Part shown: positions 1 through 64,000 of the stretch, piece after piece
Layout of the letters: each line of letters begins with the position of its first letter
How positions within the stretch are numbered: position 1 is the first letter of the stretch
Origin: Microcoleus sp. FACHB-68
GTDB lineage: Bacteria > Cyanobacteriota > Cyanobacteriia > Cyanobacteriales > Oscillatoriaceae
Assembly (NCBI RefSeq): GCF_014695715.1
Contig: NZ_JACJOT010000003.1
Location: 124,001-188,000 of the forward strand
Direction: 5' to 3'
DNA: 64,000 nucleotides
Position numbers and translations under genes: made by a program
Notes under the pieces: model-generated
The model's database searches: none
What the model was told of the DNA's origin: nothing
Seen by the model: only the letters and a program-made list of their open reading frames with translations

Positions 1-1011
1 TCGATTTTCAGCAGCAGTTTCCTCCGCAGAGGCAATGGTTTGACCCACTGTACGCCCTAGTCTCAGCTTTTGGGCTATCGTATCACGTTGATTGATTAAG
101 TAAATACTCACAATTGTTAGGCAAACCCCAATCGATTGCAGGGGACTGAGAACTTCCGCTAAGAATAAGTTTCCAAATAATAGGGCAAACACCGGCGTCA
201 GAAAGGTCAGGGCACTCAAACTGGTGAGGCTGCCGGTGGAGGCAAAGTAAAAGAATAAGCCGTAAGCCAGGGCACTGCCAAAAATCGTTGCATAGGCTAA
301 AGCTGCCCAACCTGAGAGATCAATATTCACCCACTGCTGGGATTCTGTGCCGGCTGAAAGGGTAAGCAAGGCGATTCCACCTAAAATCATGTGCCAGCCG
401 GTGGCGACAACGGCATCGGCATACCGGCACACGTAGCGAATCGTTACCGTCCCCACCGCCATTGACAGCGCCGCCAGCAGCATCAGCCATTCCCCGTTCT
501 CAAATAAGTTCTCAATTTCCACCGGCACCGATGCGATCCCCTGTTGGAACAGGCCCAAAATCCATTCATCGGGCAAGCCTATCAGCGCGATCCCCACGAC
601 GCCAACCCCCAGCCCCAGCCAGCCCCAGAAGCCAATACGCTCACCAAATAGCCACCACGATAAAATAGCCACGGCTAGGGGTTGCGAGTCAATCATCACC
701 GATCCCAACCCTGCGCCGGTTCTCAGCAATCCCTCGGCTAAAAAACCTTGAAACATTGCCCCATCTACCAGGGCAAAAAAGGCCACCCACAACCATGCCC
801 CCCAGCCTTTTAAAGCCGGCCTACCCATCATTGCGGCTGCGATCAGAACTAAGACGCCTGCCGGTAGCAAACGCACTCCTGCCATGAATAGCGGCGTTGT
901 GTTCGGGATGACGCCTTTCATCGCCACCATTGCGGTTCCCCACAGGAAAAACGGTGCGATTAGCAGCAGTGTTGCCAGAGGCAGTTTCGATTCACTCAGT
1001 CTTAGATACAT
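1..1011 (-). CDS. EamA/DMT-family transporter, C-terminus off window
   Basis: Reading the reverse strand from the ATG at 1011 gives an uninterrupted frame that leaves the window at position 1, so about 337 codons are visible and the stop is missing. The protein is strongly hydrophobic, with about ten membrane segments in two halves, as in the drug/metabolite transporter superfamily. Near the N-terminus it has PFFLWGTAMVAMKGV, typical of the first EamA repeat. The second half ends with TIVSIYLINQRDTIAQKLR, after which a polar cytoplasmic tail begins. The substrate cannot be told from sequence; the family exports amino acids, metabolites or drugs across the inner membrane. No clear Shine-Dalgarno sequence precedes the ATG, so a start further upstream is possible. 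The family call is secure. Confidence 0.85.
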   Translation of the reverse strand, partial: MYLRLSESKLPLATLLLIAPFFLWGTAMVAMKGVIPNTTPLFMAGVRLLPAGVLVLIAAAMMGRPALKGWGAWLWVAFFALVDGAMFQGFLAEGLLRTGAGLGSVMIDSQPLAVAILSWWLFGERIGFWGWLGLGVGVVGIALIGLPDEWILGLFQQGIASVPVEIENLFENGEWLMLLAALSMAVGTVTIRYVCRYADAVVATGWHMILGGIALLTLSAGTESQQWVNIDLSGWAALAYATIFGSALAYGLFFYFASTGSLTSLSALTFLTPVFALLFGNLFLAEVLSPLQSIGVCLTIVSIYLINQRDTIAQKLRLGRTVGQTIASAEETAAENR

Positions 1012-1494
1012 GGGGTTTAGCGATAAAATAGGGCGTTTGGAAAGGATTGCAAAAGCTGCCGGCTGTGGAAGTCTTCAATACGATCTTTCGCTTCCTGCAA
1101 GGGCAAATAGCGCCCTAAGCCTGAACTGCGAAGTCGAACGTTGATTTCTCTCATTGTACCCAATCGTATAATTATGTTAAGAAATGCTACTAAAGATGTC
1201 TAGACTTTAGAGTATCGTGTTAACGCTGTGATATCGACGATTTAACCGCGTGCCCGCTCAGCAGAATGCCGACAACTCGATAATATTCAGGCAAACTAGA
1301 ATAAGCACGCAATTAATCGCGTGCGCTCTTGTGGCAAGTCCTGAGAGTTCTTCGACCGATTGGGCAACCTGGAAGTATTTATACTCAGCCGCTCCCATCT
1401 GGCCACCGTTCGCAAAAGTGATGAGTGATACATTCAAAACTCAAAACTTAAAACACTTGATATTAACTGACTCACAACCGCTGTTTGACCGCCC
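1012..1494. other. Intergenic, no gene supported
   Basis: This 483-bp stretch separates the divergent transporter and sppA. It must hold both promoters, but I see no convincing -35/-10 pair. A short open frame at 1250-1498 overlaps the sppA start and looks non-coding. Confidence 0.5.
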
Positions 1495-2310
1495 ATGATT
1501 TGGCCATTTAACAAGTTTCGCAAACAAATTGCCCGAATTGAAGTGAACGGCGCGATTGCCGGTGCCACTCGCAAACGAGTGCTAGAAGCCCTCAAAACTG
1601 TTGAAGAAAAAAAATTCCCCGCCTTGCTGCTGCGAATTGACAGTCCGGGAGGTACGGTGGGAGATTCCCAGGAAATCTACAGCGCTTTAAAGCGGCTGCG
1701 AGAGAAAGTCAAAATTGTTGCCAGTTTTGGCAATATTTCGGCCTCTGGAGGTGTCTATATCGGGATGGGTGCTGAGCATATCGTGGCGAATCCGGGGACG
1801 ATCACCGGCAGCATCGGCGTGATTCTGCGAGGCAATAATTTAGAACGCCTGCTGGAAAAAGTCGGGGTTTCTTTCAAAGTTATTAAGTCTGGCCCTTACA
1901 AAGACATTTTGGCGTTTGATCGAGAATTAACTGAGCCAGAAAAAGATATTCTGCAACAGTTGATCGATACCAGTTACCAACAGTTTGTGCAAACCGTTGC
2001 TGAAGCGCGAAATTTGGCAGTCGATACGGTCAAAAGCTTTGCCGATGGTCGAATTTTTACGGGACAACAAGCTTTAGAACTGGGCGTTGTTGACCGGCTA
2101 GGAACAGAAGAGGACGCTCGCCGCTGGGCAGCAGAACTCGTGGGACTCGATCCTGAAAAAACCCAGTGTTACACCCTGGAAGAACGTAAACCCTTATTAA
2201 GCCGGATCTTGGGAGAAAGTCAGGTAACATCCAGTCTGTCTGCCGGCATCGAGTGGATGGATTTTGAGATGTCTGCGAGCGGTCTACCCTTGTGGATGTA
2301 TCGACCTTAA
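1495..2310 (+). CDS. sppA: Signal peptide peptidase SppA, short S49 form
   Basis: Serine protease of the S49 (SppA/protease IV) family, which degrades cleaved signal peptides and membrane-protein fragments. It is 271 residues, the single-domain length seen in many cyanobacteria and Bacillus, not the doubled E. coli form. Conserved blocks include RIDSPGGTVGDS (47-58), the nucleophile Ser84 in ISASGG, the TGSIGV strand (104-109) and Lys136 in SGPYKD. The Ser-Lys spacing of 52 matches the Bacillus enzyme's catalytic dyad. No obvious N-terminal signal anchor is present, since MIWPFNKF is short and basic, so it may be peripheral or cytoplasmic. It lies 254 bp upstream of aroH on the same strand. 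The ATG has no clear ribosome binding site. Confidence 0.93.
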   Translation: MIWPFNKFRKQIARIEVNGAIAGATRKRVLEALKTVEEKKFPALLLRIDSPGGTVGDSQEIYSALKRLREKVKIVASFGNISASGGVYIGMGAEHIVANPGTITGSIGVILRGNNLERLLEKVGVSFKVIKSGPYKDILAFDRELTEPEKDILQQLIDTSYQQFVQTVAEARNLAVDTVKSFADGRIFTGQQALELGVVDRLGTEEDARRWAAELVGLDPEKTQCYTLEERKPLLSRILGESQVTSSLSAGIEWMDFEMSASGLPLWMYRP

Positions 2311-2564
2311 TTTAGGATTGAGCGGTCAGTGAGAAGCGAAAAACGTGAAAAGTGAAGAATGGAGTCAAAGCGATTTTTTAATGTTTAAAGATTTCGCTTA
2401 GATTGGAGATTTTCTGCGATAGGGAATTGACACTGTAGAAAAAAAGAAAAATTTTCTAGCCGGCAATCCCCAATTTGCGATTCTCAATTCTGAACTTTCA
2501 CTTTTCAATTCTCATTGCCGGTGGGGGTGCTGATCAATACAAATATACATAGGAGAGTTTTGGC

Positions 2565-2945
2565 GTGGAGTGGAGAGTTCGAGCGATTCGTGGGGCAACA
2601 ACTGTTTCGGAAAATACGGTTGAAGCGATTCGAGAAGCGGTGACAGAACTGTTAGATGAACTGGAAGCGCGAAATCAGTTAGATCCGGAACAGATCATTA
2701 GTGCCACGTTTTCAGCCACCCGTGATTTGGATGTAATTTTTCCAGCAGCGATTGCCCGTGCTCGCCCCGGATGGGACTGTGTTCCTCTGTTGGATGTACA
2801 GCAAATGCACGTGGTGGGGGGCTTAGAACTTTGCATCCGGTTTCTCATCCATGTCAATATCTCAGCCTCCCAAGTCGAGATTCACCATCCCTATTTAAGA
2901 CAGGCGAAAAATCTCAGACCTGATTGGAGTTTAGCACCCAGTTAG
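2565..2945 (+). CDS. aroH: Chorismate mutase, AroH class
   Basis: Converts chorismate to prephenate, the committed step to phenylalanine and tyrosine. The 126-residue length and the opening WRVRAIRGATTVSENT fit the monofunctional trimeric AroH fold of Bacillus, not the helical AroQ type. Further conserved blocks are SATFSATRDLD (46-56), FPAAIAR and the LxVxxxMHVxGGLxxCIR-like stretch near residues 75-92. The start is GTG at 2565, chosen because AGGAG at 2551-2555 sits nine bases upstream. A strong hairpin and T-run follow the stop. The product feeds the same aromatic branch that supplies 4-hydroxyphenylpyruvate to the HPPD encoded near 47 kb, though the genes are not linked. Confidence 0.95.
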   Translation: MEWRVRAIRGATTVSENTVEAIREAVTELLDELEARNQLDPEQIISATFSATRDLDVIFPAAIARARPGWDCVPLLDVQQMHVVGGLELCIRFLIHVNISASQVEIHHPYLRQAKNLRPDWSLAPS

Positions 2946-2966
2946 TGTTAGCAGCCGGCAGCTAAG

Positions 2967-3016
2967 AAGAATTAAAAATTGAGATTGTTCTTAGTTTTTA
3001 ATTCTTCCTTTTTTTT
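2967..3016 (+). terminator. Rho-independent terminator of aroH
   Basis: A perfect 12-bp stem, AAGAATTAAAAA (2967-2978) pairing with TTTTTAATTCTT (2995-3006), is followed by eight Ts at 3009-3016. The stem is AT-rich, but its position 22 bp after the aroH stop and the T-run fit an intrinsic terminator. Confidence 0.7.
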
Positions 3017-3024
3017 CGTCAGGG

Positions 3025-3131
3025 GTGCATCTCATTTTTGCAAAAATATGGGAGTGGGAGCATCTTGCTCCCTGATCTGACAACACGCGGGCAAGATGCC
3101 GGCACTCCAAATTGACAAAAATGAGATGCAC
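3025..3131. repeat. 107-bp palindromic (MITE-like) element
   Basis: The ends are a perfect 16-bp inverted repeat, GTGCATCTCATTTTTG (3025-3040) and CAAAAATGAGATGCAC (3116-3131). Inside is a second, imperfect 18-bp arm pair (3051-3068 with 3091-3108, 15 of 18 matching), so nearly the whole element can fold as one hairpin. It has no coding capacity. It looks like a non-autonomous mobile element or a decayed IS end pair. No flanking direct repeat was obvious. Confidence 0.7.
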
Positions 3132-3312
3132 GCAACGAGCATTTTGAAAGTCAAGATGAGTTAGAAGATGTTTTGGCGACCAGATGTTTTGTTCTTCAAG
3201 CAATGAGTCAGGAAATCAAAAATATTACCAATTCTTACTGGTTTAACTCTGGTTGAACTGGGCTTGATTTGTTAGTAGTAGAACATAACCGGATTTCGTA
3301 TTACCCATTGAA

Positions 3313-5913
3313 TTAGCGGGCACTTTGATTTAAGATTGTTTCAATTTGATTCTGTACTTGTTCAAGTTCTCGACGTTTGTCAGCCAGCCGAACCTTTTCG
3401 GCCTCGCATTCTGCTTGATTTTGGCGATCGCGATTTTCCTGCTGTTCTAATAAATTCTCCCACAGCGAGATCGCTTTTGACATCACATCACTATTCGCAT
3501 CAGCGCGATCGGCAAATACTGCAATAATTCTTTGTTGTACCTTCTCAAAAATAGACTCTGCCGATTCGCCAAATTTCTCAAAGCCTAACTCACAAACTTT
3601 TTCCTTAATCTGAGCTTTAACAGCATCGCCATCTAAAAAACTCAAGCCCAAACCGCCACCAGCACCAGCCGCTAAGCCACCCAAAATAACTCCTATAAAA
3701 CCAAGTCCTGTAAAAAATAGCAACGCAGCACCAACTGCTGCACCAATTCCTAAACCCCCAAAAAATCCACCATCCTCAATCTCGCCAATTGATGAAGCTA
3801 TTCCGCTTCCACTGCTGCCAATTCCGCCTAAGCTACCTGCTGTTGCTAAGTTATTGAATTGAGCGACAAGGCTAGTGCTGAGTTGCTGGTCAAACTGTTG
3901 AAATTGTTGTCGTATTGCATAAATATCTTCACCGATTTGGCTGTCTAGCACTCCCATATTTTGTTTTAAAATAGACTCTACTTTTTGATTGCCCCAGTCA
4001 TCAATTTCTTTGGTGATGTCTCGTACAAATTTATCTGCATAATCTTTAGTCAACTTGTCTCGACTCATGATGTGTCCGTGTTGAGAAGTCCAGCGATGAC
4101 TTTTTGCCATCAGGCGTTCTCCCAACCCTTCCAACCATTCATTCCAAGATTCAATAACTTTGTCTGCCGATTGCTCCATCAGTTCCTCAGCTAACAATCT
4201 AATTTTTACATCGCGTCCGCTTGCTTCCGCCATCAGTTCAAATATTTTCTGTTGATCTCCTTGAGAAAGTGTCAATTTTCCTTGTAGCATTTCCCTATAT
4301 TGACTCAATTCATCGCAGCCAGTATTAATAATTTGCTTAATTCCGGCTGCGGATTGCTCAAGCGCGACCGCCCCCCGTTCAACTGTCAAAAACTGTTCGA
4401 GAGATTTGGTAAAATACTGAAAAGATTTCACATACTCATTTTCCGTTCCGTCCAAAATCGCCTCAAGTGCAGATTGAGCCGAAATAAAATGAATTCGGTT
4501 TTCACCAGCCATCAAATTTTGACTCTTAACAATCGTTTCTACCCTTTGTTTTACCTGTTTGCGGCTTTCTTCCCGACGCAGCAAATCGGCAAAATTAACT
4601 AAAACAAAAATACTCTTCACACCTTCATCATTTTTCCCAGGATTCAACTCTTTTTTCAAATACAACAGCAGTTCTCGCTCTTTTTCTGTCAAAGCATTTT
4701 GAGCATGAGTCAAAAAAATCACCGCATCAGTTGTTTTGAGAACCTGTTCCGTAACTAACGTGCGTTCCGCTTGTTCGTTCAATCCGGGAGAATCAATAAT
4801 TTCTACACCATTGCGGCACAATTCGAGATTCGGATGCTCGAAAATGATTTCTTTGATTTCTGAATTGACAATTTCATCTCCAAAAGAACCTAAAGCTGCT
4901 TCCTCAGAAATCGAGGCTTTATCTTTATATTGCTCAGGTGAAATCTCCTCTTCGCTTCCGTCTTTGTATTTGCAAATCACTCGCTGCTGCGGCCCGTATT
5001 TCAAAACCGTTACCGTACCGCTACAGGGAATATCCCGCACTGGTTGAATTTCTTCGCCCAGCAAAGCATTGAGTAAAGTAGATTTTCCTTTGCTAAACTC
5101 GCCGACAACAGCAACGCGAAACCGCTGAGATTGTAATTTACGAGATATCTTTGTTACTTCTTCTGTTAAATTAGGAGATAGCACGTTGCGCTCGCTTCCA
5201 TCTAGAAGAGTCAAATAAAGTTTGCCACAAACTGCATCCAATTGTTGTCTATACTCCTGAAACTTTTTCAACTCCTGATATGACGAGACTGAATGCTTTT
5301 GATTTTTTTGCTGTTTCGGTTTTGCTGGTAAATGTCCGATGATGTGACTTGCAGCACGGACAAGCAAAGAATCTAGAGATTGAAATTGGGCAGGATCGAG
5401 TAACGAGTGGACTTCTGCTAAAGCATCTGTATCGTTTATTGCTTGATTGCTAAAACTCGCTTCCAAAACACCCAAAAATCGCGCATCGATGCCGAGTCTG
5501 TTGGCGATGATTTTCAAATACTCTTTTTCGCGTTTATCTAGTGTCCCATCTGCTGCTGACATCTTATACCCAAAACTAATTAGCAGCAGTTTTTCCTCCT
5601 CGGAAAAGCACGATGTCAGCGCCAGCAACTCCGTCAATTTCTTGTAAACTTGCTGATCTCGCACGCCCTTAACCATCGCCATTACCAATTGGCGCAAACT
5701 GTTGTTAGCGGGGATGAGTTCCGTCAAAGTTGCCCGCAGTCGCTGCATTTCCTCAGCGTCAACCGTACCGTCGGCATAGATGACTCCCAACAACACCGTC
5801 ACCAGCCCTCCCAGAAAAAGCACAGGCGGAGTAATATCCTCTTTTCGTAGTTTTTGCCCTGTCAGCAGCGAAACAAGCTCAATTGTTTGGGGACTAATTA
5901 ACGAAGTATTCAT
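3313..5913 (-). CDS. TerB-domain dynamin-like GTPase
   Basis: Large membrane-remodelling-type GTPase of 866 residues. Residues ~30-160 form a TerB-like helical domain with two acidic loops, YADGTVDAEE (46-55) and SAADGTLDKRE (119-129). The GTPase follows: G1 GEFSKGKS (271-278), a G2 threonine in PCSGT (~300), G3 DSPG (374-377) and a G4 that reads NFAD (440-443) instead of NKxD, which may loosen guanine specificity. A helical stalk fills 510-690, then a glycine-rich hydrophobic stretch (~716-758) that could insert in membrane, then a C-terminal coiled coil (~820-866). Bacterial dynamin-like proteins act on membranes, and some work in phage defence. It is divergent from 5997-7583 with 83 bp between the starts. 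GCCGGC, frequent elsewhere, is absent here. The family is sure; the role is inferred. Confidence 0.88.
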   Translation of the reverse strand: MNTSLISPQTIELVSLLTGQKLRKEDITPPVLFLGGLVTVLLGVIYADGTVDAEEMQRLRATLTELIPANNSLRQLVMAMVKGVRDQQVYKKLTELLALTSCFSEEEKLLLISFGYKMSAADGTLDKREKEYLKIIANRLGIDARFLGVLEASFSNQAINDTDALAEVHSLLDPAQFQSLDSLLVRAASHIIGHLPAKPKQQKNQKHSVSSYQELKKFQEYRQQLDAVCGKLYLTLLDGSERNVLSPNLTEEVTKISRKLQSQRFRVAVVGEFSKGKSTLLNALLGEEIQPVRDIPCSGTVTVLKYGPQQRVICKYKDGSEEEISPEQYKDKASISEEAALGSFGDEIVNSEIKEIIFEHPNLELCRNGVEIIDSPGLNEQAERTLVTEQVLKTTDAVIFLTHAQNALTEKERELLLYLKKELNPGKNDEGVKSIFVLVNFADLLRREESRKQVKQRVETIVKSQNLMAGENRIHFISAQSALEAILDGTENEYVKSFQYFTKSLEQFLTVERGAVALEQSAAGIKQIINTGCDELSQYREMLQGKLTLSQGDQQKIFELMAEASGRDVKIRLLAEELMEQSADKVIESWNEWLEGLGERLMAKSHRWTSQHGHIMSRDKLTKDYADKFVRDITKEIDDWGNQKVESILKQNMGVLDSQIGEDIYAIRQQFQQFDQQLSTSLVAQFNNLATAGSLGGIGSSGSGIASSIGEIEDGGFFGGLGIGAAVGAALLFFTGLGFIGVILGGLAAGAGGGLGLSFLDGDAVKAQIKEKVCELGFEKFGESAESIFEKVQQRIIAVFADRADANSDVMSKAISLWENLLEQQENRDRQNQAECEAEKVRLADKRRELEQVQNQIETILNQSAR

Positions 5914-5996
5914 TTGCAGCGCCTAATAATATTTCTTTTATTAAATGGATCATAATAGATCAGTTATTGCGTTGGTTTCTACCAGGGTAAAAATTT
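5914..5996. promoter_or_regulatory. Divergent promoter region of the dynamin pair
   Basis: Only 83 bp separate the two divergent starts, so the promoters must be shared or overlapping. The centre contains GATCATAATAGATC, with a TATAAT-like CATAAT inside GATC-flanked dyad symmetry, which could serve a common regulator. This is suggestive only. Confidence 0.35.
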
Positions 5997-7583
5997 ATGA
6001 TGAACTTTGTATTTCCCTCAGCGGTACAGGCTGCGATCGAGGCGGGTAAGTACGCACAAGTGTTTACATCCGCTGGAGTGCCGATCGGCATGGCGAGGGA
6101 TGCAGCAACGGGACAGTTTGCTGCCCATGCCGTTGGCGCGGTTGTCAATAACAGCCCGCTATCGCCGTTAGTGTCTCCCGTGCAGCTTGCAATGGGCGGC
6201 TTGCAGATGTACCAAAACCACATGGGCTTTCAAGCCGTCCAAGCCAGTTTGGGCGTGCTGCAAGCGACAACAGCCGTCATTGGTGTGGGAGTTGCGGCTG
6301 GGGTAGCTTTGTCGGCGGTGAATTTGCACCAGACTTTGAAACTAAAAAAAGCAGTAGAGAGGCTGGAAGTTAAAGTAGAAAATGGTTTCATCAATTTAGA
6401 ACAACTTTTGAAAGGTCAAGGCGCGGAAATTAAACAATTAATTTCTGAAGTGGTTGCAGATATAAAATTTCAGAACCATCGCCTAGTCTTAGTGCGGGCT
6501 TACGGGTTATTTAATCAAGCAATTCAACGAATGCGCTCAGCTTTGCAACTGCAAGATATTAATCGCCGCAATGCTGAAATTGATGCTGCGCGGGGGATGC
6601 TGTTTGAAGCTTTAGCTGATTACAAAAATCCGCATTTATTAGAAGAAACTTGTGCAGCGGGACAGTTGCGGCGGTTAGAGTGCAGTTGGGCGATCGAGCA
6701 AAGTATTATCGGCACGTATCAGGTACAAAATGAATTTGGTGCTGCGGGCGATCGGCTTTCTCAACTTCAACAACAAATCCGTCAAGATGGCTTAACAGTA
6801 ATTGCTGGCTGTGACTCTGACGACGAACTAGATTTTCTGTTTCCTGAAATCACGCGAATTCACAATCACGATTTAGCTACATTAGACACTTGGCAAAATC
6901 AGATTGACTGGATAAAATCTTTGTCGCAAAGTGAGTTAAAGCAGTTACAGAGTGCTGATTTTAGTAAATCAGACTTAGCTGTTATTGGGGATAAAAATTC
7001 AGCCACAACAACTTTAGCGATACCGGATGAACAGTTATTTTATGAAAATTTGCGGCCTAAGTCTCATTTTTATTCTCTTCGGACTCAACTGGAATTAATG
7101 CTCGATCCGCAGCAGCGTCAAGAGTATGAAGATTATATCCTTGAGCAAGGGCCAATAGCGGGTCATAAAAGTTTAGTATCGTCGAACTTGGAAAAAGCGT
7201 CTAATTTGGCTGTTGCTAATCTTTTTTACTATTTCAAAGTCCGAGATGAATCGGAAGACGAATCAGAATTAGATTCTGATGCAACTACAACTGATACCAC
7301 TACTCCTAACGTTTTTGCTGAATCTTCCCCAAGTGGTAAGGTTAAGCAGCAAATTTATGAAAAAGTCAAAGCGATTGTTGCCAAGCAGCTAGAAGTTGAT
7401 GCAAGTGAAGTCACCATCAATGCTAATTTTGCCAATGATTTAGGAGCCGATTTTCTCGATGCAGTAGAGCTAATGATCGCAATCGAGGAGGAATTCGACA
7501 TTGAAATTCCCGCTGAAGATTCGGAAAACATAACAACAGTTCAACAGGCTGTTGATTACATTTACAAAAAAGTTGCTGATTAA
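5997..7583 (+). CDS. Membrane/helical protein with serine-less carrier-protein domain
   Basis: 528 residues, not a family I recognise as a whole. The N-terminal ~115 residues are hydrophobic, with a strong membrane-like segment around 84-110, then a charged coiled-coil stretch (112-155) and a helical middle to ~415. A low-complexity acidic/Thr linker (416-446) leads to a C-terminal acyl-carrier-protein fold (447-528) with the usual helix II pattern and [11 protein letters not shown]. In active carriers the motif is DSL, with phosphopantetheine on the serine. Here it reads GAD-Phe486-LD (codon TTT at 7452-7454), so it should not be modifiable. Its divergent neighbour is the TerB-dynamin GTPase, and a shared function is likely. 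The start is one of two adjacent ATGs; AGGG lies upstream. No GCCGGC signature was seen in the gene. Confidence 0.75.
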
Positions 7584-7694
7584 AAAGCAAAGACAGTAAC
7601 CCAGTTCAAATTCCTAGGCAGCCTATTTCTCGATCCCGATAACCCCGCCTCAGATGGATAGGGGCAATCTTCTTAGAAAGTTAGCGCCGGCATC

Positions 7695-7895
7695 CTACGG
7701 TGTACACACAAGTCTTCTCTACTTACGTTTGAGGCTAATAAGCCCCCTAAATCCCCCAATACTGGGGGACTTTAAATGCCGGTTTCCCTCAGAATTCTAC
7801 GGTGTACACACAAGTCTTCTCTACTTACGTTTGAGGTTGATCTGCCCCCTAAATCCCCCAATGCTGGGGGACTTTAAATGCCGGTTCCCTCCAGT
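7695..7895. repeat. Two tandem copies of a ~102-bp intergenic repeat
   Basis: The copies at 7695-7796 and 7797-~7895 share CTACGGTGTACACACAAGTC, the ACTTACGTTTGAGG core and a CCCCCAATrCTGGGGG hairpin, ending GACTTTAAATGCCGG. The hairpin arms are strongly self-complementary. No gene is present; an open frame across both copies follows the repeat, not codon logic. Confidence 0.8.
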
Positions 7896-8130
7896 AATGG
7901 AGTGCGGCGAAACAGCGATTTAGACTCTTGTTCCCCCCAGAATTGGGGGGCTAGGGGGGCGAAATAGCTGTACTTTTCTCGACTGAGGTTTATCTGCCCC
8001 CTAAATCCCCCAATACTGGGGGACTTTAAATGCCGGTTCTCTCCAGTATTGCAGTGCGGCGAAACAGCGATTTACACTCTTCCCCCAGTATTGGGGGGCT
8101 AGGGGGGCGATACAACTGTACTTTTCACGA
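7896..8130. repeat. Inverted copies of CCCCCAA..TTGGGGG repeat elements
   Basis: A second unit, starting AGTGCGGCGAAACAGCGATT and containing TTGGGGGGCTAGGGGGGCGA, occurs at about 7900-7985 and 8052-8131. Between them (7985-8048) is a third copy of the CCCCCTAAATCCCCC..GACTTTAAATGCCGG unit. The two unit types are partly reverse complements, so the block can form several long hairpins. It sits at the 3' ends of the two converging genes, 5997-7583 and crtR. Confidence 0.75.
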
Positions 8131-8156
8131 CTGATCCAGCCAGTGACAATTTTTTG

Positions 8157-9065
8157 TTATTGCACCTTTTCCATTTCCTTTCGAGCCGGCAAAAAGTGAT
8201 GAAATCGAATTCCGAAGAAAAGATCATAAAGGAAACCCAAAAAGTCTTTTCCTTTCAGCAATCCCAAACTTTGAGCGCAACCTTTTTCATCTAACAAAGG
8301 CTTCATCGCCCAGTAAGCTGACTCGTAGTAATACCAAGGAACCGAAGGCCATAAATGATGAACTAAATGATAATTTTGCCCCATAATCAGGACATTTAGA
8401 ACCTTGTTGGGGTAAACTCTGGCATTTTTCCACCGGCTGCGTTCTTCAAAAGGCCGATGAGGCAGATAATCAAAAAATAAACCGAGTGTGATTCCCACAA
8501 CTAATGTGGGTAATCCCCAGTAAGTGAGAAAATAGCTAAATAAATCGTGCTGGCAGGCGAAATAAACCACAGAGAAGAACACCAGCCGGCTCAAAAACCA
8601 TTCCAACAGCTCATTTTTCTGCCACAGACGCCTTGTGAAAAAGAAGATTTCGTGATAGAAAAAACGAGCAGCAATCAACCAAAGTGGGCCGCCGGTGGAA
8701 ACAAAGTGATCCGGGTCGTTTTTCGGGTCATTCACATGGGCGTGATGCTGTAGGTGGACGCGGGTGAATACCGGAAAGGAAAAACCCAAAATCAAGGCGC
8801 TACCATGCCCTAAAACTGCGTTGGTGATGCGGTTGCGGTGGGCAACGTTATGACAGGCATCGTGAATCACTGTGCCGGCCATGTGTGCCGCAAGCACATT
8901 AATACAAAAGCAACACCACCCCGGCCAGTTCCAAAACCAATAGCCGGTGTGGGAACTGAAGAACATTACGACTGACGCCACAAACATCAGTAGCGTGGGA
9001 TTCAAGTCGCCCGGAGGGCCGAGGAATTCTTTCGGAACTGTCAGCGGCTGCCGGTGCTGCGACAT
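8157..9065 (-). CDS. crtR: Beta-carotene hydroxylase (CrtR type)
   Basis: Membrane-bound di-iron hydroxylase that adds the 3-hydroxyl groups to beta-ionone rings, making zeaxanthin and hydroxylated myxoxanthophyll precursors. The histidine boxes are HDACH, HLQHH (with HVNDPKNDPDHFVSTGG following) and NYHLVHHLWP. The block GPLWLIAARFFYHEIFFF matches cyanobacterial CrtR closely. About four to five membrane segments are visible. The longest frame begins at 9113, but the ATG at 9065 (MSQHRQPL) is preferred: AAGGAG lies about eleven bases upstream, and the protein is then ~302 residues, the usual size. It is transcribed alone, converging on the upstream dynamin-partner gene across the repeat block. 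Confidence 0.94.
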   Translation of the reverse strand: MSQHRQPLTVPKEFLGPPGDLNPTLLMFVASVVMFFSSHTGYWFWNWPGWCCFCINVLAAHMAGTVIHDACHNVAHRNRITNAVLGHGSALILGFSFPVFTRVHLQHHAHVNDPKNDPDHFVSTGGPLWLIAARFFYHEIFFFTRRLWQKNELLEWFLSRLVFFSVVYFACQHDLFSYFLTYWGLPTLVVGITLGLFFDYLPHRPFEERSRWKNARVYPNKVLNVLIMGQNYHLVHHLWPSVPWYYYESAYWAMKPLLDEKGCAQSLGLLKGKDFLGFLYDLFFGIRFHHFLPARKEMEKVQ

Positions 9066-9579
9066 TTTTTTTGTAACTCCTTGTGACTTACTCACGCGTA
9101 GTATACGATACAAATGTCTAAAAATAAAGTTTTATTACGAAATCTCATTCGGTAATCACGCTTAAGTAAGAAATCTTAAAAGATTCTCAGGCTGCTTAAA
9201 CATTGATGCTCTGACAGGGTGCCGGCGCAAGAAAAGACTACTGGTGGCTCCTTTACAGTATCCTAAGCCTAGCAGTTGAGTTCGCAGTGAACATTTTTAG
9301 CACTGCTAAATATTGTATGAATTTAAATATTGTCTAAATTCAAGAATCGGGGTGTGTTGAATTCCCGGATAATTTGCTTAGAAATCTCTTTGATACCACA
9401 ACCTTCACGTTTAAAAAGTTAAATTTTTCTAGAGTTATTTAGAACAATCGTTAATAAATCAAACGTGTCCGTTCCATTTGAAGCCCAGCTGTAGGATTTT
9501 CAACGATAAAACCCACAAGTGATTGGGCTGGCACGTCAACGCAGAATAGGGATTTTAGGCTATTCAGTGAAGTTATCTC
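9066..9579. other. Intergenic between divergent crtR and histidine kinase
   Basis: 514 bp, AT-rich, no open frame with homology-like content. It must contain both promoters; no clear operator or RNA gene was seen. Confidence 0.5.
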
Positions 9580-11790
9580 ATGACAATTACTAACTCTTGG
9601 TTCAATCGGTTATCCTCCGTCTTTCCTTTCCCCAATCAAGCACAGGCAAGTCAAATTGGAGATCCGCAACAGCAAAGCGCTCTGTTACGCAAAATTATAG
9701 ACCGCATCCGCAACTCGCTGGAGTTGAAAGTGGTATTGCAAACCGCAGTGAATGAAGTGGGCAGTTTACTGCAAGTGGAACGCTGTAGTTTTCTTTGGTA
9801 TTACAACGATACACAGCGGGTGCAAGTGGTGTGCGAACGGCTTGGCAGCAATCAAAAACCGTCTCAATTAGGATACTATCCCCTAGAAAGCTTTGGGGCA
9901 GCGGCAACGGCGATTGCTGAGGGGGCTTTAATTATTAATTATGGGCCAGAAAGCAACCCGGCTGGTGTGAGTGCAGTGGCGCGATTAATGTCTTGGTTGC
10001 CGCTTCGCAAAACACCACCGGCAGCAAGCGGATCGCAGAATTCCCAGCCGCAAACGTCGTGTCAATTGCTGGGCGCTGTTGCTAATTTGTTGGTGCCGGT
10101 GAAAAGTCAATCCGGCTGGATCGGCTTTATTGCCTGTTTATGTGAACAACCCCGGCAGTGGAGTGCAGAGGAAATTGAGTTTCTTCAGTCAATGGCGCAA
10201 CAACTAGAAATTGCGATTCGCCAAGCTCAACTGTATGAGCAAACGCAAAAACAAGCCGCGCGTGAGCGGTTGGTTAACCAAATTACCACCCAAACCCGTC
10301 AGAGTTTAAATCTGGAAACGATTTTAACTGAGGCAATCGCCCAGCTAATGGAAGCGCTGAAGGCAGATCGCTGCTTGGTGCATTTAGTTGAGGATCTTGA
10401 AGACGGGAAGTTGAGTTACCCACTTTCGGAAGAGGATGTGGATGCAGCAGCGGAGGGAGTCGCCTTTAGACGCCGGCATCTGTTTGAAGTTTGCCGAGAT
10501 CCGTTTTCTCCCTCTGTGCATGAATTTGACACGCATGGGCCAATTAGTCAGTGGGTGATTGAACACCGGCAACTGGTAGCAATCTCGGATGTGGCGCAAG
10601 ATCCTCGCATCGGCAGTAATAATGCTGAGTATAAACGGGCGAAAATTCAATCTTCTCTCGTCGTGCCGGTGCAGGCAAACGGTCAACTGCACGCAATTTT
10701 GTATCTCAATCAATGTTCGCACACGCGCTATTGGTCTAAAAATGATCGGGACTTAGCGCAAGCAGTGGCGGATCAATTGGCGATTTCTATTCATCAAGCT
10801 TATCTCTACGCTCAAGCACACGCTGCGGCTGCCACAGCAACGGCTCAAGCCCAACAATTAGGGCAACTGCTTCATGATTTGCAGCAAAGTCAGGCGCAAT
10901 TAATTCAAACAGAAAAAATGTCAAGTCTCGGTCAGTTGGTGGCGGGAGTGGCGCACGAAATCAACAACCCCGTAAATTTTATCTACGGCAATCTTAACTA
11001 TGCGAACAATTACATCAAAGAGTTGTTACAACTGGTGATGCTTTACCAAAAGCATTATCCCCATCCAGTGTCTGAAATTGAGGAGATGACAGAAGAGATT
11101 GACCTTGATTTCTTGAATGAAGATTTACCAAAACTGCTGGCGTCGATGAAAATGGGGGCTGATCGAATTCGCCAGATTGTGTTGTCCCTGCGGAATTTTT
11201 CACGACTTGACCAAGCGGAAATGAAGCGGGTAGATTTGCATGAAGGGCTGGATAATACGCTGTTAATTTTGCAAAACCGGCTCAAGGCTCATGGGGCATA
11301 TCCGGGTGTTGAAGTGGTGAAGGAATACGGTCAGTTGCCGCAAGTCGAGTGTTATGCCGGCCAAATGAATCAGGTATTTATGAATATCCTCAGCAATGCC
11401 ATTGATGCGCTTGAAGAATCAGTGCTGAGTGGTTATTGGAAAACCGGCAAACTCACAGAATCAGCCAGTCCGACGATTTGGATTCACACAGAGATATCGC
11501 ACCCCAATTATGTGACGGTGCGGATTGCGGATAATGGGCCGGGGATGAGTGAAAGCGTAAGATCGCGATTGTTTGACCCGTTTTTCACGACAAAGCCGGT
11601 GGGCAAAGGTACGGGATTGGGTTTGTCTATTAGTTATCAAATTGTGGTGGATAAGCACGGCGGTGCGATTGTTTGCCTGTCAGAACCGGGACAGGGAACT
11701 GAGTTTAGAATTGATATCCCCGTCGGGCCGGCTTTGAAACAGTGTGAGGTGCCGGCAGAACTCAAATCTGTGGCAGGGGTTTCGGCTTGA
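9580..11790 (+). CDS. Hybrid-free sensor histidine kinase with two GAF domains
   Basis: 736 residues with no membrane segment, so a soluble sensor kinase. GAF domains lie at about 45-215 and 238-412; the second contains FDTHGPISQWVIEH and ends in the usual DLAQAVADQLAISI. Neither shows an obvious chromophore Cys-His pair, so a small-molecule or redox signal is as likely as light. A short coiled coil leads to the H-box GVAHEINNP with His459. The ATPase has the N-box NILSNAIDAL, G1 DNGPGM, the F-box FDPFFTTK and G2 GTGLGLSIS. No receiver domain or response-regulator gene adjoins it, so it is an orphan whose partner is elsewhere. Closest in layout to the many cyanobacterial multi-GAF kinases. 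Confidence 0.92.
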   Translation: MTITNSWFNRLSSVFPFPNQAQASQIGDPQQQSALLRKIIDRIRNSLELKVVLQTAVNEVGSLLQVERCSFLWYYNDTQRVQVVCERLGSNQKPSQLGYYPLESFGAAATAIAEGALIINYGPESNPAGVSAVARLMSWLPLRKTPPAASGSQNSQPQTSCQLLGAVANLLVPVKSQSGWIGFIACLCEQPRQWSAEEIEFLQSMAQQLEIAIRQAQLYEQTQKQAARERLVNQITTQTRQSLNLETILTEAIAQLMEALKADRCLVHLVEDLEDGKLSYPLSEEDVDAAAEGVAFRRRHLFEVCRDPFSPSVHEFDTHGPISQWVIEHRQLVAISDVAQDPRIGSNNAEYKRAKIQSSLVVPVQANGQLHAILYLNQCSHTRYWSKNDRDLAQAVADQLAISIHQAYLYAQAHAAAATATAQAQQLGQLLHDLQQSQAQLIQTEKMSSLGQLVAGVAHEINNPVNFIYGNLNYANNYIKELLQLVMLYQKHYPHPVSEIEEMTEEIDLDFLNEDLPKLLASMKMGADRIRQIVLSLRNFSRLDQAEMKRVDLHEGLDNTLLILQNRLKAHGAYPGVEVVKEYGQLPQVECYAGQMNQVFMNILSNAIDALEESVLSGYWKTGKLTESASPTIWIHTEISHPNYVTVRIADNGPGMSESVRSRLFDPFFTTKPVGKGTGLGLSISYQIVVDKHGGAIVCLSEPGQGTEFRIDIPVGPALKQCEVPAELKSVAGVSA

Positions 11791-12171
11791 GGAAGCAACT
11801 GTTGCCGGCACTGCTTGCCAAGCTTAAATTTACCTGAGATAAAAACTAGCATCAATCACTAGAGCAAAGATAATTTTCAGTCTGTTTTAGTGAATATTCA
11901 CCCGCTGTTTCCGGGAGAGTTTCCTGTTGGTAAAAGTTTGTAATGAGGGCTTGACAACCGAACGCAGCAGTGAGATCATCGATTCTACTCTTAAGGAACT
12001 TGCTTTCAAATTCAAGATTAAGACATCGAATCATCTTTTTTCTTGAATCAGATTTGAGTTCGCTAAAAAATTTTCCTAGCTAAGGAAAATCCTCGTTTAA
12101 AACTTCATCACTTAACTCAGTTGAAATTGCCCTCATCGACATTTTTTAGTTAATCAGGAAAAATATATTTA
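11791..12171. other. Intergenic with a small hairpin
   Basis: 381 bp without a supported gene. A short hairpin, ATTTTCCT/AGGAAAAT, lies at 12070-12090, about 80 bp before the next start codon. It may be a leader structure; the function is unknown. Confidence 0.4.
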
Positions 12172-13590
12172 ATGTTGGACAGCACCGGACTTTTTGACGA
12201 AAGCTTTTATCTAGAGAGCAACCTGGATGTGGCTGAGGCTGTGAAGAGTGGAGCCTTTAGCAGTGGATTTGCTCACTTTAAAGAGTATGGCCGGTTTGAA
12301 GGCCGCGATCCAAACGAACTGTTTAACACCGGCTTTTATTTAGAAAACAATCCAGATATTGCTGCCGCCGTTGAAGGTAATAAAATTACAGCCTTCGATC
12401 ATTTTATTAAATTTGGTCAATTTGAGGAACGCGATCCGAATTCTCTGTTTAACACCCGGATTTATCTAGAACGAAACCCAGATGTTGCCGCTGTTGTCGA
12501 AAAAGATAAACTCACCGGCATTGAACATTTTGTTAAATTTGGTATTAATGAAGGCCGCGATCCAGCTCAAGCGTTGCAAGTGTTAAACACGCTTCTGGTT
12601 GGCAATAGCCGAGGGAATAATGTGCAACGCGTTGATGCCAAAACCGGCGAAATTTTAGGGGAATTTATCCCAGCGAACAGTGGCGGTTTGTTGGCTCCAG
12701 ATACCTTGATTTACGGCCCGGATGGCAACGGTGATGGCATCCAAGACCTTTATATCAGTAGTGGAGATAAGCCGGCAACTTCTCAAGAACAAGGTGCTTC
12801 CGCTGTCTTGCGCTATGACGGGGTAACGGGAGAATTTATTGATGCGTTTGTCGGGGATAATCCTAACACACCAAATGTGGATGAAACCGGCGGATTGCAC
12901 CGGCCTTATGGTTTTGCTTTTGGCGAGGATGGGAATCTTTATGTCAGCAGTTTCTTGACTGATAGCATCCTGCGCTACAACAGCACAACCGGCCAGTTTA
13001 TTGATGTTTTTGCAACTGGAAACGCGCAAGCCGGTGGGCTGAATGGGCCAAATGGTCTGCTTTTTGCCCCGGATGGGAATCTTTACGTGACGACTCAAGG
13101 AAGTGTTGCACGGGACGGTGAACCTGATTTTAGCGCCGGCTTGCCGAGTCAGGTGTTGCGCTTCAACCCGCAAACCAGGCAGTCGGAAGTGTTTGCGTCG
13201 CCGGCAACTCCACCGGATGGCGCGGGGTTTGTGAGCCTTTTAGGAATGGCAATTGGGCCTAAAGATGGCGATCTTTATGTCAGTGATTTTGCCAATGATA
13301 TTCGGCGTTATGACTTAGAAACGCGGGAATTGGTTAAGGTTTTGCCGACTAATTACACGGGTACTTCACCCAGTCAGAATTTCACCGGCAGTTTAGCATT
13401 TTCTCCGAATGGTAATCTTTTTACGGTTGGTTTTGATTATAGTGAGGGGGCAAATAATCGGGGTGCAATTTTGCGCTATGAGGGAACGAATGGTAATTCT
13501 TTGCCTTCATCGGGTAATCAAGGAGCGATTTTTGTTGCGCCTAATGATGATTTAGTTCGCCCGATTGGGATGACTTTTTTTGTAGGCTAA
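12172..13590 (+). CDS. Repeat-plus-beta-propeller (NHL/SMP-30-like) protein
   Basis: 472 residues in two parts. Residues 7-135 are three copies of a ~42-residue helical repeat of the form FDExFYLExNPDVAAAV...HFxKFGxxEGRDPN, often found in cyanobacterial calcium-binding or exported proteins. The rest (~140-472) is a beta-propeller of NHL/gluconolactonase type with recurring FAPDGNLYV, FGEDGNLYVSS and FSPNGNLFTV blades. No signal peptide is visible; similar repeat proteins may leave by type I secretion, but no RTX nonapeptides are present. AGGAA (12156-12160) lies eleven bases before the ATG. Enzymatic function cannot be assigned; a surface or periplasmic binding role is an inference. Confidence 0.75.
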   Translation: MLDSTGLFDESFYLESNLDVAEAVKSGAFSSGFAHFKEYGRFEGRDPNELFNTGFYLENNPDIAAAVEGNKITAFDHFIKFGQFEERDPNSLFNTRIYLERNPDVAAVVEKDKLTGIEHFVKFGINEGRDPAQALQVLNTLLVGNSRGNNVQRVDAKTGEILGEFIPANSGGLLAPDTLIYGPDGNGDGIQDLYISSGDKPATSQEQGASAVLRYDGVTGEFIDAFVGDNPNTPNVDETGGLHRPYGFAFGEDGNLYVSSFLTDSILRYNSTTGQFIDVFATGNAQAGGLNGPNGLLFAPDGNLYVTTQGSVARDGEPDFSAGLPSQVLRFNPQTRQSEVFASPATPPDGAGFVSLLGMAIGPKDGDLYVSDFANDIRRYDLETRELVKVLPTNYTGTSPSQNFTGSLAFSPNGNLFTVGFDYSEGANNRGAILRYEGTNGNSLPSSGNQGAIFVAPNDDLVRPIGMTFFVG

Positions 13591-13591
13591 A

Positions 13592-13812
13592 AGATTTTTT
13601 TAACCACAGATGATAGCGCAGCGTGCCGTTAGGCATACAGAGATGTGTTGTCTGTTGTTGTCAGAGATATGGGGGGATTTTTTTTAACCGCAGATGCACG
13701 CAGATAAACGCAGATGGGTTATCTGTTGGTGGCAGAGATATGGGGGGATTTTTTTTAACCGCAGATGCACGCAGATAAACGCAGATGGGTTATCTGTTGG
13801 TGGCAGAGATAG
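13592..13812. repeat. 71-bp tandem repeat with AACCGCAGATGCACGCAGAT core
   Basis: Two near-identical units, 13671-13741 and 13742-~13812, each start GGGGGGATTTTTTTTAACCG and carry the CGCAGAT-rich core plus GTTATCTGTTGGTGGCAGAG. A diverged third unit precedes them (13592-13670). The same core recurs at 61085-61165. This is a dispersed intergenic repeat family; no gene is present. Confidence 0.85.
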
Positions 13813-13936
13813 ATTATTGATGGGAAGTTTTTGTCTGGGGTTGAGTTAATAGTCTATTTGCCAAGGTTGAATACCAGGATCTGATGGCAAGTTTTTCTAT
13901 CTCCCTCTCTCCCATGCCCCATCCCCCATGCCCCTA

Positions 13937-14542
13937 CTATGCTGGAACTGCCATCCCGCGTTGAACTGCGGGGCGTTGTTGGACGGTTTCTACCCAGCGT
14001 TTGAGGTTGGGGTGTGCGTCGAGGGTGAGTCCTTGGAATTCATAAATGGCAACCCAAGGGTATATGGCGATATCGGCAATTGAGTAGTCGCCGCAGATGT
14101 ATTCGTGGTTTTCTAGTTGTTTGTCGAGGACGCTATAAAGTCGCAGGGTTTCTTTTTCGTAGCGTTCGATGGCGTAGGGAATTTTTTCGGGTGCATAGCG
14201 TTTGAAGTGGTTTAGTTGACCAAACATTGGCCCAACGCTAGCCATTTGGAACATCAACCATTCGATGACTTGAAAGCGATTTTTGGTATCTGTGGGGAGG
14301 AATTTGCCGGTTTTTTCGGCGAGATAAATGAGAATTGCGCCGGATTCAAATACGGTGATACCGGCATCTGTGTCAACAATCGCCGGAATTTTACTATTGG
14401 GGTTGATGGCGATGAATTCTGGGGTGAATTGATCGTTTTTGGTAATGTCAATTTTATGGGTGTTGTAGGGAAGGCCGGTTTCTTCCAGCATGATTGACGC
14501 TTTGCGTCCGTTGGGTGTGGTGAAGGTGTAGAGTTCTATCAT
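13937..14542 (-). CDS. Glutathione S-transferase family protein
   Basis: 201-residue GST with the standard two-domain fold. The N-terminal thioredoxin-like half begins [21 protein letters not shown], with the P53-S/E-type glutathione-binding block [11 protein letters not shown] and [13 protein letters not shown]. The C-terminal helical half has the N-capping box and hydrophobic staple [11 protein letters not shown]. This arrangement resembles bacterial Nu/YghU-like GSTs, in which a Thr/Asn near the N-terminus replaces the catalytic Tyr/Ser; here TTPNGRK fits that pattern. Likely a glutathione-dependent detoxification or disulfide-bond reductase. AGGAA precedes the ATG. It is followed on the same strand, upstream, by two peroxiredoxin-type genes, forming a redox-stress neighbourhood. 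Confidence 0.9.
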
Positions 14543-14597
14543 TCGTTATTCCTTCGTTTTGAGGCGAGTTAATCAGGGATTTTTAGCCGGGAAACAT

Positions 14598-15140
14598 CTA
14601 CAAATTCTTGAGTGCTTCTAGCAGTTTTTCGACACCGGCATTGGGATCTAGGAAGGAGAACAAGTGCTTGTAACGGAGTTTTCCTTGTTTGTCGAGGACA
14701 AATTGTGCCGGCAGGGGAGCACCGAGGGCTTGACCTGTTCCATAGGCGCGAAACACGCCGCATTTAGGATCGCTTAGCAACGGCATTTTGATATGCAAAT
14801 CTTCGATGACAATTTTACTTTGTCGCTCGTCGGTACTGCTAATCATTAAAACTTCTGCGCCGGCTTCGGTAAATTGTTCGTAAGCCTGATTCATGGCTTT
14901 AATATGGGGAAAGCACAGCGGACAATACTGCTTTTCTGTGAAGATACGCGTGAAAGCGAGTATGACGGGTTGCTTTCCTCGATATTCTGATAATTTAAGC
15001 CGGCGGTTGCCTTTGATGTCAGGCAGTTCAAAGTCTGGCGGGCAGACTTCCATGTATAGTTTATTGGCTGCCGGCTTCGGCAAAAAGTTGTTGAAGAAGC
15101 GCTGATTGATTAAGCCGCTAAAGTCAGTAGAAGTCAGCAT
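14598..15140 (-). CDS. Peroxiredoxin-like (AhpC/TSA) protein
   Basis: 180-residue thioredoxin-fold protein of the AhpC/TSA superfamily. After a ~30-residue N-terminal extension comes CPPDFELPDIKGNRRLKLSEYRGKQPVILAF, then TEKQYCPLCFPHI, a CxxC in the position of the peroxidatic cysteine, and later DERQS, PLLSDP and GAPLPAQFVLDKQGKLRYKH. The CPLC pair suggests an atypical peroxiredoxin or thiol-disulfide reductase acting on peroxides. It lies 55 bp upstream of the GST gene on the same strand, so the two may be co-transcribed. AGGAGA about nine bases before the ATG supports the start. Exact subfamily and substrate are not determinable here. Confidence 0.85.
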   Translation of the reverse strand: MLTSTDFSGLINQRFFNNFLPKPAANKLYMEVCPPDFELPDIKGNRRLKLSEYRGKQPVILAFTRIFTEKQYCPLCFPHIKAMNQAYEQFTEAGAEVLMISSTDERQSKIVIEDLHIKMPLLSDPKCGVFRAYGTGQALGAPLPAQFVLDKQGKLRYKHLFSFLDPNAGVEKLLEALKNL

Positions 15141-15179
15141 AAAGTCGATATCTCCTGCTAAAGTTTGGCAATGAATAAT

Positions 15180-15219
15180 CGATAATGAGTCATACTTATT
15201 AACCCTTTGCTCATTATCG
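15180..15219. repeat. Inverted repeat between peroxiredoxin genes
   Basis: A perfect 10-bp inverted repeat, CGATAATGAG (15180-15189) and CTCATTATCG (15210-15219). It lies downstream of the 2-Cys peroxiredoxin and upstream of the next minus-strand gene. There is no strong T-run, so it may be a weak terminator, mRNA-stabilising hairpin or operator. Confidence 0.5.
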
Positions 15220-15377
15220 GCAATCGATCTTGGGCTATTTTATTTCTGACAAATTCGGTATTCCAGCAGGGGCGTTTATATCGCAAATATTCAAAATATC
15301 AGCAATAATCTAACTGCATAAAACTGCCCCTGCTACCCGCTACTTGATAGCCTTGATTTCCAGCTAATTGCTGAAAA

Positions 15378-15983
15378 TTAGACAGCTGAAAAGTAGACTT
15401 TGGATTTGACCGGATCGGGAGTCATCGTCTGATCACCAGGCTGCCAGCCGGCGGGACAGACTTCATCGGGGTGAGACTGGACGTGCTGGATCGCTTGCAG
15501 TGTCCGTAGGGTTTCATCCACATTGCGACCGAAGGCGAGGTTGTTAATGGTTGCGTGCTGGATAACACCTTCTTTGTCAATAATAAAGAGACCTCGCAGG
15601 GCAATTCCAGCTTCTGGATCAAGCACGTTGTAAGCGGTGCTAATTTCTTTCTTAATATCAGAGACAAGTGGATAGTTTAGATCGCCGACGCCGCCAGATT
15701 TGCGGTCGCTTTGAATCCATGCCAAGTGAGAAAATTCACTGTCAACTGAAACGCCAAGAATTTCGGTGTTGATTTTAGAGAAATCTCCGTGACGATCACT
15801 AAAGGCTGTGATCTCTGTGGGACACACAAAGGTGAAGTCAAGGGGGTAGAAGAACAGGACTACATACTTGCCACGATAATCAGACAATTTAATCGTCTTG
15901 AATTCTTGATCGACCACAGCTGTTGCGGTGAAGTCTGGGGCAGTTTGGCCAACCCGGAGACATCCTTCTGCGTGATGAGTCAT
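15378..15983 (-). CDS. 2-Cys peroxiredoxin
   Basis: Typical 2-Cys peroxiredoxin of 201 residues that reduces hydrogen peroxide and alkyl hydroperoxides with electrons from thioredoxin. The peroxidatic cysteine is in [14 protein letters not shown] and the resolving cysteine is in [11 protein letters not shown] near the C-terminus. The C-terminal YF-containing tail (SKVYFSAV) resembles the helix that makes eukaryote-type enzymes prone to over-oxidation; a GG-x-G loop ([11 protein letters not shown]) is also present, so the enzyme may be the sensitive, signalling-type form. AAGGAG sits eight bases before the ATG. It is the first of three co-oriented redox genes, but 237 bp with a hairpin separate it from the next. 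Confidence 0.96.
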
Positions 15984-16352
15984 GAACCGTTATCTCCTTG
16001 AATGTATACACTCTACTTGTGCGGGAGTTTAGGCAAGGTAGAGACGCCTTTGGCGCGTCTTTACAGCCACACGCGCACCGACTGCTTATTTACGAACTGT
16101 AACAAATATATCATACTCATAACGATTTTGAGTAGACAGGCGGTTGGGCGGCTAGCCGGCACTTCTGAGGAAGGAAGACGATTTCGCACTACTCTTAGCT
16201 TAAGCCAGCCGGTGCAGATGTGGCTCCAGCCGGCTCAATTCGTCCAGGCTGAGGCGATGGTTTAGGAGAGCGGTACAGTAAAGTGGTAAATCTGTGATAC
16301 TTTTTTAAGAACTCAGGCAGCTTGAAACCCTGAATGATTACTCAGAAAATTT
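15984..16352. other. Intergenic with GTAGAGACGC hairpin repeat
   Basis: 369 bp between divergent genes. At 16038-16064 is a hairpin, GTAGAGACGC / GCGTCTTTAC, of the AGAGACGC family scattered through many cyanobacterial genomes. An open frame at 16002-16265 spans it and appears non-coding. Confidence 0.6.
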
Positions 16353-18737
16353 ATGAAGCCCATCAAAAATCTATTTAAGTTAGTTTCAAAGACACTGCCG
16401 GCTAAAAAAGTAGCGGAGGGCGTTGAAAACAATCAAAATTTAGACTTAAGCGACCCTAATTTATCTTCTTTCCCGTTTAACTACTACTTGGATTCCCCAA
16501 AAGTTAATGAAGAAATTGCGTCTAATTTAATTGCGATTCGCGGCTGGATTACGTCTGAGTATCCGATAGAACATCCTGTGCTTCAAAATGCTGCCGGCAC
16601 TTACACGCAGCCCTTAGCAATTGTCAGTCGTCCAGATGTAGAAGCCGATTATGCCGGCCAATATGTGGTAGGGTTTCAATCTTACTTTTCTATTTTTAAT
16701 TTATTATTAGGAGATTCATGGAATATTGAATTTCTCATTAATTCTAAAATTCATAAATTCTCCGTTAATTTTACAGTTTCAAAAATTTTATTAGAGGAGT
16801 TAAAAAATCCAACTCGTTTCACGCAGCCCTTTACCTATTGTATAGATTCCCCAACCTTTAACGAAGAAGTCAATTCACGAGTGATTGGATTTCGGGGGTG
16901 GATTAAGTCTGAACATCTCATAGAAAATCCTACTTTGCAAAATCAGGCCGGCACCTGTATTCAACCGTTACAAATAACCAAGCGTCCGGATGTTGCGGCT
17001 GAGTCTCCCCATCATTATGTGCTGGGATTTAAACATTATTTATCAGCAATTGAACTTTTACCCGATGAGTCTGATTCTTGGTATATCCATTTTTCAATTA
17101 GAGGAAAAAAATATAATTTTCTCGTGCCTTTTTCAATTTCCAGACAAGTTCTTGAAGAATTAAAAAATAACAATTTATCCGAAGCACCCTTTACTTGCAA
17201 GATTGAATCTCCAAATCAAGACGAAAAAATCAATTCGGGTGGAGTGTTCTTGCGGGGGTGGATGACTGCAGATTTTCCCATCAAAGAGTTAACACTTTGC
17301 AATACCGGCACCTGGGTTGAACCGTTGGAAATTCTCAACCGGCAAGATGTGGAAGCGGATTATCCCCATTCTTATGTTGTGGGATTCCAACATTATCTTT
17401 CAACTCGCAACCTTTTGTCAGATGAATCTTGGTTTTTACGATTTTTAATTAATGGGGAAAAACACACATTTCCTTTAACATTTTCAATTTCAAATACAGT
17501 TTTGGCAGATTTAAATATCCAAAACCAAGAAATTAAACCGTTTACCTACTGGCTGGATTCACCTGCTTTAAATGAAGAAGTGACAGCCACCTTTCTTATA
17601 ATTCGTGGGTGGGTAACAGCAACACATCCCATCGAACAGCCTACCCTGCAAAATGCCGACGGCACATTTATTCAACCGCTAGCCATTGAAACGCGTCCAG
17701 ATTTAAAAGCACACTCTCCTTATAATTATATGCTGGGGTTCCAGCATTTCCTGTCAATTGCGGATTTTTCTCCAGGCGATGTTTGGTCGATCCACTTTTT
17801 CGTTGAGAATCAAGCGTGCAGTTTTGCCTTACCGTTTAAAATTTCCCCTCAAGCCTATGAAAATTTTTGGAAAGTTAAACATCAGAAACTTCAAACTCTT
17901 CGGAACATTCTGCGCTGTCCGATTTGTGAGAGTGAAAAATTAGAAGATTTAGAAAGTGCTTTGCGTTGCTGTGATTGCGGTGAGGAGTTTAGCAAAAATA
18001 GAACGAGTTATAATTTTCTCACAAAAGAATTAATCGAATACGGAAAAGTTAAGCCAACAACAAATATTTCTAGCAGTGGGTATGACGAACTGTGCCGGCA
18101 GCTTATCCGAGAATTTCCAGAGGGATTAATTTTAGATAACGGCTGCGGATTGAGAAAATATTCCCCCCATGCAAATGTGATTAATTTTGAAATTGTTGAG
18201 TATGCAACAACCGATGTGGTGGGAATAGGGGAAAAACTGCCATTTCAATCTAATGTTTTTGATGCCGTGTTTTCCTTTGCGGTTTTAGAACACGTCAAAA
18301 ATCCATTTGAATGCGCTCAAGAGATTATTCGAGTGTTAAAGCCTGGGGGAACCCTTTACATTCAAGTTCCCTTTCTGCAACCTTTTCACGGCTATCCGGA
18401 TCATTATTACAATATGACCAGTAGCGGTCTAAAGAATCTTTTTGCAGAAGATTTAAACATTATAGAATGTGGGGTTCAAGACGCGGGTGCGCCGATTTGG
18501 TGTCTGAGTTGGTTTCTCAACTCTTACATTCGGGGACTGCCGGCATCCATCGCCCAAAAGTTTAAAAATATGAAAGTGTCGGAACTAATTGAACACCCGA
18601 CTCTCTATCTGGCTAAAGATTTTGTCGTCCAGCTTAGTCCAGCCGCGCAGGAAGAGTTAGCGAGTGTGAATTATTTAGTTGGAAAAAAAATAGCCCCTGT
18701 CAATACCGTTGAAGAGGATACGGGATTAGGAAATTAG
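16353..18737 (+). CDS. Four-repeat protein fused to zinc ribbon and SAM methyltransferase
   Basis: 794 residues. Four tandem repeats of ~118 residues start near 40, 158, 278 and 396. Each opens PFxYxxDSP and contains a RGW motif, a LQN.GT...QPL block and a VVGFQHYLS-like strand, which suggests a beta-rich ligand- or glycan-binding module. A zinc ribbon follows (C522, C525, C539, C542), as seen before class I methyltransferases of the cell-surface sugar type. The methyltransferase spans ~570-760 with motif I LILDNGCG (592-599), VFDAVFSFAVLEHV and RVLKPGGTLYIQVPF. The repeat module is most like domains attached to cyanobacterial glycosyltransferases and methyltransferases, so a polysaccharide-modifying role is plausible but inferred. 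No signal peptide. Confidence 0.8.
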   Translation: MKPIKNLFKLVSKTLPAKKVAEGVENNQNLDLSDPNLSSFPFNYYLDSPKVNEEIASNLIAIRGWITSEYPIEHPVLQNAAGTYTQPLAIVSRPDVEADYAGQYVVGFQSYFSIFNLLLGDSWNIEFLINSKIHKFSVNFTVSKILLEELKNPTRFTQPFTYCIDSPTFNEEVNSRVIGFRGWIKSEHLIENPTLQNQAGTCIQPLQITKRPDVAAESPHHYVLGFKHYLSAIELLPDESDSWYIHFSIRGKKYNFLVPFSISRQVLEELKNNNLSEAPFTCKIESPNQDEKINSGGVFLRGWMTADFPIKELTLCNTGTWVEPLEILNRQDVEADYPHSYVVGFQHYLSTRNLLSDESWFLRFLINGEKHTFPLTFSISNTVLADLNIQNQEIKPFTYWLDSPALNEEVTATFLIIRGWVTATHPIEQPTLQNADGTFIQPLAIETRPDLKAHSPYNYMLGFQHFLSIADFSPGDVWSIHFFVENQACSFALPFKISPQAYENFWKVKHQKLQTLRNILRCPICESEKLEDLESALRCCDCGEEFSKNRTSYNFLTKELIEYGKVKPTTNISSSGYDELCRQLIREFPEGLILDNGCGLRKYSPHANVINFEIVEYATTDVVGIGEKLPFQSNVFDAVFSFAVLEHVKNPFECAQEIIRVLKPGGTLYIQVPFLQPFHGYPDHYYNMTSSGLKNLFAEDLNIIECGVQDAGAPIWCLSWFLNSYIRGLPASIAQKFKNMKVSELIEHPTLYLAKDFVVQLSPAAQEELASVNYLVGKKIAPVNTVEEDTGLGN

Positions 18738-19136
18738 GGAATTTCAATCTTGCCGGCTTGGGGGAAATTTTAGGGGAATTTTTGCCAAACTATCAGCAGG
18801 GTGGGTTTGGTGGTTTATGTTGTTGTAAGTCTGCTACAGCTGACACCGCTATCAAAGCTGCCTGAACAATTGCCCACACTCTGGAAAGCTTTACTCAGCC
18901 AGCCCTGTTCAGTGGAGAGTGTGTTAGCGTAATCGAACGATGTTATAGATTTGCCTTCAGCGCAATCCGCCGACACATCATAGCTACACACCAGAGATCG
19001 TCCCCTCAAGCAAGATTTTTGAGTAAAGATGCTGATTTCACGCTCAAAAGTCGTAATTCATAACTTTTATGAGCGGCTAAGCGCCGACTTGTGGGGAAGA
19101 CTTACTATAGACTTAATCAGCTGATTGCTTGCCAGT
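18738..19136. other. Intergenic, nothing recognised
   Basis: 399 bp between two co-oriented genes. No RNA gene, repeat or convincing promoter was seen. A minus-strand frame at 18815-19009 has no recognisable content. Confidence 0.5.
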
Positions 19137-20792
19137 ATGAGCTATTGCCTCCATCCTGATTGCCAAAAGCCCCAAAATAGCAACGATGCCAAGTTTTGCC
19201 AGAGTTGCGGGTCAAAAATACTCCTAGGCGAACGCTATCGGGCGATCAAACCCATTGGTGCCGGCGGTTTTGGCAGAACTTTCGTAGCGGTGGATGAGAT
19301 GAAACCCTCGCAACCGCGCTGCGTGATTAAGCAATTTTTCCCGCAAGATCAGGGATTTATTCATTCTGTGAAAGCGGCGGAGTTATTTCGCCAAGAAGCC
19401 ATAAGATTAGACGTTTTAGGCAAACATCCGCAAATACCAGAACTGCTGGCGCATTTTGAACAAGGACAGCAGCAGTATTTGGTGCAAGAATTTGTTGATG
19501 GACACAATTTAGCTGAGGAATTGGCAGTGTCGGGTGCTTTTAATGAAAAGCAAATCCGGCAATTGCTCAATGATCTGCTGCCGGTGTTGCAGTTTGTTCA
19601 TACAAACCAACTAATTCACCGCGATATTAAGCCAGAAAATATTATCCGCCGTAGCGCCGACCGGCAACTTGTTTTGGTTGATTTTGGCGCGGCAAAGTTT
19701 GTCAACCGAACTGCCTTACAAAAAACCGGCACCGTCATCGGTTCAGCAGCTTATACCGCACCCGAACAGTTAATGGGTAAAGCGGTTTTTGCCAGCGATC
19801 TCTACAGCTTAGGCGTGACTTGCGTTCATTTACTGACTCAAATGCCTCCCTTTGACTTATTTGATAGTCGGGAAGGAACTTGGGCTTGGCGAGATTATTT
19901 AGGCCAAATTGTTAGCGATCCGCTGGGTCAAATTTTAGACAAATTGTTGCAACCGGCAATCAACCGCCGCTATTTGTCCGCAGCACAAGTCATTAAAGCA
20001 TTAAATCCGCCGGCAGTCCCAATCGGCTTGCGCCCTGTAGCCGTTGGATCGGCTGCCCCAGCGATGCTAAAACCGGCAACAAAATCTTTGCCGGCATCTG
20101 TGCCGGTTGCTTCTGCCATTGTTCCCAAACCCCCCATTCAAAACCGGCGCGTAGAAATTCAGAAAGCTTTGCAAGATGCGCTCAATCCTTATGAGCTAAA
20201 AGTTCAAGTGAGCTTGGCAAAAGCTCAGTTAACAATTGTCGTCAATCGGGAAGAAGACCATAAAGTAAATTATTTCGAGATTTCTCGCGTCATTCAATCA
20301 CAATTAAATGAATTACAACTGAAAGCCTTAGAAAAAGTAAAAGTTTTTGGAAGAGTTAGTAAAGAAAGCATTCCAGAATGGCAAAAAGTTTTAAAAGTCA
20401 CGCCGTTACCTGAACCCCTTCCAGTAACTCCAGAACAAGGTCTTTCTAAAAAAGCTAAGACAAAACAGTGGTTGGGTAAAATTAAAACCTCTGCGTTTTG
20501 GCAAGACGTTTTAATCTTTTTCACAATCGCAGCAATTTTTAATCATGTCATCATTTTCAGCTCCCAAAACTCCATCGTTTTAGCCGGCTGTTTTATGGTA
20601 GTCAAAAATGCCCTAAATCAATCCAAAGAAATTAAAAACGAGAAATTATTTCAGGAATTAGTCGCAACGCTTTTAGTGGTGCTCTTGTTCAAGATAGACT
20701 TGACGGTTACAGGTGCGATTGGCATATTTTTAGCTTGCCTATTCGTGGGTGTACCGTTTTTGTATGTCAAGCAAAATTCTGGGTTAAAATAG
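19137..20792 (+). CDS. Serine/threonine protein kinase with N-terminal zinc ribbon
   Basis: Hanks-type kinase of ~551 residues. It opens with a four-cysteine zinc ribbon (CLHPDCQKPQ...FCQSCGSKIL), then the kinase: glycine loop IGAGGFGRTF, catalytic loop HRDIKPENII, DFGAAKF and the APEQ of the activation segment. This zinc-ribbon kinase form is common in cyanobacteria. After ~residue 290 comes a Pro/Ala-rich linker, a ~90-residue alpha/beta module (VEIQKALQDALNPYELKVQV...KVFGRVS) and two to three hydrophobic segments at the C-terminus, so it is probably membrane-anchored with the kinase in the cytoplasm. The ATG at 19137 (MSYCLHPDC) is chosen over an in-frame TTG at 19125, since it opens directly on the zinc ribbon. 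Confidence 0.92.
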   Translation: MSYCLHPDCQKPQNSNDAKFCQSCGSKILLGERYRAIKPIGAGGFGRTFVAVDEMKPSQPRCVIKQFFPQDQGFIHSVKAAELFRQEAIRLDVLGKHPQIPELLAHFEQGQQQYLVQEFVDGHNLAEELAVSGAFNEKQIRQLLNDLLPVLQFVHTNQLIHRDIKPENIIRRSADRQLVLVDFGAAKFVNRTALQKTGTVIGSAAYTAPEQLMGKAVFASDLYSLGVTCVHLLTQMPPFDLFDSREGTWAWRDYLGQIVSDPLGQILDKLLQPAINRRYLSAAQVIKALNPPAVPIGLRPVAVGSAAPAMLKPATKSLPASVPVASAIVPKPPIQNRRVEIQKALQDALNPYELKVQVSLAKAQLTIVVNREEDHKVNYFEISRVIQSQLNELQLKALEKVKVFGRVSKESIPEWQKVLKVTPLPEPLPVTPEQGLSKKAKTKQWLGKIKTSAFWQDVLIFFTIAAIFNHVIIFSSQNSIVLAGCFMVVKNALNQSKEIKNEKLFQELVATLLVVLLFKIDLTVTGAIGIFLACLFVGVPFLYVKQNSGLK

Positions 20793-21114
20793 CCCAAAAT
20801 TCATGATTTTTTCTTTGATTGAACAGATCAAAAAGAAAGAGGAAATCATATTTTGCTAAATTTGAATCATAGGCAGGAAAAAATAACCAAACCGATTCAT
20901 TAAGAAATTTTATAAAGCGCGGCGGGTTTTGAAGAAAATTTAAACGACTGAACTGGCCGGCACATCAATAATGAAACCGAGTTAGCGCTCAACTGGATAT
21001 CTGCTAAATGTGCTTTGCGCGGCACTCAAGGAAGCACGCCAATCGGCATCGAAACTTCGCACGCCGGCGCTGCTATACTCAAACCAAAGTCCACGCAGCC
21101 ACCTTTAGGGAATT
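20793..21114. terminator. Intergenic with hairpin after kinase gene
   Basis: The hairpin arms ATGATTT (20803-20809) and AAATCAT (20843-20849) enclose a second stem, TTTCTTTGAT / ATCAAAAAGAAA, and are followed by ATTTTG. It lies just after the kinase stop and is a plausible but weak intrinsic terminator. The rest of the 322 bp shows nothing; a short plus-strand frame is a shadow of the GST gene. Confidence 0.45.
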
Positions 21115-21783
21115 ATGCTCACTGTCCACCATCTCAACGTCTCCCAGTCTGAGCGAATCATCTGGCTACTTGAGGAACTCCAGTTACCTTATGAACTGCG
21201 TGTGTATCAACGCGATCAGGCCACGCAACTCGCTCCGACTGAACTGCGATCCATTCATCCAATCGGCAGTGCGCCGGTGCTGTGTGATGGCGAGATTGTG
21301 ATGGCCGAGTCCGGCGCGATCATTGAGTATATCCTGGCTCGCTACGGAAACGGACAGCTCGCCGCCCCTGTCGAGTCACCGCAGTATCCTAACTACCTGT
21401 ACTGGTTTCACTACGCGAACAGCAGTCTGATGACGCAGATCGTCATGAACTGGATTGCAGCTATGGCGGCAGCACCCGAAAGCAGTTCGCCCTTGCTATC
21501 TGCCCTCCGCGAACGGCTGGATCGCCACCTGCAATTGGTTGAAGATCACCTGGGGCAAGCAACCTACTTCGCGGGTTCCGAATTCACAGCCGCCGACATC
21601 ATGATGCACTTCCCGTTCGGCACGATGAAGGCATTCTACAATGTCGGTCTCGACAGCCGGCCCAACATTAAAGCGTGGCTGGCAAGGATCAGTGAGCGTG
21701 CCGGCTACCAGCGAGCAATGAAAGCAGCGGGACACGAACAAGACCCTGCGCTCGACTGGGGCGCAACGCGAGGCGCATTTTGA
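21115..21783 (+). CDS. Glutathione S-transferase, proteobacterial style
   Basis: 222-residue GST. The N-terminal half has HHLNVSQSERIIWLLEELQLPYEL, with a Ser (SQSER) in the catalytic position, and HPIGSAPVLCDGEIVMAESGAIIEYI, the cis-proline and glutathione-binding SNAIL/TRAIL-like stretch. The C-terminal half has FTAADIMMHFP. It resembles bacterial Theta/Beta-class enzymes. Base composition is visibly GC-richer and codon choice is richer in C/G third positions than in its neighbours, and the short intergenic flanks are odd, which suggests recent transfer. It converges on the minus-strand TVP38 gene with only 21 bp between them. Substrate unknown; a detoxifying role fits. Confidence 0.9.
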   Translation: MLTVHHLNVSQSERIIWLLEELQLPYELRVYQRDQATQLAPTELRSIHPIGSAPVLCDGEIVMAESGAIIEYILARYGNGQLAAPVESPQYPNYLYWFHYANSSLMTQIVMNWIAAMAAAPESSSPLLSALRERLDRHLQLVEDHLGQATYFAGSEFTAADIMMHFPFGTMKAFYNVGLDSRPNIKAWLARISERAGYQRAMKAAGHEQDPALDWGATRGAF

Positions 21784-21804
21784 CAAGGTTCATTCTTTAA
21801 TTGC

Positions 21805-22476
21805 TTATTTTGCAGAAGAAAAGCCTTTTTTGCGGGCTAAAACCGGCAGCAATGACAGCAGCGTTAACAAACTCAGTGCCAGGATAAAAGGCAGACGATC
21901 ACCTGTTTGTAAAACTTGATTGCCGGTGACACCCACCCAAGTGTAAGCAACTGTACCAGGGATAATCCCAATAAACGTGCCTGCAGAATAGGGAATCCAG
22001 TTAATTGGGGTTAAGCCAAATAAAAAATTCACCACCGTAAACGGAGAAATTGGCGCAAAGCGGACAGCAACTACAAACGCAAAAGGATTGCCGGTGATCG
22101 CCACATTAAGCTGGTGTAGCACCCCCCCATCAGCAAACCGACGTTCAGCCCAACCTCGCAGCAGATAACGCGACATCCAGAAAGCACCCACAGCCCCCAA
22201 AGTTGCCCCAACAACCGACCAGAAAGTGCCCCAGAATAAACCGAAAACTGCGCCGGCAACAACAGGGAAAATAACTCCAGGAATCCCCACCACAGTCGCC
22301 AGCGCAAACACTCCCACAAACAGGCAAACTGCCAAGTTCCCTCTGCTTTCCAACTGCTTCACTAAAAAAGAGTAATTAAACAGCGCTTGTAGTGGCCCTA
22401 AAGCGCAAAGCAGTAGGCAGATTGCCAAGGCAATTCCCAACCAAATACGCGGATTTTTTATCGCCTTACCTAGCAT
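21805..22476 (-). CDS. TVP38/TMEM64-family membrane protein
   Basis: 223 residues with five to six membrane segments and the VTT (SNARE-associated/DedA-like) core: GVFALATVVGIPGVIFPVVAGAVFG, the glycine-rich FWGTFWSVVGATLGAVGAFWMSRYLLRGW, the reentrant RFAPISPFTVVNFLFGLTPI and GIIPGTVAYTWVG. Family members act in inner-membrane lipid or ion homeostasis; some bacterial relatives sit in selenite, mercury or arsenic loci. It is the first of two paralogous genes here, 146 bp from the other, both on the strand of the arsenosugar genes. The substrate is unknown. The family call is firm. Confidence 0.88.
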   Translation of the reverse strand: MLGKAIKNPRIWLGIALAICLLLCALGPLQALFNYSFLVKQLESRGNLAVCLFVGVFALATVVGIPGVIFPVVAGAVFGLFWGTFWSVVGATLGAVGAFWMSRYLLRGWAERRFADGGVLHQLNVAITGNPFAFVVAVRFAPISPFTVVNFLFGLTPINWIPYSAGTFIGIIPGTVAYTWVGVTGNQVLQTGDRLPFILALSLLTLLSLLPVLARKKGFSSAK

Positions 22477-22622
22477 GATCTCGATTTTATATTTGAGATG
22501 TTTTCATTCGAGATCGAGCGTCTGAGAATGAGGGCAATACTACTAAGATTAGATTCCTTTTCGGCCTCAATATTAGCAACCATGCAAAGCCCCCTTCGCT
22601 TCAGTTACTCTCAAATTTGAGA

Positions 22623-23357
22623 TTATACCTCACTACTTTTACTCTCCAAAGCTTTTTTAGCAATGCGTGTTACATAAACGGTGACTGCCACCGTCGCCAG
22701 TAACCCAACGATCCGCAGAATCCACTGTGCCGGTGTTGCCGGTTGTTCCTGGGTTCCAATTGCAGCCAAATCCTTAGCAACAGAACCCAAATAAACATAC
22801 ATAACCGTTCCCGGCATCATTCCAATCCAAGAGGCTAAAAAGTAATCTTTTAAAGAAACTTGCGTCACCCCAAAGGCATAATTTAATAGATTAAAAGGAA
22901 AAATGGGAGACAATCGAGTTAACCACACAATTTTCCATCCCTCGCCGGCAACCGCTTCATCAATGGCTTTAAACTTTTCATTGCCGGCAATCTGTTGCTC
23001 AACCCAACCCCTCGCCAAATATCGCCCCACCAAAAAAGCAGCAGTTGCCCCCAATGTCGCGGCAATCGACACCCACACAGAACCCCAAAACACCCCAAAT
23101 ATTGCGCCGGCACCCAATGTCAAAATAGAACCCGGTAAAAAAAGCACCGTAGCCAGGATATAAATAATAATAAATATCCCAGCACCCCAAATGCCAAAAC
23201 CGCGAATCCACTCCAGAGCATCGAGCAACCGTTCTCGCACCCCCAAATATTGAGTCGCAAAAATTAACCCAGCCACAAACACACTCGCCAAAATAATTTT
23301 AAAAATAAGTTGGCTTCTTCTTAAATTTCCTTGGGGTTCATTTGGGTTTTTCATCAT
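22623..23357 (-). CDS. TVP38/TMEM64-family membrane protein, second copy
   Basis: 244-residue paralogue of the preceding gene, with matching blocks: LATVLFLPGSILTLGAGAIFG, VWVSIAATLGATAAFLVGRYLARGW, TRLSPIFPFNLLNYAFGVTQV and GMMPGTVMYVYLGSVAKDL. Six membrane segments are likely. It lies 29 bp downstream of arsS on the same strand and is probably co-transcribed with it. In other genomes, radical SAM proteins of this type and TVP38 proteins often neighbour each other, which supports a shared role in handling arsenic or another oxyanion. Two consecutive ATGs are available; the first is used, and GAGGG directly precedes it. Confidence 0.88.
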   Translation of the reverse strand: MMKNPNEPQGNLRRSQLIFKIILASVFVAGLIFATQYLGVRERLLDALEWIRGFGIWGAGIFIIIYILATVLFLPGSILTLGAGAIFGVFWGSVWVSIAATLGATAAFLVGRYLARGWVEQQIAGNEKFKAIDEAVAGEGWKIVWLTRLSPIFPFNLLNYAFGVTQVSLKDYFLASWIGMMPGTVMYVYLGSVAKDLAAIGTQEQPATPAQWILRIVGLLATVAVTVYVTRIAKKALESKSSEV

Positions 23358-23386
23358 CCCTCACATCAATACACTTGAGGGCACTT

Positions 23387-24397
23387 TTAAACCAACGCAC
23401 CCCCGCAACTAGAACCCGAACCCGCCGTACACCCATAACAGTAAGATGCCGTCCCGATTTCCTCAATCAAATCCAACGTCCCCGCCTCCAGAAGCTTCGC
23501 CACCGTTACAACCTCTCCGGCAGCAGTTCTTGCCGGCAGCCTTTCCATTTGATTAAAATCGCAATCGTAAACATTTCCCAAATAATCAATCGAAAGTTCA
23601 TTGCGGCACATCAAACGCTCAACCGTATCAGAATTAAAACTTTCCTCTAGAAAACTCAGATAAGGCTTAAGAATTTGCTTGTGTTCTAAATGAAACTTCG
23701 TTCTTCCAATCGGCAAATTCGTAATCGTAAAAAGCCCATTAAAGGATATACCAAAATGTTCTTGTAGGAACAGTTTGTAATCCTGCTCAAGCTTACCCTG
23801 AGCCGGCGGCAGAGAAAACTTTTCTGGAGAACTCGGAATCGTTGGATTGTAAACCAAATCCAAAATCAAATTCGGATCGGCACCATAACCGAGCCGGTTT
23901 AGCCATTGAATCGCCCGAATAGAAGCATCATAAACACCGGCACCCCGCATCTTATCAACATTATCTTGTAAATAACAGGGAAGAGACGCAACAATTCTCA
24001 GCCGGTGTTCAGCGCAATACTCTGGAATTTCCTCAAACCCAGGCTCAAAATAAATCGTTAAATTTGAGCGAATAATTACTTCCTTACCTTCCAATCGTGC
24101 AGCTTCCACCAGCGGCTTAAACCCGTAATTCATCTCCGGCGCACCGCCTGTCAGATCGACGGTTTTAATTTGGGGAAACCGCCGAATAATCTCAATCAAC
24201 TGCTCACAAACTTCCGGAGAAAGTTCTTCTGTCCGTTTTGGGCCGGCTTCCACATGACAATGAGTGCAAGCAAGGTTACAACGTTTACCTAAATTAACTT
24301 GTAAAACCGTGATTTCCTGCTTCGTTAAAGGTAATCCTAGTTTCTTTTCAAAAGGAGTTACTACTGGATTTTTTTGAATATTTTTTGTCTCAACCAT
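23387..24397 (-). CDS. arsS: Arsenosugar biosynthesis radical SAM protein ArsS
   Basis: 336-residue radical SAM enzyme. In arsenosugar synthesis ArsS transfers a 5'-deoxyadenosyl group to dimethylarsenite made by ArsM. The cluster motif is CNLACTHCHVE (CxxxCxxC), followed by DLTGGAPEMN, typical of radical SAM partial TIM barrels. The C-terminal half has the ArsS-type second cysteine set: CRNELSIDYLGNVYDCDFNQM and YCYGCTAGSGSSCGG. AGGA lies before the ATG. It stands between a TVP38 gene and the PiT transporter, with an arsM-like gene 1.9 kb upstream on the same strand, which supports the assignment. The product is cytoplasmic and oxygen-sensitive in vitro by family. Confidence 0.92.
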   Translation of the reverse strand: MVETKNIQKNPVVTPFEKKLGLPLTKQEITVLQVNLGKRCNLACTHCHVEAGPKRTEELSPEVCEQLIEIIRRFPQIKTVDLTGGAPEMNYGFKPLVEAARLEGKEVIIRSNLTIYFEPGFEEIPEYCAEHRLRIVASLPCYLQDNVDKMRGAGVYDASIRAIQWLNRLGYGADPNLILDLVYNPTIPSSPEKFSLPPAQGKLEQDYKLFLQEHFGISFNGLFTITNLPIGRTKFHLEHKQILKPYLSFLEESFNSDTVERLMCRNELSIDYLGNVYDCDFNQMERLPARTAAGEVVTVAKLLEAGTLDLIEEIGTASYCYGCTAGSGSSCGGALV

Positions 24398-24470
24398 TTC
24401 AGTTTTCCTACTCTATCAAAAATTTTTTATCTTAAAGCTGCTTGAATTTCCACTCTAGCAGCTAATCTTT

Positions 24471-25586
24471 TTAACGCTGCAATGCCCAGTAAATACTAGC
24501 GCTTAATAAAGCAGCAATGGGTAACGTCAAAATCCATGATAGTAGAATTTGATAGAAAACACGAGCGTTTGCTTTCCGGGAAATCAATCCCACCCCAAAG
24601 ATAGAGCCAACAGACACATGAGTTGTAGAAACCGGCAGTCCATATCGGCTGGCAGCAATCACCAGAAATCCCGTCACCAAATTAGCAGAAAATCCCTGGC
24701 CGGCGTTCATTTTTGTAATCTTTTTGCTCATCGTTTCGGCCACTTTTTGAGCGTTCAGCAAACCGCCCACAGCCATTCCCAAAGCAACCGCTAGACTTCC
24801 CCACTGAATCGAAAGCGCTTCCCCTATCAGCATCAAGGAAACAATCTTCGGAGTATCGTTCAAACCTCTGGCAAAACTGACCACCCCCGCACTCAAATAA
24901 TGGCAAGTATCAACCAATTTTTGACTGTTAATGCTGAGAAAATTTCCGGTATATCTTTGGCTGCATTTTTCTTGAGAATCAACAGCAATATCAGTCGTCG
25001 TCACGCACTGAAGCACATTCGCCGCATCAGGCTGGGGAATGGGAATCACCTGTTGAGTTTCACCCACGCACAGGCACCATTCTTTCTCAATGCCTAAATA
25101 AATTCTCAAATAGCGAAACCAACCATAAATAAAAGTTCCTAAAGCAATCGCAACAATCGGACTCAATAACAGCGGCCATAAAAAATTTTTCTGGAGTGCA
25201 GTAAAATTAACTTGAGTGCCAATCGCCATCAAGCCGGCACCGACAAGCGCACCCGTAAGTCCGTGGGTGGTGGAAATCGGAAATCCCGTCACAGTCGCAA
25301 GAATGACCGTCAAACCCGCCGCCAACGCAACGGCTATATGAAAATCTGAGGTATCGGCGAGTACATCTGGCACCAGTCCTTTACCAGAAAAGCTTTTAAT
25401 CAGCGTTTGCGCTAGAAAAATCGAGAAAACTGAGCCAGCAAACGTCGTGATCGTTGCCCACCCGATCGCTCTTTTATAATTGGCTGTCTGGCTCCCAAAC
25501 AAAGTCGCCACACCTTTAAAATTATCATTCGCGCCATTGGAATAAGCTAAAAAAAGCGTCGCTAAAAATAGAGCACCCAGCAACAT
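24471..25586 (-). CDS. PiT-family inorganic phosphate transporter
   Basis: 371-residue low-affinity phosphate permease that moves metal-phosphate with protons or sodium across the inner membrane and generally admits arsenate too. Both PiT signatures are present: GANDNFKGVATLFGS near the N-terminus and ARGLNDTPKIVSLML in the second half, with the paired GFPISTTHGLTGALVG and GLPVSTTHVSVGSIFG blocks. About ten membrane segments flank a central cytoplasmic loop (~170-225). AGGAG sits eight bases before the ATG. Placement between arsS and the arsM-like gene suggests a link to phosphate/arsenate balance, but this is inference; it may simply be the general phosphate uptake system. Confidence 0.94.
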   Translation of the reverse strand: MLLGALFLATLFLAYSNGANDNFKGVATLFGSQTANYKRAIGWATITTFAGSVFSIFLAQTLIKSFSGKGLVPDVLADTSDFHIAVALAAGLTVILATVTGFPISTTHGLTGALVGAGLMAIGTQVNFTALQKNFLWPLLLSPIVAIALGTFIYGWFRYLRIYLGIEKEWCLCVGETQQVIPIPQPDAANVLQCVTTTDIAVDSQEKCSQRYTGNFLSINSQKLVDTCHYLSAGVVSFARGLNDTPKIVSLMLIGEALSIQWGSLAVALGMAVGGLLNAQKVAETMSKKITKMNAGQGFSANLVTGFLVIAASRYGLPVSTTHVSVGSIFGVGLISRKANARVFYQILLSWILTLPIAALLSASIYWALQR

Positions 25587-25614
25587 TATCTACACTCCTA
25601 ACTGTTGTCTAAAA

Positions 25615-25905
25615 CTAGACCGGCACGGACTCTATCACACTGAGCGGCGTTTGAGTGGGGACAATGTTGGTTAACTCGAAACCGGCTGCTCCCAACAGTG
25701 GGCGATACTCAGTTTCAGTGCGCTCCCGACCTCCAGCTATTACTGGCATTTCCAAGTCAACCAGCTTGCCCATAAAGGCTTCATTCATGCCGAGTTCTGC
25801 GGCAACGTAAAGCGGTTGTGACACCCAACGACTAGAAATCATTTGCATCATCGCCATTGGTGTCGGTGTTTCATTCGAGTTTGGCATCGGGTTGGTTTGG
25901 GACAT
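25615..25905 (-). pseudogene. Internally deleted O-methyltransferase
   Basis: A 96-codon intact frame that joins two ends of a longer family. Residues ~16-45 (MAMMQMISSRWVSQPLYVAAELG) are the start of the dimerisation domain of small-molecule O-methyltransferases. Residues ~52-96 (LEMPVIAGGRERTETEYR, LLGAAGFELTNIVPT, LSVIESVP) are the extreme C-terminus of the same family, which is usually ~330-350 residues. The SAM-binding core between them is missing, so the product cannot be an active methyltransferase. The deletion kept the reading frame. It lies 28 bp upstream of the PiT gene. Either a decayed gene or a short dimer-domain remnant. Confidence 0.75.
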
Positions 25906-26001
25906 TGTTTCAACTTCTCTCGTGTTAATTTTTAACGTGTTATGGGTTTAGGGCGGGCAAGAGCCATAACTCACCCGCCATCGGCCATAGCCTACTTGAG
26001 A

Positions 26002-26226
26002 CTACTTACCAAAAGCCAATTTAACCTCTGGTTGCAACAGGTAATCAATCATCACGCCGGCAAAAAGAATGCTGATCGCATTCGAGCCTCCGCCTGAAAT
26101 CAGGCCAAAAACCGACAAAAATAGCGTACTTGTTTTAACCCAAGCCTTCAATTGCCAAAGCCCATAACAAAACACCAACGCGATAATCCCTAAAATTGAG
26201 GACGACTCGGACGACTGATGTAACAT
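26002..26226 (-). CDS. Small two-helix membrane protein
   Basis: 74 residues with two hydrophobic stretches, ILGIIALVFCYGLWQLKAW and LFLSVFGLISGGGSNAISILFAGVMI, ending in a short charged tail. I do not recognise the family. It sits between the arsM-like gene (78 bp) and the deleted methyltransferase (96 bp) on the same strand. AGGAGA lies only one or two bases before the ATG, which is too close, so the start or even coding status is uncertain. The hydrophobic pattern is more regular than expected by chance. Possibly an accessory protein of the arsenic genes. Confidence 0.5.
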   Translation of the reverse strand: MLHQSSESSSILGIIALVFCYGLWQLKAWVKTSTLFLSVFGLISGGGSNAISILFAGVMIDYLLQPEVKLAFGK

Positions 26227-26304
26227 TCTCCTTAATTAAGTGTTGTAGGTCATCTTACTAAGGAGTGTTATTGACGAACCGCTGAAAGCGATGCGCCAGA
26301 TCGC

Positions 26305-27507
26305 TTAGCAACAGCTTTCTGGGGCGCAGCAAGCCGCACCTTCATTCGTCACAGTTACGCGATAGTCTAACCCTTTGGTTTCTTGTGGGTGGCGGATGCC
26401 GGTGCGCTGGCAATCAAAGGCTTGAGCCTCTTCCAGAGGAATGTTTTGATAGGATTCCACCGGCACCAGATCGCGGTGATAAGGGCCATTGGCATCGGTT
26501 AATATCTTGTAAGTCTTGTCACACACAGCCATGCGCTGCCCCCGCTCATAGGTGTGGCCATCATCATCGAGGACTTGTTTCCACGGGCCTTTATAAATTA
26601 CGGCTTGGTTGCGCTCTAGGCAAGGGCCGTCTTTACCTTTAAAAGCGCGTACCGTGAGGGAACGAAATTCGATGCCATCAATCACTTGCCAAGGTTCTTC
26701 CTGCCGGCTCAAAATCTCGATTCCATAGAAGCCGGCTTGCTCAAACATTTCTAGAAATTCATCTTCCCGGAAAGCGCCGGCGATACAGCCACTCCACAAT
26801 TCGGGATCATTCAAGATTGCCGGTGTCGGATCTTCGTCGCAAACAATATCAGAAATTACCGCTCTACCGCCGCGTTTTAGCACTCGGTAGATTTCTTGGA
26901 ACAACTGTTGCTTATCTTGTGAGCGAACCAAGTTCAGCACACAATTAGAAATAACAACATCAACACTGTTATCCGAGATTAACGGCGATTCCACCCGAAG
27001 GCGAGCGCATTCAGCTTCCAATGCGCCAATTCCCTCAATAGATGTCACCGGATGTTTCTCTAACCACCGCTGAACTTCGTCTAAATTTAACGCAAGGTCT
27101 TGAATTTTTCCCTTGACAAAATGTACATTGTTGTATCCCAGTTTGCTGGCGATTTCATCTTGATATTTCTTCGCCAACCTCAGCATCTCGTCATTAAAAT
27201 CAACCCCAATCACTTGACCTTGAGATCCGACTTTTTGAGCTATAATATAGCAATTTTTTCCAGCTCCGGAACCGAGGTCTACCACTGTTTCGCCGGCTTT
27301 TACATAGCGTGTTGGATCTCCACAGCCGTAATCCTTTTCAATGATTTCTTGGGGCAAGCCTTCCAGATATCCGCCTTCGTATTCTGTGGGGCAACAGAGA
27401 GCCGGCTGTGCTTCACGAGCACCCGCCTTGTATCGTTCTAGAACAGCATTTTCGACATCATAAGCGGTTGTAGGTGCCGGCAGATCATTCGTTACAATCT
27501 CAGTCAT
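26305..27507 (-). CDS. arsM: Arsenite methyltransferase-like protein (ArsM family)
   Basis: 400-residue class I SAM methyltransferase. Motif I is VVDLGSGAGKN (75-85), followed by VIGVDFNDEMLRLAKKY. Cysteines in positions like those that bind As(III) in ArsM occur at C38/C39 (LCCPTEY), C62 (YGCGDP) and near ISNCVLNLV. The C-terminus ends in a cysteine-rich AACCAPESCC tail. ArsM methylates arsenite to mono-, di- and trimethyl species; with ArsS this leads to arsenosugars. It is longer than minimal ArsM, with an extra domain after ~280. AAGGAG sits seven bases from the ATG. Co-orientation with arsS strongly supports the role; a related methyltransferase with another soft-metalloid substrate cannot be excluded. 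Confidence 0.87.
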   Translation of the reverse strand: MTEIVTNDLPAPTTAYDVENAVLERYKAGAREAQPALCCPTEYEGGYLEGLPQEIIEKDYGCGDPTRYVKAGETVVDLGSGAGKNCYIIAQKVGSQGQVIGVDFNDEMLRLAKKYQDEIASKLGYNNVHFVKGKIQDLALNLDEVQRWLEKHPVTSIEGIGALEAECARLRVESPLISDNSVDVVISNCVLNLVRSQDKQQLFQEIYRVLKRGGRAVISDIVCDEDPTPAILNDPELWSGCIAGAFREDEFLEMFEQAGFYGIEILSRQEEPWQVIDGIEFRSLTVRAFKGKDGPCLERNQAVIYKGPWKQVLDDDGHTYERGQRMAVCDKTYKILTDANGPYHRDLVPVESYQNIPLEEAQAFDCQRTGIRHPQETKGLDYRVTVTNEGAACCAPESCC

Positions 27508-27682
27508 GGAGATTTCTCCTTTAAAATGTCCAAATTATTCTGATGAGCGGGTGAGTCAAAGCTATAATTTTTACATAAATTTTAAATTATGGAAAATTCA
27601 TTCAACTCTTGCCAAATAAATTTGTTCTAAGAGAAGCTAGCTATGAATCAGGCTAAAGGGCCTGTACACCAATTAGCACATC

Positions 27683-27783
27683 TATAGCAATCCTCTGTGA
27701 TTTTTCAAGGCTCATCAGCCCGAAAAACTTGTCGTGTGGGTATCTTGCTTGCACGAACGTACAACCGATTTAGGATTGCTATA
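27683..27783. repeat. 101-bp palindromic element with TATAGCAATCCT ends
   Basis: Perfect 12-bp terminal inverted repeats TATAGCAATCCT (27683-27694) and AGGATTGCTATA (27772-27783) enclose sequence with CTTGTCGTGTGGGTATCTTGC. No gene is present. It resembles short palindromic elements common in cyanobacterial intergenic DNA. The surrounding 27508-28046 is AT-rich and otherwise shows nothing. Confidence 0.7.
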
Positions 27784-28046
27784 TAGCCTAAAATTACATT
27801 TTTTACTTAATTCGCTCAACAAGGATGCCGCCGCTAATAAACACCTTTAGAATAGAATATAAAATTCGAGAAATGCTTATTTATTGGAAGGTCAGAAAAC
27901 CGCATCAGCTCATATTTTAATTAAGGTCAAAAAAATATTTTAACCACATAAAAACTTTTTAGAGGAATCAGTAGTTATTCATAGAACACTAGATTTTGTC
28001 CTGGCTCAATCAGAAACTTGAGGGAAGGCAAACCAACTAATTTGAC

Positions 28047-28788
28047 CTCTTGCAAAATTAAGACTCTCTAGCAATTTTTAGTTTGTAGTTGTAAATTCTA
28101 GCGCTCAGGTTTACTCGCAGTCCAACCCGTTTTCTGCGATTCCGATATCAACTATATAAAATTTTAAATATTTTCAAGAATCAAATCACATACTCAACTT
28201 TTATTCTGACTCTAGCGGTGCTTGTATTGTCTTGTTTTTGTTCTTTTGTTAACTTATATTTTTGGAAGTTTTTATAAGGATTTAGACTGTTAGTATGATA
28301 TCGGTTAATTCCGTGATATCCTTGCTCTGCAATTATCTCAATCTCTTGTATTAGTTTAATCTTAATCTCTTTAAATAAACGACGGCTTCCATCTCTGTTG
28401 TTTGCTTCGCGAGTTCTCGTTGACTCGGTAGGCTAAATTCTTGGGATTTAATTAACATCCCTTCAATTCTCTTGACTGTGCGTTGTGCTGTCGATTCGTG
28501 AATTCCCCAATCTTGGGCAATATGAAACAGTGTTCTATACTTTCGCTGATACTGTAATGTCAACAAAATTTGTCGGTTATTGATAGTTTAGCATAAATCC
28601 CTCGACTGCCCTGCAGGCGCTTTTCCTAAGAGTGGCACGATTTTACATAATGTTTCTATCGTAAAAATCTACTTCAGTTTAAACTTAGATGAGCAGGCTT
28701 GCAGAGCTTGTTTATATTTCATTCAGGAGTCTATAATCATTCGTAATTTCTTTTTTTATTTAACTCATTTTCCTGAATTTTGCAAGAG
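28047..28788 (-). mobile_element. Decayed IS5-type insertion sequence
   Basis: The boundaries are a perfect 13-bp terminal inverted repeat: CTCTTGCAAAATT at 28047-28059 and AATTTTGCAAGAG at 28776-28788. Inside is the broken transposase described separately. At ~742 bp the element is shorter than an intact copy would need to be, since the DDE core is deleted. No clear target duplication remains (flanks GAC and CTT). Group assignment within IS5 is by transposase resemblance only. Confidence 0.85.
28058..28722 (-). pseudogene. Broken IS5-family transposase
   Basis: Reading the minus strand from ATG at 28722: MKYKQ, then two in-frame stops, then LLTLQYQRKYRTLFHIAQDW and GIHESTAQRTVKRIE, the helix-turn-helix of this transposase group. 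About residue 100 the frame breaks. The segment after it (EIEIIAEQGYHGINRYH, LTKEQKQDNTSTARVRI) is the C-terminal third, with a further stop before YRNRRKRVGLRVNLSARIYN and a terminal stop at 28058. The central DDE residues are missing. So there is a large internal deletion plus at least three nonsense changes, and the element cannot move itself. The longest intact piece is 28351-28566. Confidence 0.87.
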
Positions 28789-29208
28789 CTTTTTTCTGCC
28801 GGCGCTCATTAACTGCAGCGGTTGACCAGGGCGCTTGTGTTAAAAAATGATGTCATCGGTGGTAAGCCGCTCCAACTGAGTTATTCGCCATTTGAGACAG
28901 GTTTTTTCGTTCACTTTCCCCCCATAATTCGCCGATATAATTCCTAACCCTATTTTTTGAGCTTGATGCGTTCAGACATCATCAAACCGTTAGCACCATC
29001 TCTGAAACCAAAGTGGCATGGCAGCGGGGGCTGTCTCTTTCATGAGTCAATCTTGAACGTAAAATCTCTTCTATGTCTAGATTAGACCTTTACTTACTTT
29101 CGATTTTTGTTTAAGTCCCGCTATTTAAACTTTTGGGAAGCGAAGGTTGACACAACATCCCTCGCTCTGCATGAAGCTGCTACCTCCAACATGATCTACC
29201 GATTCCTG
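28789..29208. other. Intergenic downstream of pPIWI_RE island
   Basis: 420 bp between the IS remnant and the end of the PIWI gene. No open frame, repeat or clear terminator was recognised. Confidence 0.5.
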
Positions 29209-32037
29209 TTAGTCAACAGATTCCTCTGAATCTTCTGATTCCTCGGATTCCTCTAATGAATCAACCGGATCTTTAGCACTAACTGCATACTCTTTAGCTA
29301 AAGTGGCAAACGGAAACGGAAACGGCAAAGAAACTTCTTTAGCGAAATATGGCCAGCGGTCTCTGAGACTGTGAACGAAATAAGCCAATTTTTTGGCCTC
29401 TATTCCAGGTGAATGAACCACCGCTATCTCTAGGAGTTTTGGGTTTCCATGTTGCCTGCTACCATTCTCAAGTCGAGACTGTTTTACTTGTAATGTATTT
29501 GTACCTTGTTCAGTATTTAACGGCTTTCTCATGCTTAGATAAAGCATATTTTTTCCACCATCACACACATCTTGCCAACCGAATAAACCGCTAGTTCGGC
29601 TGCCGGCAGAACCCTTGACAATACCAACAGGAACTTCACCGTTGCCTGCAACTCGCAACCGCACAAGCCACAAGCGATTTCGTTCTGATTCTGTCAAAAT
29701 ACGTTGTTTCAGTTCGTTGGGTAAATCGTTGGCGGGTAGTTTGGGGTTTTGTAACCACGTCAACATCTTGCGGGCATTTAGCGCTTCCGCCATGAATAGT
29801 ACACGAGGCAGTTCTTGATTTTCAACTGGAGTGTTTAGACAATCGCGCAAACAATCTGCCACAAACTGATTGAGAAGTTGTTGTTCGCGTATTTTCTCAC
29901 TTGATGGTCGTTCTTCACTGCTGTCACTAATCGTTTCATCAATATAAGAATCAACGTCCCACTTCTCAGTGATTAGAGCGCGAAGTCCGGCAGGATACGA
30001 TACCCATCTCTGCTTCAGAAATAAAGAAGGAGTGGTAACTTCTACAATTCCCTTTACTGGATTAACTCGCACCATCAATGCAACAGTAGCAGGCGTATTG
30101 CTAGCGGTTGTTTTGCGAGTGCGACGCAGGGTGCGGAAACACGTCAGCCATAAGTTTGGATCAATGCCATCTTTTTGTAAGCTAATTAGAGGAGCCGGCA
30201 GAATTCCAAATTGTCGCAATAAATCCGAGACAGCTTTTTGCACTCGATTAGAGGCATTTCTACTGAGAGATTTTCTACCCTTTTTTAGTTGGCCTGTTAC
30301 CGCATGAATATGTTGGTTAACATAGCCGGCTCGCATTGCCCCAATGCGTAGTGCCAGTTTGGGATCTGACTCTGGTGGGAAAAAGTATTCTTTTGGCTTA
30401 ATCTCGATTAAAGCACCGCTAAGTCCCTCTGATTTTGGTAGGGATGAACTAATTTGGTCAATGCGCTCATCAAGTAAATTAAGGCGTTTCTGTTGACGGT
30501 TGTTGCCTTTGACAGAGGAATCCTCAACATCAAGTTTTTGTGTCAAATCTTCGACGTGCTGAGTTTTGATGATCAGAGAACCTAACTGGCCTTCATAAAA
30601 AGCTTCTTCTTTCAGAACTCCAATAGGACTTTCATCACGCTGGACTTCACCTTTTTGAGACAAGTCAAGTAAATTACAGATTTCAGCAATCAGCGCGTCT
30701 CGACATTCTTTGGTTTCCCAGAGGATAAGTATTGTAGGTGGAATATTTTCAGACAAACGAAACAGAGCGGGTGAAGCGATTTTAGAGCGCAGCATTGGTG
30801 TAGATAGATCGTCTCGGTTTTTAGGTGATTTATCGCCTCTCTTCTTGGGAGTTCCACGCTCCCAGAAAAGCACAGATGTGCCAGCAACCTTCTGGGCTTC
30901 ACCCACTCGCTGAAGAGGTAAATTTTCCCCAACGAACTTATTTTGAATTGCCACATCCAGGCTAGCTAAATCTCGTGGACTGACGCCGCGAAGGCAAGGG
31001 AGTTTACCCCAAGAAGTATGGTAGGCAATTGCTACTTGTATCCCGCCTGGTTCTTCTCCAACAATTGACCATTGATGCTTAGGAGCTGAGGCTAAACTGT
31101 CAGGTTCAAAAAGGGGAGAATCGTTGATTTTAAGAAGCTCAGTAATAGCTCTTGGCCATCTTGGTTTTCTCCCTTCTTGCGTCATTATTTTCTTGATGCG
31201 TAAAGGCATAAAACAGAACGGCTGGTGAACTCCATCTAACCACCGATGATTATCACCAATATAAGCGGTAGCACCTCCAAAGGGAAATTTATCGAAAGGC
31301 TCCACAATCCATTGTCGCATTGAAAGTTGATGGTAAATGAGCGGGTCTTGACGCCAAGGAACCGTGTGCAGCTTAAAACGAATAACAAATGAGATATCGG
31401 CTATCCCCACTTGTTTGTTTTTCTCAATCAGCGAAACTGTATGAGGAGGCCATGACATCAATTCAGAACCCTGATTGAGGCTAGCAACTCGGTAGAATGT
31501 GAGTTCATACTGATTGTTATCGCCAAAGCAAATTTTAGGATTTTTGAGAAATTCAACAGCTAAGTAATCTGGAATTGCTTGGAAGCGGATATCATTGTAT
31601 AGATTTTCTGGCGGATTCAGCAGAGAATAATTTTTAGGCTTTTCCCAATGCCAAACATCATTATCTAGCTTCTCAAGAATCGACTCGACTTCATCCTCCC
31701 CCAAACAGTTGCTAAACTCTTCCCGTAGCCAATCTTTAATGAATTCAGGCAAGTCTGAAAGGTCAGCATCTTCTGTTGCAAACACCCAAGGCACAGCAGG
31801 ATACTTCCACCCTTGACGCGCAGTCTGGATGATTTTCGGAAAACTAGCAGCCATAATGGGATCAAGGGAACCCACCGGCACAGACGAATAGCCTTTCCCA
31901 AGCACCTTGACGCGCTTTTTTGCAAGAGATTGAGCAACTTGCTGCCATGCAGTAGGAACCTGGAGGGAAAAGAGCTCGTATTGCAGTTCTTTGGTCAATT
32001 TCCAGGCTCCGGGGAGAATTGTTTCAAATCCCTTCAT
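29209..32037 (-). CDS. pPIWI_RE module PIWI-fold protein
   Basis: ~942 residues; third gene of the pPIWI_RE three-gene island. The N-terminal half matches the module-X region (FETILPGAWKLTKELQYELFSL; later LSMRQWIVEPF). The C-terminal ~350 residues carry the RNase H-fold PIWI part: RKTTASNTPATVALMVRVNP, RNRLWLVRLRVAGNGEVP, KNMLYLSMRKPLN and PKLLEIAVVHSPG followed by AYFVHSLRDRWPYF. This family is named for conserved Arg and Glu residues and is predicted to bind nucleic-acid hybrids. The tail is Ser/Glu-rich. The ATG at 32037 (MKGFETI) is preferred over the longer frame from 32067: AAGGAA lies just upstream, and it overlaps the helicase stop by 14 bp, the usual translational coupling. Activity in this strain is untested. 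Confidence 0.87.
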   Translation of the reverse strand: MKGFETILPGAWKLTKELQYELFSLQVPTAWQQVAQSLAKKRVKVLGKGYSSVPVGSLDPIMAASFPKIIQTARQGWKYPAVPWVFATEDADLSDLPEFIKDWLREEFSNCLGEDEVESILEKLDNDVWHWEKPKNYSLLNPPENLYNDIRFQAIPDYLAVEFLKNPKICFGDNNQYELTFYRVASLNQGSELMSWPPHTVSLIEKNKQVGIADISFVIRFKLHTVPWRQDPLIYHQLSMRQWIVEPFDKFPFGGATAYIGDNHRWLDGVHQPFCFMPLRIKKIMTQEGRKPRWPRAITELLKINDSPLFEPDSLASAPKHQWSIVGEEPGGIQVAIAYHTSWGKLPCLRGVSPRDLASLDVAIQNKFVGENLPLQRVGEAQKVAGTSVLFWERGTPKKRGDKSPKNRDDLSTPMLRSKIASPALFRLSENIPPTILILWETKECRDALIAEICNLLDLSQKGEVQRDESPIGVLKEEAFYEGQLGSLIIKTQHVEDLTQKLDVEDSSVKGNNRQQKRLNLLDERIDQISSSLPKSEGLSGALIEIKPKEYFFPPESDPKLALRIGAMRAGYVNQHIHAVTGQLKKGRKSLSRNASNRVQKAVSDLLRQFGILPAPLISLQKDGIDPNLWLTCFRTLRRTRKTTASNTPATVALMVRVNPVKGIVEVTTPSLFLKQRWVSYPAGLRALITEKWDVDSYIDETISDSSEERPSSEKIREQQLLNQFVADCLRDCLNTPVENQELPRVLFMAEALNARKMLTWLQNPKLPANDLPNELKQRILTESERNRLWLVRLRVAGNGEVPVGIVKGSAGSRTSGLFGWQDVCDGGKNMLYLSMRKPLNTEQGTNTLQVKQSRLENGSRQHGNPKLLEIAVVHSPGIEAKKLAYFVHSLRDRWPYFAKEVSLPFPFPFATLAKEYAVSAKDPVDSLEESEESEDSEESVD

Positions 32038-35000
32038 AGCGTAATTCCTTTGTTTGTTTGAGTGCATTGAAGAACGCTCCGTAAAGCGCTCGCGCTAAGG
32101 TTCTTTCACTAGGTTGTTTCTCTTCACCCTCAACCGAGAGTTGAAGTTCTTTGATAATTCCCACCAAAAGAGAGGTAGCTTTGCTGTCGAATTCCCCTTC
32201 GGCTGATTTTGGGGCAAACTTGACATCCAAAAAATGAACGAGACAAGGAACACCTCCTCGCACTAAACGCCCAATGATTTGCCAGATACTGACTAGCTGA
32301 GTCCAGCAAAGTACAGAGCGCTCATCATCCGTCAACTGTTTAAAAGACATCGCCCGACAGCTCAAGTCGAGCATCTTTGCCACTGCATACTTGTAAAATT
32401 CGTCCTCAACATTTGTCAGTGTCAAAGCGTCACCACGCCGTTGCATTGGCTCGTACAGAGCAGAATTAGAAGCATTTTCTAGCGTCCAATTGTTAAGTTG
32501 CTGGACAGTGGTTTGCCAATCATCTGGCACTGGCATAGGCCGGCATAAGAACACTGCTGCTCCAAAGGCTGCTATTCGGCTATCGTTGAGGATGTTGTGG
32601 CCTCTTTCTAGGGCCATTAAAGGCGCTACTACAATCTGGGTAGGAAGCTGTTTCAAATCCCGAATTTTGCCCCGACGTATTCCGCTCAAATTAGCTGGAG
32701 CATTATCGCGACGAAGGACTTTGATTTCGTCAATATTTTCAACGCGATAAACCGATTTCAAAACCGACTCAACCTTTTCTGCTTCTTCATAGCTATTAGT
32801 AATAACCAGCAACCGCTGGCGATCACCCCACCGCTGCGGGTCAAGCTGTTCTTTATCCTTCAACACCTCAAATAATTGTTCAATAAAGCTCTTAGCGTGT
32901 CCAGGTTTATTACAGATAGCCTTAACCATCTCTTCAGCCTTGTATTTCCGCACAGCAGGTGGTTGTCCCGATAGAGCGATGAACTTGCCTGCACTCTGTT
33001 GTGGCCTGAAGAAAAACTCACTTTCGCCAATTCCTGCATCGCCGGCTTTGTCATTATTCGCTGCCGGTTCTAGCAATATTTTGGGTGTTTTCTGAATGTG
33101 ATAAGCTGGAGCGCCAGGAGCATAGCTCGTGCCTGAAATCAACACTGTATGGGGACCATCCCAACCGTCAGCAGCCCATAGAGTGGGGAAATTTAGAAGT
33201 AAGTAGCGGCCCACTCCAACATAGCGGAAATACTCTAATTTTCCACCTCTGTTATTTCCATATTCAGGCATATATTTAAAGCCCAAAATATTACCCACAG
33301 GTGCAGATGGCAGGATCGGCAAATAGTCCAGAGGCGGACGATACACGAGGGAAAGGCTTGTGTCGTGCAAATCAATAAGACCTGTCCGCGTTAATGCGCT
33401 TAAATGATCATCAACTAGAAACGCTAAACGATTCGTCAGCACCGCTACGAGAATCGCGAAGTATAAGTGGTGTGTCGTTTCCTCAAACTTACTGTTGTCA
33501 GTGATAGAAATTTCCAAAGATTTAAGCCACTTATTGAGCCACCCAGCCACTTCATCTAATGCTGCTCCTTCGCTCTCTGCACTCAATAGAATAGAGGCAA
33601 TCTGCGAAAGTTCTCCTCCTTTACGGTGATTGAGAGGAGCTTGCAAAAAATTCTCTATTGTCTGCAATATCTGTTTGCGCCGCTGGCGTTCCTTATCAGG
33701 TGGCAAGCCGGCCTCAATTCGTTTTAGCCGTTGTTCGCTGCGTTCTTTACGGGATAGTTTAGTTTTGGGTTTCTCATTCTCTATGTGCGGTGGAGGTTCG
33801 AGGAGATCACGGATAATATGGGAAAATACAGAACGAGCTGTGAAAGGATTTGAGCCTAACCATTCAACGAGTTTAGGTTGACTATGCAGTTTAGGAAGAA
33901 TAATGTCAGTCGCAATTTGAGCGTAGTCATTTGCTTTTTTAGCAGATGCTAATAATTCAGCTCCCATGCTGCGGCGGTCGGAATGGTAAATCGCCGTCGG
34001 AAACTTGAGTCCGAGTTGATTTAATAATGACCTTTCTGAACCATCAACTAACACTTCATCAGGAGCAAAAGCTTCGTCAAATTGCACCTGTACCCGATCA
34101 GCTTCGTCAATAAATAGAAAATTGCATTCGCGGTAAACGGCTTCAGCAAACGTAAGTTTTTCCTCAAAAATTTGGCGGGGTACGCGGGTGTGAATTAAGC
34201 TAGCACTTGTTAATACCCACACTAAAGATTGCCCGATGTCTCGTTCCAGCTGGTGGCGCGGACATTTGTAATAAAAAGGACAGGTAGATTTATCTTTAGT
34301 CTCGTCTTCCTCCCAATCGTCTAAATCCTCCGAGTCTACGTCATTGTCTTTTTTGAGGCTGGTTCCTTTTTGGTAAAGATTGTGACAAGGTTCAGAGCCA
34401 AATTCCCACTTATCCTCTGATTGCACTAAAGCGAGTAAGGGACAGACAGGGCTAAACCAGCGCCATGCTGGATGAATCGCACCTTGTTCAATTTCTTCAC
34501 CCATTGTTGCTAAAATGGGTTCGTAAACTTTTTCTAATTGTTGTGAGCGATCACTCCCTAGTACGGGAGCCGCAGGAATGCCCATTCCATGCCAAAATAG
34601 AGAAGCGAGGCGCACGGCTGCTACTACATCATTGACGATTAAAGCGCAACGATATCCCTGTTTTGCCAAATGGTAAATAAGAATTTCGAGCAGCGTTGAT
34701 TTGCCAACATTTAATAAACCGACAATGTGAACGAGTTGTTCTAATTTCAGTTCACAACCTGGATAAAAATCATCCCTAGATTCGTCATATAGCCGTAAGG
34801 CAATGCCCTGAAGCCGGCTATAGTAATTTTCTGGCTCGTGCCCTGATTCAGCCAGTTGACTATCCATTTCCTGGGCAGAACTCAGTAACTCCTTTAAAGT
34901 GACGGTATGAGAAGGATTCTCTTGAGTGCGCGTCCGGTGAAAAGATACTTGTGGTGAGGATGAAAGATGAGAAACAGCTTGAGGAATATTGATGGGAATC

Positions 35001-35557
35001 TCAAGAGGAGCATTTCCTTTTTGGGAAATTTTGGCATACCAATACCCAGAAGTTGCTAGTTGAATTTTTTGTTTTTTGTGTGGTGGGCTTGATGATAAGG
35101 TTTGCCGATATATCTGCAAGCGTTTGGGGTAGGTACTTGAGGAAATTAATTGCGGGGCTTGGTTGATGTTTATCAAGCTATAGATTCTCAAAATTTCTGG
35201 AACTTTGATGTAATCCTTGAGCGCCCGTTCCCATTGATTCCCTTTGCGACGCACCAGATAAAAACGGGCCGTTTGTACCAGTCTCCAGTTGGCATCACTT
35301 TGCAGAACTTCAACCGGAAATCGATAGCCGGCAAGTAAAGCTGAGACTGAAGTTGCATTTTCTTCAGGGGCTATTTCTTTCAGCAAGGTTAGCCCTAATT
35401 CGACTTCGGTAATGAGTTGAGATAGGCGCTCGACTTCTCGCTTCTGGACTAGGTGATCAGCAGCTTCAGTCATGTTATAAGCAACATAGGCTTTTAAATC
35501 ATCTGACTTCCGCAAAGCCTCGCGTAATTTTTGCCCCCATTTCGCAATGTTACGCAT
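32024..35557 (-). CDS. pPIWI_RE island helicase (XPD/DinG-like)
   Basis: 1177-residue superfamily 2 helicase. The first ~270 residues match the island-specific helical N-terminal region (often called domain Z). Walker A is GLLNVGKST (280-288) and motif II is DEAD (484-487) in FLFIDEADRV. Between them are four cysteines, C372, C391, C426 and C432 (the last pair in CPFYYKCPRH), placed as in the Fe-S domain of XPD and DinG, with an acidic insert between the second and third. A C-terminal QIIGRLVRGG gives motif VI. DinG relatives unwind R-loops and DNA-RNA hybrids, which fits a PIWI partner. Its ATG overlaps the REase gene stop by 8 bp, so the three genes are one operon. Confidence 0.9.
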   Translation of the reverse strand: MRNIAKWGQKLREALRKSDDLKAYVAYNMTEAADHLVQKREVERLSQLITEVELGLTLLKEIAPEENATSVSALLAGYRFPVEVLQSDANWRLVQTARFYLVRRKGNQWERALKDYIKVPEILRIYSLININQAPQLISSSTYPKRLQIYRQTLSSSPPHKKQKIQLATSGYWYAKISQKGNAPLEIPINIPQAVSHLSSSPQVSFHRTRTQENPSHTVTLKELLSSAQEMDSQLAESGHEPENYYSRLQGIALRLYDESRDDFYPGCELKLEQLVHIVGLLNVGKSTLLEILIYHLAKQGYRCALIVNDVVAAVRLASLFWHGMGIPAAPVLGSDRSQQLEKVYEPILATMGEEIEQGAIHPAWRWFSPVCPLLALVQSEDKWEFGSEPCHNLYQKGTSLKKDNDVDSEDLDDWEEDETKDKSTCPFYYKCPRHQLERDIGQSLVWVLTSASLIHTRVPRQIFEEKLTFAEAVYRECNFLFIDEADRVQVQFDEAFAPDEVLVDGSERSLLNQLGLKFPTAIYHSDRRSMGAELLASAKKANDYAQIATDIILPKLHSQPKLVEWLGSNPFTARSVFSHIIRDLLEPPPHIENEKPKTKLSRKERSEQRLKRIEAGLPPDKERQRRKQILQTIENFLQAPLNHRKGGELSQIASILLSAESEGAALDEVAGWLNKWLKSLEISITDNSKFEETTHHLYFAILVAVLTNRLAFLVDDHLSALTRTGLIDLHDTSLSLVYRPPLDYLPILPSAPVGNILGFKYMPEYGNNRGGKLEYFRYVGVGRYLLLNFPTLWAADGWDGPHTVLISGTSYAPGAPAYHIQKTPKILLEPAANNDKAGDAGIGESEFFFRPQQSAGKFIALSGQPPAVRKYKAEEMVKAICNKPGHAKSFIEQLFEVLKDKEQLDPQRWGDRQRLLVITNSYEEAEKVESVLKSVYRVENIDEIKVLRRDNAPANLSGIRRGKIRDLKQLPTQIVVAPLMALERGHNILNDSRIAAFGAAVFLCRPMPVPDDWQTTVQQLNNWTLENASNSALYEPMQRRGDALTLTNVEDEFYKYAVAKMLDLSCRAMSFKQLTDDERSVLCWTQLVSIWQIIGRLVRGGVPCLVHFLDVKFAPKSAEGEFDSKATSLLVGIIKELQLSVEGEEKQPSERTLARALYGAFFNALKQTKELRYEGI

Positions 35558-36869
35558 TGTTTTTCTTCTCTAAAATTTGTTTTGCTTGGGAGATAATTTC
35601 ACTCATTAGCATCAAACGCACTCCACCTAATTCTGGTTCGATTTGTCGGCGCTCTACCTTAATCCGCAACACTTCTTCTCGCTCAGAAGGGAAGACAACA
35701 AAGGTTTCTGTCATATCGGTTCGATACTGTACTTTCTCCAAACGCTCTTCATCCAGATACGACCAATCTTTGACATCAATAGCCCAGCGGATTTTTTTGC
35801 TAAATTCCACGAGCAAGTCAAATTCATCAATTTCTGGCCACAGGGTAACGCGGATGCCTAATTTTGTGAGAGTTTCTGCTAATTGAATTTCCCAAATTCC
35901 AGGAATTGTCCCGTAACGATGCACACCTGGAGTTAAAACTTTCCAATTTTCTGCATCATCTTTGGGAATTGGTGGCAGTGGCGGAAGATGTAGTTGGGCG
36001 CTGAGTTTTTCGCAAGTTATGTTTCGGCAGCTATAGGTTTTATATTGATGGCGGCGCATTACATATTTGCAGCGAGAGCAAAGATGATAGCTATTTTCTT
36101 CTGCTAAATCGACTAAATTGATGTATGTTTTTAGCAAGAATTCGCGCAGAGGTCTGAGTTGGGTCGAAGACAAAAGCCGGCGGTATTGTGAGTAGGAGAG
36201 GACGGGACGTTCAATAATGAGTTTACGGTACGCGCGATAGGCTTCTTCTAGTTGATGAACTCGGCAATGTTCGACAACATCTTGTAAGATTTTCTCTTGC
36301 ACCTGTAGTTCTACGTCGCCACCTGTTACTTGCCACTGTTGGGCAAAGTCGGAAAGTAACTCGTCTTCAATGAGGGTGACATCTGGCGAAAGGTGTTTAA
36401 TTTCTGCTGCCGGCTTCCACTCAACTATTGGATTTTTTGCCCAATCAAAAAATTCTGGGAGGTTTGAGGGAGCTGTTTCATCTCCTTGCAGTAAAGATGT
36501 TAGGTACATTCGGGACATCCCGATGCGGAGAGCTTGTGGAATAATGTCCGAGCGCTGCTTTATCCGTTCTTGGCTTTCCCACTGTGCCAGTCCCGTTGCT
36601 AGATAGCGCAATGTTTCCGGTACTGATATCTGTAATTCGGGTTCAACTGTAGGGTCGCTTGCAAGCAGGCGGAGACTGCGGGCGGCATTATCTTCCCACT
36701 CCACGTCGATGCCTCGCATAGTCTGCAACCAGCGTTGCAGCGTTGCTTTCTGGCGGGTTTGCATTCCCAGTTCTACGCATAACTCTTCCAGCGTTGGCCC
36801 CTCTTTGTGAACGCGAAACCACTCTCGCAGCCCCTCTATGATTTTGTCTCGATGTCTGGTGACTTTCAC
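35550..36869 (-). CDS. pPIWI_RE island restriction-endonuclease-fold protein
   Basis: 439 residues; first gene of the island. Residues ~8-58 form a LexA-like winged helix (REWFRVHKEGPTLEELCVEL, QKATLQRWLQTM). A helical middle (~80-255), matching the island's domain Y region, is followed by a zinc finger C264/C267/C281/C286. The C-terminal domain has REase-type residues: E327 in WEIQLAE, D351 in DEFDLLVEF and D365-x-K367 in WAIDVKDWS, a PD-(D/E)xK-like set with Asp at the third position. It could nick or cut the target the PIWI protein marks, and its wing could also bind the promoter. The start is GTG at 36869 with AGGAGG eight bases upstream. Confidence 0.88.
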   Translation of the reverse strand: MKVTRHRDKIIEGLREWFRVHKEGPTLEELCVELGMQTRQKATLQRWLQTMRGIDVEWEDNAARSLRLLASDPTVEPELQISVPETLRYLATGLAQWESQERIKQRSDIIPQALRIGMSRMYLTSLLQGDETAPSNLPEFFDWAKNPIVEWKPAAEIKHLSPDVTLIEDELLSDFAQQWQVTGGDVELQVQEKILQDVVEHCRVHQLEEAYRAYRKLIIERPVLSYSQYRRLLSSTQLRPLREFLLKTYINLVDLAEENSYHLCSRCKYVMRRHQYKTYSCRNITCEKLSAQLHLPPLPPIPKDDAENWKVLTPGVHRYGTIPGIWEIQLAETLTKLGIRVTLWPEIDEFDLLVEFSKKIRWAIDVKDWSYLDEERLEKVQYRTDMTETFVVFPSEREEVLRIKVERRQIEPELGGVRLMLMSEIISQAKQILEKKNNA

Positions 36870-36901
36870 GGCCCACCCTCCTAAATCTAGGGTTCGACCC
36901 C

Positions 36902-36931
36902 ATTCTCACGCCCCTATCACCAGTGTGTCAA
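36902..36931 (-). promoter_or_regulatory. Promoter of the pPIWI_RE operon
   Basis: On the minus strand a perfect -35 TTGACA (36926-36931) is followed, after 18 bp, by GAGAAT (36902-36907) as a four-of-six -10. The GTG start lies 32 bp downstream with AGGAGG between. This is the best-looking promoter in the window. Confidence 0.6.
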
Positions 36932-36942
36932 GGAATTTTTTC

Positions 36943-36970
36943 AATGTTTCCATAATGTTTCCAATGTTTC
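36943..36970. promoter_or_regulatory. Three direct AATGTTTC repeats upstream of pPIWI_RE promoter
   Basis: AATGTTTC occurs at 36943-36950, 36954-36961 and 36963-36970 (spacings 11 and 9), ending 12 bp upstream of the -35 box. Near-helical spacing of identical octamers suggests a protein-binding array, either an activator site or an autoregulatory site for the winged-helix REase protein. Confidence 0.5.
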
Positions 36971-37440
36971 AATTTTTATTGCTCGACGCCATGTTGAGGT
37001 GATCACCGGGCGCGTGCTGATGGAAACTCTTGTGCGATTAATTCCCACTGCTCCCACGTCAAATTACGCTTAATATGCTGCACGTCATTTGCTCACAAAG
37101 TGGGTGTTTATAATCTTCAATATTTCAGCTTAAGTCTTGTAAGCTTTTTGAAAACAGTCCCCTCTTTTCAAAAGAGGATAACGCAGCCGGCCAGCCGGCA
37201 TAAACAGATGATTTATCTGCGGTGATCAGAAGTTATGAAATCCCAAAGATGGATTTTCGCAATAAGTGAGCTGATTATGCCGGCATCTGCCGTACATAAA
37301 GGAAGGCTATTGCATTTTTCCTGTCTTTTTCAACCACGCCGAGCCTTTATTGTTACAAAAAATGCAACTGAGGAACGTTTGCACTTAAGCCGTGTCATCT
37401 TTAAAGCGAACGAACTTAATATCTCAGACAAAGAATTGCT
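36971..37440. other. Intergenic between pPIWI_RE operon and VIT/VWA gene
   Basis: 470 bp with no gene supported. A frame at 37235-37444 overlaps the next start by 4 bp but has no recognisable content and no ribosome binding site. Confidence 0.5.
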
Positions 37441-39861
37441 ATGAAATTTGCTTATATATTACCAGCCATCGCACTACTAACCGGCACAGTCGGAACCGTT
37501 GCACTACAACCGCCACAAATTAATGAGCCGGCAGTTCAAATCAGCCAAACCAACCCCAGCAATACCCCCGCCTACCAACCCGACAACCCACCCGGCGGCT
37601 TATTTGTCCTCTCAAAAGAAGGCAAACAACAAGTTTTTCCCCTCAAACATACCGACGTTAAAGCCAAAATTGCCGGCAATGTTTCCCGCGTTGAAGTTAC
37701 GCAAACCTTTGAAAACCCTTTTAAAGAACCCTTAGAAGCCATTTATGTGTTCCCGCTTCCCGATGAAGCAGCGGTAGATGACATGGAAATAAAAATCGGT
37801 GATCGGATTATTAAAGGTGATATAAAAAAACGCGAGGAAGCGCAAAAAATTTACGAACAAGCTGTTCGGGAAGGACGCACTGCCGGCCTTTTAGAGCAAG
37901 AACGAGATAACATCTTTACCCAATCCCTCGCTAATATCAAACCCGGTGAAAAAATTGATGTTACGATTCGCTACACTGATAGCTTAAAATTTGAAGGAGG
38001 AAATTACGAATTCGTCTTCCCAATGGTTGTAGGGCCACGATACATTCCTGGCAACCCAATTTCTCCAAATGGCGATACTGATCGTGTTACCGATGCCTCC
38101 CGCATCACCCCACCTGTCCTCAAACCCGGAACTCGTTCGGGACATGATATTAACGTTACCGTAGAAATTGACGCCGGCATCCCGATTCAACAGGTGCAAT
38201 CAACTTCTCATAAAATCCGCACCGAACGCACCGGCAGCACCACAAAAGTACAATTAGCGCAAGAAGATAATATTCCCAACAAAGATTTGATTCTGCGCTA
38301 TCAAGTTGCCGGAGAAAATACGCAAGCCACTGTCTTAACCCAAACAGATGATCGCGGCGGTCATTTCGCTGTTTATCTCATCCCCGCAGTTGATTATAAA
38401 TCTAACGAAATTGTCCCTAAAGATGTTGTCTTTTTAATGGATACCTCTGGCTCTCAGTCAGGCGATCCGATTATAAAATCTAAGGAATTGATGCGCCGGT
38501 TTATCAACGGACTCAATCCTAACGACACATTTACCATCATTGACTTTGCCAATACCGCCACGCAACTGTCACCGGCACCCCTCCCCAATACCCCCGCCAA
38601 CCGGCAGAAAGCAATGGCTTATATCGAGCAGCTAGATGCCAATGGCGGCACAGAATTGCTCAACGGCATCCGTGCCGTGTTGAATTTTCCTGCTGCAAAA
38701 GAGGGCCGGCTTCGCAGCGTTGTTCTCCTCACCGATGGCTACATTGGCAATGAAAATGAGGTGATGGCCGAAGTGCAAAGCAAATTAAAATCTGGCAACC
38801 GGCTGTATAGTTTTGGTGTGGGTAGTTCTGTTAATCGATTTTTACTCAATCGCCTTGCTGAAGTGGGAAGAGGCACCTCTCAAGTTATTCGTCAAGATGA
38901 ACCCACCCAAGAAGTTGCCGAGAAGTTTTTCCGCCAAATTAACAATCCCGTCTTGACCAATATTCAAGTGAACTGGGAAGGTGAGGGAAAACCAGACCTT
39001 TATCCAAACGCGGTTCCAGACTTATTTGCACAGCAGCCATTAGTGTTATTTGGACGCAAACAAGATGGCAGAAAAGGACAGTTGAAAATCACCGGCACTG
39101 CAGCGGGTGGCAAGCGCTATGAACAGACTTTGAATGTTGATTTTGCCGGCACCGGCAACCCAGGTATCGCGCAACTGTGGGGGCGATCGCGGATTAAAGA
39201 TTTGATGAATCAAATGTTTGCCGGCGAAACAAAATCTGGTGTTGAAGCAGTGACGGATACCGCCTTAAGTTACCGGCTGCTGTCGCAGTACACCGCTTTT
39301 GTTGCCGTCAGCGAGGAAGTGCGCGTCAATCCCGATGGAACGCGCCAGCGAGTGCAAGTGCCGGTGGAGTTGCCAGACGGTGTCAGCTATGAAGGAATTT
39401 TTGGCCGGGATGAGAGGTTGATAACGACGGGTGTAGCTGCACCGGCACCTTCTAGCGCACCCCGCCAAATGAACCGCCTTCCCGGTTCTTCTTCAGGTGC
39501 CGATGTTGCAATTTCGGCGGCACCACCCGTTTTAGAGTCAAGAACTTCACCCTTAGAAGCCGAGAATTTTTCACAAAATGCCGATCGTATTGCAATTATC
39601 AGTGCAGATGGATTGGATCAAAGTGCGATCGCATCGCTAACCCAATATTTGAAAATCGTAACTTTGTCTCAAGAGATTGCCGGCGAAATTGTCCTAGAGT
39701 TCCCGGTTAAAAATGGCCGCGTTGGGCGGATCATCTTAGATGACAAAGCTTCGACAATCCAAGACATGACCGTGATCAATCAAATTAAGCAAGCGCTTGC
39801 CGGCTGGTCTGCACCGAGTTCTGTAGCCGGCAACATTCGTCTCAAACTGCGCGTTAACTGA
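37441..39861 (+). CDS. VIT and VWA domain exported protein
   Basis: 806 residues. An N-terminal signal peptide is likely (MKFAYILPAIALLTGTVGTV, cleavage near residue 25). A VIT domain spans ~50-180 (RVEVTQTFENPFKEPLEAIY, FPLPDEAAVDDMEI, GLLEQERDNIFTQSLANI). A von Willebrand A domain spans ~325-500 with the MIDAS motif DTSGS in DVVFLMDTSGS, then TELLNGIRAV and VLLTDGYIGNE. The C-terminal third has a Pro/Ser-rich linker and a ~90-residue module. The layout matches inter-alpha-trypsin-inhibitor heavy-chain-like proteins of cyanobacteria and the sortase-target type, but no LPxTG-like tail is visible. A metal-dependent adhesion or envelope scaffold role is probable. No operon partner. Confidence 0.88.
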   Translation: MKFAYILPAIALLTGTVGTVALQPPQINEPAVQISQTNPSNTPAYQPDNPPGGLFVLSKEGKQQVFPLKHTDVKAKIAGNVSRVEVTQTFENPFKEPLEAIYVFPLPDEAAVDDMEIKIGDRIIKGDIKKREEAQKIYEQAVREGRTAGLLEQERDNIFTQSLANIKPGEKIDVTIRYTDSLKFEGGNYEFVFPMVVGPRYIPGNPISPNGDTDRVTDASRITPPVLKPGTRSGHDINVTVEIDAGIPIQQVQSTSHKIRTERTGSTTKVQLAQEDNIPNKDLILRYQVAGENTQATVLTQTDDRGGHFAVYLIPAVDYKSNEIVPKDVVFLMDTSGSQSGDPIIKSKELMRRFINGLNPNDTFTIIDFANTATQLSPAPLPNTPANRQKAMAYIEQLDANGGTELLNGIRAVLNFPAAKEGRLRSVVLLTDGYIGNENEVMAEVQSKLKSGNRLYSFGVGSSVNRFLLNRLAEVGRGTSQVIRQDEPTQEVAEKFFRQINNPVLTNIQVNWEGEGKPDLYPNAVPDLFAQQPLVLFGRKQDGRKGQLKITGTAAGGKRYEQTLNVDFAGTGNPGIAQLWGRSRIKDLMNQMFAGETKSGVEAVTDTALSYRLLSQYTAFVAVSEEVRVNPDGTRQRVQVPVELPDGVSYEGIFGRDERLITTGVAAPAPSSAPRQMNRLPGSSSGADVAISAAPPVLESRTSPLEAENFSQNADRIAIISADGLDQSAIASLTQYLKIVTLSQEIAGEIVLEFPVKNGRVGRIILDDKASTIQDMTVINQIKQALAGWSAPSSVAGNIRLKLRVN

Positions 39862-40458
39862 GTTCTGAGTCCTGAGTGACGTTAGAGAGGGATTAATCCT
39901 AAGTCGTAAAGTCCTTTCTCGCCGGTTTCACGCTGATCGCCAGTTTTAGGCCGGCGCGTCACTCACTCACCAACTCAGGACTCAGGACTGAGCACTCACC
40001 CACTCAGCACTTAGAAGACTAAGTGCTTACTGTTGCAATAGCGTAGAACAGCCGGCATCAGCAATATAATAATATTAATTTACACTTGCAATTAAATTTG
40101 CATCTATAATAGAAGTTAAAAAATAGCTAACTCTGCTGTTTTCCCCCAAACGATACCTTTCTTAGCTATGTTTTTCACGGGGCTTTGCACGCACCTCTAT
40201 CAGAAATTGGATTGACACTGCCCTCAGACGTTTCTCATTAAGAAAATATTTGTTACAGAACCGAGTGTGAGCACTCATGCGAAAAGCCGAGTGCTGTAAA
40301 ATTTTTAATATAGAAGAGATTAAATTTTTATTTAAAATCTCATTCAAACTGTTTTGTTGAGTGACAAAACGGGAATTATATGCTTGAGCTACAGTCGGTG
40401 GGCGAGCGAATGTTCACCGCTTAAAGAAATAAAATTGCGAGTACCGGAGTCAACACAG
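39862..40458. repeat. Intergenic with long inverted repeats
   Basis: 597 bp. A perfect 12-bp inverted repeat, TGAGTCCTGAGT (39866-39877) and ACTCAGGACTCA (39973-39984), starts five bases after the VIT/VWA stop, with extra pairing nearby (GTGACG/CGTCAC). A separate hairpin, AGCACTTAG-AAGA-CTAAGTGCT, lies at 40006-40027. Neither has a T-run. They may end transcription or be a palindromic repeat family. No RNA gene is assigned. Confidence 0.6.
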
Positions 40459-41343
40459 ATGGAAGTTCGGGATTTACTCAATCGGTATGAATCAGGAGAA
40501 AGGAACTTTGCCGACTCCGATCTCAGTGGAGCCGATCTCAAAGGAGTCACTCTCGTTGGAGTTAACCTCACCAAAGCTAACCTTAGAGGTGCGGATCTCA
40601 GTAGAGCGGTACTTACCAAAACCGATCTCAGTAGCGCTTGTTTAAACTGGGCTAACCTGAGCTTTGTCAAAATGAGCGAAGGAAAATTGGCAGATGCAGA
40701 CCTCACCAAAGCCACCTTAACGGGTGCCTACATGGTAAAAGCCAAATTACCCAGAGCGAAACTCAGTGGCGCAAACCTCACCGGCGTTAACTTCCGAAGT
40801 GCGAATCTTTGGAGTGCCAACCTTTGCGGAGCAAATTTGCAAGGAGTTAACTTTCGGAATGCAAAACTCACGGGAGCCAATTTGAGTTGGGCGAACCTGT
40901 GCTGTGCAAGGCTAAGTGGAGCGATGCTTTATGGTGCAATTTTAAGCGGTGTGAACCTCAGCCAAGCTTACTTAAACGGGGTTGATCTCAATGGAAGCGA
41001 TCTCAACGGCATTAACCTAAGTGATGCTAAACTCAATAACGCAAATCTTGAAGGCTCTAACTTAGTTTCTGCCAATCTTACAGAAGCTCAGCTACGGTGG
41101 GCTAGCTTAATTGGGGCAGACTTGACAGGTGCCAACCTATCGCGAGCCTCGCTTTATAAATCTAACTTGGACTGGACAAGACTAAACCGGGCGGACTTAA
41201 CAGAAGCAGACTTAAGCGAAGCCACACTGATGGGCGCTTCCATTGATGGAGCTGAATTTGCCGGCGCAACGCTACCGGAGTTGACGAGACGCTATTTTTA
41301 CTTAACCGCTGATGGTTCTCCAACCCTGGCAGTTTCAACTTAA
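40459..41343 (+). CDS. Pentapeptide repeat protein
   Basis: About 294 residues, almost all A(D/N)LxX pentapeptides (GADLKGVTLVGVNLTKANLR and so on) that fold as a right-handed quadrilateral beta-helix. Residues 1-22 (MEVRDLLNRYESGERNFADS) are the cap common to cyanobacterial members. There is no signal peptide or extra domain, so it is cytoplasmic or thylakoid-associated; function is unknown for most of these proteins. The ATG at 40459 is chosen over the longer frame from 40354 because GGAG sits nine bases upstream and the family's cap starts here. A solitary gene, followed 62 bp later by cutA. Confidence 0.9.
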   Translation: MEVRDLLNRYESGERNFADSDLSGADLKGVTLVGVNLTKANLRGADLSRAVLTKTDLSSACLNWANLSFVKMSEGKLADADLTKATLTGAYMVKAKLPRAKLSGANLTGVNFRSANLWSANLCGANLQGVNFRNAKLTGANLSWANLCCARLSGAMLYGAILSGVNLSQAYLNGVDLNGSDLNGINLSDAKLNNANLEGSNLVSANLTEAQLRWASLIGADLTGANLSRASLYKSNLDWTRLNRADLTEADLSEATLMGASIDGAEFAGATLPELTRRYFYLTADGSPTLAVST

Positions 41344-41405
41344 AACTTAAAATGAAAGAGAAAAGTTTTGATCTTTAATGTTTAATTTTAGGCAATGGAC
41401 GGGGG

Positions 41406-41747
41406 ATGCAAAAAGATTCTAGGCCACCTCAGTACGCTGTGGTGATGGTGACAGCCGCTTCGCGCACGGAAGCAGAAATGATTGCCAAAGCTTTAATAGA
41501 AGCGCATCTGGCAGCTTGCGTGAGCTTGCTTCCCGTCCATTCAATTTACACTTGGCAGGGCGAAGTGCAATCAGAGGATGAGTGGCAACTGCTGATTAAA
41601 ACAGATTTGAGCAAATTTTCAGATTTGGAAAGCAAAGTGCGAGAACTGCACTCTTATGAAGTGCCAGAAATTATTGCATTGCCAATAGTTGCCGGCTCTC
41701 AGTCCTATTTAAAATGGATTTCTGAAAACGTGAAATCGGAAAAGTAA
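41406..41747 (+). CDS. cutA: Divalent-cation tolerance protein CutA
   Basis: 113 residues, the usual CutA1 length. It forms a ferredoxin-like trimer implicated in copper and other divalent metal tolerance. Characteristic stretches are VVMVTAASRTEAEMIAKALIE, AACVSLLPVHSIYTWQGEVQ and DEWQLLIKT, followed by LHSYEVPEIIALPI near the C-terminus. The upstream pentapeptide gene is co-oriented but probably not functionally linked. Downstream it converges on the giant DUF11 gene. Confidence 0.95.
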   Translation: MQKDSRPPQYAVVMVTAASRTEAEMIAKALIEAHLAACVSLLPVHSIYTWQGEVQSEDEWQLLIKTDLSKFSDLESKVRELHSYEVPEIIALPIVAGSQSYLKWISENVKSEK

Positions 41748-41827
41748 AGAGTGAACACGCCCCTAAAAATGCCAATAATTGGCTAGTTTGAAAGAGTAAA
41801 AGCTTAGGTTTTTTAGAGGCTATAAAA

Positions 41828-44800
41828 TCACTCAATAAATCGGGCACGGAAGCGGATAAATCCATAGGAATTCGCAGGATTTGAACCCGTTGCCGTGGGA
41901 ATGTTGCCTAAATTAACAATCACAGCCCCATTCGTATTGGCAGCCCCGCAGGGTTGGGGAGAGACACCGCCTGGAGGGGGAGGAATTAAGGTGCCGGCAG
42001 GATAAAATTGACCCCCATCTCCATCGGCACTATTGGTATAAGACTGCTGGGTTCCATTGAGCAAAACAGAGATGCCTTGAACCGCACCAAAAGCATTGGG
42101 AATAAAGCCCAAATTAGGCGGAACTAAGTCACACAAAACAACATTGCCGGCAGGTGTAGACCCATCCGAGAGAAAGTAAATTGTATATTCAATTTCATCA
42201 CCTGGCTGAACCCTGCCGCCATCGGTTCTTCCTAGCAAATAATTGCTGGGCCAGTTAGCAGCATTGTCATTGGCATCGGCTGGATCATCCACCAAATCAT
42301 TAAAGCTTGTCGAGTTAATTTGGGTCACTCTCTTCACCAGGCGCAGGTTTGGTTTTGCCGGCACCGCTACACTGGCTTGGTCATCTTCACCTGGGGCATT
42401 GTTTCCTGGAGTTGAGTCTGGATCACTTTGATCGGCGGCAGTGATAGCAGCAGTATTTGTCACCACACCCACGGTGTTCAGCGTCGCCCGAATAATTAAG
42501 GTGGCACCGGCACCATTGGTGACATTGCCCACATTCCAAAGGCCGGTTGTATTGTCGTAGGTTCCCTGACTCGGTGTTGCCGAGACAAACGTTAAACCTG
42601 CCGGCAACTGTTCAGTGACTTGCACTCCCGTCGCATTGGCAGGGCCGGTGTTGCTCAGAGTCACGGTATAAGCAATTGTCTGACCCACCGATGGATTAGC
42701 ATTATCCACCGTTTTAGCCAGTGACAGATCCGCCACCTGCTGGGATATACCCACGCTGGCTTGGTCATCTTCACTGGCATTGCCGTTGCCGGCAGTCGAG
42801 TCGGGGTCTGGCTGATCTGAGGCGCTAACTTGGGCGGTGTTGGTAATTGGATTGGTTGTATTGACTGTGGCAGTAATTCTGAGGGTAGCACCGGCACCAT
42901 TGGTGACATTGCCCACATTCCAAAGGCCGGTTGCATTGTCATAAGTTCCCTGACTGGGTGTTGCCGAGACAAAGGTTAAACCGGCAGGGATTTGGTCAGT
43001 GACTTGCACTCCCGTCGCATTGGCAGGGCCGGTGTTGCTCAGAGTCACGGTATAAGCAATTGTCTGACCCACCGATGGATTAGCATTATCCACCGTTTTA
43101 GCCAGTGACAGATCCGCCACCTGCTGGGATATACCCACGCTGGCTTGGTCATCTTCACTGGCATTGCCGTTGCCGGCAGTCGAGTCGGGGTCTGGCTGAT
43201 CTGAGGCGCTAACTTGGGCGGTGTTGGTAATTGGATTGGTTGTATTGACTGTGGCAGTAATTCTGAGGGTAGCACCGGCACCATTGGTGACATTGCCCAC
43301 ATTCCAAAGGCCGGTGGTATTGTCATAAGTCCCCTGACTGGGTGTTGCCGAGACAAACGTTAAGCCGGCAGGGATTTGGTCAGTGACTTGTACTCCCGTC
43401 GCATTGGCAGGGCCGGTGTTGGTTAAGGTGACGGTGTAGGTGATATTCTGACCTACTCCGGGACTGGGATTATCAACAGTTTTAGCTACAGATAAATCGG
43501 CTTGCTGTTGTGGTACTGTCACCGTGCCGGTGTTATCTGTCGGATCTGGATCTGGCTGATCTGAAGCGGAAATGGTTGCGGTATTTGTAATGGGGTTAGT
43601 CGTGTTAACAGTGGCGGTAATGGTTAAGGTAACAGCAGCCCCATTAGCAACAGTCCCTACAGTCCAAAGGCCGGTTGTATTATCGTAGGTTCCCTGACTC
43701 GGTGTTGAGGAGACAAAGGTTAAACCGGCAGGGATTTGGTCAGTAATGGCAACATTGGTGGCAGTGGAAGGGCCGGTGTTGGTTAAGGTAACGGTGTAAT
43801 TAATCGTTTGCCCAACCGTGGGATTGGGATTGTCTACCGTTTTGGTTACGGCGAGATCGGCGGGTGGAATGATCTCGGTTGTATCCTGGCTTTGGTTGTT
43901 CGTATTATTCGGATCTGTGACACCGGCAGGAGGTGCAACAGTCGCCGTATTGGTTAAAGTGCCGGTGGCATTTGCGGCAACGGTGGCGTTGATAGTGAGG
44001 GTAATGCTTTGTCCGGTTGCCAGAGTTAAGCCAGTCCAAGCGCCGGTTGCTGGGTCATAAGTGCCGGTGCTGGGAGTGTAGGTGGGGTTAGTGATGCCGG
44101 CAGGAATCGGATCAGTAACGGTGACGCTATTAACGGTGCTCGTGCCGTTGTTGGTTACGGTAATGGTATAAGCGATGGCGCTGCCGGCAGTGGTGCTCGT
44201 TTGATTGTCGGTTTTTGCGATCCCTAAGTCAGCGGATGGAGGGCCAATGGTCGTAGTATCGGTGGCGCTTTCGCTGGTGTTATTACCGCCACTACCGTCA
44301 TTGTCTACCGGATCGGCAGTATCATTGGGCCGGCGCACGGTAGCGGTGTTGGTTAATGTGCCGGTGGCGGTTGGAGAGACGGTTCCGGTTACTGTGTAGG
44401 TAGCGGTGGCTCCGCTATTGAGATTAACGGTGGTGTTGATGGCATTTCCTGTACCATTGGCCGTTCCACAAGCGCCAGTGCCGGCAGTAATTGCACAAGT
44501 CCAGTTAACGTCGGTAATACTCGCTGGAATGTTATCGATCACCGTTGCGCCGATGGCTGTACTGGGTCCATTATTCGTGACTGTAATGGTATAAGTAATC
44601 GGGCTGCCTGCTGCAATGGTTGTAACATTATCCGTTTTAGCAATTGTGAGATTGGCGGCTGCAACAGTGATACTTCCATCAAGCGCGATGGGTGTAGATG
44701 GTAAATATGTCCACGTGTCAATGCCTTTGTCATTACCAAATTCCGTCTGAAAGCCGCTAAAGTTTCCAAACCTGTGAGCGCCAGTGCTACTGGGAACTCC

Positions 44801-46267
44801 AGCTATCGCACTGATTGGGTTAGGAGGTGTGGTGCCGGTTAAGCCGGTATCATCGTAATAAACGGTATCGGTACTTCCCCCTATTGGAATTTGCCGCTGA
44901 ATAATCAGACCCCCTGCATTATTTTCAGGATCTAAAAAGGGAAAATGTACTTCACCGCCATTGAGTGTCATTGAAGCACCGTAGGGAATAAGACTAGCAG
45001 AAATGGGATTTCCAAAGCCATCTCGGCCATCCCATTGCACGGTATTTAACCCACCTACGGCAATACCTCTCAAGATCCGATCAATTGGGTCGTTATAATC
45101 TCCGTCTTGGTTGACATCGATCTGAATGGTGTAAGTAACCCCTGTAATGCTTGCCGGTGCATTAAAGCTAAAGTCGCCTCCCTCCACTGGAGTGCTTCCC
45201 ATTTGATTCGGCGTTCCTTCACGCCCAGTAAATGTGAAATTAGTTGGGATAGGGGGTGGGGCTGCTGGGGTAAGGAGCCATGTACTGCCGCTGGGAGAAG
45301 TGGCAAATGTCGGTAAGTCTGCTGCGGGGACGTTTAGAAAAACCTTTTCGGTGGGATTTACGAGAATCCCTGCTGGGAGTGTTCCCCCAGCATCCAGCCG
45401 GATCGAGCGATAAAGTGCATTGCCGGCTGTGTCTGTAAAGCCTCTTTTATTGGCAAAATAGATAAATCCAAACGGCTGCAAACCGTTCAGGTCAACAAAG
45501 TAGCGATAACCATCCTCTGTTTGAATGTAGGTTCGTGAACTGATGGGACTGGTATTGGTTGTCCCGCTGGCGTCGGTACTTCCCATATTGAGCGCTAGGT
45601 ATTCTGCATAAACTCGCCCTGCAATAGGTACCCCTCCATTAGTGACTGTGATATCCCAGGCGGCGACTGTTTGAAGTTGTGTGCCATCTGTGGGGAAGGC
45701 GACATTTGCACCTCTTGCGGTTGGGTTGCCAATGGCACCGGCGCTAAAAAATGGGGCGTGAAATTCTACTTCATAAATTCCTGTTTCCGTGGCTACGACA
45801 GTGCAAGGAGTGTAACCACCGGCTGCTGGAAGTGGGCCAGCCGCTTCTTTGGCAAGGGTATCAATAAACCCAAAGCCCGTTGCTTGATTAACGTCGCAAG
45901 TGCCATTTTGTCCACCAAACGGACTGCGGTAAACAATATCTGTGATGCCGGCACCCGCCCCAGCGTCGTAGCTATTGGGAACGCTAGAACCGAGGTTAAT
46001 TGTTTCGCCGGCATTGACGTAAACTTTTAAGGTTGTCCGTCGGGGGATGCCGGCTGTGGGGGCAAGATTTGTCCACTCTAGAAAGGGTCTATTGCCCCCA
46101 CTTGAGACTAACTCTCGGCTGCCTTCTGCCTGAGCCGGCGCTGTGCAGTAGCCGGCGACACAAGCAGCCAAAATTAAGGAAGCAGGAAAAGTGGAGAAAT
46201 TAACAGGTTTTTTAATTTCTAGTTGATGATTTACTTTTTTCGATAAATTAATATTTTGTGAACCCAT
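41828..46267 (-). CDS. Giant DUF11-repeat exported surface protein
   Basis: 1479 residues. A long signal region is present (ASLILAACVAGYCTAPAQAE, cleavage after AQA near residue 47). The first ~530 residues form a unique beta-rich part with two calcium-like motifs (DVNQDGDYNDPIDR). Then come seven DUF11 domains, each with AKTxDN...GxxIxYTxTxxNxGPxxATxVxVxDxIPAGL and a GTYDxxTGxW block. The last differs and ends FIRFRARFIE without a sortase or membrane anchor. DUF11 modules are immunoglobulin-like stalks of cell-surface or sheath proteins. Three repeats are nearly identical at DNA level (384-bp period), showing recent unequal exchange or duplication. AGGAG sits seven bases before the ATG. Adhesion or sheath role inferred. 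Confidence 0.9.
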   Translation of the reverse strand: MGSQNINLSKKVNHQLEIKKPVNFSTFPASLILAACVAGYCTAPAQAEGSRELVSSGGNRPFLEWTNLAPTAGIPRRTTLKVYVNAGETINLGSSVPNSYDAGAGAGITDIVYRSPFGGQNGTCDVNQATGFGFIDTLAKEAAGPLPAAGGYTPCTVVATETGIYEVEFHAPFFSAGAIGNPTARGANVAFPTDGTQLQTVAAWDITVTNGGVPIAGRVYAEYLALNMGSTDASGTTNTSPISSRTYIQTEDGYRYFVDLNGLQPFGFIYFANKRGFTDTAGNALYRSIRLDAGGTLPAGILVNPTEKVFLNVPAADLPTFATSPSGSTWLLTPAAPPPIPTNFTFTGREGTPNQMGSTPVEGGDFSFNAPASITGVTYTIQIDVNQDGDYNDPIDRILRGIAVGGLNTVQWDGRDGFGNPISASLIPYGASMTLNGGEVHFPFLDPENNAGGLIIQRQIPIGGSTDTVYYDDTGLTGTTPPNPISAIAGVPSSTGAHRFGNFSGFQTEFGNDKGIDTWTYLPSTPIALDGSITVAAANLTIAKTDNVTTIAAGSPITYTITVTNNGPSTAIGATVIDNIPASITDVNWTCAITAGTGACGTANGTGNAINTTVNLNSGATATYTVTGTVSPTATGTLTNTATVRRPNDTADPVDNDGSGGNNTSESATDTTTIGPPSADLGIAKTDNQTSTTAGSAIAYTITVTNNGTSTVNSVTVTDPIPAGITNPTYTPSTGTYDPATGAWTGLTLATGQSITLTINATVAANATGTLTNTATVAPPAGVTDPNNTNNQSQDTTEIIPPADLAVTKTVDNPNPTVGQTINYTVTLTNTGPSTATNVAITDQIPAGLTFVSSTPSQGTYDNTTGLWTVGTVANGAAVTLTITATVNTTNPITNTATISASDQPDPDPTDNTGTVTVPQQQADLSVAKTVDNPSPGVGQNITYTVTLTNTGPANATGVQVTDQIPAGLTFVSATPSQGTYDNTTGLWNVGNVTNGAGATLRITATVNTTNPITNTAQVSASDQPDPDSTAGNGNASEDDQASVGISQQVADLSLAKTVDNANPSVGQTIAYTVTLSNTGPANATGVQVTDQIPAGLTFVSATPSQGTYDNATGLWNVGNVTNGAGATLRITATVNTTNPITNTAQVSASDQPDPDSTAGNGNASEDDQASVGISQQVADLSLAKTVDNANPSVGQTIAYTVTLSNTGPANATGVQVTEQLPAGLTFVSATPSQGTYDNTTGLWNVGNVTNGAGATLIIRATLNTVGVVTNTAAITAADQSDPDSTPGNNAPGEDDQASVAVPAKPNLRLVKRVTQINSTSFNDLVDDPADANDNAANWPSNYLLGRTDGGRVQPGDEIEYTIYFLSDGSTPAGNVVLCDLVPPNLGFIPNAFGAVQGISVLLNGTQQSYTNSADGDGGQFYPAGTLIPPPPGGVSPQPCGAANTNGAVIVNLGNIPTATGSNPANSYGFIRFRARFIE
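42613..43380. repeat. Two 384-bp tandem copies inside DUF11 gene
   Basis: Units 42613-42996 and 42997-43380 are nearly identical, each encoding one 128-residue DUF11 domain, and a less similar unit flanks each side. The long stretches without synonymous differences point to recent duplication or gene conversion. Copy number may vary between strains and collapse in short-read assemblies. Confidence 0.9.
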
Positions 46268-46732
46268 TATTTTCTCCTGCTTCCCTATTGGCTTTTTCCG
46301 CCTGTTTGTAGCGGGTTCTGCACCGGCTTTTGCAACCCAAAGCCGCTAAACAATTTGTTCAGCTTCACGGTTAAATGTCAATATAGCCACAAGATGCCCA
46401 AATTCAGCATCAATCAATTCATGGCCTATTTATTCAGACAAAGTCGGTGTGGCTGTAACGATTTTTAGTAGCGCTTGTCGCTCTCTGAGAGTAGTTTAAA
46501 CTCCAACTCGTACTTTTGCGCTAGGGTGGGGTGCCGGCGATTGAAAATTTTTATGAGGATAATCTTTTAAGAATTGTAAATAGTAATCAAGAATCCTTCT
46601 GTGCCGGCGCGTCGAATATACTTTTAGCCCATAAAAACGAAAAATAGGGGCGTTGGCTACGCCGGCGCTCTTAACGCCTACAGCCAATCGCCCCTACAGA
46701 TGTCAGTCAGATATCAGCCTAAATGTAAGGCT
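46268..46732. repeat. Intergenic with TAGGGGCG inverted repeat
   Basis: 465 bp between the DUF11 start and the hppD stop. At 46645-46696 the arms TAGGGGCGTTGGCT and AGCCAATCGCCCCTA pair with one bulged base around a GC-rich loop. This is a common cyanobacterial hairpin repeat, and it lies where hppD transcription should end. A minus-strand frame at 46496-46687 reads through it and looks non-coding. Confidence 0.6.
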
Positions 46733-47854
46733 TTACAAATTCCCGCGCAAGGCTTGTTCGCGCTCGACGGCTTTAAATAATGCTTCAATGTTGCCGTGTC
46801 CGAATAGGCGAGTGCCGTGGCGCTGAATGATTTCTAAAAAGAGGGTGGGCCGGCCTTGAATTGGCTTGGTAAAGACTTGCATCAAGTAGCCTTCTTCGTC
46901 ACGATCTGCTAAGACTCCCAGTTCGCGCAATACTGAGATATCTTCGTCGATTTCGCCAATGCGTTCTTCGAGCATATCGTAGTAGGTATCAGGCGTGCGT
47001 AAAAATTCCATGCCGTTTCCGCGCAGGGATTGCACTGTTTGCACGATGTCGTTTGATAGCATGGCGATGTGCTGAATTCCTGGGCCGTTATTGAACATCA
47101 GGAATTCTTGAATTTGCGATTTTTGTGTTCCTAAAACCGGCTCGACAATCGACATTTTGATTGAGCCAATCCCGTTCTGAGCGACTGCATAGTGCATTCC
47201 GCTGACGGAACTCGTAACATCAAGATTGTAGGAATTTTGGAAGCCGAGGGCTTGGCAATAGTAATCAACCCATTGTTGGAGTTCGCCTTCTGGAACGCAC
47301 AAAACCATGTGGTCGATTGAGGAAAGTCCTGTCGATAAGGTGATGGGCGGATTTTTAATGGTTTCAAAGTTGGGTAAAAATGCGCCTTCGTAATTATCGC
47401 GTTGGATAAAGGAGTGAACAAAGTCGCCACAAACTCCGATGGTTGCTTTAATGGCTTGTCCGTTTTCGTCTTCACAAACGGTTGGTTCCAGGATGGGTTT
47501 GGCACCCCGTTTTACGGATTCTTCAAAGGCGTAAACGGCATCATCGACTTTGAAGGCAATATCTTTGACGCCATCACCATGTTTTGCGACGTGTTTGCTA
47601 ACTTGGCTCTCTTGCTCGAATGAGGAGGTGAAGACAAACCGAATGTTGCGCTGTCTGGACACATAGGAGACGTGATCACGCACGCCGGTTTCAAAGCCGG
47701 CATAAGCAATGGGCTTAAACCCAAATGCTGTGCGGAAAAAGTGCATTGTTTGAAATGCGTTACTAACGTAATACTCTACATAGTCGATGCCCTTAATTCG
47801 TAAAAAATCGGTTTCTTGTGCCGGCGCAACTTCGTTTTTAATTCCGACTACCAT
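46733..47854 (-). CDS. hppD: 4-hydroxyphenylpyruvate dioxygenase
   Basis: Fe(II)-dependent dioxygenase of 373 residues that converts 4-hydroxyphenylpyruvate to homogentisate, the precursor of tocopherols in cyanobacteria and the entry to tyrosine breakdown. The facial triad is H182 (SSIDHMVLCV), H262 (GPGIQHIAML) and E341 (PTLFLEIIQR). The C-terminal RHGTRLFGHGNIEALFKAVE gate helix is present. The N-terminal half is the degenerate second vicinal-oxygen-chelate domain (GIDYVEYYVSNAFQTMHFFR). AGGAG lies nine bases before the ATG. It stands alone; plastoquinone in cyanobacteria is made by another route, so vitamin E synthesis is its likely use. Confidence 0.96.
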   Translation of the reverse strand: MVVGIKNEVAPAQETDFLRIKGIDYVEYYVSNAFQTMHFFRTAFGFKPIAYAGFETGVRDHVSYVSRQRNIRFVFTSSFEQESQVSKHVAKHGDGVKDIAFKVDDAVYAFEESVKRGAKPILEPTVCEDENGQAIKATIGVCGDFVHSFIQRDNYEGAFLPNFETIKNPPITLSTGLSSIDHMVLCVPEGELQQWVDYYCQALGFQNSYNLDVTSSVSGMHYAVAQNGIGSIKMSIVEPVLGTQKSQIQEFLMFNNGPGIQHIAMLSNDIVQTVQSLRGNGMEFLRTPDTYYDMLEERIGEIDEDISVLRELGVLADRDEEGYLMQVFTKPIQGRPTLFLEIIQRHGTRLFGHGNIEALFKAVEREQALRGNL

Positions 47855-48683
47855 AATGACAGCTCCTAATCCGGTGGATTGCCCTCATTGACTTTTACAA
47901 GCCCTTGTTTTCTTTTTTAAAGAATATTCCAGACTTTGTCAATGATTCAAAATGAAACGGTTAACTGGACAGAATTTAACAGATTTTCTCAATCTAGGCA
48001 TTTCTAGATTTATCAGTCAAGCTAGCGGTTTGCCGGCCAGAAAAAGGACATGGCTCAGCTCAATCACTTCTCTGAAATCTAGTCGGTTTACCTGGATGTG
48101 TTACCTTGGGTTTCTGGGAAAGTCTATCTGTAAATTTTGTGGCATCACAGGATTTTTACTTCGATTCAGGTTTAGTGATGGGCTATGCTTTTTTACTAGC
48201 TTCAACTAAAAATCTTCTTTATTTTACACAAAAATTTGTATTCATGTCTACAGAAGTTTGTAAACTTATTTCTCAGCTATTTTTGCGTTAACCTATTCAT
48301 GTTTTATCAAGCAAAAAGGTAATTTGTCAATCGCCTCTAAGATTTTCAATGCAAAGTAAGCCCGAATTTATAAAAACTTTAAATTGCATATTTTAGCTTT
48401 AGGCCGGCTTTAAAATTTGTCCAGACGTACTCTAGAATAAGTGCCGGCAATTGGGCAGACTGTTTTAACGAAAAGGGGTTTGCCGGCAAATGGGGGTGAT
48501 TCGATTCTTATTCTGGCTCAGCAGCCCGTGAGTGTGTGGCCAGTTTGGCAGAAAAATTTGCAGGTTTCAGGCTAAATTAAGATGGCTGTGACGGATGTGA
48601 AGCGAATTAGCATCTAAATTTCCAATCTAGCCGCCAAAAAAAGCTGTCTGTGTTTCGCCGCTTCTTCCTCTTCCCCGCTTTCA
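47855..48683. other. 829-bp gap between hppD and the Dnd island
   Basis: No gene is supported. Frames at 47952-48209 and 48106-48291 are AT-rich, without ribosome binding sites or domain signals. The gap marks the left edge of the phosphorothioation island. I found no tRNA or clear attachment site in it. Confidence 0.5.
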
Positions 48684-50288
48684 TTAAGGCAAATTTAATG
48701 TGGATTCGCTGATTGCTTTGCCGCACGCACCCACTTCATCTGTCTCTTTCATAAACAGAAGACAGTTGCCGGCTTCCAGGGTGGGGCGGGCGCTTCGCAA
48801 AGCTGCTACTTTAGAAGGCTCAGCATCTTCGCGCCAGTAAACGCAGTGTCCCCGGATGTCGGCGTAGTTTTCGGCAAGGCATTCTTGCCAGCCTTTGTGC
48901 CTACCGATGGTTGAGGTGTTTTCGAGTAAGCCCCAATTTTCTTCTTGCTGGGTGAGTTGGGCAAATTCTTCGTAGCGGGGATAGTCGGGGGTGACGAAGG
49001 TTTCTTTGCGGTGCAGGATTGGGGGGTTGTCGGAGGTGTCGTAGTCGCTATATTTGACATCGAGATCCCGCAGATCGATTTGCATACTGGTGTGCAAGGC
49101 GGGATGGGGTTCGGTGTCGAAATCTGGATAGAAGAGATAGGAAATTTTGGGCTTATCGGTGTGAAATTTAATTAAGGTTGCACCCTCTAAACACCCGATG
49201 GTACGGCTGGCACAGCCTTCATAGATTCTGAGGAGGGGATCGAGCTGTTCCAGGGCGCTAACGTGGACGTAGAGAGCATTACGGAGTTTTTTACCAATTT
49301 GGCTGCGCTGACAACAGCCGGCAACGACGCCTGGATTTCCGAGGCTAAAGAGCATTCTGTCAGCAGTTTCACAGGCTTCGTCATAAGTGCCGAAGAAGGC
49401 TTTGATATCGTGTTTGATTTCTGGGGCAAGTTTTCTGGCGCTGGGCCGGTGGCCAAAATGGGTGAGCGCGAGATAAACTAAGAGGTCGAGACTGCGCCGG
49501 TACGCGATGGCATCCCAATCTTCTTCGTCGGTGGCGAGGAGAATGACTTGGAAGGCGCGGCGGATACTGCCAAATTCTTTATTGAGTTCGATTTCTTCGG
49601 GTAATTCTCCCTTTACCGGCAGTCTGCCGCGATGGGTGACAAATGCCATCAGGGGTGCGAGTTGTTCTTGATAATCCTCAAAGCGTTTGCTGGGGATGCG
49701 AATTCTGGGTGTTGAGGCGAAAGATCGGAAGCAGGAAACCCGAAAGCTTTGAGCTTGCGCGGCATCTCGGAAAACGAAATAGATCCCTAAATCCACCGGC
49801 ACCGCATCAACATTGAGAACTGTGTCGATGTAGGTTTTCAGTTCTGCTTGTTCGTAATATTTTTGGAAAGTGTTGCGGCGGGTGACGATGCCATCTCCGT
49901 AGGCGATTTGATCGCTGCTACGGTTACTGATTAAAACTTGGGCGGCTACAATCAAAACTTGGCCGGTGAGATCCCAGGCTTGCTGCAAGGCGTGCCGGCG
50001 TTCCTCTGGATCTTCGATAACGTTGATCACGTAGCCAATATTAACAATATCTGCGGGAGTTATGGGGGCGTCAGGGCAGTAGTAGGGGTCCCAGCCGGTG
50101 CTGGCACAGCCTAGGTTTGCCAGTCGAGTAACGTCGCCGCCGTGTCCGCAGCCATAGTCAAAAAAGCTGGTATGTTCTGTAAAGATTGCCGATTCGATTG
50201 CCAATCGCACGGGTTTAGAGAGGTCTGTACGAACCATTGCGGCTCTGTGACGCTCAATTTCTAAAGCTTCCGGGACTAAAGCGACCAT
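48684..50288 (-). CDS. Dnd-associated putative methyltransferase
   Basis: ~534 residues, recognised as the DNA phosphorothioation-associated putative methyltransferase. The N-terminus has the SAM motif SFFDYGCGHGGDV (residues ~41-53 from the chosen start) and GWDPYYCPDAP, then IGYVINVIEDPEERR. The middle and C-terminal parts (VPVDLGIYFVFRDAAQAQSF, LHVSALEQLDPLLR-like) are family-specific and of unknown function. In many genomes the gene travels with dndBCDE and may modify DNA or a Dnd protein; no substrate is proven. The start is the ATG at 50288; the frame extends nine bases further to a TTG. It is the last gene of the dnd operon here, 134 bp after dndE, with a GGGCATG tandem repeat in the gap. 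Confidence 0.87.
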   Translation of the reverse strand: MVALVPEALEIERHRAAMVRTDLSKPVRLAIESAIFTEHTSFFDYGCGHGGDVTRLANLGCASTGWDPYYCPDAPITPADIVNIGYVINVIEDPEERRHALQQAWDLTGQVLIVAAQVLISNRSSDQIAYGDGIVTRRNTFQKYYEQAELKTYIDTVLNVDAVPVDLGIYFVFRDAAQAQSFRVSCFRSFASTPRIRIPSKRFEDYQEQLAPLMAFVTHRGRLPVKGELPEEIELNKEFGSIRRAFQVILLATDEEDWDAIAYRRSLDLLVYLALTHFGHRPSARKLAPEIKHDIKAFFGTYDEACETADRMLFSLGNPGVVAGCCQRSQIGKKLRNALYVHVSALEQLDPLLRIYEGCASRTIGCLEGATLIKFHTDKPKISYLFYPDFDTEPHPALHTSMQIDLRDLDVKYSDYDTSDNPPILHRKETFVTPDYPRYEEFAQLTQQEENWGLLENTSTIGRHKGWQECLAENYADIRGHCVYWREDAEPSKVAALRSARPTLEAGNCLLFMKETDEVGACGKAISESTLNLP

Positions 50289-50376
50289 AACTCTCAATCG
50301 GGAGCGTTTTGGTTAATATAGCGGGGGATGATTGGTTTGGCTACGGGACTCATTAAAAGTTAACAATGAGGGGATT

Positions 50377-50418
50377 GGGCATGGGGCATGGGGCATGGGG
50401 CATGGGGCATGGGGCATT
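50377..50418. repeat. Six tandem GGGCATG heptamers
   Basis: Six 7-bp units run from 50377 to 50418 (the last ends GGGCATT). The repeat lies between the dndE stop and the methyltransferase start. Such heptamer runs are common in cyanobacterial intergenic DNA and prone to slippage. Confidence 0.9.
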
Positions 50419-50422
50419 GGGG

Positions 50423-50815
50423 TTAGGTTTGGGATTTTAGGGGGATTTCTATTAAGTCTTCGATTTTTTTGATATTTGGATCGCCGGCTAAGTAACCGAT
50501 GCCGCGATGCAGGTGGAGGCGAAATTGGTTAGCGAGGGTTTCTTTGTCGGTTCCTAATCCGTCGTTGTGGCAGCGTTGTTTGAGGGCAATTAAGAGGATA
50601 TCGGAGATTTCTCCGCCGAAGACGCGCCAGGTGAGTTCGACGTTGCTATCGGCGGGGATGGGGACGGGTGAGGGGATGCTGGGTTCGGCGAGGGAACGGC
50701 AAAATGCCCACCGGCAGAGGATATTCCATTGGTCGATTTTGGTGAGGCGTTTGAGTTTGGTGAGTTGATCTTTGCCGGTTTGGGAGAGTTTAATTCGGTC
50801 GATTGGTGATTCCAT
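50423..50815 (-). CDS. dndE: DNA sulfur modification protein DndE
   Basis: 130 residues, the standard DndE length. It binds nicked double-stranded DNA as a tetramer and is needed with DndC and DndD for phosphorothioate insertion. Recognisable family stretches are IDRIKLSQTGKDQLTKLKR, KIDQWNILCRWAFCRSLAEP, ELTWRVFGGEISDILLIALK and NQFRLHLHRGIGYLAG. It lies 42 bp downstream of dndD on the same strand, in the canonical dndC-D-E order. The product is cytoplasmic. The assignment is supported by both sequence and neighbours. Confidence 0.94.
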   Translation of the reverse strand: MESPIDRIKLSQTGKDQLTKLKRLTKIDQWNILCRWAFCRSLAEPSIPSPVPIPADSNVELTWRVFGGEISDILLIALKQRCHNDGLGTDKETLANQFRLHLHRGIGYLAGDPNIKKIEDLIEIPLKSQT

Positions 50816-50857
50816 GATTTAGGCTTAATATTAGGAATTTGGGGGAGTTTTTTAACT

Positions 50858-52852
50858 TTACCAAAAATACCCACTTTCCACTTTTGTCTGACGCTCACTT
50901 CCATCATATTTCAACAGATATTCACGAGCAACTGCATCCAATTCCCTCAGTTTTTCTACTTCTACTTTTCTCACTTCAGTATCCGTAGAAAGCAGAATAA
51001 CTTGATGACTGGCAGAGGGAAAATAACGCTCAACTAAATTCTGCCGGTGGGATGAATCTAAACGTCCTAAAGGAGTGTCAATAGCAACCGGCAAGTGACG
51101 CCCGGAAACGCGGGCTAATCCCCACAAAAGTGCAATGGCAAGCAGTTGTTTTTCGCCGGCAGATAAGCGGTGTTTGGGCACCGGCTGTCCTTGCGGATCA
51201 AAGAGGGAAAGGCTGAAGGTGTTGGTGTCTATGGCGACGCGATGCACTAAATCTGATTTGTGCAGGAGATAGCGGAAGCAATCGGTGACGGCGTTTTCTA
51301 ATTTTGTGAGTTTTTGAATCGTTAATTTTTCCCGAAACTGTTTCAGGGTGTTTTGGGCTTTAGCAATTGATGTGATGATGTGCTGACTATTTTTTTGCTG
51401 GATATATTCATCGCTGTATTTTTCTAATTCTTTTTGAGTTTTAGCGAGTTCTCGGTTTAATTCTTCGATGCGCCGGCTGGCGATTTCGCTGCCGGCTTTG
51501 GCGTAGGCGACTTCTTTGTGGGCTTCTCTCACCGCAGTTTCTAATTTTTCATAGGCTTCCGGTGAGGCGGCGGCGGCGAGTTCTCTGTCTTTAAAATCAA
51601 TATCGGTTTCAATGCGTTTAAGATACTGTAATTGTTTGCCGACAGCGGTTGAGAATGCCGGCAGTTCGTATCGCAGTAAGTTTTCCAGTTGGCTGAGGCT
51701 TTCGATATCGACATCTAGCCAGGGTTCTGCAACGGCTTGGGCTTCTAATTCTTGATTTTCTTGAGCAATAAACGTTTGAATTTTCTCAAATAAATCAGGC
51801 TTTATTGATAACTCATTGATATAATTAAGCAGACGATTACTTCGCTGTTTGATAGCAGCGGCTGCAATTTTTGCTTGCTGTTGACCGGCTTCTGTTTCCG
51901 CTTGAATTTTTGCTTCCTCTAACAGGGGAGTAATCAGGGTGAGGGGTAAAGCACCGGCAGCGAGATCAATTAGGGACTGACGGGTTGTTTCTGCCTGTGT
52001 TGTCAAATCCTTTTTTTCTGCATCCAGCCGGCTGCGATCCCCGGCAATTTTTCCCCCTTCTAAAATAAATTTATCGGTAGCTTTTTTCAGGGTTTCTTCA
52101 GTCCATTTTAACTTATCCCCGTAGCTGCCTTGCTGTTCTGCGGCAATTTCTTTTTCTGCGGCAATTTGCTGAAATTTTTGTTCGATTTTATCCAGCGTGG
52201 CGATATCTTTTGCCGCAGCCGCTTCTTTGCGTTTGCGAGTGAGTAAAATATCTAAATCAACAGATAAGCGTTCCGCAAGTTCTAACCCTAAAAGAGATTT
52301 AATCGCACCGACAACAAAATCCGGGGGAGTTTCGACTTCTGCCAGTTCTTTCACCTGTTCACCGTCAAAGAGAAACAAGTTAGAAATCCCAAGCGGGAGC
52401 AGGGTTTCGATATACTCATCCCAAGTATTTGTTAGGGCATCATCTTTCCACCATTCTTTCTGAAATTCGCTTTTAGTGAGAATGCCTAATGTATCTTTTC
52501 CCTCTTTGGGTTCTTTTTCCCAATAGCGGACGATTTTATATTGCGCTAACCCGTCTTCTTGAACTTGTTCAAATGTTAATTCAATGCGGGCTTTTTCTGT
52601 CGGTGGAGTGTTGCGGTTAACGCATTGGGAGAGAAAGTCTGGGTAGCTCAAATTGCCTCTGGTGGAACACTGGGCGCGAATGCCATAGAGGGAAAGACGA
52701 AGGGCATCCATGAGGGTTGTTTTGCCACCCCCATTCATGCCGCCAAACAGAATAATTGGGCGGGTTGTGCTGCCGGTTTCGGGGGTGAGATCGATAATTT
52801 GTTTGCCCTGATAGGGGCCAAAATTTTCTAGGATGAGTTCGCGAAAGATCAT
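50858..52852 (-). CDS. dndD: DNA sulfur modification ATPase DndD
   Basis: 664-residue SMC/Rad50-like ATPase thought to supply energy for DNA nicking or remodelling during phosphorothioation. Walker A is GGMNGGGKTT (37-46). Long coiled coils fill ~190-500 without a CxxC zinc hook. The C-terminal head has the signature LSAGEKQLLAIAL and the Walker B/D-loop VAIDTPLGRLDSSHR, then HQVILLSTDTEV. The start FRELILENFGPYQGKQIIDL is typical of DndD. It lies 36 bp downstream of dndC and 42 bp upstream of dndE, so it is part of one operon. Confidence 0.95.
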   Translation of the reverse strand: MIFRELILENFGPYQGKQIIDLTPETGSTTRPIILFGGMNGGGKTTLMDALRLSLYGIRAQCSTRGNLSYPDFLSQCVNRNTPPTEKARIELTFEQVQEDGLAQYKIVRYWEKEPKEGKDTLGILTKSEFQKEWWKDDALTNTWDEYIETLLPLGISNLFLFDGEQVKELAEVETPPDFVVGAIKSLLGLELAERLSVDLDILLTRKRKEAAAAKDIATLDKIEQKFQQIAAEKEIAAEQQGSYGDKLKWTEETLKKATDKFILEGGKIAGDRSRLDAEKKDLTTQAETTRQSLIDLAAGALPLTLITPLLEEAKIQAETEAGQQQAKIAAAAIKQRSNRLLNYINELSIKPDLFEKIQTFIAQENQELEAQAVAEPWLDVDIESLSQLENLLRYELPAFSTAVGKQLQYLKRIETDIDFKDRELAAAASPEAYEKLETAVREAHKEVAYAKAGSEIASRRIEELNRELAKTQKELEKYSDEYIQQKNSQHIITSIAKAQNTLKQFREKLTIQKLTKLENAVTDCFRYLLHKSDLVHRVAIDTNTFSLSLFDPQGQPVPKHRLSAGEKQLLAIALLWGLARVSGRHLPVAIDTPLGRLDSSHRQNLVERYFPSASHQVILLSTDTEVRKVEVEKLRELDAVAREYLLKYDGSERQTKVESGYFW

Positions 52853-52888
52853 TGGGTGAAGGTTGCAGGATTTTCTGTTAGGAATGGG

Positions 52889-54574
52889 CTAGTCTTGGGT
52901 GTCTTGATCACCGGCATTTGTGGGTGCGAATTTTACATCTGCCCAAGATAGCTGCTTCGGTTGGTTAGCGTCGCTTTCAACGGTGTTTTTTGCTTTGCCG
53001 GCACTTCCAGGATGGTCTTTTTGGGGATTGCCGGTTTGTTCGAGGGCTTGCCTGACTTGCTGGAGGCTTTCAGGGTCACTTTCTCTAACAGCTTGAACCG
53101 CAGTTTTAATGTTGCGCTGGTAGTGGGCGTTGTCGATGGCTTTTTCTTTGTCACGAGAACTGCTGTCGAAGCATTTTTCTAAATCTCCATAGATGCCGGT
53201 GCGACGTGGTTTTGTGAAATGCTGGCGTTCGGTATCCAGCAATCTTGCCATTAATTCCAGGTGCATTTCGTCTTCTTCACAGACTTCGGTAAGGACTGTC
53301 CATTCATCGCTGCCTAGCAGTTTTTTATCGACACCTTGACGGGTGTCTTCAAAGGGTGTGCCGGTGACTTCTTGATAAATTCTAGGCAAGCTATCATCAA
53401 ATTCGTGTTTTTCTTCTAACCAAATGCGGCGAATTTCGATTAATTCTTCTTGGGTAATTAAGGTGATATCGCGCATTTCTTCAGGGCCGGTTTTCCGAAC
53501 TTGGGTTTGCGCTTCTAATACTCGCCGCACCCAATGCTCACGCCAAAACTTAGTATAAGGCCCAGGAATTGGCTCAATAGAGATTTCTCCCTCTAAATTG
53601 CGCTCAAAAAGTTGTACCTGACCCCAGATACGGCGGAAGTCTCTCTTGTCGCGATCATTCTCAATATCTAATTCCTGACGAATATCTAATAGAGGCTGTA
53701 ACCACTCTTTTTCCTCATCATTCTGGATCATCGCCTGCATCGATTTATCTTGACTAACCATCGTGCAAACCCAGCAGCCAAAGCGAGAATCGCCACAGCT
53801 AGGGGTAGAAGTATCAACGACTAGAGGACATTCATTATCTGCTGTTGCACCTCGATACATAGCGAATAAGTCTTTATTGCTGTATCCCCAAGGGTTTTGC
53901 CATTGATTCAAATAAATCCACACATCATCATTGCGCCAGTCTTCAATAGGAGTATATGCAAGAGCGTTAACTAAACTCGATCTAGGACTGAGGCGATCAC
54001 GAACTCGTCCTTTTTCATGTTTTGCCATTACGGTAGCGCGTTTGTTACTTTCAGCTTTACGCATACCCAAGACAAGAATTACCTCTCCGCTCGCACGAAC
54101 CATATCACGAATGAAGCGGTTAGCAGGTTGTATTTTTAAGCGTTCTGTACACCAACGAAATCGCATACGAGGTGCTGGATATCCCTTCCCTATTAAGCAG
54201 ACCCAGAAACTTTCTTTGATTTCTGGATAGAGCAAGTGGGGTTGTATTGGCATTTCTTGTTCTTGAGCAGCAACCTTCATCTGTTTTAGAGAATTGTTAA
54301 CCCAAGCAGAAACTATGGGATTCTCTACCAGCGTATCTGTGGTAATAACATGAATTGTCTTGTTGCGCTTTTCTGAGGGGAGAGCAGATATTGCATTCCA
54401 AATTAACTGCACAACTGCCGTACTGTCTTTACCTCCCGAATATCCAATCACCCAAGGTATCTCATCTGAGCAGTAAAGTTCTTGAATTTCAGTAGTTAAA
54501 GATTGAATATCTTCAACTAGATCTGCAACTATACTTCTCTCTTGGTTTTTTCCTGATTCTTGTTCTCTAGCCAT
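52889..54574 (-). CDS. dndC: DNA sulfur modification protein DndC
   Basis: ~561 residues of the PAPS-reductase/ATP pyrophosphatase superfamily. It carries the sulfur from a cysteine desulfurase (DndA or IscS) to DNA. The PP-loop is SGGKDS (46-51), and a cysteine set (CGDSRFGCWVCTM with an upstream EC) fits the 4Fe-4S cluster of DndC. The tail after ~440 is polar and low in complexity. The longest frame begins at 54607, overlapping the HNH gene, but the ATG at 54574 (MAREQESGK) has GAGGG just upstream and leaves a normal 10-bp gap. dndA is absent from the window, so sulfur must come from an IscS elsewhere. Confidence 0.95.
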   Translation of the reverse strand: MAREQESGKNQERSIVADLVEDIQSLTTEIQELYCSDEIPWVIGYSGGKDSTAVVQLIWNAISALPSEKRNKTIHVITTDTLVENPIVSAWVNNSLKQMKVAAQEQEMPIQPHLLYPEIKESFWVCLIGKGYPAPRMRFRWCTERLKIQPANRFIRDMVRASGEVILVLGMRKAESNKRATVMAKHEKGRVRDRLSPRSSLVNALAYTPIEDWRNDDVWIYLNQWQNPWGYSNKDLFAMYRGATADNECPLVVDTSTPSCGDSRFGCWVCTMVSQDKSMQAMIQNDEEKEWLQPLLDIRQELDIENDRDKRDFRRIWGQVQLFERNLEGEISIEPIPGPYTKFWREHWVRRVLEAQTQVRKTGPEEMRDITLITQEELIEIRRIWLEEKHEFDDSLPRIYQEVTGTPFEDTRQGVDKKLLGSDEWTVLTEVCEEDEMHLELMARLLDTERQHFTKPRRTGIYGDLEKCFDSSSRDKEKAIDNAHYQRNIKTAVQAVRESDPESLQQVRQALEQTGNPQKDHPGSAGKAKNTVESDANQPKQLSWADVKFAPTNAGDQDTQD

Positions 54575-54584
54575 TTTTCCCTCT

Positions 54585-55532
54585 TTATTTACGCATTTGT
54601 TCCGCAACTTCCCTGCTTACTAGACGGGTTGAGCCTAGAGGATCGTGTTCCGAGCATATAACACGCAAATTTGTAGGATTCATAGCACCTTCAGGATGCT
54701 TATGAACTACTGTAAGTTGAGCATGATCTACTGTATTATCGCAGCCATTCTCGTACTCACAGCGTCTACGCACAGACAAAAGCCGAACAACCCAAAATGG
54801 ATGAGGTACGCTTTGTTTCCCAAGTTTCGGATGCTCGACTGTACGCGGCTTGATTGCAACGTCATATACAGATATACGATCACTTTTGTGAGAATTGCAC
54901 CATCCACAGGCTAAACGAAGGTTATCTTCCTCTTTGCCACCTTTTGAAAAAGGTATAGCGTGATCAACTTCAACGCAAATATCACGTTGAGACAAACCAT
55001 GCAAGGTCATGTAATCAATAAACTGAAATAGCGGCGTTTCTGTATAGTTCTCGTATCCTAAAAACTTATTCTCGGCCCACTTTGTAAATTTATATCCACA
55101 AATCCAACAACGGGGTTCTGGGCCGTAAATATCCCATAAAAGCTTTTTATCCTCTAGGCTAATAAAACTGCGCTTCCTCGGACTTCGGCGCTGGACTTCT
55201 TTATCTATCAATCTTGAGATATACCTTGTAAGCGTTTTGCGCTCCTCCTCAGAAATTCCAGAAAAAATGATAGGAACTGTTTTTTGAACAGCCACCAAAA
55301 TATGACCATAGCTTTGAGTAGAGTCAGTAAATTTTTCTGGATCACAGATCGATTCAATAAACCATTGTGTCCAAAGTATGTGTATGTCTGCTCTAAGTAG
55401 AGAACCCCGACCACTCATAATAAAGTCAGGAACTCTCTGATTAGCAATATTGCTAAGAATCTGTATGTCCCAACAGGCTTCCAGCTTATCTGCCGTAGTG
55501 TTAAAGAAAGAATGAATTTCTTCAAATTCCAT
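54585..55532 (-). CDS. HNH endonuclease within the dnd operon
   Basis: 315 residues. The central HNH nuclease has CWICGYKF, EVDHAIPFSKGG and NLRLACGWCNSHKSDR, giving the His-Asn-His core plus two zinc CxxC pairs. A second Cys/His cluster follows (RRCEYENGCDN, VVHKHPEGAMNPTNLRVICS). The N-terminal ~130 residues are helical and unrecognised. It sits between the DGQHR gene and dndC with gaps of 17 and 10 bp, so it is in the modification operon. In Dnd systems, phosphorothioate-dependent restriction is usually by DndFGH, but several HNH proteins also sense phosphorothioate. It may be the restriction arm here. The gene is AT-rich and lacks GCCGGC. Confidence 0.87.
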   Translation of the reverse strand: MEFEEIHSFFNTTADKLEACWDIQILSNIANQRVPDFIMSGRGSLLRADIHILWTQWFIESICDPEKFTDSTQSYGHILVAVQKTVPIIFSGISEEERKTLTRYISRLIDKEVQRRSPRKRSFISLEDKKLLWDIYGPEPRCWICGYKFTKWAENKFLGYENYTETPLFQFIDYMTLHGLSQRDICVEVDHAIPFSKGGKEEDNLRLACGWCNSHKSDRISVYDVAIKPRTVEHPKLGKQSVPHPFWVVRLLSVRRRCEYENGCDNTVDHAQLTVVHKHPEGAMNPTNLRVICSEHDPLGSTRLVSREVAEQMRK

Positions 55533-55549
55533 GAATCATAACAAGCTAC

Positions 55550-57286
55550 TTAGTTTAGGGGAATCCGATACTGGCTTTCTTTAGGGAGTTTCTGCGGATC
55601 TTTTCTATACTGTACCCACTCTGTTGACCATCTTTTACGAATACCGGGCATATCTTTTTTTACTCCGTGCAGATTCCAATCTCGATAGAAGTAATCTTTA
55701 TTCACACCTTTCAGCCAGTCATCAACAAGTAAAGAAACTTCCTGTATACTATCTATTCCTTTACCACGTCCACAGAGATATTGAAAGAAATCTGCTGCAA
55801 GAATTGTTAGAGATGTTTTATTAAAAATATTTGATTTTTTAGGATTACCCCAGTAATGCCATGCTTGATCGTTATCCTTATCTGCTAGGTTGTCGCGAAC
55901 TTTACTCCAAAATGAAATAAACACATCTCGCCAAGGGCCATCAAGCTTGTGCCAATATTCAAAAGCATCTTTAGATTCTTCAGTATCCCATACAAGTTTT
56001 GATTCCGACAAATAATCACGTTTCCACTTATCGGCATAATCAACAGTTTCATGAAAAAGTTTACCTCCTTTCAAATCACGGAAGATTGTAACTATGGATG
56101 CAAGAACATTCCACTTAAGACGGTCTTTAGTATCAGAGGTCATTCCTCTTTCAACTAAATTGTAGAAAGGACTGGCTGGATATCTTGCAAGAAATGTCAC
56201 AGCTCGTGATTCTTCTAGCTTAATACCAGCATTTTCAAGTCGATCTGCCACTCTCTCTAGTTCTTCATTAGAAAGGCTAGTGGATACAATGGTTCCAAGA
56301 AGTGCAGGTTTGATAGGAGTTGCTTTCTGATTTACAACAACAAACTGAAAAACTTGCTCGGCTGGATCAGTATTCATGAGCAGTGAAATTGGAAGCTTGC
56401 GAGCCGCTTCAGTTTCAATCTTTCGTTGAGCTTCTCCTGGATCAATTCCCTCATGCAGGATGGCTTCCTCTATGTAATCTTTGTAACGATCTTCTCTCAC
56501 CAATTCTTTAGCTGATGAAATAGCTGCACGCAATCTGTGTTGTCCATCAACAACCACTATTGGACGCAGAAAGGAAATTAGTGCATTTTTAGAATAGTCA
56601 AGAAACTTATCTCCCTTAAAGGTGTCATTTATTTCCTCTAAAACAGAAATATAAGCTGCAACCTCTTTCCAAAAATCTTCAATATGAGATTCATCACTAA
56701 CTACTACTTCCATATCCTCGTCGCTGCCTGAATTGTCATTGTCAGCGATTTCCTGCTCCTCAGATGATTCGCTTAGATTTTCCTGAACACTATCTTTAAT
56801 TTCCGCACGTTGCTTTAGTTCCCTAATGAAGCTATCGGGAACTTGGTTTTCAGCAAGTCCGGGAACCCGGCGCTCTAAATTTGTTTTTACCCTTTTTAGG
56901 AGTTCTAGTAAACTGAGTTCTTCTAGCGATTCAGTAATTAGGGTTAAAAATCCATGTTGAATAGCATCACTAGAACTATTTTCATCTTCACTCAATTCAA
57001 ATTTCACATTTGCCTGATCGGGTTGGCGCAATGCACAAAGCAAAGGATTTTGGATTATATTCTTTTCGTTTCGATAAAAATCAGTAATTTCCTTAATACG
57101 TTTCCTATTCTCTTCTCGCTGGAAACCTGTAGTTTCTTGAGTTCCAATTTTCTTTTTTTGGGGTACTCCTGCCCACATATCAATCTCTATTGCAGAAGCA
57201 GCAAAAAGCACTAGCCAGTCACCAGAACCAGTTTGTCGAATACGAACTGCTTTGTACTTAAACTCGTGCTGTTGTACTTGACTCAT
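55550..57286 (-). CDS. DGQHR-domain protein, DndB-related
   Basis: 578 residues with a DGQHR motif at 247-251 (VVVDGQHRLRAAI), the hallmark of the DndB-related family. Residues ~165-205 are an acidic, Ser-rich insert absent from DndB itself. After the motif come LPISLLMNTDPAEQVFQFVV and NQKATPIKPALLGTI, a conserved block of the family. AGGAGG precedes the ATG by a normal spacing. It lies 35 bp after dndB and 17 bp before the HNH gene. Close linkage with a nuclease suggests it pairs with the HNH protein, perhaps as a DNA-sensing partner, but the biochemical role of DGQHR proteins other than DndB is not established. Confidence 0.85.
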   Translation of the reverse strand: MSQVQQHEFKYKAVRIRQTGSGDWLVLFAASAIEIDMWAGVPQKKKIGTQETTGFQREENRKRIKEITDFYRNEKNIIQNPLLCALRQPDQANVKFELSEDENSSSDAIQHGFLTLITESLEELSLLELLKRVKTNLERRVPGLAENQVPDSFIRELKQRAEIKDSVQENLSESSEEQEIADNDNSGSDEDMEVVVSDESHIEDFWKEVAAYISVLEEINDTFKGDKFLDYSKNALISFLRPIVVVDGQHRLRAAISSAKELVREDRYKDYIEEAILHEGIDPGEAQRKIETEAARKLPISLLMNTDPAEQVFQFVVVNQKATPIKPALLGTIVSTSLSNEELERVADRLENAGIKLEESRAVTFLARYPASPFYNLVERGMTSDTKDRLKWNVLASIVTIFRDLKGGKLFHETVDYADKWKRDYLSESKLVWDTEESKDAFEYWHKLDGPWRDVFISFWSKVRDNLADKDNDQAWHYWGNPKKSNIFNKTSLTILAADFFQYLCGRGKGIDSIQEVSLLVDDWLKGVNKDYFYRDWNLHGVKKDMPGIRKRWSTEWVQYRKDPQKLPKESQYRIPLN

Positions 57287-57321
57287 TTTTTGCTTCCTCC
57301 TGAAATACGAACTTTTTTGCC

Positions 57322-58377
57322 TTACTCTGCTAGTGTAACAGGCATCCCCAAACGCGCCTTAATATAAGCACTCATCCAACGAACACTAGCACGAGAGTGA
57401 GAAACCCCACCTTTAGATAAAATTCGCCCTTCCCAATCAGGATTGGAACGTGACCAATCTATTTGTGCTAGTCCTGCCAAATGTTTCTCCCAATTATCCG
57501 GGAAAAGTGACATCAAAACACTGCCGGCATCTCCCAACGCCACCAAAGCAGTCGGATGAGTGTGGATATAATCCCGCCGCACCTCACCGGCATTGATCTT
57601 GCGCTGCAAAACCAACTCCCAATCTGGGAGATAACTGCTGACAGCATTCCAGTAACTGGCAGCCAGTTCAATTTGCCGGCGCAACTCAGTGTCCAGATCA
57701 TTCGCCAGCAGGGCAAGAGTAGCATTATAAATGCTCGTGAGCGTAAATAGCTTACCCGATCGGGCCGGCAGTGTACTGTGTTCAGTATCCGTCAGGGTTC
57801 GCAAAACCTTGACTTGCTTAATCACTTCTCTCACCAATTCAGCATTTTGATCGCGCTGATCATAAAGAATATTTAACGAAGGATCGGCAGGAACTGCATA
57901 GCGGTTGAGATCGCTAAATATCTGTTGAGAACGCTTTAACCCAATATCTAGAAAAAACACCACTGCGACTGTTTCATATCCAAGTTCAGGATTTTCTTTC
58001 AAAGCTAATTCAAATGCCGCGCGCCGGTGATTTCCATCATTAATTGTAAATTTCGCATCCATTGGCACTCTCAATCGCCCCATTTTCCGCGCTTCTGCCT
58101 CTGATCCTATCGGTTCAAAGGTGATATCCGCGTCAATTGAAGCCGTAATTGCCGAGAACGTATAGTTCTTGGGATTGTTAAGAATATATTTGCCAATTTC
58201 CGCTACACGGCTGCTATTCAGCGTGCGCTGTGCCCGCATTTCTGGGGGAATTTCTTCATCTTCAACCGCAAATAGTTTGGGAATGAGTCGCACGGGACAC
58301 ATGGAAACGTAGTATTCGCGCCCTGACTGGATTCCTCGAATTACAGGCAAAATGTATTCAAAAGAAGGTGCCGGCAT
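57322..58377 (-). CDS. dndB: DNA sulfur modification protein DndB
   Basis: 351 residues of the DGQHR/ParB-like DndB family. DndB represses or tunes the dnd operon and affects which sites are sulfurated. The motif reads DGNHR (114-118) in TINDGNHRRAAFE, and the rest matches DndB: YILPVIRGIQSGREYYVSMC, TLNSSRVAEIGKYILNN and QQIFSDLNRYAVPADPSL. It is the first gene of the minus-strand dnd operon, so autoregulation is likely. No strong Shine-Dalgarno is visible. A possible but weak promoter (TTGACG about 50 bp upstream) is noted without confidence. Confidence 0.93.
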   Translation of the reverse strand: MPAPSFEYILPVIRGIQSGREYYVSMCPVRLIPKLFAVEDEEIPPEMRAQRTLNSSRVAEIGKYILNNPKNYTFSAITASIDADITFEPIGSEAEARKMGRLRVPMDAKFTINDGNHRRAAFELALKENPELGYETVAVVFFLDIGLKRSQQIFSDLNRYAVPADPSLNILYDQRDQNAELVREVIKQVKVLRTLTDTEHSTLPARSGKLFTLTSIYNATLALLANDLDTELRRQIELAASYWNAVSSYLPDWELVLQRKINAGEVRRDYIHTHPTALVALGDAGSVLMSLFPDNWEKHLAGLAQIDWSRSNPDWEGRILSKGGVSHSRASVRWMSAYIKARLGMPVTLAE

Positions 58378-58451
58378 AACATCAATTGTGGATTTTGATA
58401 GATTAATTCATCTGCCGTCAATTGCGAGCCGGCAAATCTTTTAAGCTCAAC

Positions 58452-59279
58452 TTAACTTTCATCATTTCCCCTGGCTAATTGTTGAGCAACCTGTCGCACT
58501 CGCTCAACTTCTAAATTGACGATTTCGGCAACTTCTTCTATGCTAAAACCCCGCTGTAGCATGGCAATCACAACCTCTATCTTGGCCTCAATCCTACCTT
58601 CAACGCGCCCTTCAGTCCGTCCTTCAGCTAATACTTCTTGAATCACTCGAACTTGTTTTAAATCATCGATTCCAAACATAGCTGCTAACTCCTCCCTACT
58701 TTTATTCGGAAATTTGTAAAAAACGACTGTTTCTATTAAGTTTAGAACATCTATCCGAGTTTGTTCATCCTCTACCTCTTGCTGAGTTCGCTCCAACAAT
58801 TGTCTCGCCATGTCTGGGGCCGTATTTTCCTCACAGACGACTAACTGAATGATGCCGGTGCCGAGCGAGTTGAAAGTCTCCTTAGGCAGTTCATCCAAAT
58901 ATACCCGCGTCACTTTCGGTGAATTTAATAACTCTTGATAAGGTTTCAGTTGGGTGGGTTCCTGATTCCTCGTTTCATAAATAACAACAGCTCTCCAATC
59001 TTGAGCTGGCTCATTTTTGTTTAAGTAGATAAACACTTCAGCAAACAGATTCGCATAAATCTTTGGATCTCTGCGAAATTGAACTTCTAAGAAATAAAGC
59101 GGCTGCGAGGAATTTTCCTCAATTGGCAGAAATAAACCATCAATCCGAAACGCTGTTTGCTTCAGCTCAAATGATTCAAAACGATAGATGTTGGCTTCAT
59201 CAGTTGGGCGACCTATCAGTTCAAAAAAACTGCTCGGCAATTCTTTAAATAATCGATAGAAAATTGGATCGGTTTTCAT
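58452..59279 (-). CDS. DUF2887 (Rpn/PD-(D/E)xK-like) protein
   Basis: About 275 residues. The N-terminal ~140 residues form the DUF2887 nuclease-like fold: TDPIFYRLFKELPSSFFELI, FRIDGLFLP with a conserved Asp, and YFLEVQFRRD giving an ExQ in place of ExK. The C-terminal region (~215-275) has an unusual EGRTEGRVEGRIEAKIEV heptad stretch and a helix-turn-helix-like tail (FSIEEVAEIVNLEVERVRQV). Relatives are Rpn-type recombination-promoting nucleases, abundant in cyanobacteria. The ATG at 59279 (MKTDPIF) is chosen over the TTG at 59315, since it is the usual family start. It lies 75 bp upstream of dndB; a link to the Dnd function is not shown. Confidence 0.87.
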   Translation of the reverse strand: MKTDPIFYRLFKELPSSFFELIGRPTDEANIYRFESFELKQTAFRIDGLFLPIEENSSQPLYFLEVQFRRDPKIYANLFAEVFIYLNKNEPAQDWRAVVIYETRNQEPTQLKPYQELLNSPKVTRVYLDELPKETFNSLGTGIIQLVVCEENTAPDMARQLLERTQQEVEDEQTRIDVLNLIETVVFYKFPNKSREELAAMFGIDDLKQVRVIQEVLAEGRTEGRVEGRIEAKIEVVIAMLQRGFSIEEVAEIVNLEVERVRQVAQQLARGNDES

Positions 59280-59289
59280 AAGTTTATCG

Positions 59290-59315
59290 TTGTACAATGT
59301 AAAAATTTTGTACAA
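59290..59315. promoter_or_regulatory. Twin TTGTACAA palindromes upstream of DUF2887 gene
   Basis: Two copies of the 8-bp palindrome TTGTACAA, at 59290-59297 and 59308-59315, are spaced 18 bp centre to centre, just before the ATG at 59279. Paired identical palindromes at near two helical turns suggest a cooperative operator. The divergent DGQHR gene starts 150 bp away. Confidence 0.5.
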
Positions 59316-59465
59316 ATGGCTATAAATGGGTTGACATAAAAGGCTTTAGGCTGTACGAGAATTGCACCCGATTCTGATTAGCAAGTTTTTAAAAACACAG
59401 ATTGACATTAATTATACTAGCAGCTAGTTTTAAAAAAGCAACCTTGAGTTTCATCAAACGCTTTC

Positions 59466-61070
59466 ATGAGCAGCGCCAGCAACCCACCGTCAGACATTGC
59501 CAGCCGGATTTTAGAACAGCAAAACCAAGAACGAGAGGCACTCGCACTGCTGCTAGACCGGCACCTCTCCCGAAGTGACCAGCTTTTGGTTCAGAAAACC
59601 CAGATGGGGAGCACAGAGGCGTTTATTGGGTCTGTAACGCTGGAATGGCTCGACAGTCGGGTTCGCTTCGCCTCGCAACTGCCGCTATTTCAGAAGAAGT
59701 TCGACGCAAAAACAGACAATGTGATTAGGGATGAGCAGACTGTTGATGAAATTTTGCAACGTCCCCTTGACTGGTCGCGTCAGGCATCTTTGACTCAGTA
59801 TCTCGCGGGACGAAAGGCGCACAAATTTCCGGCGGTTTTGGTGGTGCAAAGTCCTTCCTGGGTGGACGATCCAAAAGCTCCTGAATGGGATAAAAATGGA
59901 CGCGCACTCAAGCCGGCTGCAATTTTCACACCCTTAGATAAAGACAGTACGATTGGACTTTTAGATGTTTCTGAAACTGTGGCAATTTTCGCATTAGACG
60001 GACAACACCGGCTCATGGGTGTGCAAGGTTTAATGATATTACTCAAAACCGGCAGATTGCAACCTTATAACAAAACAAAAAAGCCGGTGGGGAATGCGAT
60101 TACAATAGACGATCTTTCCCAGCAATATCAAGTTGAGCCGGCAGATTTACAGCGGTTAGCGAAGGAAAAAATCGGGATCGAATTTATTCCCGCAGTTATC
60201 GCGGGGGAAACCCGTGAGGAAGCACGGCGGCGAGTGCGATCAATCTTTGTTCACGTCAATTTAATGGCTGTGAATTTAAGTCAGGGTCAGCTTGCATTAT
60301 TAAACGAAGATGATGGATTTTCCATTATTGCTCGAAAAGTTGCTGTCACACATCCGCTATTTAAAGAAAAGAAAGGTCGCAATCCTCGCGTGAATTGGGA
60401 TAGCGCCACGGTTGCTACCAAATCTACTGTTTTAACAACGCTTCAGGCAATGAAAGATATGTCTGAGCGCTACTTGGGCCATAAATTCCCTCACTGGAAG
60501 CCGGTGGATAAAAAAGGTTTAATTCCCATGCGTCCAGAGGATGAGGAACTTGAGGAGGGACTGAAAGAGTTTAAAATGCTTTTCGATTCGTTATCGAGTT
60601 TAGTCAGCTATCAAAGACTCGAAGATGGTGCAGAAACGCCACAATTACGCCGATTTAGTTTTGAAAAAGATGGAGGAGAAGGAAATATTTTATTCCGTCC
60701 CGTCGGTCAAATTGCGGTGGCTCAAGCTTTAGGAATTCTGGTTTTTAAAAAGGGTTTTTCTCTAGATGAAATCTTTAAAAAACTCCAGCGGTATGATATA
60801 GACGGCGGATTCAGTGGGATGGAGTTTCCCCAATCTCCGTGGTATGGGGTTTTGTATGACCCGAATAAGAAGCGAATCGTCGTTGCCGGTCGTGATTTAG
60901 CGGCGAGGTTAATTGTGTATATGATGGGGGGAATTAAAGATGATATGGAACGCGCAGAACTTCGCTTGGAGTTAGCGGAAGCGAGGAGAGTGGGGGCGAA
61001 TCAAGCGATGAGTTTTGAGGGTAAGTTTGTTGATTTGAAAAAGGTGGGACTTCCACCTGTATTGAGTTAG
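59466..61070 (+). CDS. Second DGQHR-domain protein
   Basis: 534 residues with DGQHR at 178-182 (IFALDGQHRLMGVQGLM) and the following block IEFIPAVIAGETREEARRRV and FVHVNLMAVNLSQGQ. The N-terminal ~100 residues (SQLPLFQKKFDAKTDN) and the C-terminus differ from DndB. It is the only plus-strand gene of the island, divergent from the DUF2887 gene. It is the third DGQHR-type member within 6 kb. These proteins may act as sensors of modified DNA or phage; function is not established. The start is ATG at 59466 without a clear ribosome binding site. Confidence 0.86.
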   Translation: MSSASNPPSDIASRILEQQNQEREALALLLDRHLSRSDQLLVQKTQMGSTEAFIGSVTLEWLDSRVRFASQLPLFQKKFDAKTDNVIRDEQTVDEILQRPLDWSRQASLTQYLAGRKAHKFPAVLVVQSPSWVDDPKAPEWDKNGRALKPAAIFTPLDKDSTIGLLDVSETVAIFALDGQHRLMGVQGLMILLKTGRLQPYNKTKKPVGNAITIDDLSQQYQVEPADLQRLAKEKIGIEFIPAVIAGETREEARRRVRSIFVHVNLMAVNLSQGQLALLNEDDGFSIIARKVAVTHPLFKEKKGRNPRVNWDSATVATKSTVLTTLQAMKDMSERYLGHKFPHWKPVDKKGLIPMRPEDEELEEGLKEFKMLFDSLSSLVSYQRLEDGAETPQLRRFSFEKDGGEGNILFRPVGQIAVAQALGILVFKKGFSLDEIFKKLQRYDIDGGFSGMEFPQSPWYGVLYDPNKKRIVVAGRDLAARLIVYMMGGIKDDMERAELRLELAEARRVGANQAMSFEGKFVDLKKVGLPPVLS

Positions 61071-61084
61071 AAGCATGGTTTTTA

Positions 61085-61165
61085 TTTTTAACCGCAGATG
61101 CACGCAGATGAACGCAGATGAACACGGATAAAATCAAGCTATCTGTGTTTATTTGTGGTTAAAAA
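61085..61165. terminator. Convergent hairpin of the AACCGCAGATGCACGCAGAT family
   Basis: TTTTTAACC (61085-61093) pairs with GGTTAAAAA (61157-61165), with inner pairing of GAACACGGAT to ATCTGTGTT. It lies between the convergent DGQHR gene and Dnd-associated protein 4 and belongs to the same repeat family as 13592-13812. It may end transcription from both sides. Confidence 0.6.
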
Positions 61166-61198
61166 TTCTTAATATTTGCCAGTTAGGCAGCTAATTTT

Positions 61199-61669
61199 TT
61201 AACTGAGAAACCGGCTGAGATCAAATTCTTCTGTTGGCTGCTCTTGTTTCTGCCGGTCAGAGATTAACATTAATAAGATTCTTTCTGAATAGTCTACTGC
61301 TCCCCGAAGTTCTTCTCGCAAGATTTCTAACCCCCCATTCGCATATTCCTCAAAAATATGGGTGCGTTTCTCTTCAGCTTTTTCATCAAAAAGGGAAAGA
61401 ATTTTTGGATCTTTTGTCTCGGTTACTGCCAGTAACTTGATGGTGCGATCATAGCCTCTGGAATCAAATATTTCTAGGGCAATGGGTGCCGGCTCTTTTG
61501 TGGAAATTTCCTCTAGCGGCACTCGTTTTTTCCGCTTTGCCCCTAATGCTGCCGCAAATACGACGACATCGGCATAAGTTTGAAAAGGGCCGGTTGTTTC
61601 TTTGGCATCTACCAATGCTTTGACTAAATCCGCCTTATCCTTGGCAATTCTAATTCGATTCGCACCCAT
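61199..61669 (-). CDS. DNA phosphorothioation-associated protein 4
   Basis: 156-residue protein that matches the Dnd-associated protein 4 family: IRIAKDKADLVKALVDAKET, TYADVVVFAAALGAKRKKRV, PIALEIFDSRGYDRTIKLLA and EEYANGGLEILREELRGAV. The family occurs almost only in Dnd islands, and its function is unknown. It is downstream of the Uma2 gene by 27 bp and probably downstream of the SMC-like ATPase, so these form a second minus-strand operon of the island. Its presence supports counting the region to the window end as part of the phosphorothioation locus. Confidence 0.85.
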   Translation of the reverse strand: MGANRIRIAKDKADLVKALVDAKETTGPFQTYADVVVFAAALGAKRKKRVPLEEISTKEPAPIALEIFDSRGYDRTIKLLAVTETKDPKILSLFDEKAEEKRTHIFEEYANGGLEILREELRGAVDYSERILLMLISDRQKQEQPTEEFDLSRFLS

Positions 61670-61696
61670 CTGATTATTTTTTACCTGATTATTTGT

Positions 61697-62338
61697 TTAA
61701 CTGAATTTCTGAATCAACCAGCGATTGATTTCTCCATCATCCTGAGTCTGACTGCGTTCTAAAGCTTCCTCAACGACTGCGATTTCTAATCCTGGGAGAA
61801 CCCGCGACTCCTGAATTTGACCGCTGCGTGCATCGGCAATTTCCAAAGCAATGACATTGCCGGCTTTTACATCAACAACCCAATACTCTCGCACGTTTAA
61901 CCGTTCATAAAGTAACCGTTTTTCTCCCAAATCGTCATTGAGAGAGGTTGAAGCAATTTCTACGACTAAGGTAGGTGAATCATATTCATTTAAATCAACA
62001 GGTGAATCTGTATCTGCCGGCACTTTCAAATCTAAACCGATGTAGAAAGCCAAATCCGGTTGAAATTCATCTACCCCTACTTTTCTAAAACTGCTATTCG
62101 TTGCCTCAACAATTCGGATATTCTTAAGGGTAGCAAAAAGACTCACTACCTTAGAAATAATTGAATTCTTGCGTCCATGCCGAAAGCCTACTGGTGACAT
62201 TTCAATCCTCATGTATCCGCGATGATAATAAAACCGGCTAGTTTCATATTTTGGATCGTCAGCAATGGCTAAAAATTCTTCCCAGCTTGCCTTTACCCAG
62301 GCATCTGTTACAAAATCCCGCAGCGTTGGAGCAACCAT
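61697..62338 (-). CDS. Uma2-family (DUF820) endonuclease-fold protein
   Basis: About 213 residues with the PD-(D/E)xK fold of Uma2: DFVTDAWVKASWEEFLAIA, the conserved ML-GR-like GRKNSIISKVVSLFATL, FQPDLAFYIG, TLVVEIASTSLNDDLGEKRLL and YERLNVREYWVVD. The family is very numerous in cyanobacteria, often in clusters, and mostly uncharacterised. AGGAGG lies eight to nine bases before the ATG at 62338 (MVAPTLRDF), so this start is used rather than the one at 62359. It sits between the SMC-like ATPase (102 bp) and Dnd-associated protein 4 (27 bp). Whether it takes part in the Dnd system or was inserted is not clear. Confidence 0.9.
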   Translation of the reverse strand: MVAPTLRDFVTDAWVKASWEEFLAIADDPKYETSRFYYHRGYMRIEMSPVGFRHGRKNSIISKVVSLFATLKNIRIVEATNSSFRKVGVDEFQPDLAFYIGLDLKVPADTDSPVDLNEYDSPTLVVEIASTSLNDDLGEKRLLYERLNVREYWVVDVKAGNVIALEIADARSGQIQESRVLPGLEIAVVEEALERSQTQDDGEINRWLIQKFS

Positions 62339-62440
62339 TGAGATTCCCTCCTGCATCATTTGTTTTTAATTATATTGTAGCGCCGGCATCTTGTCGGCAA
62401 CCTTCTATCAGCAGTGAAAAACTTGTCTTACAAAAAGCTT

Positions 62441-64000
62441 TTAAAACTTGCGTTCTACTTCAAGAATTTCCGTATATTCAAACTCATTTGGACTTTGTCG
62501 CACCAGTGGATAACGCACCCCATTTAACTCAATTGCATCTTCCTCACAATCGGGTTTGGGAGAATTGTAAGAAAGAACATATTCGTTACCAATACAATTT
62601 GCCATTTCCTCAGCAACTTCACCCCGCCACTGAGTTTTTGTTACCAAAACAATTAACTGATTGGCTAATTTTGGAATTGAACTTGCCACACGCCGGCGCG
62701 AAATTTCATCTAAACTTCCAAAGGGAGAATCCATGACGATAGGAAATGTGCTGCTATCTGGCCCCATTAGAGTATTTTTTTTACTCCATTCCCGCACCCG
62801 ATCAATAATTCCTCCAATAAACGATAAACTGAGAATTTGATTTTCTCCCGTCGAAGCGGCGACATCTGCCTCTTCTCCTGCTGTATTCTCCACTAATTTC
62901 AGGGCATATTTCTCTGTCAGCTTTGGAATATAGGGAGTAAACGAAATCGAGGAAAAAATTTCTCGCACCCGTTTTTCTAGCTGCAACCGAAACTGTTGTT
63001 CGAGGCGAGTTTTCACCTCTGTTAAACGATCCATCGCATCTTGAGTTGCTGCAATGCGTCGCTGTGCGAGTAATTGCCGGCTTTCATTCATTTGCTGTTT
63101 TTCAATTTGCTTAGCTAATTCTTTAATTTCCAATTTCAGGCTATTAAGCTGTTGCTCATTAGAACCTGTCTCTTTATTGAGTTCGCTGATTTTTTTATCA
63201 ATTTCATCTAAACGCTTTTGCAACTGACTCACATCTTCATCTGGAAAGTCTCGCAATTTTTTCTTCGTATCATCCAACTGCGTTTCAATGCGAGAAATTT
63301 CGGTGCGATATCGCTCAACATTTGCTTGCTGCCGATCCACTTCCTCCCAAAAATCAGGTACTTGTTTGTCAATTTCGCTCACCTGTTCACTCAAGCGAAT
63401 TGCCGTTTCTTCCACATCCGCAACTCCCGCTTTATCCATCCAAGCTTGCACCAAATGATGTGCGTGGGTGCCGTCTTTCAACTCTGCACCGCAGATACAT
63501 TGTTCCCGGTGCAGTAACTCTTCTACAAATGGACGCTTGATGCCGGTGGGTAACTCGCCTCGTTCCCGCAGCCCTTCAACAATGGCATGATATTCAGCCG
63601 TTATATCTGGCAACAAAACCGTAAAGCCTCGCGTTGAAATGGCTTTTTTGAGTCCTTCAGTCGCTTGCTTCAGTTGTTGCTGTAGCGACTCTTTTTGAGT
63701 TTCTAATTCAGTCCGCAGGCGCTGTAAATCCTCAGCACCGCCTAATTCTAGCAGTCGGCTGCTTAGGGTTGTTTTTAACTCCCCTTGGTTTTGAACCTCT
63801 CCCTCAATTTCTGCTTGCCGGTTTTGCAAACGCTCAACTTCTTTTTCTAACCTTTGCTTGGTGCGTAACAAATTTTGTGTTTGAGGATCGCCAATTCCTC
63901 TTAAATCAGTTTCTAAGGATTTTCTCGCTTCTCCCAAATGCCGAATCGCCCGATTTAATACCTCAATCCCTAGCAATTCTTTCGTTGCTTCCGCAATTTC
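62441..64000 (-). CDS. SMC/Rad50-like ATPase, N-terminus off window
   Basis: The C-terminal ~519 residues are visible; the frame stays open to position 64000. Reading N to C: coiled coil, a zinc-hook-like CICG (EQCICGAELKD) near the middle, more coiled coil, then the ATPase head with a signature-like STGENQILSLSF, the Walker B/D-loop IVMDSPFGSLDEISRRRV and TKTQWRGEVAEEM. The tail ELNGVRYPLVRQSPNEFEYT is unusual. It differs from DndD (no hook there), so it is a distinct SMC-like ATPase. The Walker A half and any fused nuclease lie beyond the window. The neighbours Uma2 and Dnd-associated protein 4 suggest a second operon of the island. Confidence 0.83.
   Translation of the reverse strand, partial: EIAEATKELLGIEVLNRAIRHLGEARKSLETDLRGIGDPQTQNLLRTKQRLEKEVERLQNRQAEIEGEVQNQGELKTTLSSRLLELGGAEDLQRLRTELETQKESLQQQLKQATEGLKKAISTRGFTVLLPDITAEYHAIVEGLRERGELPTGIKRPFVEELLHREQCICGAELKDGTHAHHLVQAWMDKAGVADVEETAIRLSEQVSEIDKQVPDFWEEVDRQQANVERYRTEISRIETQLDDTKKKLRDFPDEDVSQLQKRLDEIDKKISELNKETGSNEQQLNSLKLEIKELAKQIEKQQMNESRQLLAQRRIAATQDAMDRLTEVKTRLEQQFRLQLEKRVREIFSSISFTPYIPKLTEKYALKLVENTAGEEADVAASTGENQILSLSFIGGIIDRVREWSKKNTLMGPDSSTFPIVMDSPFGSLDEISRRRVASSIPKLANQLIVLVTKTQWRGEVAEEMANCIGNEYVLSYNSPKPDCEEDAIELNGVRYPLVRQSPNEFEYTEILEVERKF

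Follow-up and report, generated by a model that had tools for sequence, protein, structure and literature searches.

A divergently linked dynamin-like protein and membrane-protein pair with variable domains in cyanobacteria

The roles and partners of many bacterial dynamins are unclear. The closest described relatives of the locus studied here are Nostoc punctiforme BDLP1 (NosDLP; PDB 2j68, 2j69 and 2w6d), which belongs to the "Tandem B" clade, and the two-component dynamin system Eleos (LeoA + LeoBC). Six BDLP clades have been described in cyanobacteria, and section 7 of that survey names neither TerB nor a neighbour resembling protein B below; in Tandem B genes a second BDLP adjoins (PMC5827413). 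In the other contexts (KGK, HSR1, chaperone and Tandem A) a BDLP likewise has a conserved neighbour gene. As described, the survey is based on PF00350, and forms without a GTPase would be missed. In Eleos, LeoA and LeoBC are both reported to be dynamin-like (PMC4159319).

The window (the whole 64,000-nucleotide stretch analysed) contains two divergent genes, A and B, arranged as follows:

3313..5913, minus strand: A, TerB + BDLP1-type dynamin-like protein of 866 aa (ORF, Pfam, BDLP1 match)
3316..4440, minus strand: stalk region of A, approximately residues 492-866 (profile matches, BDLP1 alignment; common to all partner types)
3619..3801, minus strand: hydrophobic Gly-rich paddle within the stalk region, approximately residues 705-765 (hydropathy)
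4663..5115, minus strand: dynamin GTPase domain of A, residues 267-417 (Pfam PF00350, E 2.3e-27)
5479..5805, minus strand: TerB domain of A, residues 37-145 (Pfam PF05099, E 1.1e-11)
5914..5996, no strand: intergenic region of 83 bp between the divergent starts (ORF coordinates)
5997..7583, plus strand: B, partner protein of 528 aa (ORF)

The initial annotation had described two divergent ORFs with an 83-bp spacer, and had read A as TerB fused to a dynamin GTPase with a hydrophobic Gly-rich insert. The coordinates agreed, and the two Pfam matches together with a Kyte-Doolittle peak of 2.3 in the Gly-rich stretch bore out the reading of A. The PF05099 score was 45.4 bits (curated cut-off, 24.4), and TerB has two acidic DG loops, YADGTVDAEE and SAADGTLDKRE. 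The GTPase has the P-loop GEFSKGKS and a DxPG motif in the form DSPGL. A matched Nostoc BDLP1 (2j68) with E 5.3e-44 over profile positions 206-841, which cover GTPase, stalk and paddle. Its stalk and paddle are collinear with those of BDLP1 by sequence profile and hydropathy, and we take the Gly-rich stretch to be the BDLP1 membrane paddle. By these matches, A in the window is a complete BDLP1-type dynamin. It differs from Tandem B proteins in its N-terminal TerB and in its neighbour B, which is no recognisable dynamin. A tandem-BDLP reading, as Tandem A or as Tandem B, was rejected: protein B had no dynamin match, and the other side of gene A is occupied by a 126-aa ORF, which we take to be chorismate mutase, and an S49 peptidase gene. 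Although A matched LeoA (E 2.9e-22) and LeoBC (E 1.6e-14) in PADLOC, B showed no similarity to dynamin, and membership of Eleos was therefore ruled out. No further ter genes were recognised among the neighbouring ORFs scanned.

Protein B has the following features:

5997..7259, plus strand: core of B, residues 1-421 (cyanobacterial family; no significant Pfam, NCBIfam, PADLOC or PHROGs match)
6234..6332, plus strand: single hydrophobic Gly/Ala-rich segment, approximately residues 80-112 (hydropathy)
6333..6476, plus strand: heptad-like, probable coiled-coil stretch, approximately residues 113-160 (inspection of sequences)
7344..7574, plus strand: ACP-like tail, residues 450-526 (PF00550; NCBIfam acyl carrier protein)
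7452..7454, plus strand: codon of Phe486, at the phosphopantetheine serine position (alignment with serine-bearing tails)

Judged against those four collections, the core is a family not annotated before. The membrane/coiled-coil front previously proposed for B corresponds to one hydrophobic segment plus a probable coiled coil. Whatever the form of A, the segment is retained: its peak hydropathy exceeded 1.3 in all full-length cores but L142 and L144 (79 of 81). The best PDB match of the core was UspA1 (profile positions 120-160, E 0.0026). The N-terminal 121 residues were found outside a B context in none of 60 relatives, and 21/21 matches were B loci. In most relatives the start codon is the second ATG of the window ORF. 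Homology of B to A was rejected (profile comparison probability, 0.3%). In this pair, a dynamin is consistently accompanied by a membrane partner to which it appears to be unrelated.

Relatives of B were collected by a contig scan with one short peptide pattern, of which the best 80 of 128 were taken; 21 loci from whole genomes brought the set to 101, and removal of 6 duplicates left 95 distinct loci. A was considered to be beside B when an A-type ORF lay on the other strand within 3.5 kb, and most gaps were <200 bp (mostly ~60-200 bp). In this set, 75 of the 95 distinct loci combined a full-length core with 1.5 kb or more of upstream sequence. An A-type stalk ORF adjoined B in all 75, divergently in 74 and on the same strand with A upstream in one (L136); the divergent linkage that had been proposed for checking is therefore conserved. 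A was split or shortened in six of the 74 divergent loci (L066, L075, L105, L113, L142 and L147). The reverse search from A covered 386 cyanobacterial genomes, with two candidates scored per genome. Of the 18 strong matches (>600 bits), 17 adjoined B; in the remaining genome (G084), A is at a contig end, as is B. In G208, A and B run in the same direction, with a gap of 3 bp if the first start codon is used and of ~50 bp by aligned start, and G232 has an A fragment at a contig end, with no B found in that genome. Among the 11 truncated B loci with enough flanking sequence, six lacked A, indicating that A and B tend to decay together. Distances of A stalks and B cores were correlated (Spearman 0.73, n=74; 0/999 permutations as high). 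Such a correlation is also expected from linked inheritance alone. When 1505 flanking ORFs were clustered, no family accompanied the pair throughout; this gave no support for a larger operon that includes B, and no carrier element is evident. The largest flank cluster (19 loci, median distance ~2 kb) is probably generic.

The motif GCCGGC, reported in the initial annotation as frequent around the pair and absent from it, has 136 occurrences in the window and none within the pair, where 9.1 would be expected from the window-wide rate. All 4271-bp stretches lacking it lie within two places, 3099-7685 and 52998-57522; the latter contains a weakly DndB-like ORF and a PAPS-reductase-domain ORF. The pair lies in a defined interval:

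2946..8156, no strand: interval between a chorismate mutase-like gene and a convergent desaturase gene, holding the pair (44-217 bp in five relatives)

Among these neighbours, the Pfam scan covered the ORFs of the desaturase and the S49 peptidase; the ORF names chorismate mutase, pentapeptide and Uma2 are our assumptions, and the desaturase gene is presumably crtR-like. The two flanking housekeeping genes adjoin in 5 of 13 genomes, and in G001, of the same genus, the site is held by a NACHT-HEAT gene. Window B shares 86% identity with the B protein of G008, a genome of another family, but 61% with that of G001; for the adjacent desaturase the respective values are 71% and 96%. The pair was probably acquired horizontally, as had been suspected from the missing motif; the insertion-site comparison and these identities argue for it. 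The distribution is patchy (36/386 genomes). Searches for the B core were negative in viral contigs (none of 44 candidate stretches was a relative), in plasmids (search with the L101 core) and in phages, where matches covered the ACP part only. A 65-aa relic of B lies elsewhere in the window's genome.

A occurs as TerB+GTPase+stalk, GTPase+stalk, TerB+stalk and stalk alone. L160, with a separate TerB ORF 2 kb away, was recounted as stalk only, which changed that class from 22 to 23 and TerB+stalk from 8 to 7. TerB is absent from 27 of 77 stalk ORFs; in one of these, L128, the gene is broken and the following ORF encodes TerB. GTPase-bearing full-stalk ORFs have GxxxxGKS in 46/47 and D[ST]PG in 46/47. 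After removal of duplicates, the paddle was present in 47/47 GTPase-bearing and 0/30 GTPase-less forms of A (50/50 and 0/31 before removal). GTPase and paddle are >200 residues apart in the chain, yet they are present or absent together; the GTPase state changed at least five times on a quick tree. Many relatives have A without GTPase and paddle, kept as a stalk protein beside B. Strict tests gave both DG motifs of TerB in 28/50 and the stalk SG motif in 40/77, and these motifs are therefore not firm signatures. The invariant part of the pair is B core plus A stalk, and TerB, GTPase and ACP are optional. Some cyanobacteria, on this evidence, have a tightly linked dynamin and membrane-protein pair in which the motor, the membrane-dipping part and the ACP tail vary and the linkage stays.

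The C-terminus of B matched PF00550 (residues 455-522, E 1.4e-12) and NCBIfam acyl carrier protein (E 1.8e-28). The carrier-protein fusion in the initial annotation thus stood as regards the ACP fold; as a general feature of B it did not, because the tail was found in only 14 of 95 distinct loci (14/101 with duplicates) and the serine is lost here. The window motif reads GADFLD, with Phe486 replacing the phosphopantetheine serine of the DSL motif, a change that had been overlooked. The tail resembles type II acyl carrier protein (AcpP) but is fused to B, and because the serine is missing it cannot be an ordinary carrier; carrier function was ruled out for the window strain. The serine is kept in 11 of 14 tails and missing in the window, L088 and L092, giving a dynamin-linked ACP with carrier chemistry lost in three sampled proteins. 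G002, whose B core is 95% identical to the window's, has lost the domain. For serine-bearing pairs, dN/dS was 0.23-0.41 in ACP versus 0.11-0.34 in the core (14 pairs tested for the core); because ACP exceeds core in these pairs too, the higher ACP dN/dS in the window is suggestive only.

We propose, with a probability of about 0.45, that A and B form a two-component membrane module in which B is an anchor that binds the A stalk, and A remodels the membrane there. B would be anchored by its single hydrophobic segment, and its core would bind the helical stalk and position A. GTP would drive assembly of A; with its paddle inserted into the bilayer, A would tether, bend or fuse membrane, possibly repairing or maintaining the cell or thylakoid membrane. 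The sequences themselves establish the domains, the linkage, the common absence of GTPase and paddle, the lost serine and the position between housekeeping genes; from these we infer physical A-B contact, membrane insertion of B, and the remodelling activity and its purpose. TerB would be an optional add-on, probably for metal or signal input, and the ACP tail another, probably a link to fatty-acid synthesis; the serine-less ACP of the window genome would be at most a binding surface. Because GTPase-less pairs exist, GTP-driven remodelling by A cannot be the function that unites all members of the family. Rather more tentatively, the dynamin stalk may be a stand-alone partner-binding scaffold: stalk plus B would be the conserved machine, GTPase plus paddle a removable power module lost as a unit, and TerB, ACP, serine-less ACP and other tails exchangeable sensors or adaptors. 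The natural series of A forms separates partner binding from GTP-driven remodelling, and the function of a dynamin stalk becomes testable through it.

A dispensable or conflict function accounts for the patchy distribution, the transfer and the decay no less well than membrane upkeep does. The pair might be an anti-phage or abortive-infection module, with B a membrane-perturbing effector, the A stalk its sensor or restraint, and GTPase and TerB the triggers. Insertion between housekeeping genes at a site held by a NACHT-HEAT protein in G001 is consistent with this, as bacterial NACHT proteins are reported to defend against phage (PMC12169576), and DynA of Bacillus subtilis is described as conferring phage resistance (PMC8844932). 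The patchy occurrence, truncated copies, variable tails, the match of A to LeoA and the content of the only other long GCCGGC-free stretch point the same way. However, B has no PADLOC match and its core was not found in viral contigs, plasmids or phages. Nor were obvious defence islands seen around the pair: no PADLOC family matched >4 of 132 sampled flanking ORFs (E 1e-10; Pfam and PADLOC scans of 132 of 286 flank ORFs, no control set; 82 families had one or more matching ORFs, 25 of them listed). The membrane-stress and defence roles raised in the initial annotation are both hypothetical; we consider defence a serious alternative, though less likely than the membrane module proposed above. 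Transfer, truncations, split partners and the B relic would also suit a cargo pair, selfish or decaying, that serves no host function and is maintained by repeated transfer; this is improbable given the core dN/dS, GTPase motifs intact in 46/47, and flank clustering (not specific to mobility genes) in which no gene family accompanied the pair throughout.

Equally improbable is a lipid-supply module, in which the ACP tail would bring fatty-acid synthesis to the membrane site of A and B. Retention of the serine in most tails favours it, as do some constraint on the serine-bearing tails of L095, L096 and L099 (pairwise dN/dS 0.28-0.41) and the GTPase-bearing A that adjoins ACP-bearing B in 13/13 loci with a resolved partner (L122, the fourteenth, lies at the end of a contig). 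That association loses significance when relatedness is taken into account; moreover, the tail is absent from 81/95 loci, three tails lack the serine, G002 has lost the domain, and the window's own protein is left unexplained. A single clade for the ACP fusion was not rejected (p-AU 0.43), and one or many origins both fit.

The pair comprises two divergent ORFs whose coordinates in the initial annotation were exact:
3313-5913, minus strand: A, ORF of 866 aa
A residues 37-145: TerB (domain match)
A residues 267-417, after TerB: dynamin GTPase (domain match)
A near residues 705-765, inside the stalk region: Gly-rich hydrophobic stretch, termed the paddle (hydropathy)
5997-7583, plus strand: B, ORF of 528 aa

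A profile built from A together with related proteins matched Nostoc BDLP1 over almost its entire length (E 5.3e-44). The alignment passed through the GTPase, the stalk (the helical part common to all forms of A) and the paddle, all of which align with those of BDLP1. A is a known family in a new architecture. TerB proteins also occur free-standing, as single forms of 198 aa (L085:4687-5283, L087:4385-4981) and a double form of 376 aa (L086:4639-5769), with 41-47% identity to TerB of A. No description of the A-B pair, and no match for a bacterial dynamin-like protein with an acyl carrier protein in cyanobacteria, was found among the titles and abstract openings listed from open PMC text. Among the matches listed there, literature on TerB, dynamin and cyanobacteria mostly concerned chloroplast division. 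Term searches of the main texts of two surveys of multicellular-bacterial conflict systems returned neither TerB nor dynamin.

The 421-residue core of B contains one hydrophobic segment, followed by a probable coiled coil and further stretches that look helical by eye; an acyl-carrier domain (ACP) forms the C-terminus. Searches of Pfam, NCBIfam, PADLOC and PHROGs gave no significant match for the core; B is an unannotated family. The carrier-protein assignment of the initial annotation held for the fold; the active residue is lost, Phe486 replacing the phosphopantetheine serine. An ACP tail was present in 14 of the 101 B loci examined (95 after removal of 6 duplicates), and 11 of these tails retained the serine, the exceptions being the window, L088 and L092. 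Rough dN/dS values, the regions being short, were 0.38-0.84 for ACP vs 0.14-0.33 for the core in pairs with the window, and 0.28-0.41 vs 0.17-0.34 among the three tails of the window's clade that retain the serine. B of G002, a genome of the same genus, is 95% identical to window B and stops after residue 423. Because the linker is still recognisable in the DNA past this stop and is followed by sequence that no longer aligns with ACP, the ACP of G002 was evidently lost. A single origin of the ACP fusion was not rejected. Four distinct loci carry an alternative tail of ~280-400 aa (L090:5998-8469, L092:5998-8511, L094:6001-8103, L097:1055-3526), with a second Gly-rich hydrophobic stretch in three; L092 has both tails. 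The three alternative tails scanned (L090, L092, L094) had no significant Pfam match. Three genomes of the genus (G000, G001, G002) share, in a common gene neighbourhood, a stand-alone ORF of 65 aa (L082:7201-7398, L083:7339-7536, L084:6517-6714) that matches the final 61 residues of the B core; it may be a small protein or what remains of an older B.

The B core was detected in 17 of 60 relatives and, at E 1e-10, in 36 of 386 genomes of the phylum, where some hits were fragments only. In the genome collection it matched 128 loci, the best 80 of which all had cyanobacterial titles. Of the 95 loci, 75 combined a complete core with 1.5 kb or more of upstream sequence. A divergent A-type ORF was present in 74, split or shortened in 6; in the remaining locus (L136) A lies on the same strand, 665 bp upstream. 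Viewed from A, the 386 genomes (two candidates scored per genome) gave 18 strong matches, of which 17 adjoined B and the eighteenth lay at a contig end. Adjacency in both directions thus strongly supported the proposed linkage and clearly contradicted the possibility, raised with it, that homologues are rarely adjacent. In G208, A and B are co-directional and almost abutting. A was absent beside 6 of 11 shortened B copies with room for it, and G232 is a counter-example, its assembly lacking B but containing a fragment of A, located at a contig end.

What stayed constant across pairs was the A stalk together with the B core, whose hydrophobic segment was kept in 79/81. The 74 divergent ORFs comprised 41 TerB+GTPase+stalk, 3 GTPase+stalk, 8 scored as TerB+stalk and 22 stalk-only forms. 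The paddle (Kyte-Doolittle > 1.6) was present in 50/50 GTPase-bearing vs 0/31 GTPase-less stalk ORFs, duplicates included (47 and 30 distinct forms); a few TerB+stalk forms kept a shortened, less hydrophobic remnant. GTPase and paddle regions are >200 residues apart, and a quick tree required at least five changes of GTPase state. The simplest inference from these sequences is that the stalk binds B, and that GTPase and paddle would form one discardable membrane-remodelling unit. Pairs with a GTPase-free stalk are an unusual extension.

The pair sits between a gene that we take to be chorismate mutase-like and a convergent desaturase gene. Among 13 genomes searched for both, five have these genes 44-217 bp apart (G004, G005, G007, G009, G010; three were read and two judged from coordinates alone). 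G011 and G012 carry them on different contigs. The pair separates them in G000, the window's own genome, and in G002, and other DNA does so in the remaining four. The latter held a 1356-aa NACHT-HEAT protein (G001, same genus), a kinase/AAA/cyclase protein (G003), or short ORFs that by eye are presumably pentapeptide-like and Uma2-like (G006, G008). The junction appears to be a hotspot for insertion in the group (window 2946-8156; L197, L198, L199, L200). Window B was 86% identical to B of G008, from another family, and 61% to B of G001, whose pair is located elsewhere; the desaturase showed the reverse, 71% and 96%. GCCGGC was absent from the pair (9.1 expected), rare near homologous pairs at four Microcoleus- or Tychonema-type loci (0-2 per 7-9 kb flank), and present 23 times in the 12 kb adjoining the pair of G002. 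Junctions, identities and GCCGGC absence agreed with the transfer suggested initially; read straightforwardly, the insertion would predate the G000/G002 split. Repeated C-rich, CCCCCTAAATCCCCCAATACTGGGGGACTTTAAATGCCGG-like elements (by eye) lie between B and the desaturase gene (7700-8130), a possible aid to recombination at the site.

Membrane remodelling is reported for bacterial dynamins, many of which come as tandem gene pairs (PMC4159319, PMC9950537, PMC5827413). We favour a module in which B would be the membrane anchor and A the dynamin. The main rival is that the pair serves defence. In its favour are the patchy distribution of the pair, its transfer, the NACHT protein at the same junction in G001, and the possibly Dnd-like nature of the one further long GCCGGC desert in the window. 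However, no defence family recurred among 132 sampled flanking ORFs, and the B core was not found in the phages, plasmids and viral contigs searched.

Two other ORF types lie near some A-B pairs. A kinase-type cluster occurs in 10 loci (L068, L076, L077, L102, L104, L127, L160, L162-L164) at a median of 395 bp; the sole member scanned, L077:10843-13404, encodes a WD40-repeat protein kinase. A small hydrophobic Gly-rich protein of 112-119 aa occurs in six (L089:5071-5430, L091, L095, L096, L098, L100) at a median of 146 bp, and the one scanned (L089) had no Pfam match. Two ORFs overlap the window's other long stretch free of GCCGGC (52998-57522):
52889-54607: PAPS-reductase domain, E 4.5e-11
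55550-57286: weak match to DndB, E 2.7e-5, scoring 23.9 bits where the cut-off is 29.1
The region 52889-57522 is a candidate Dnd-like module of the phosphorothioation type, and it too may have been acquired.
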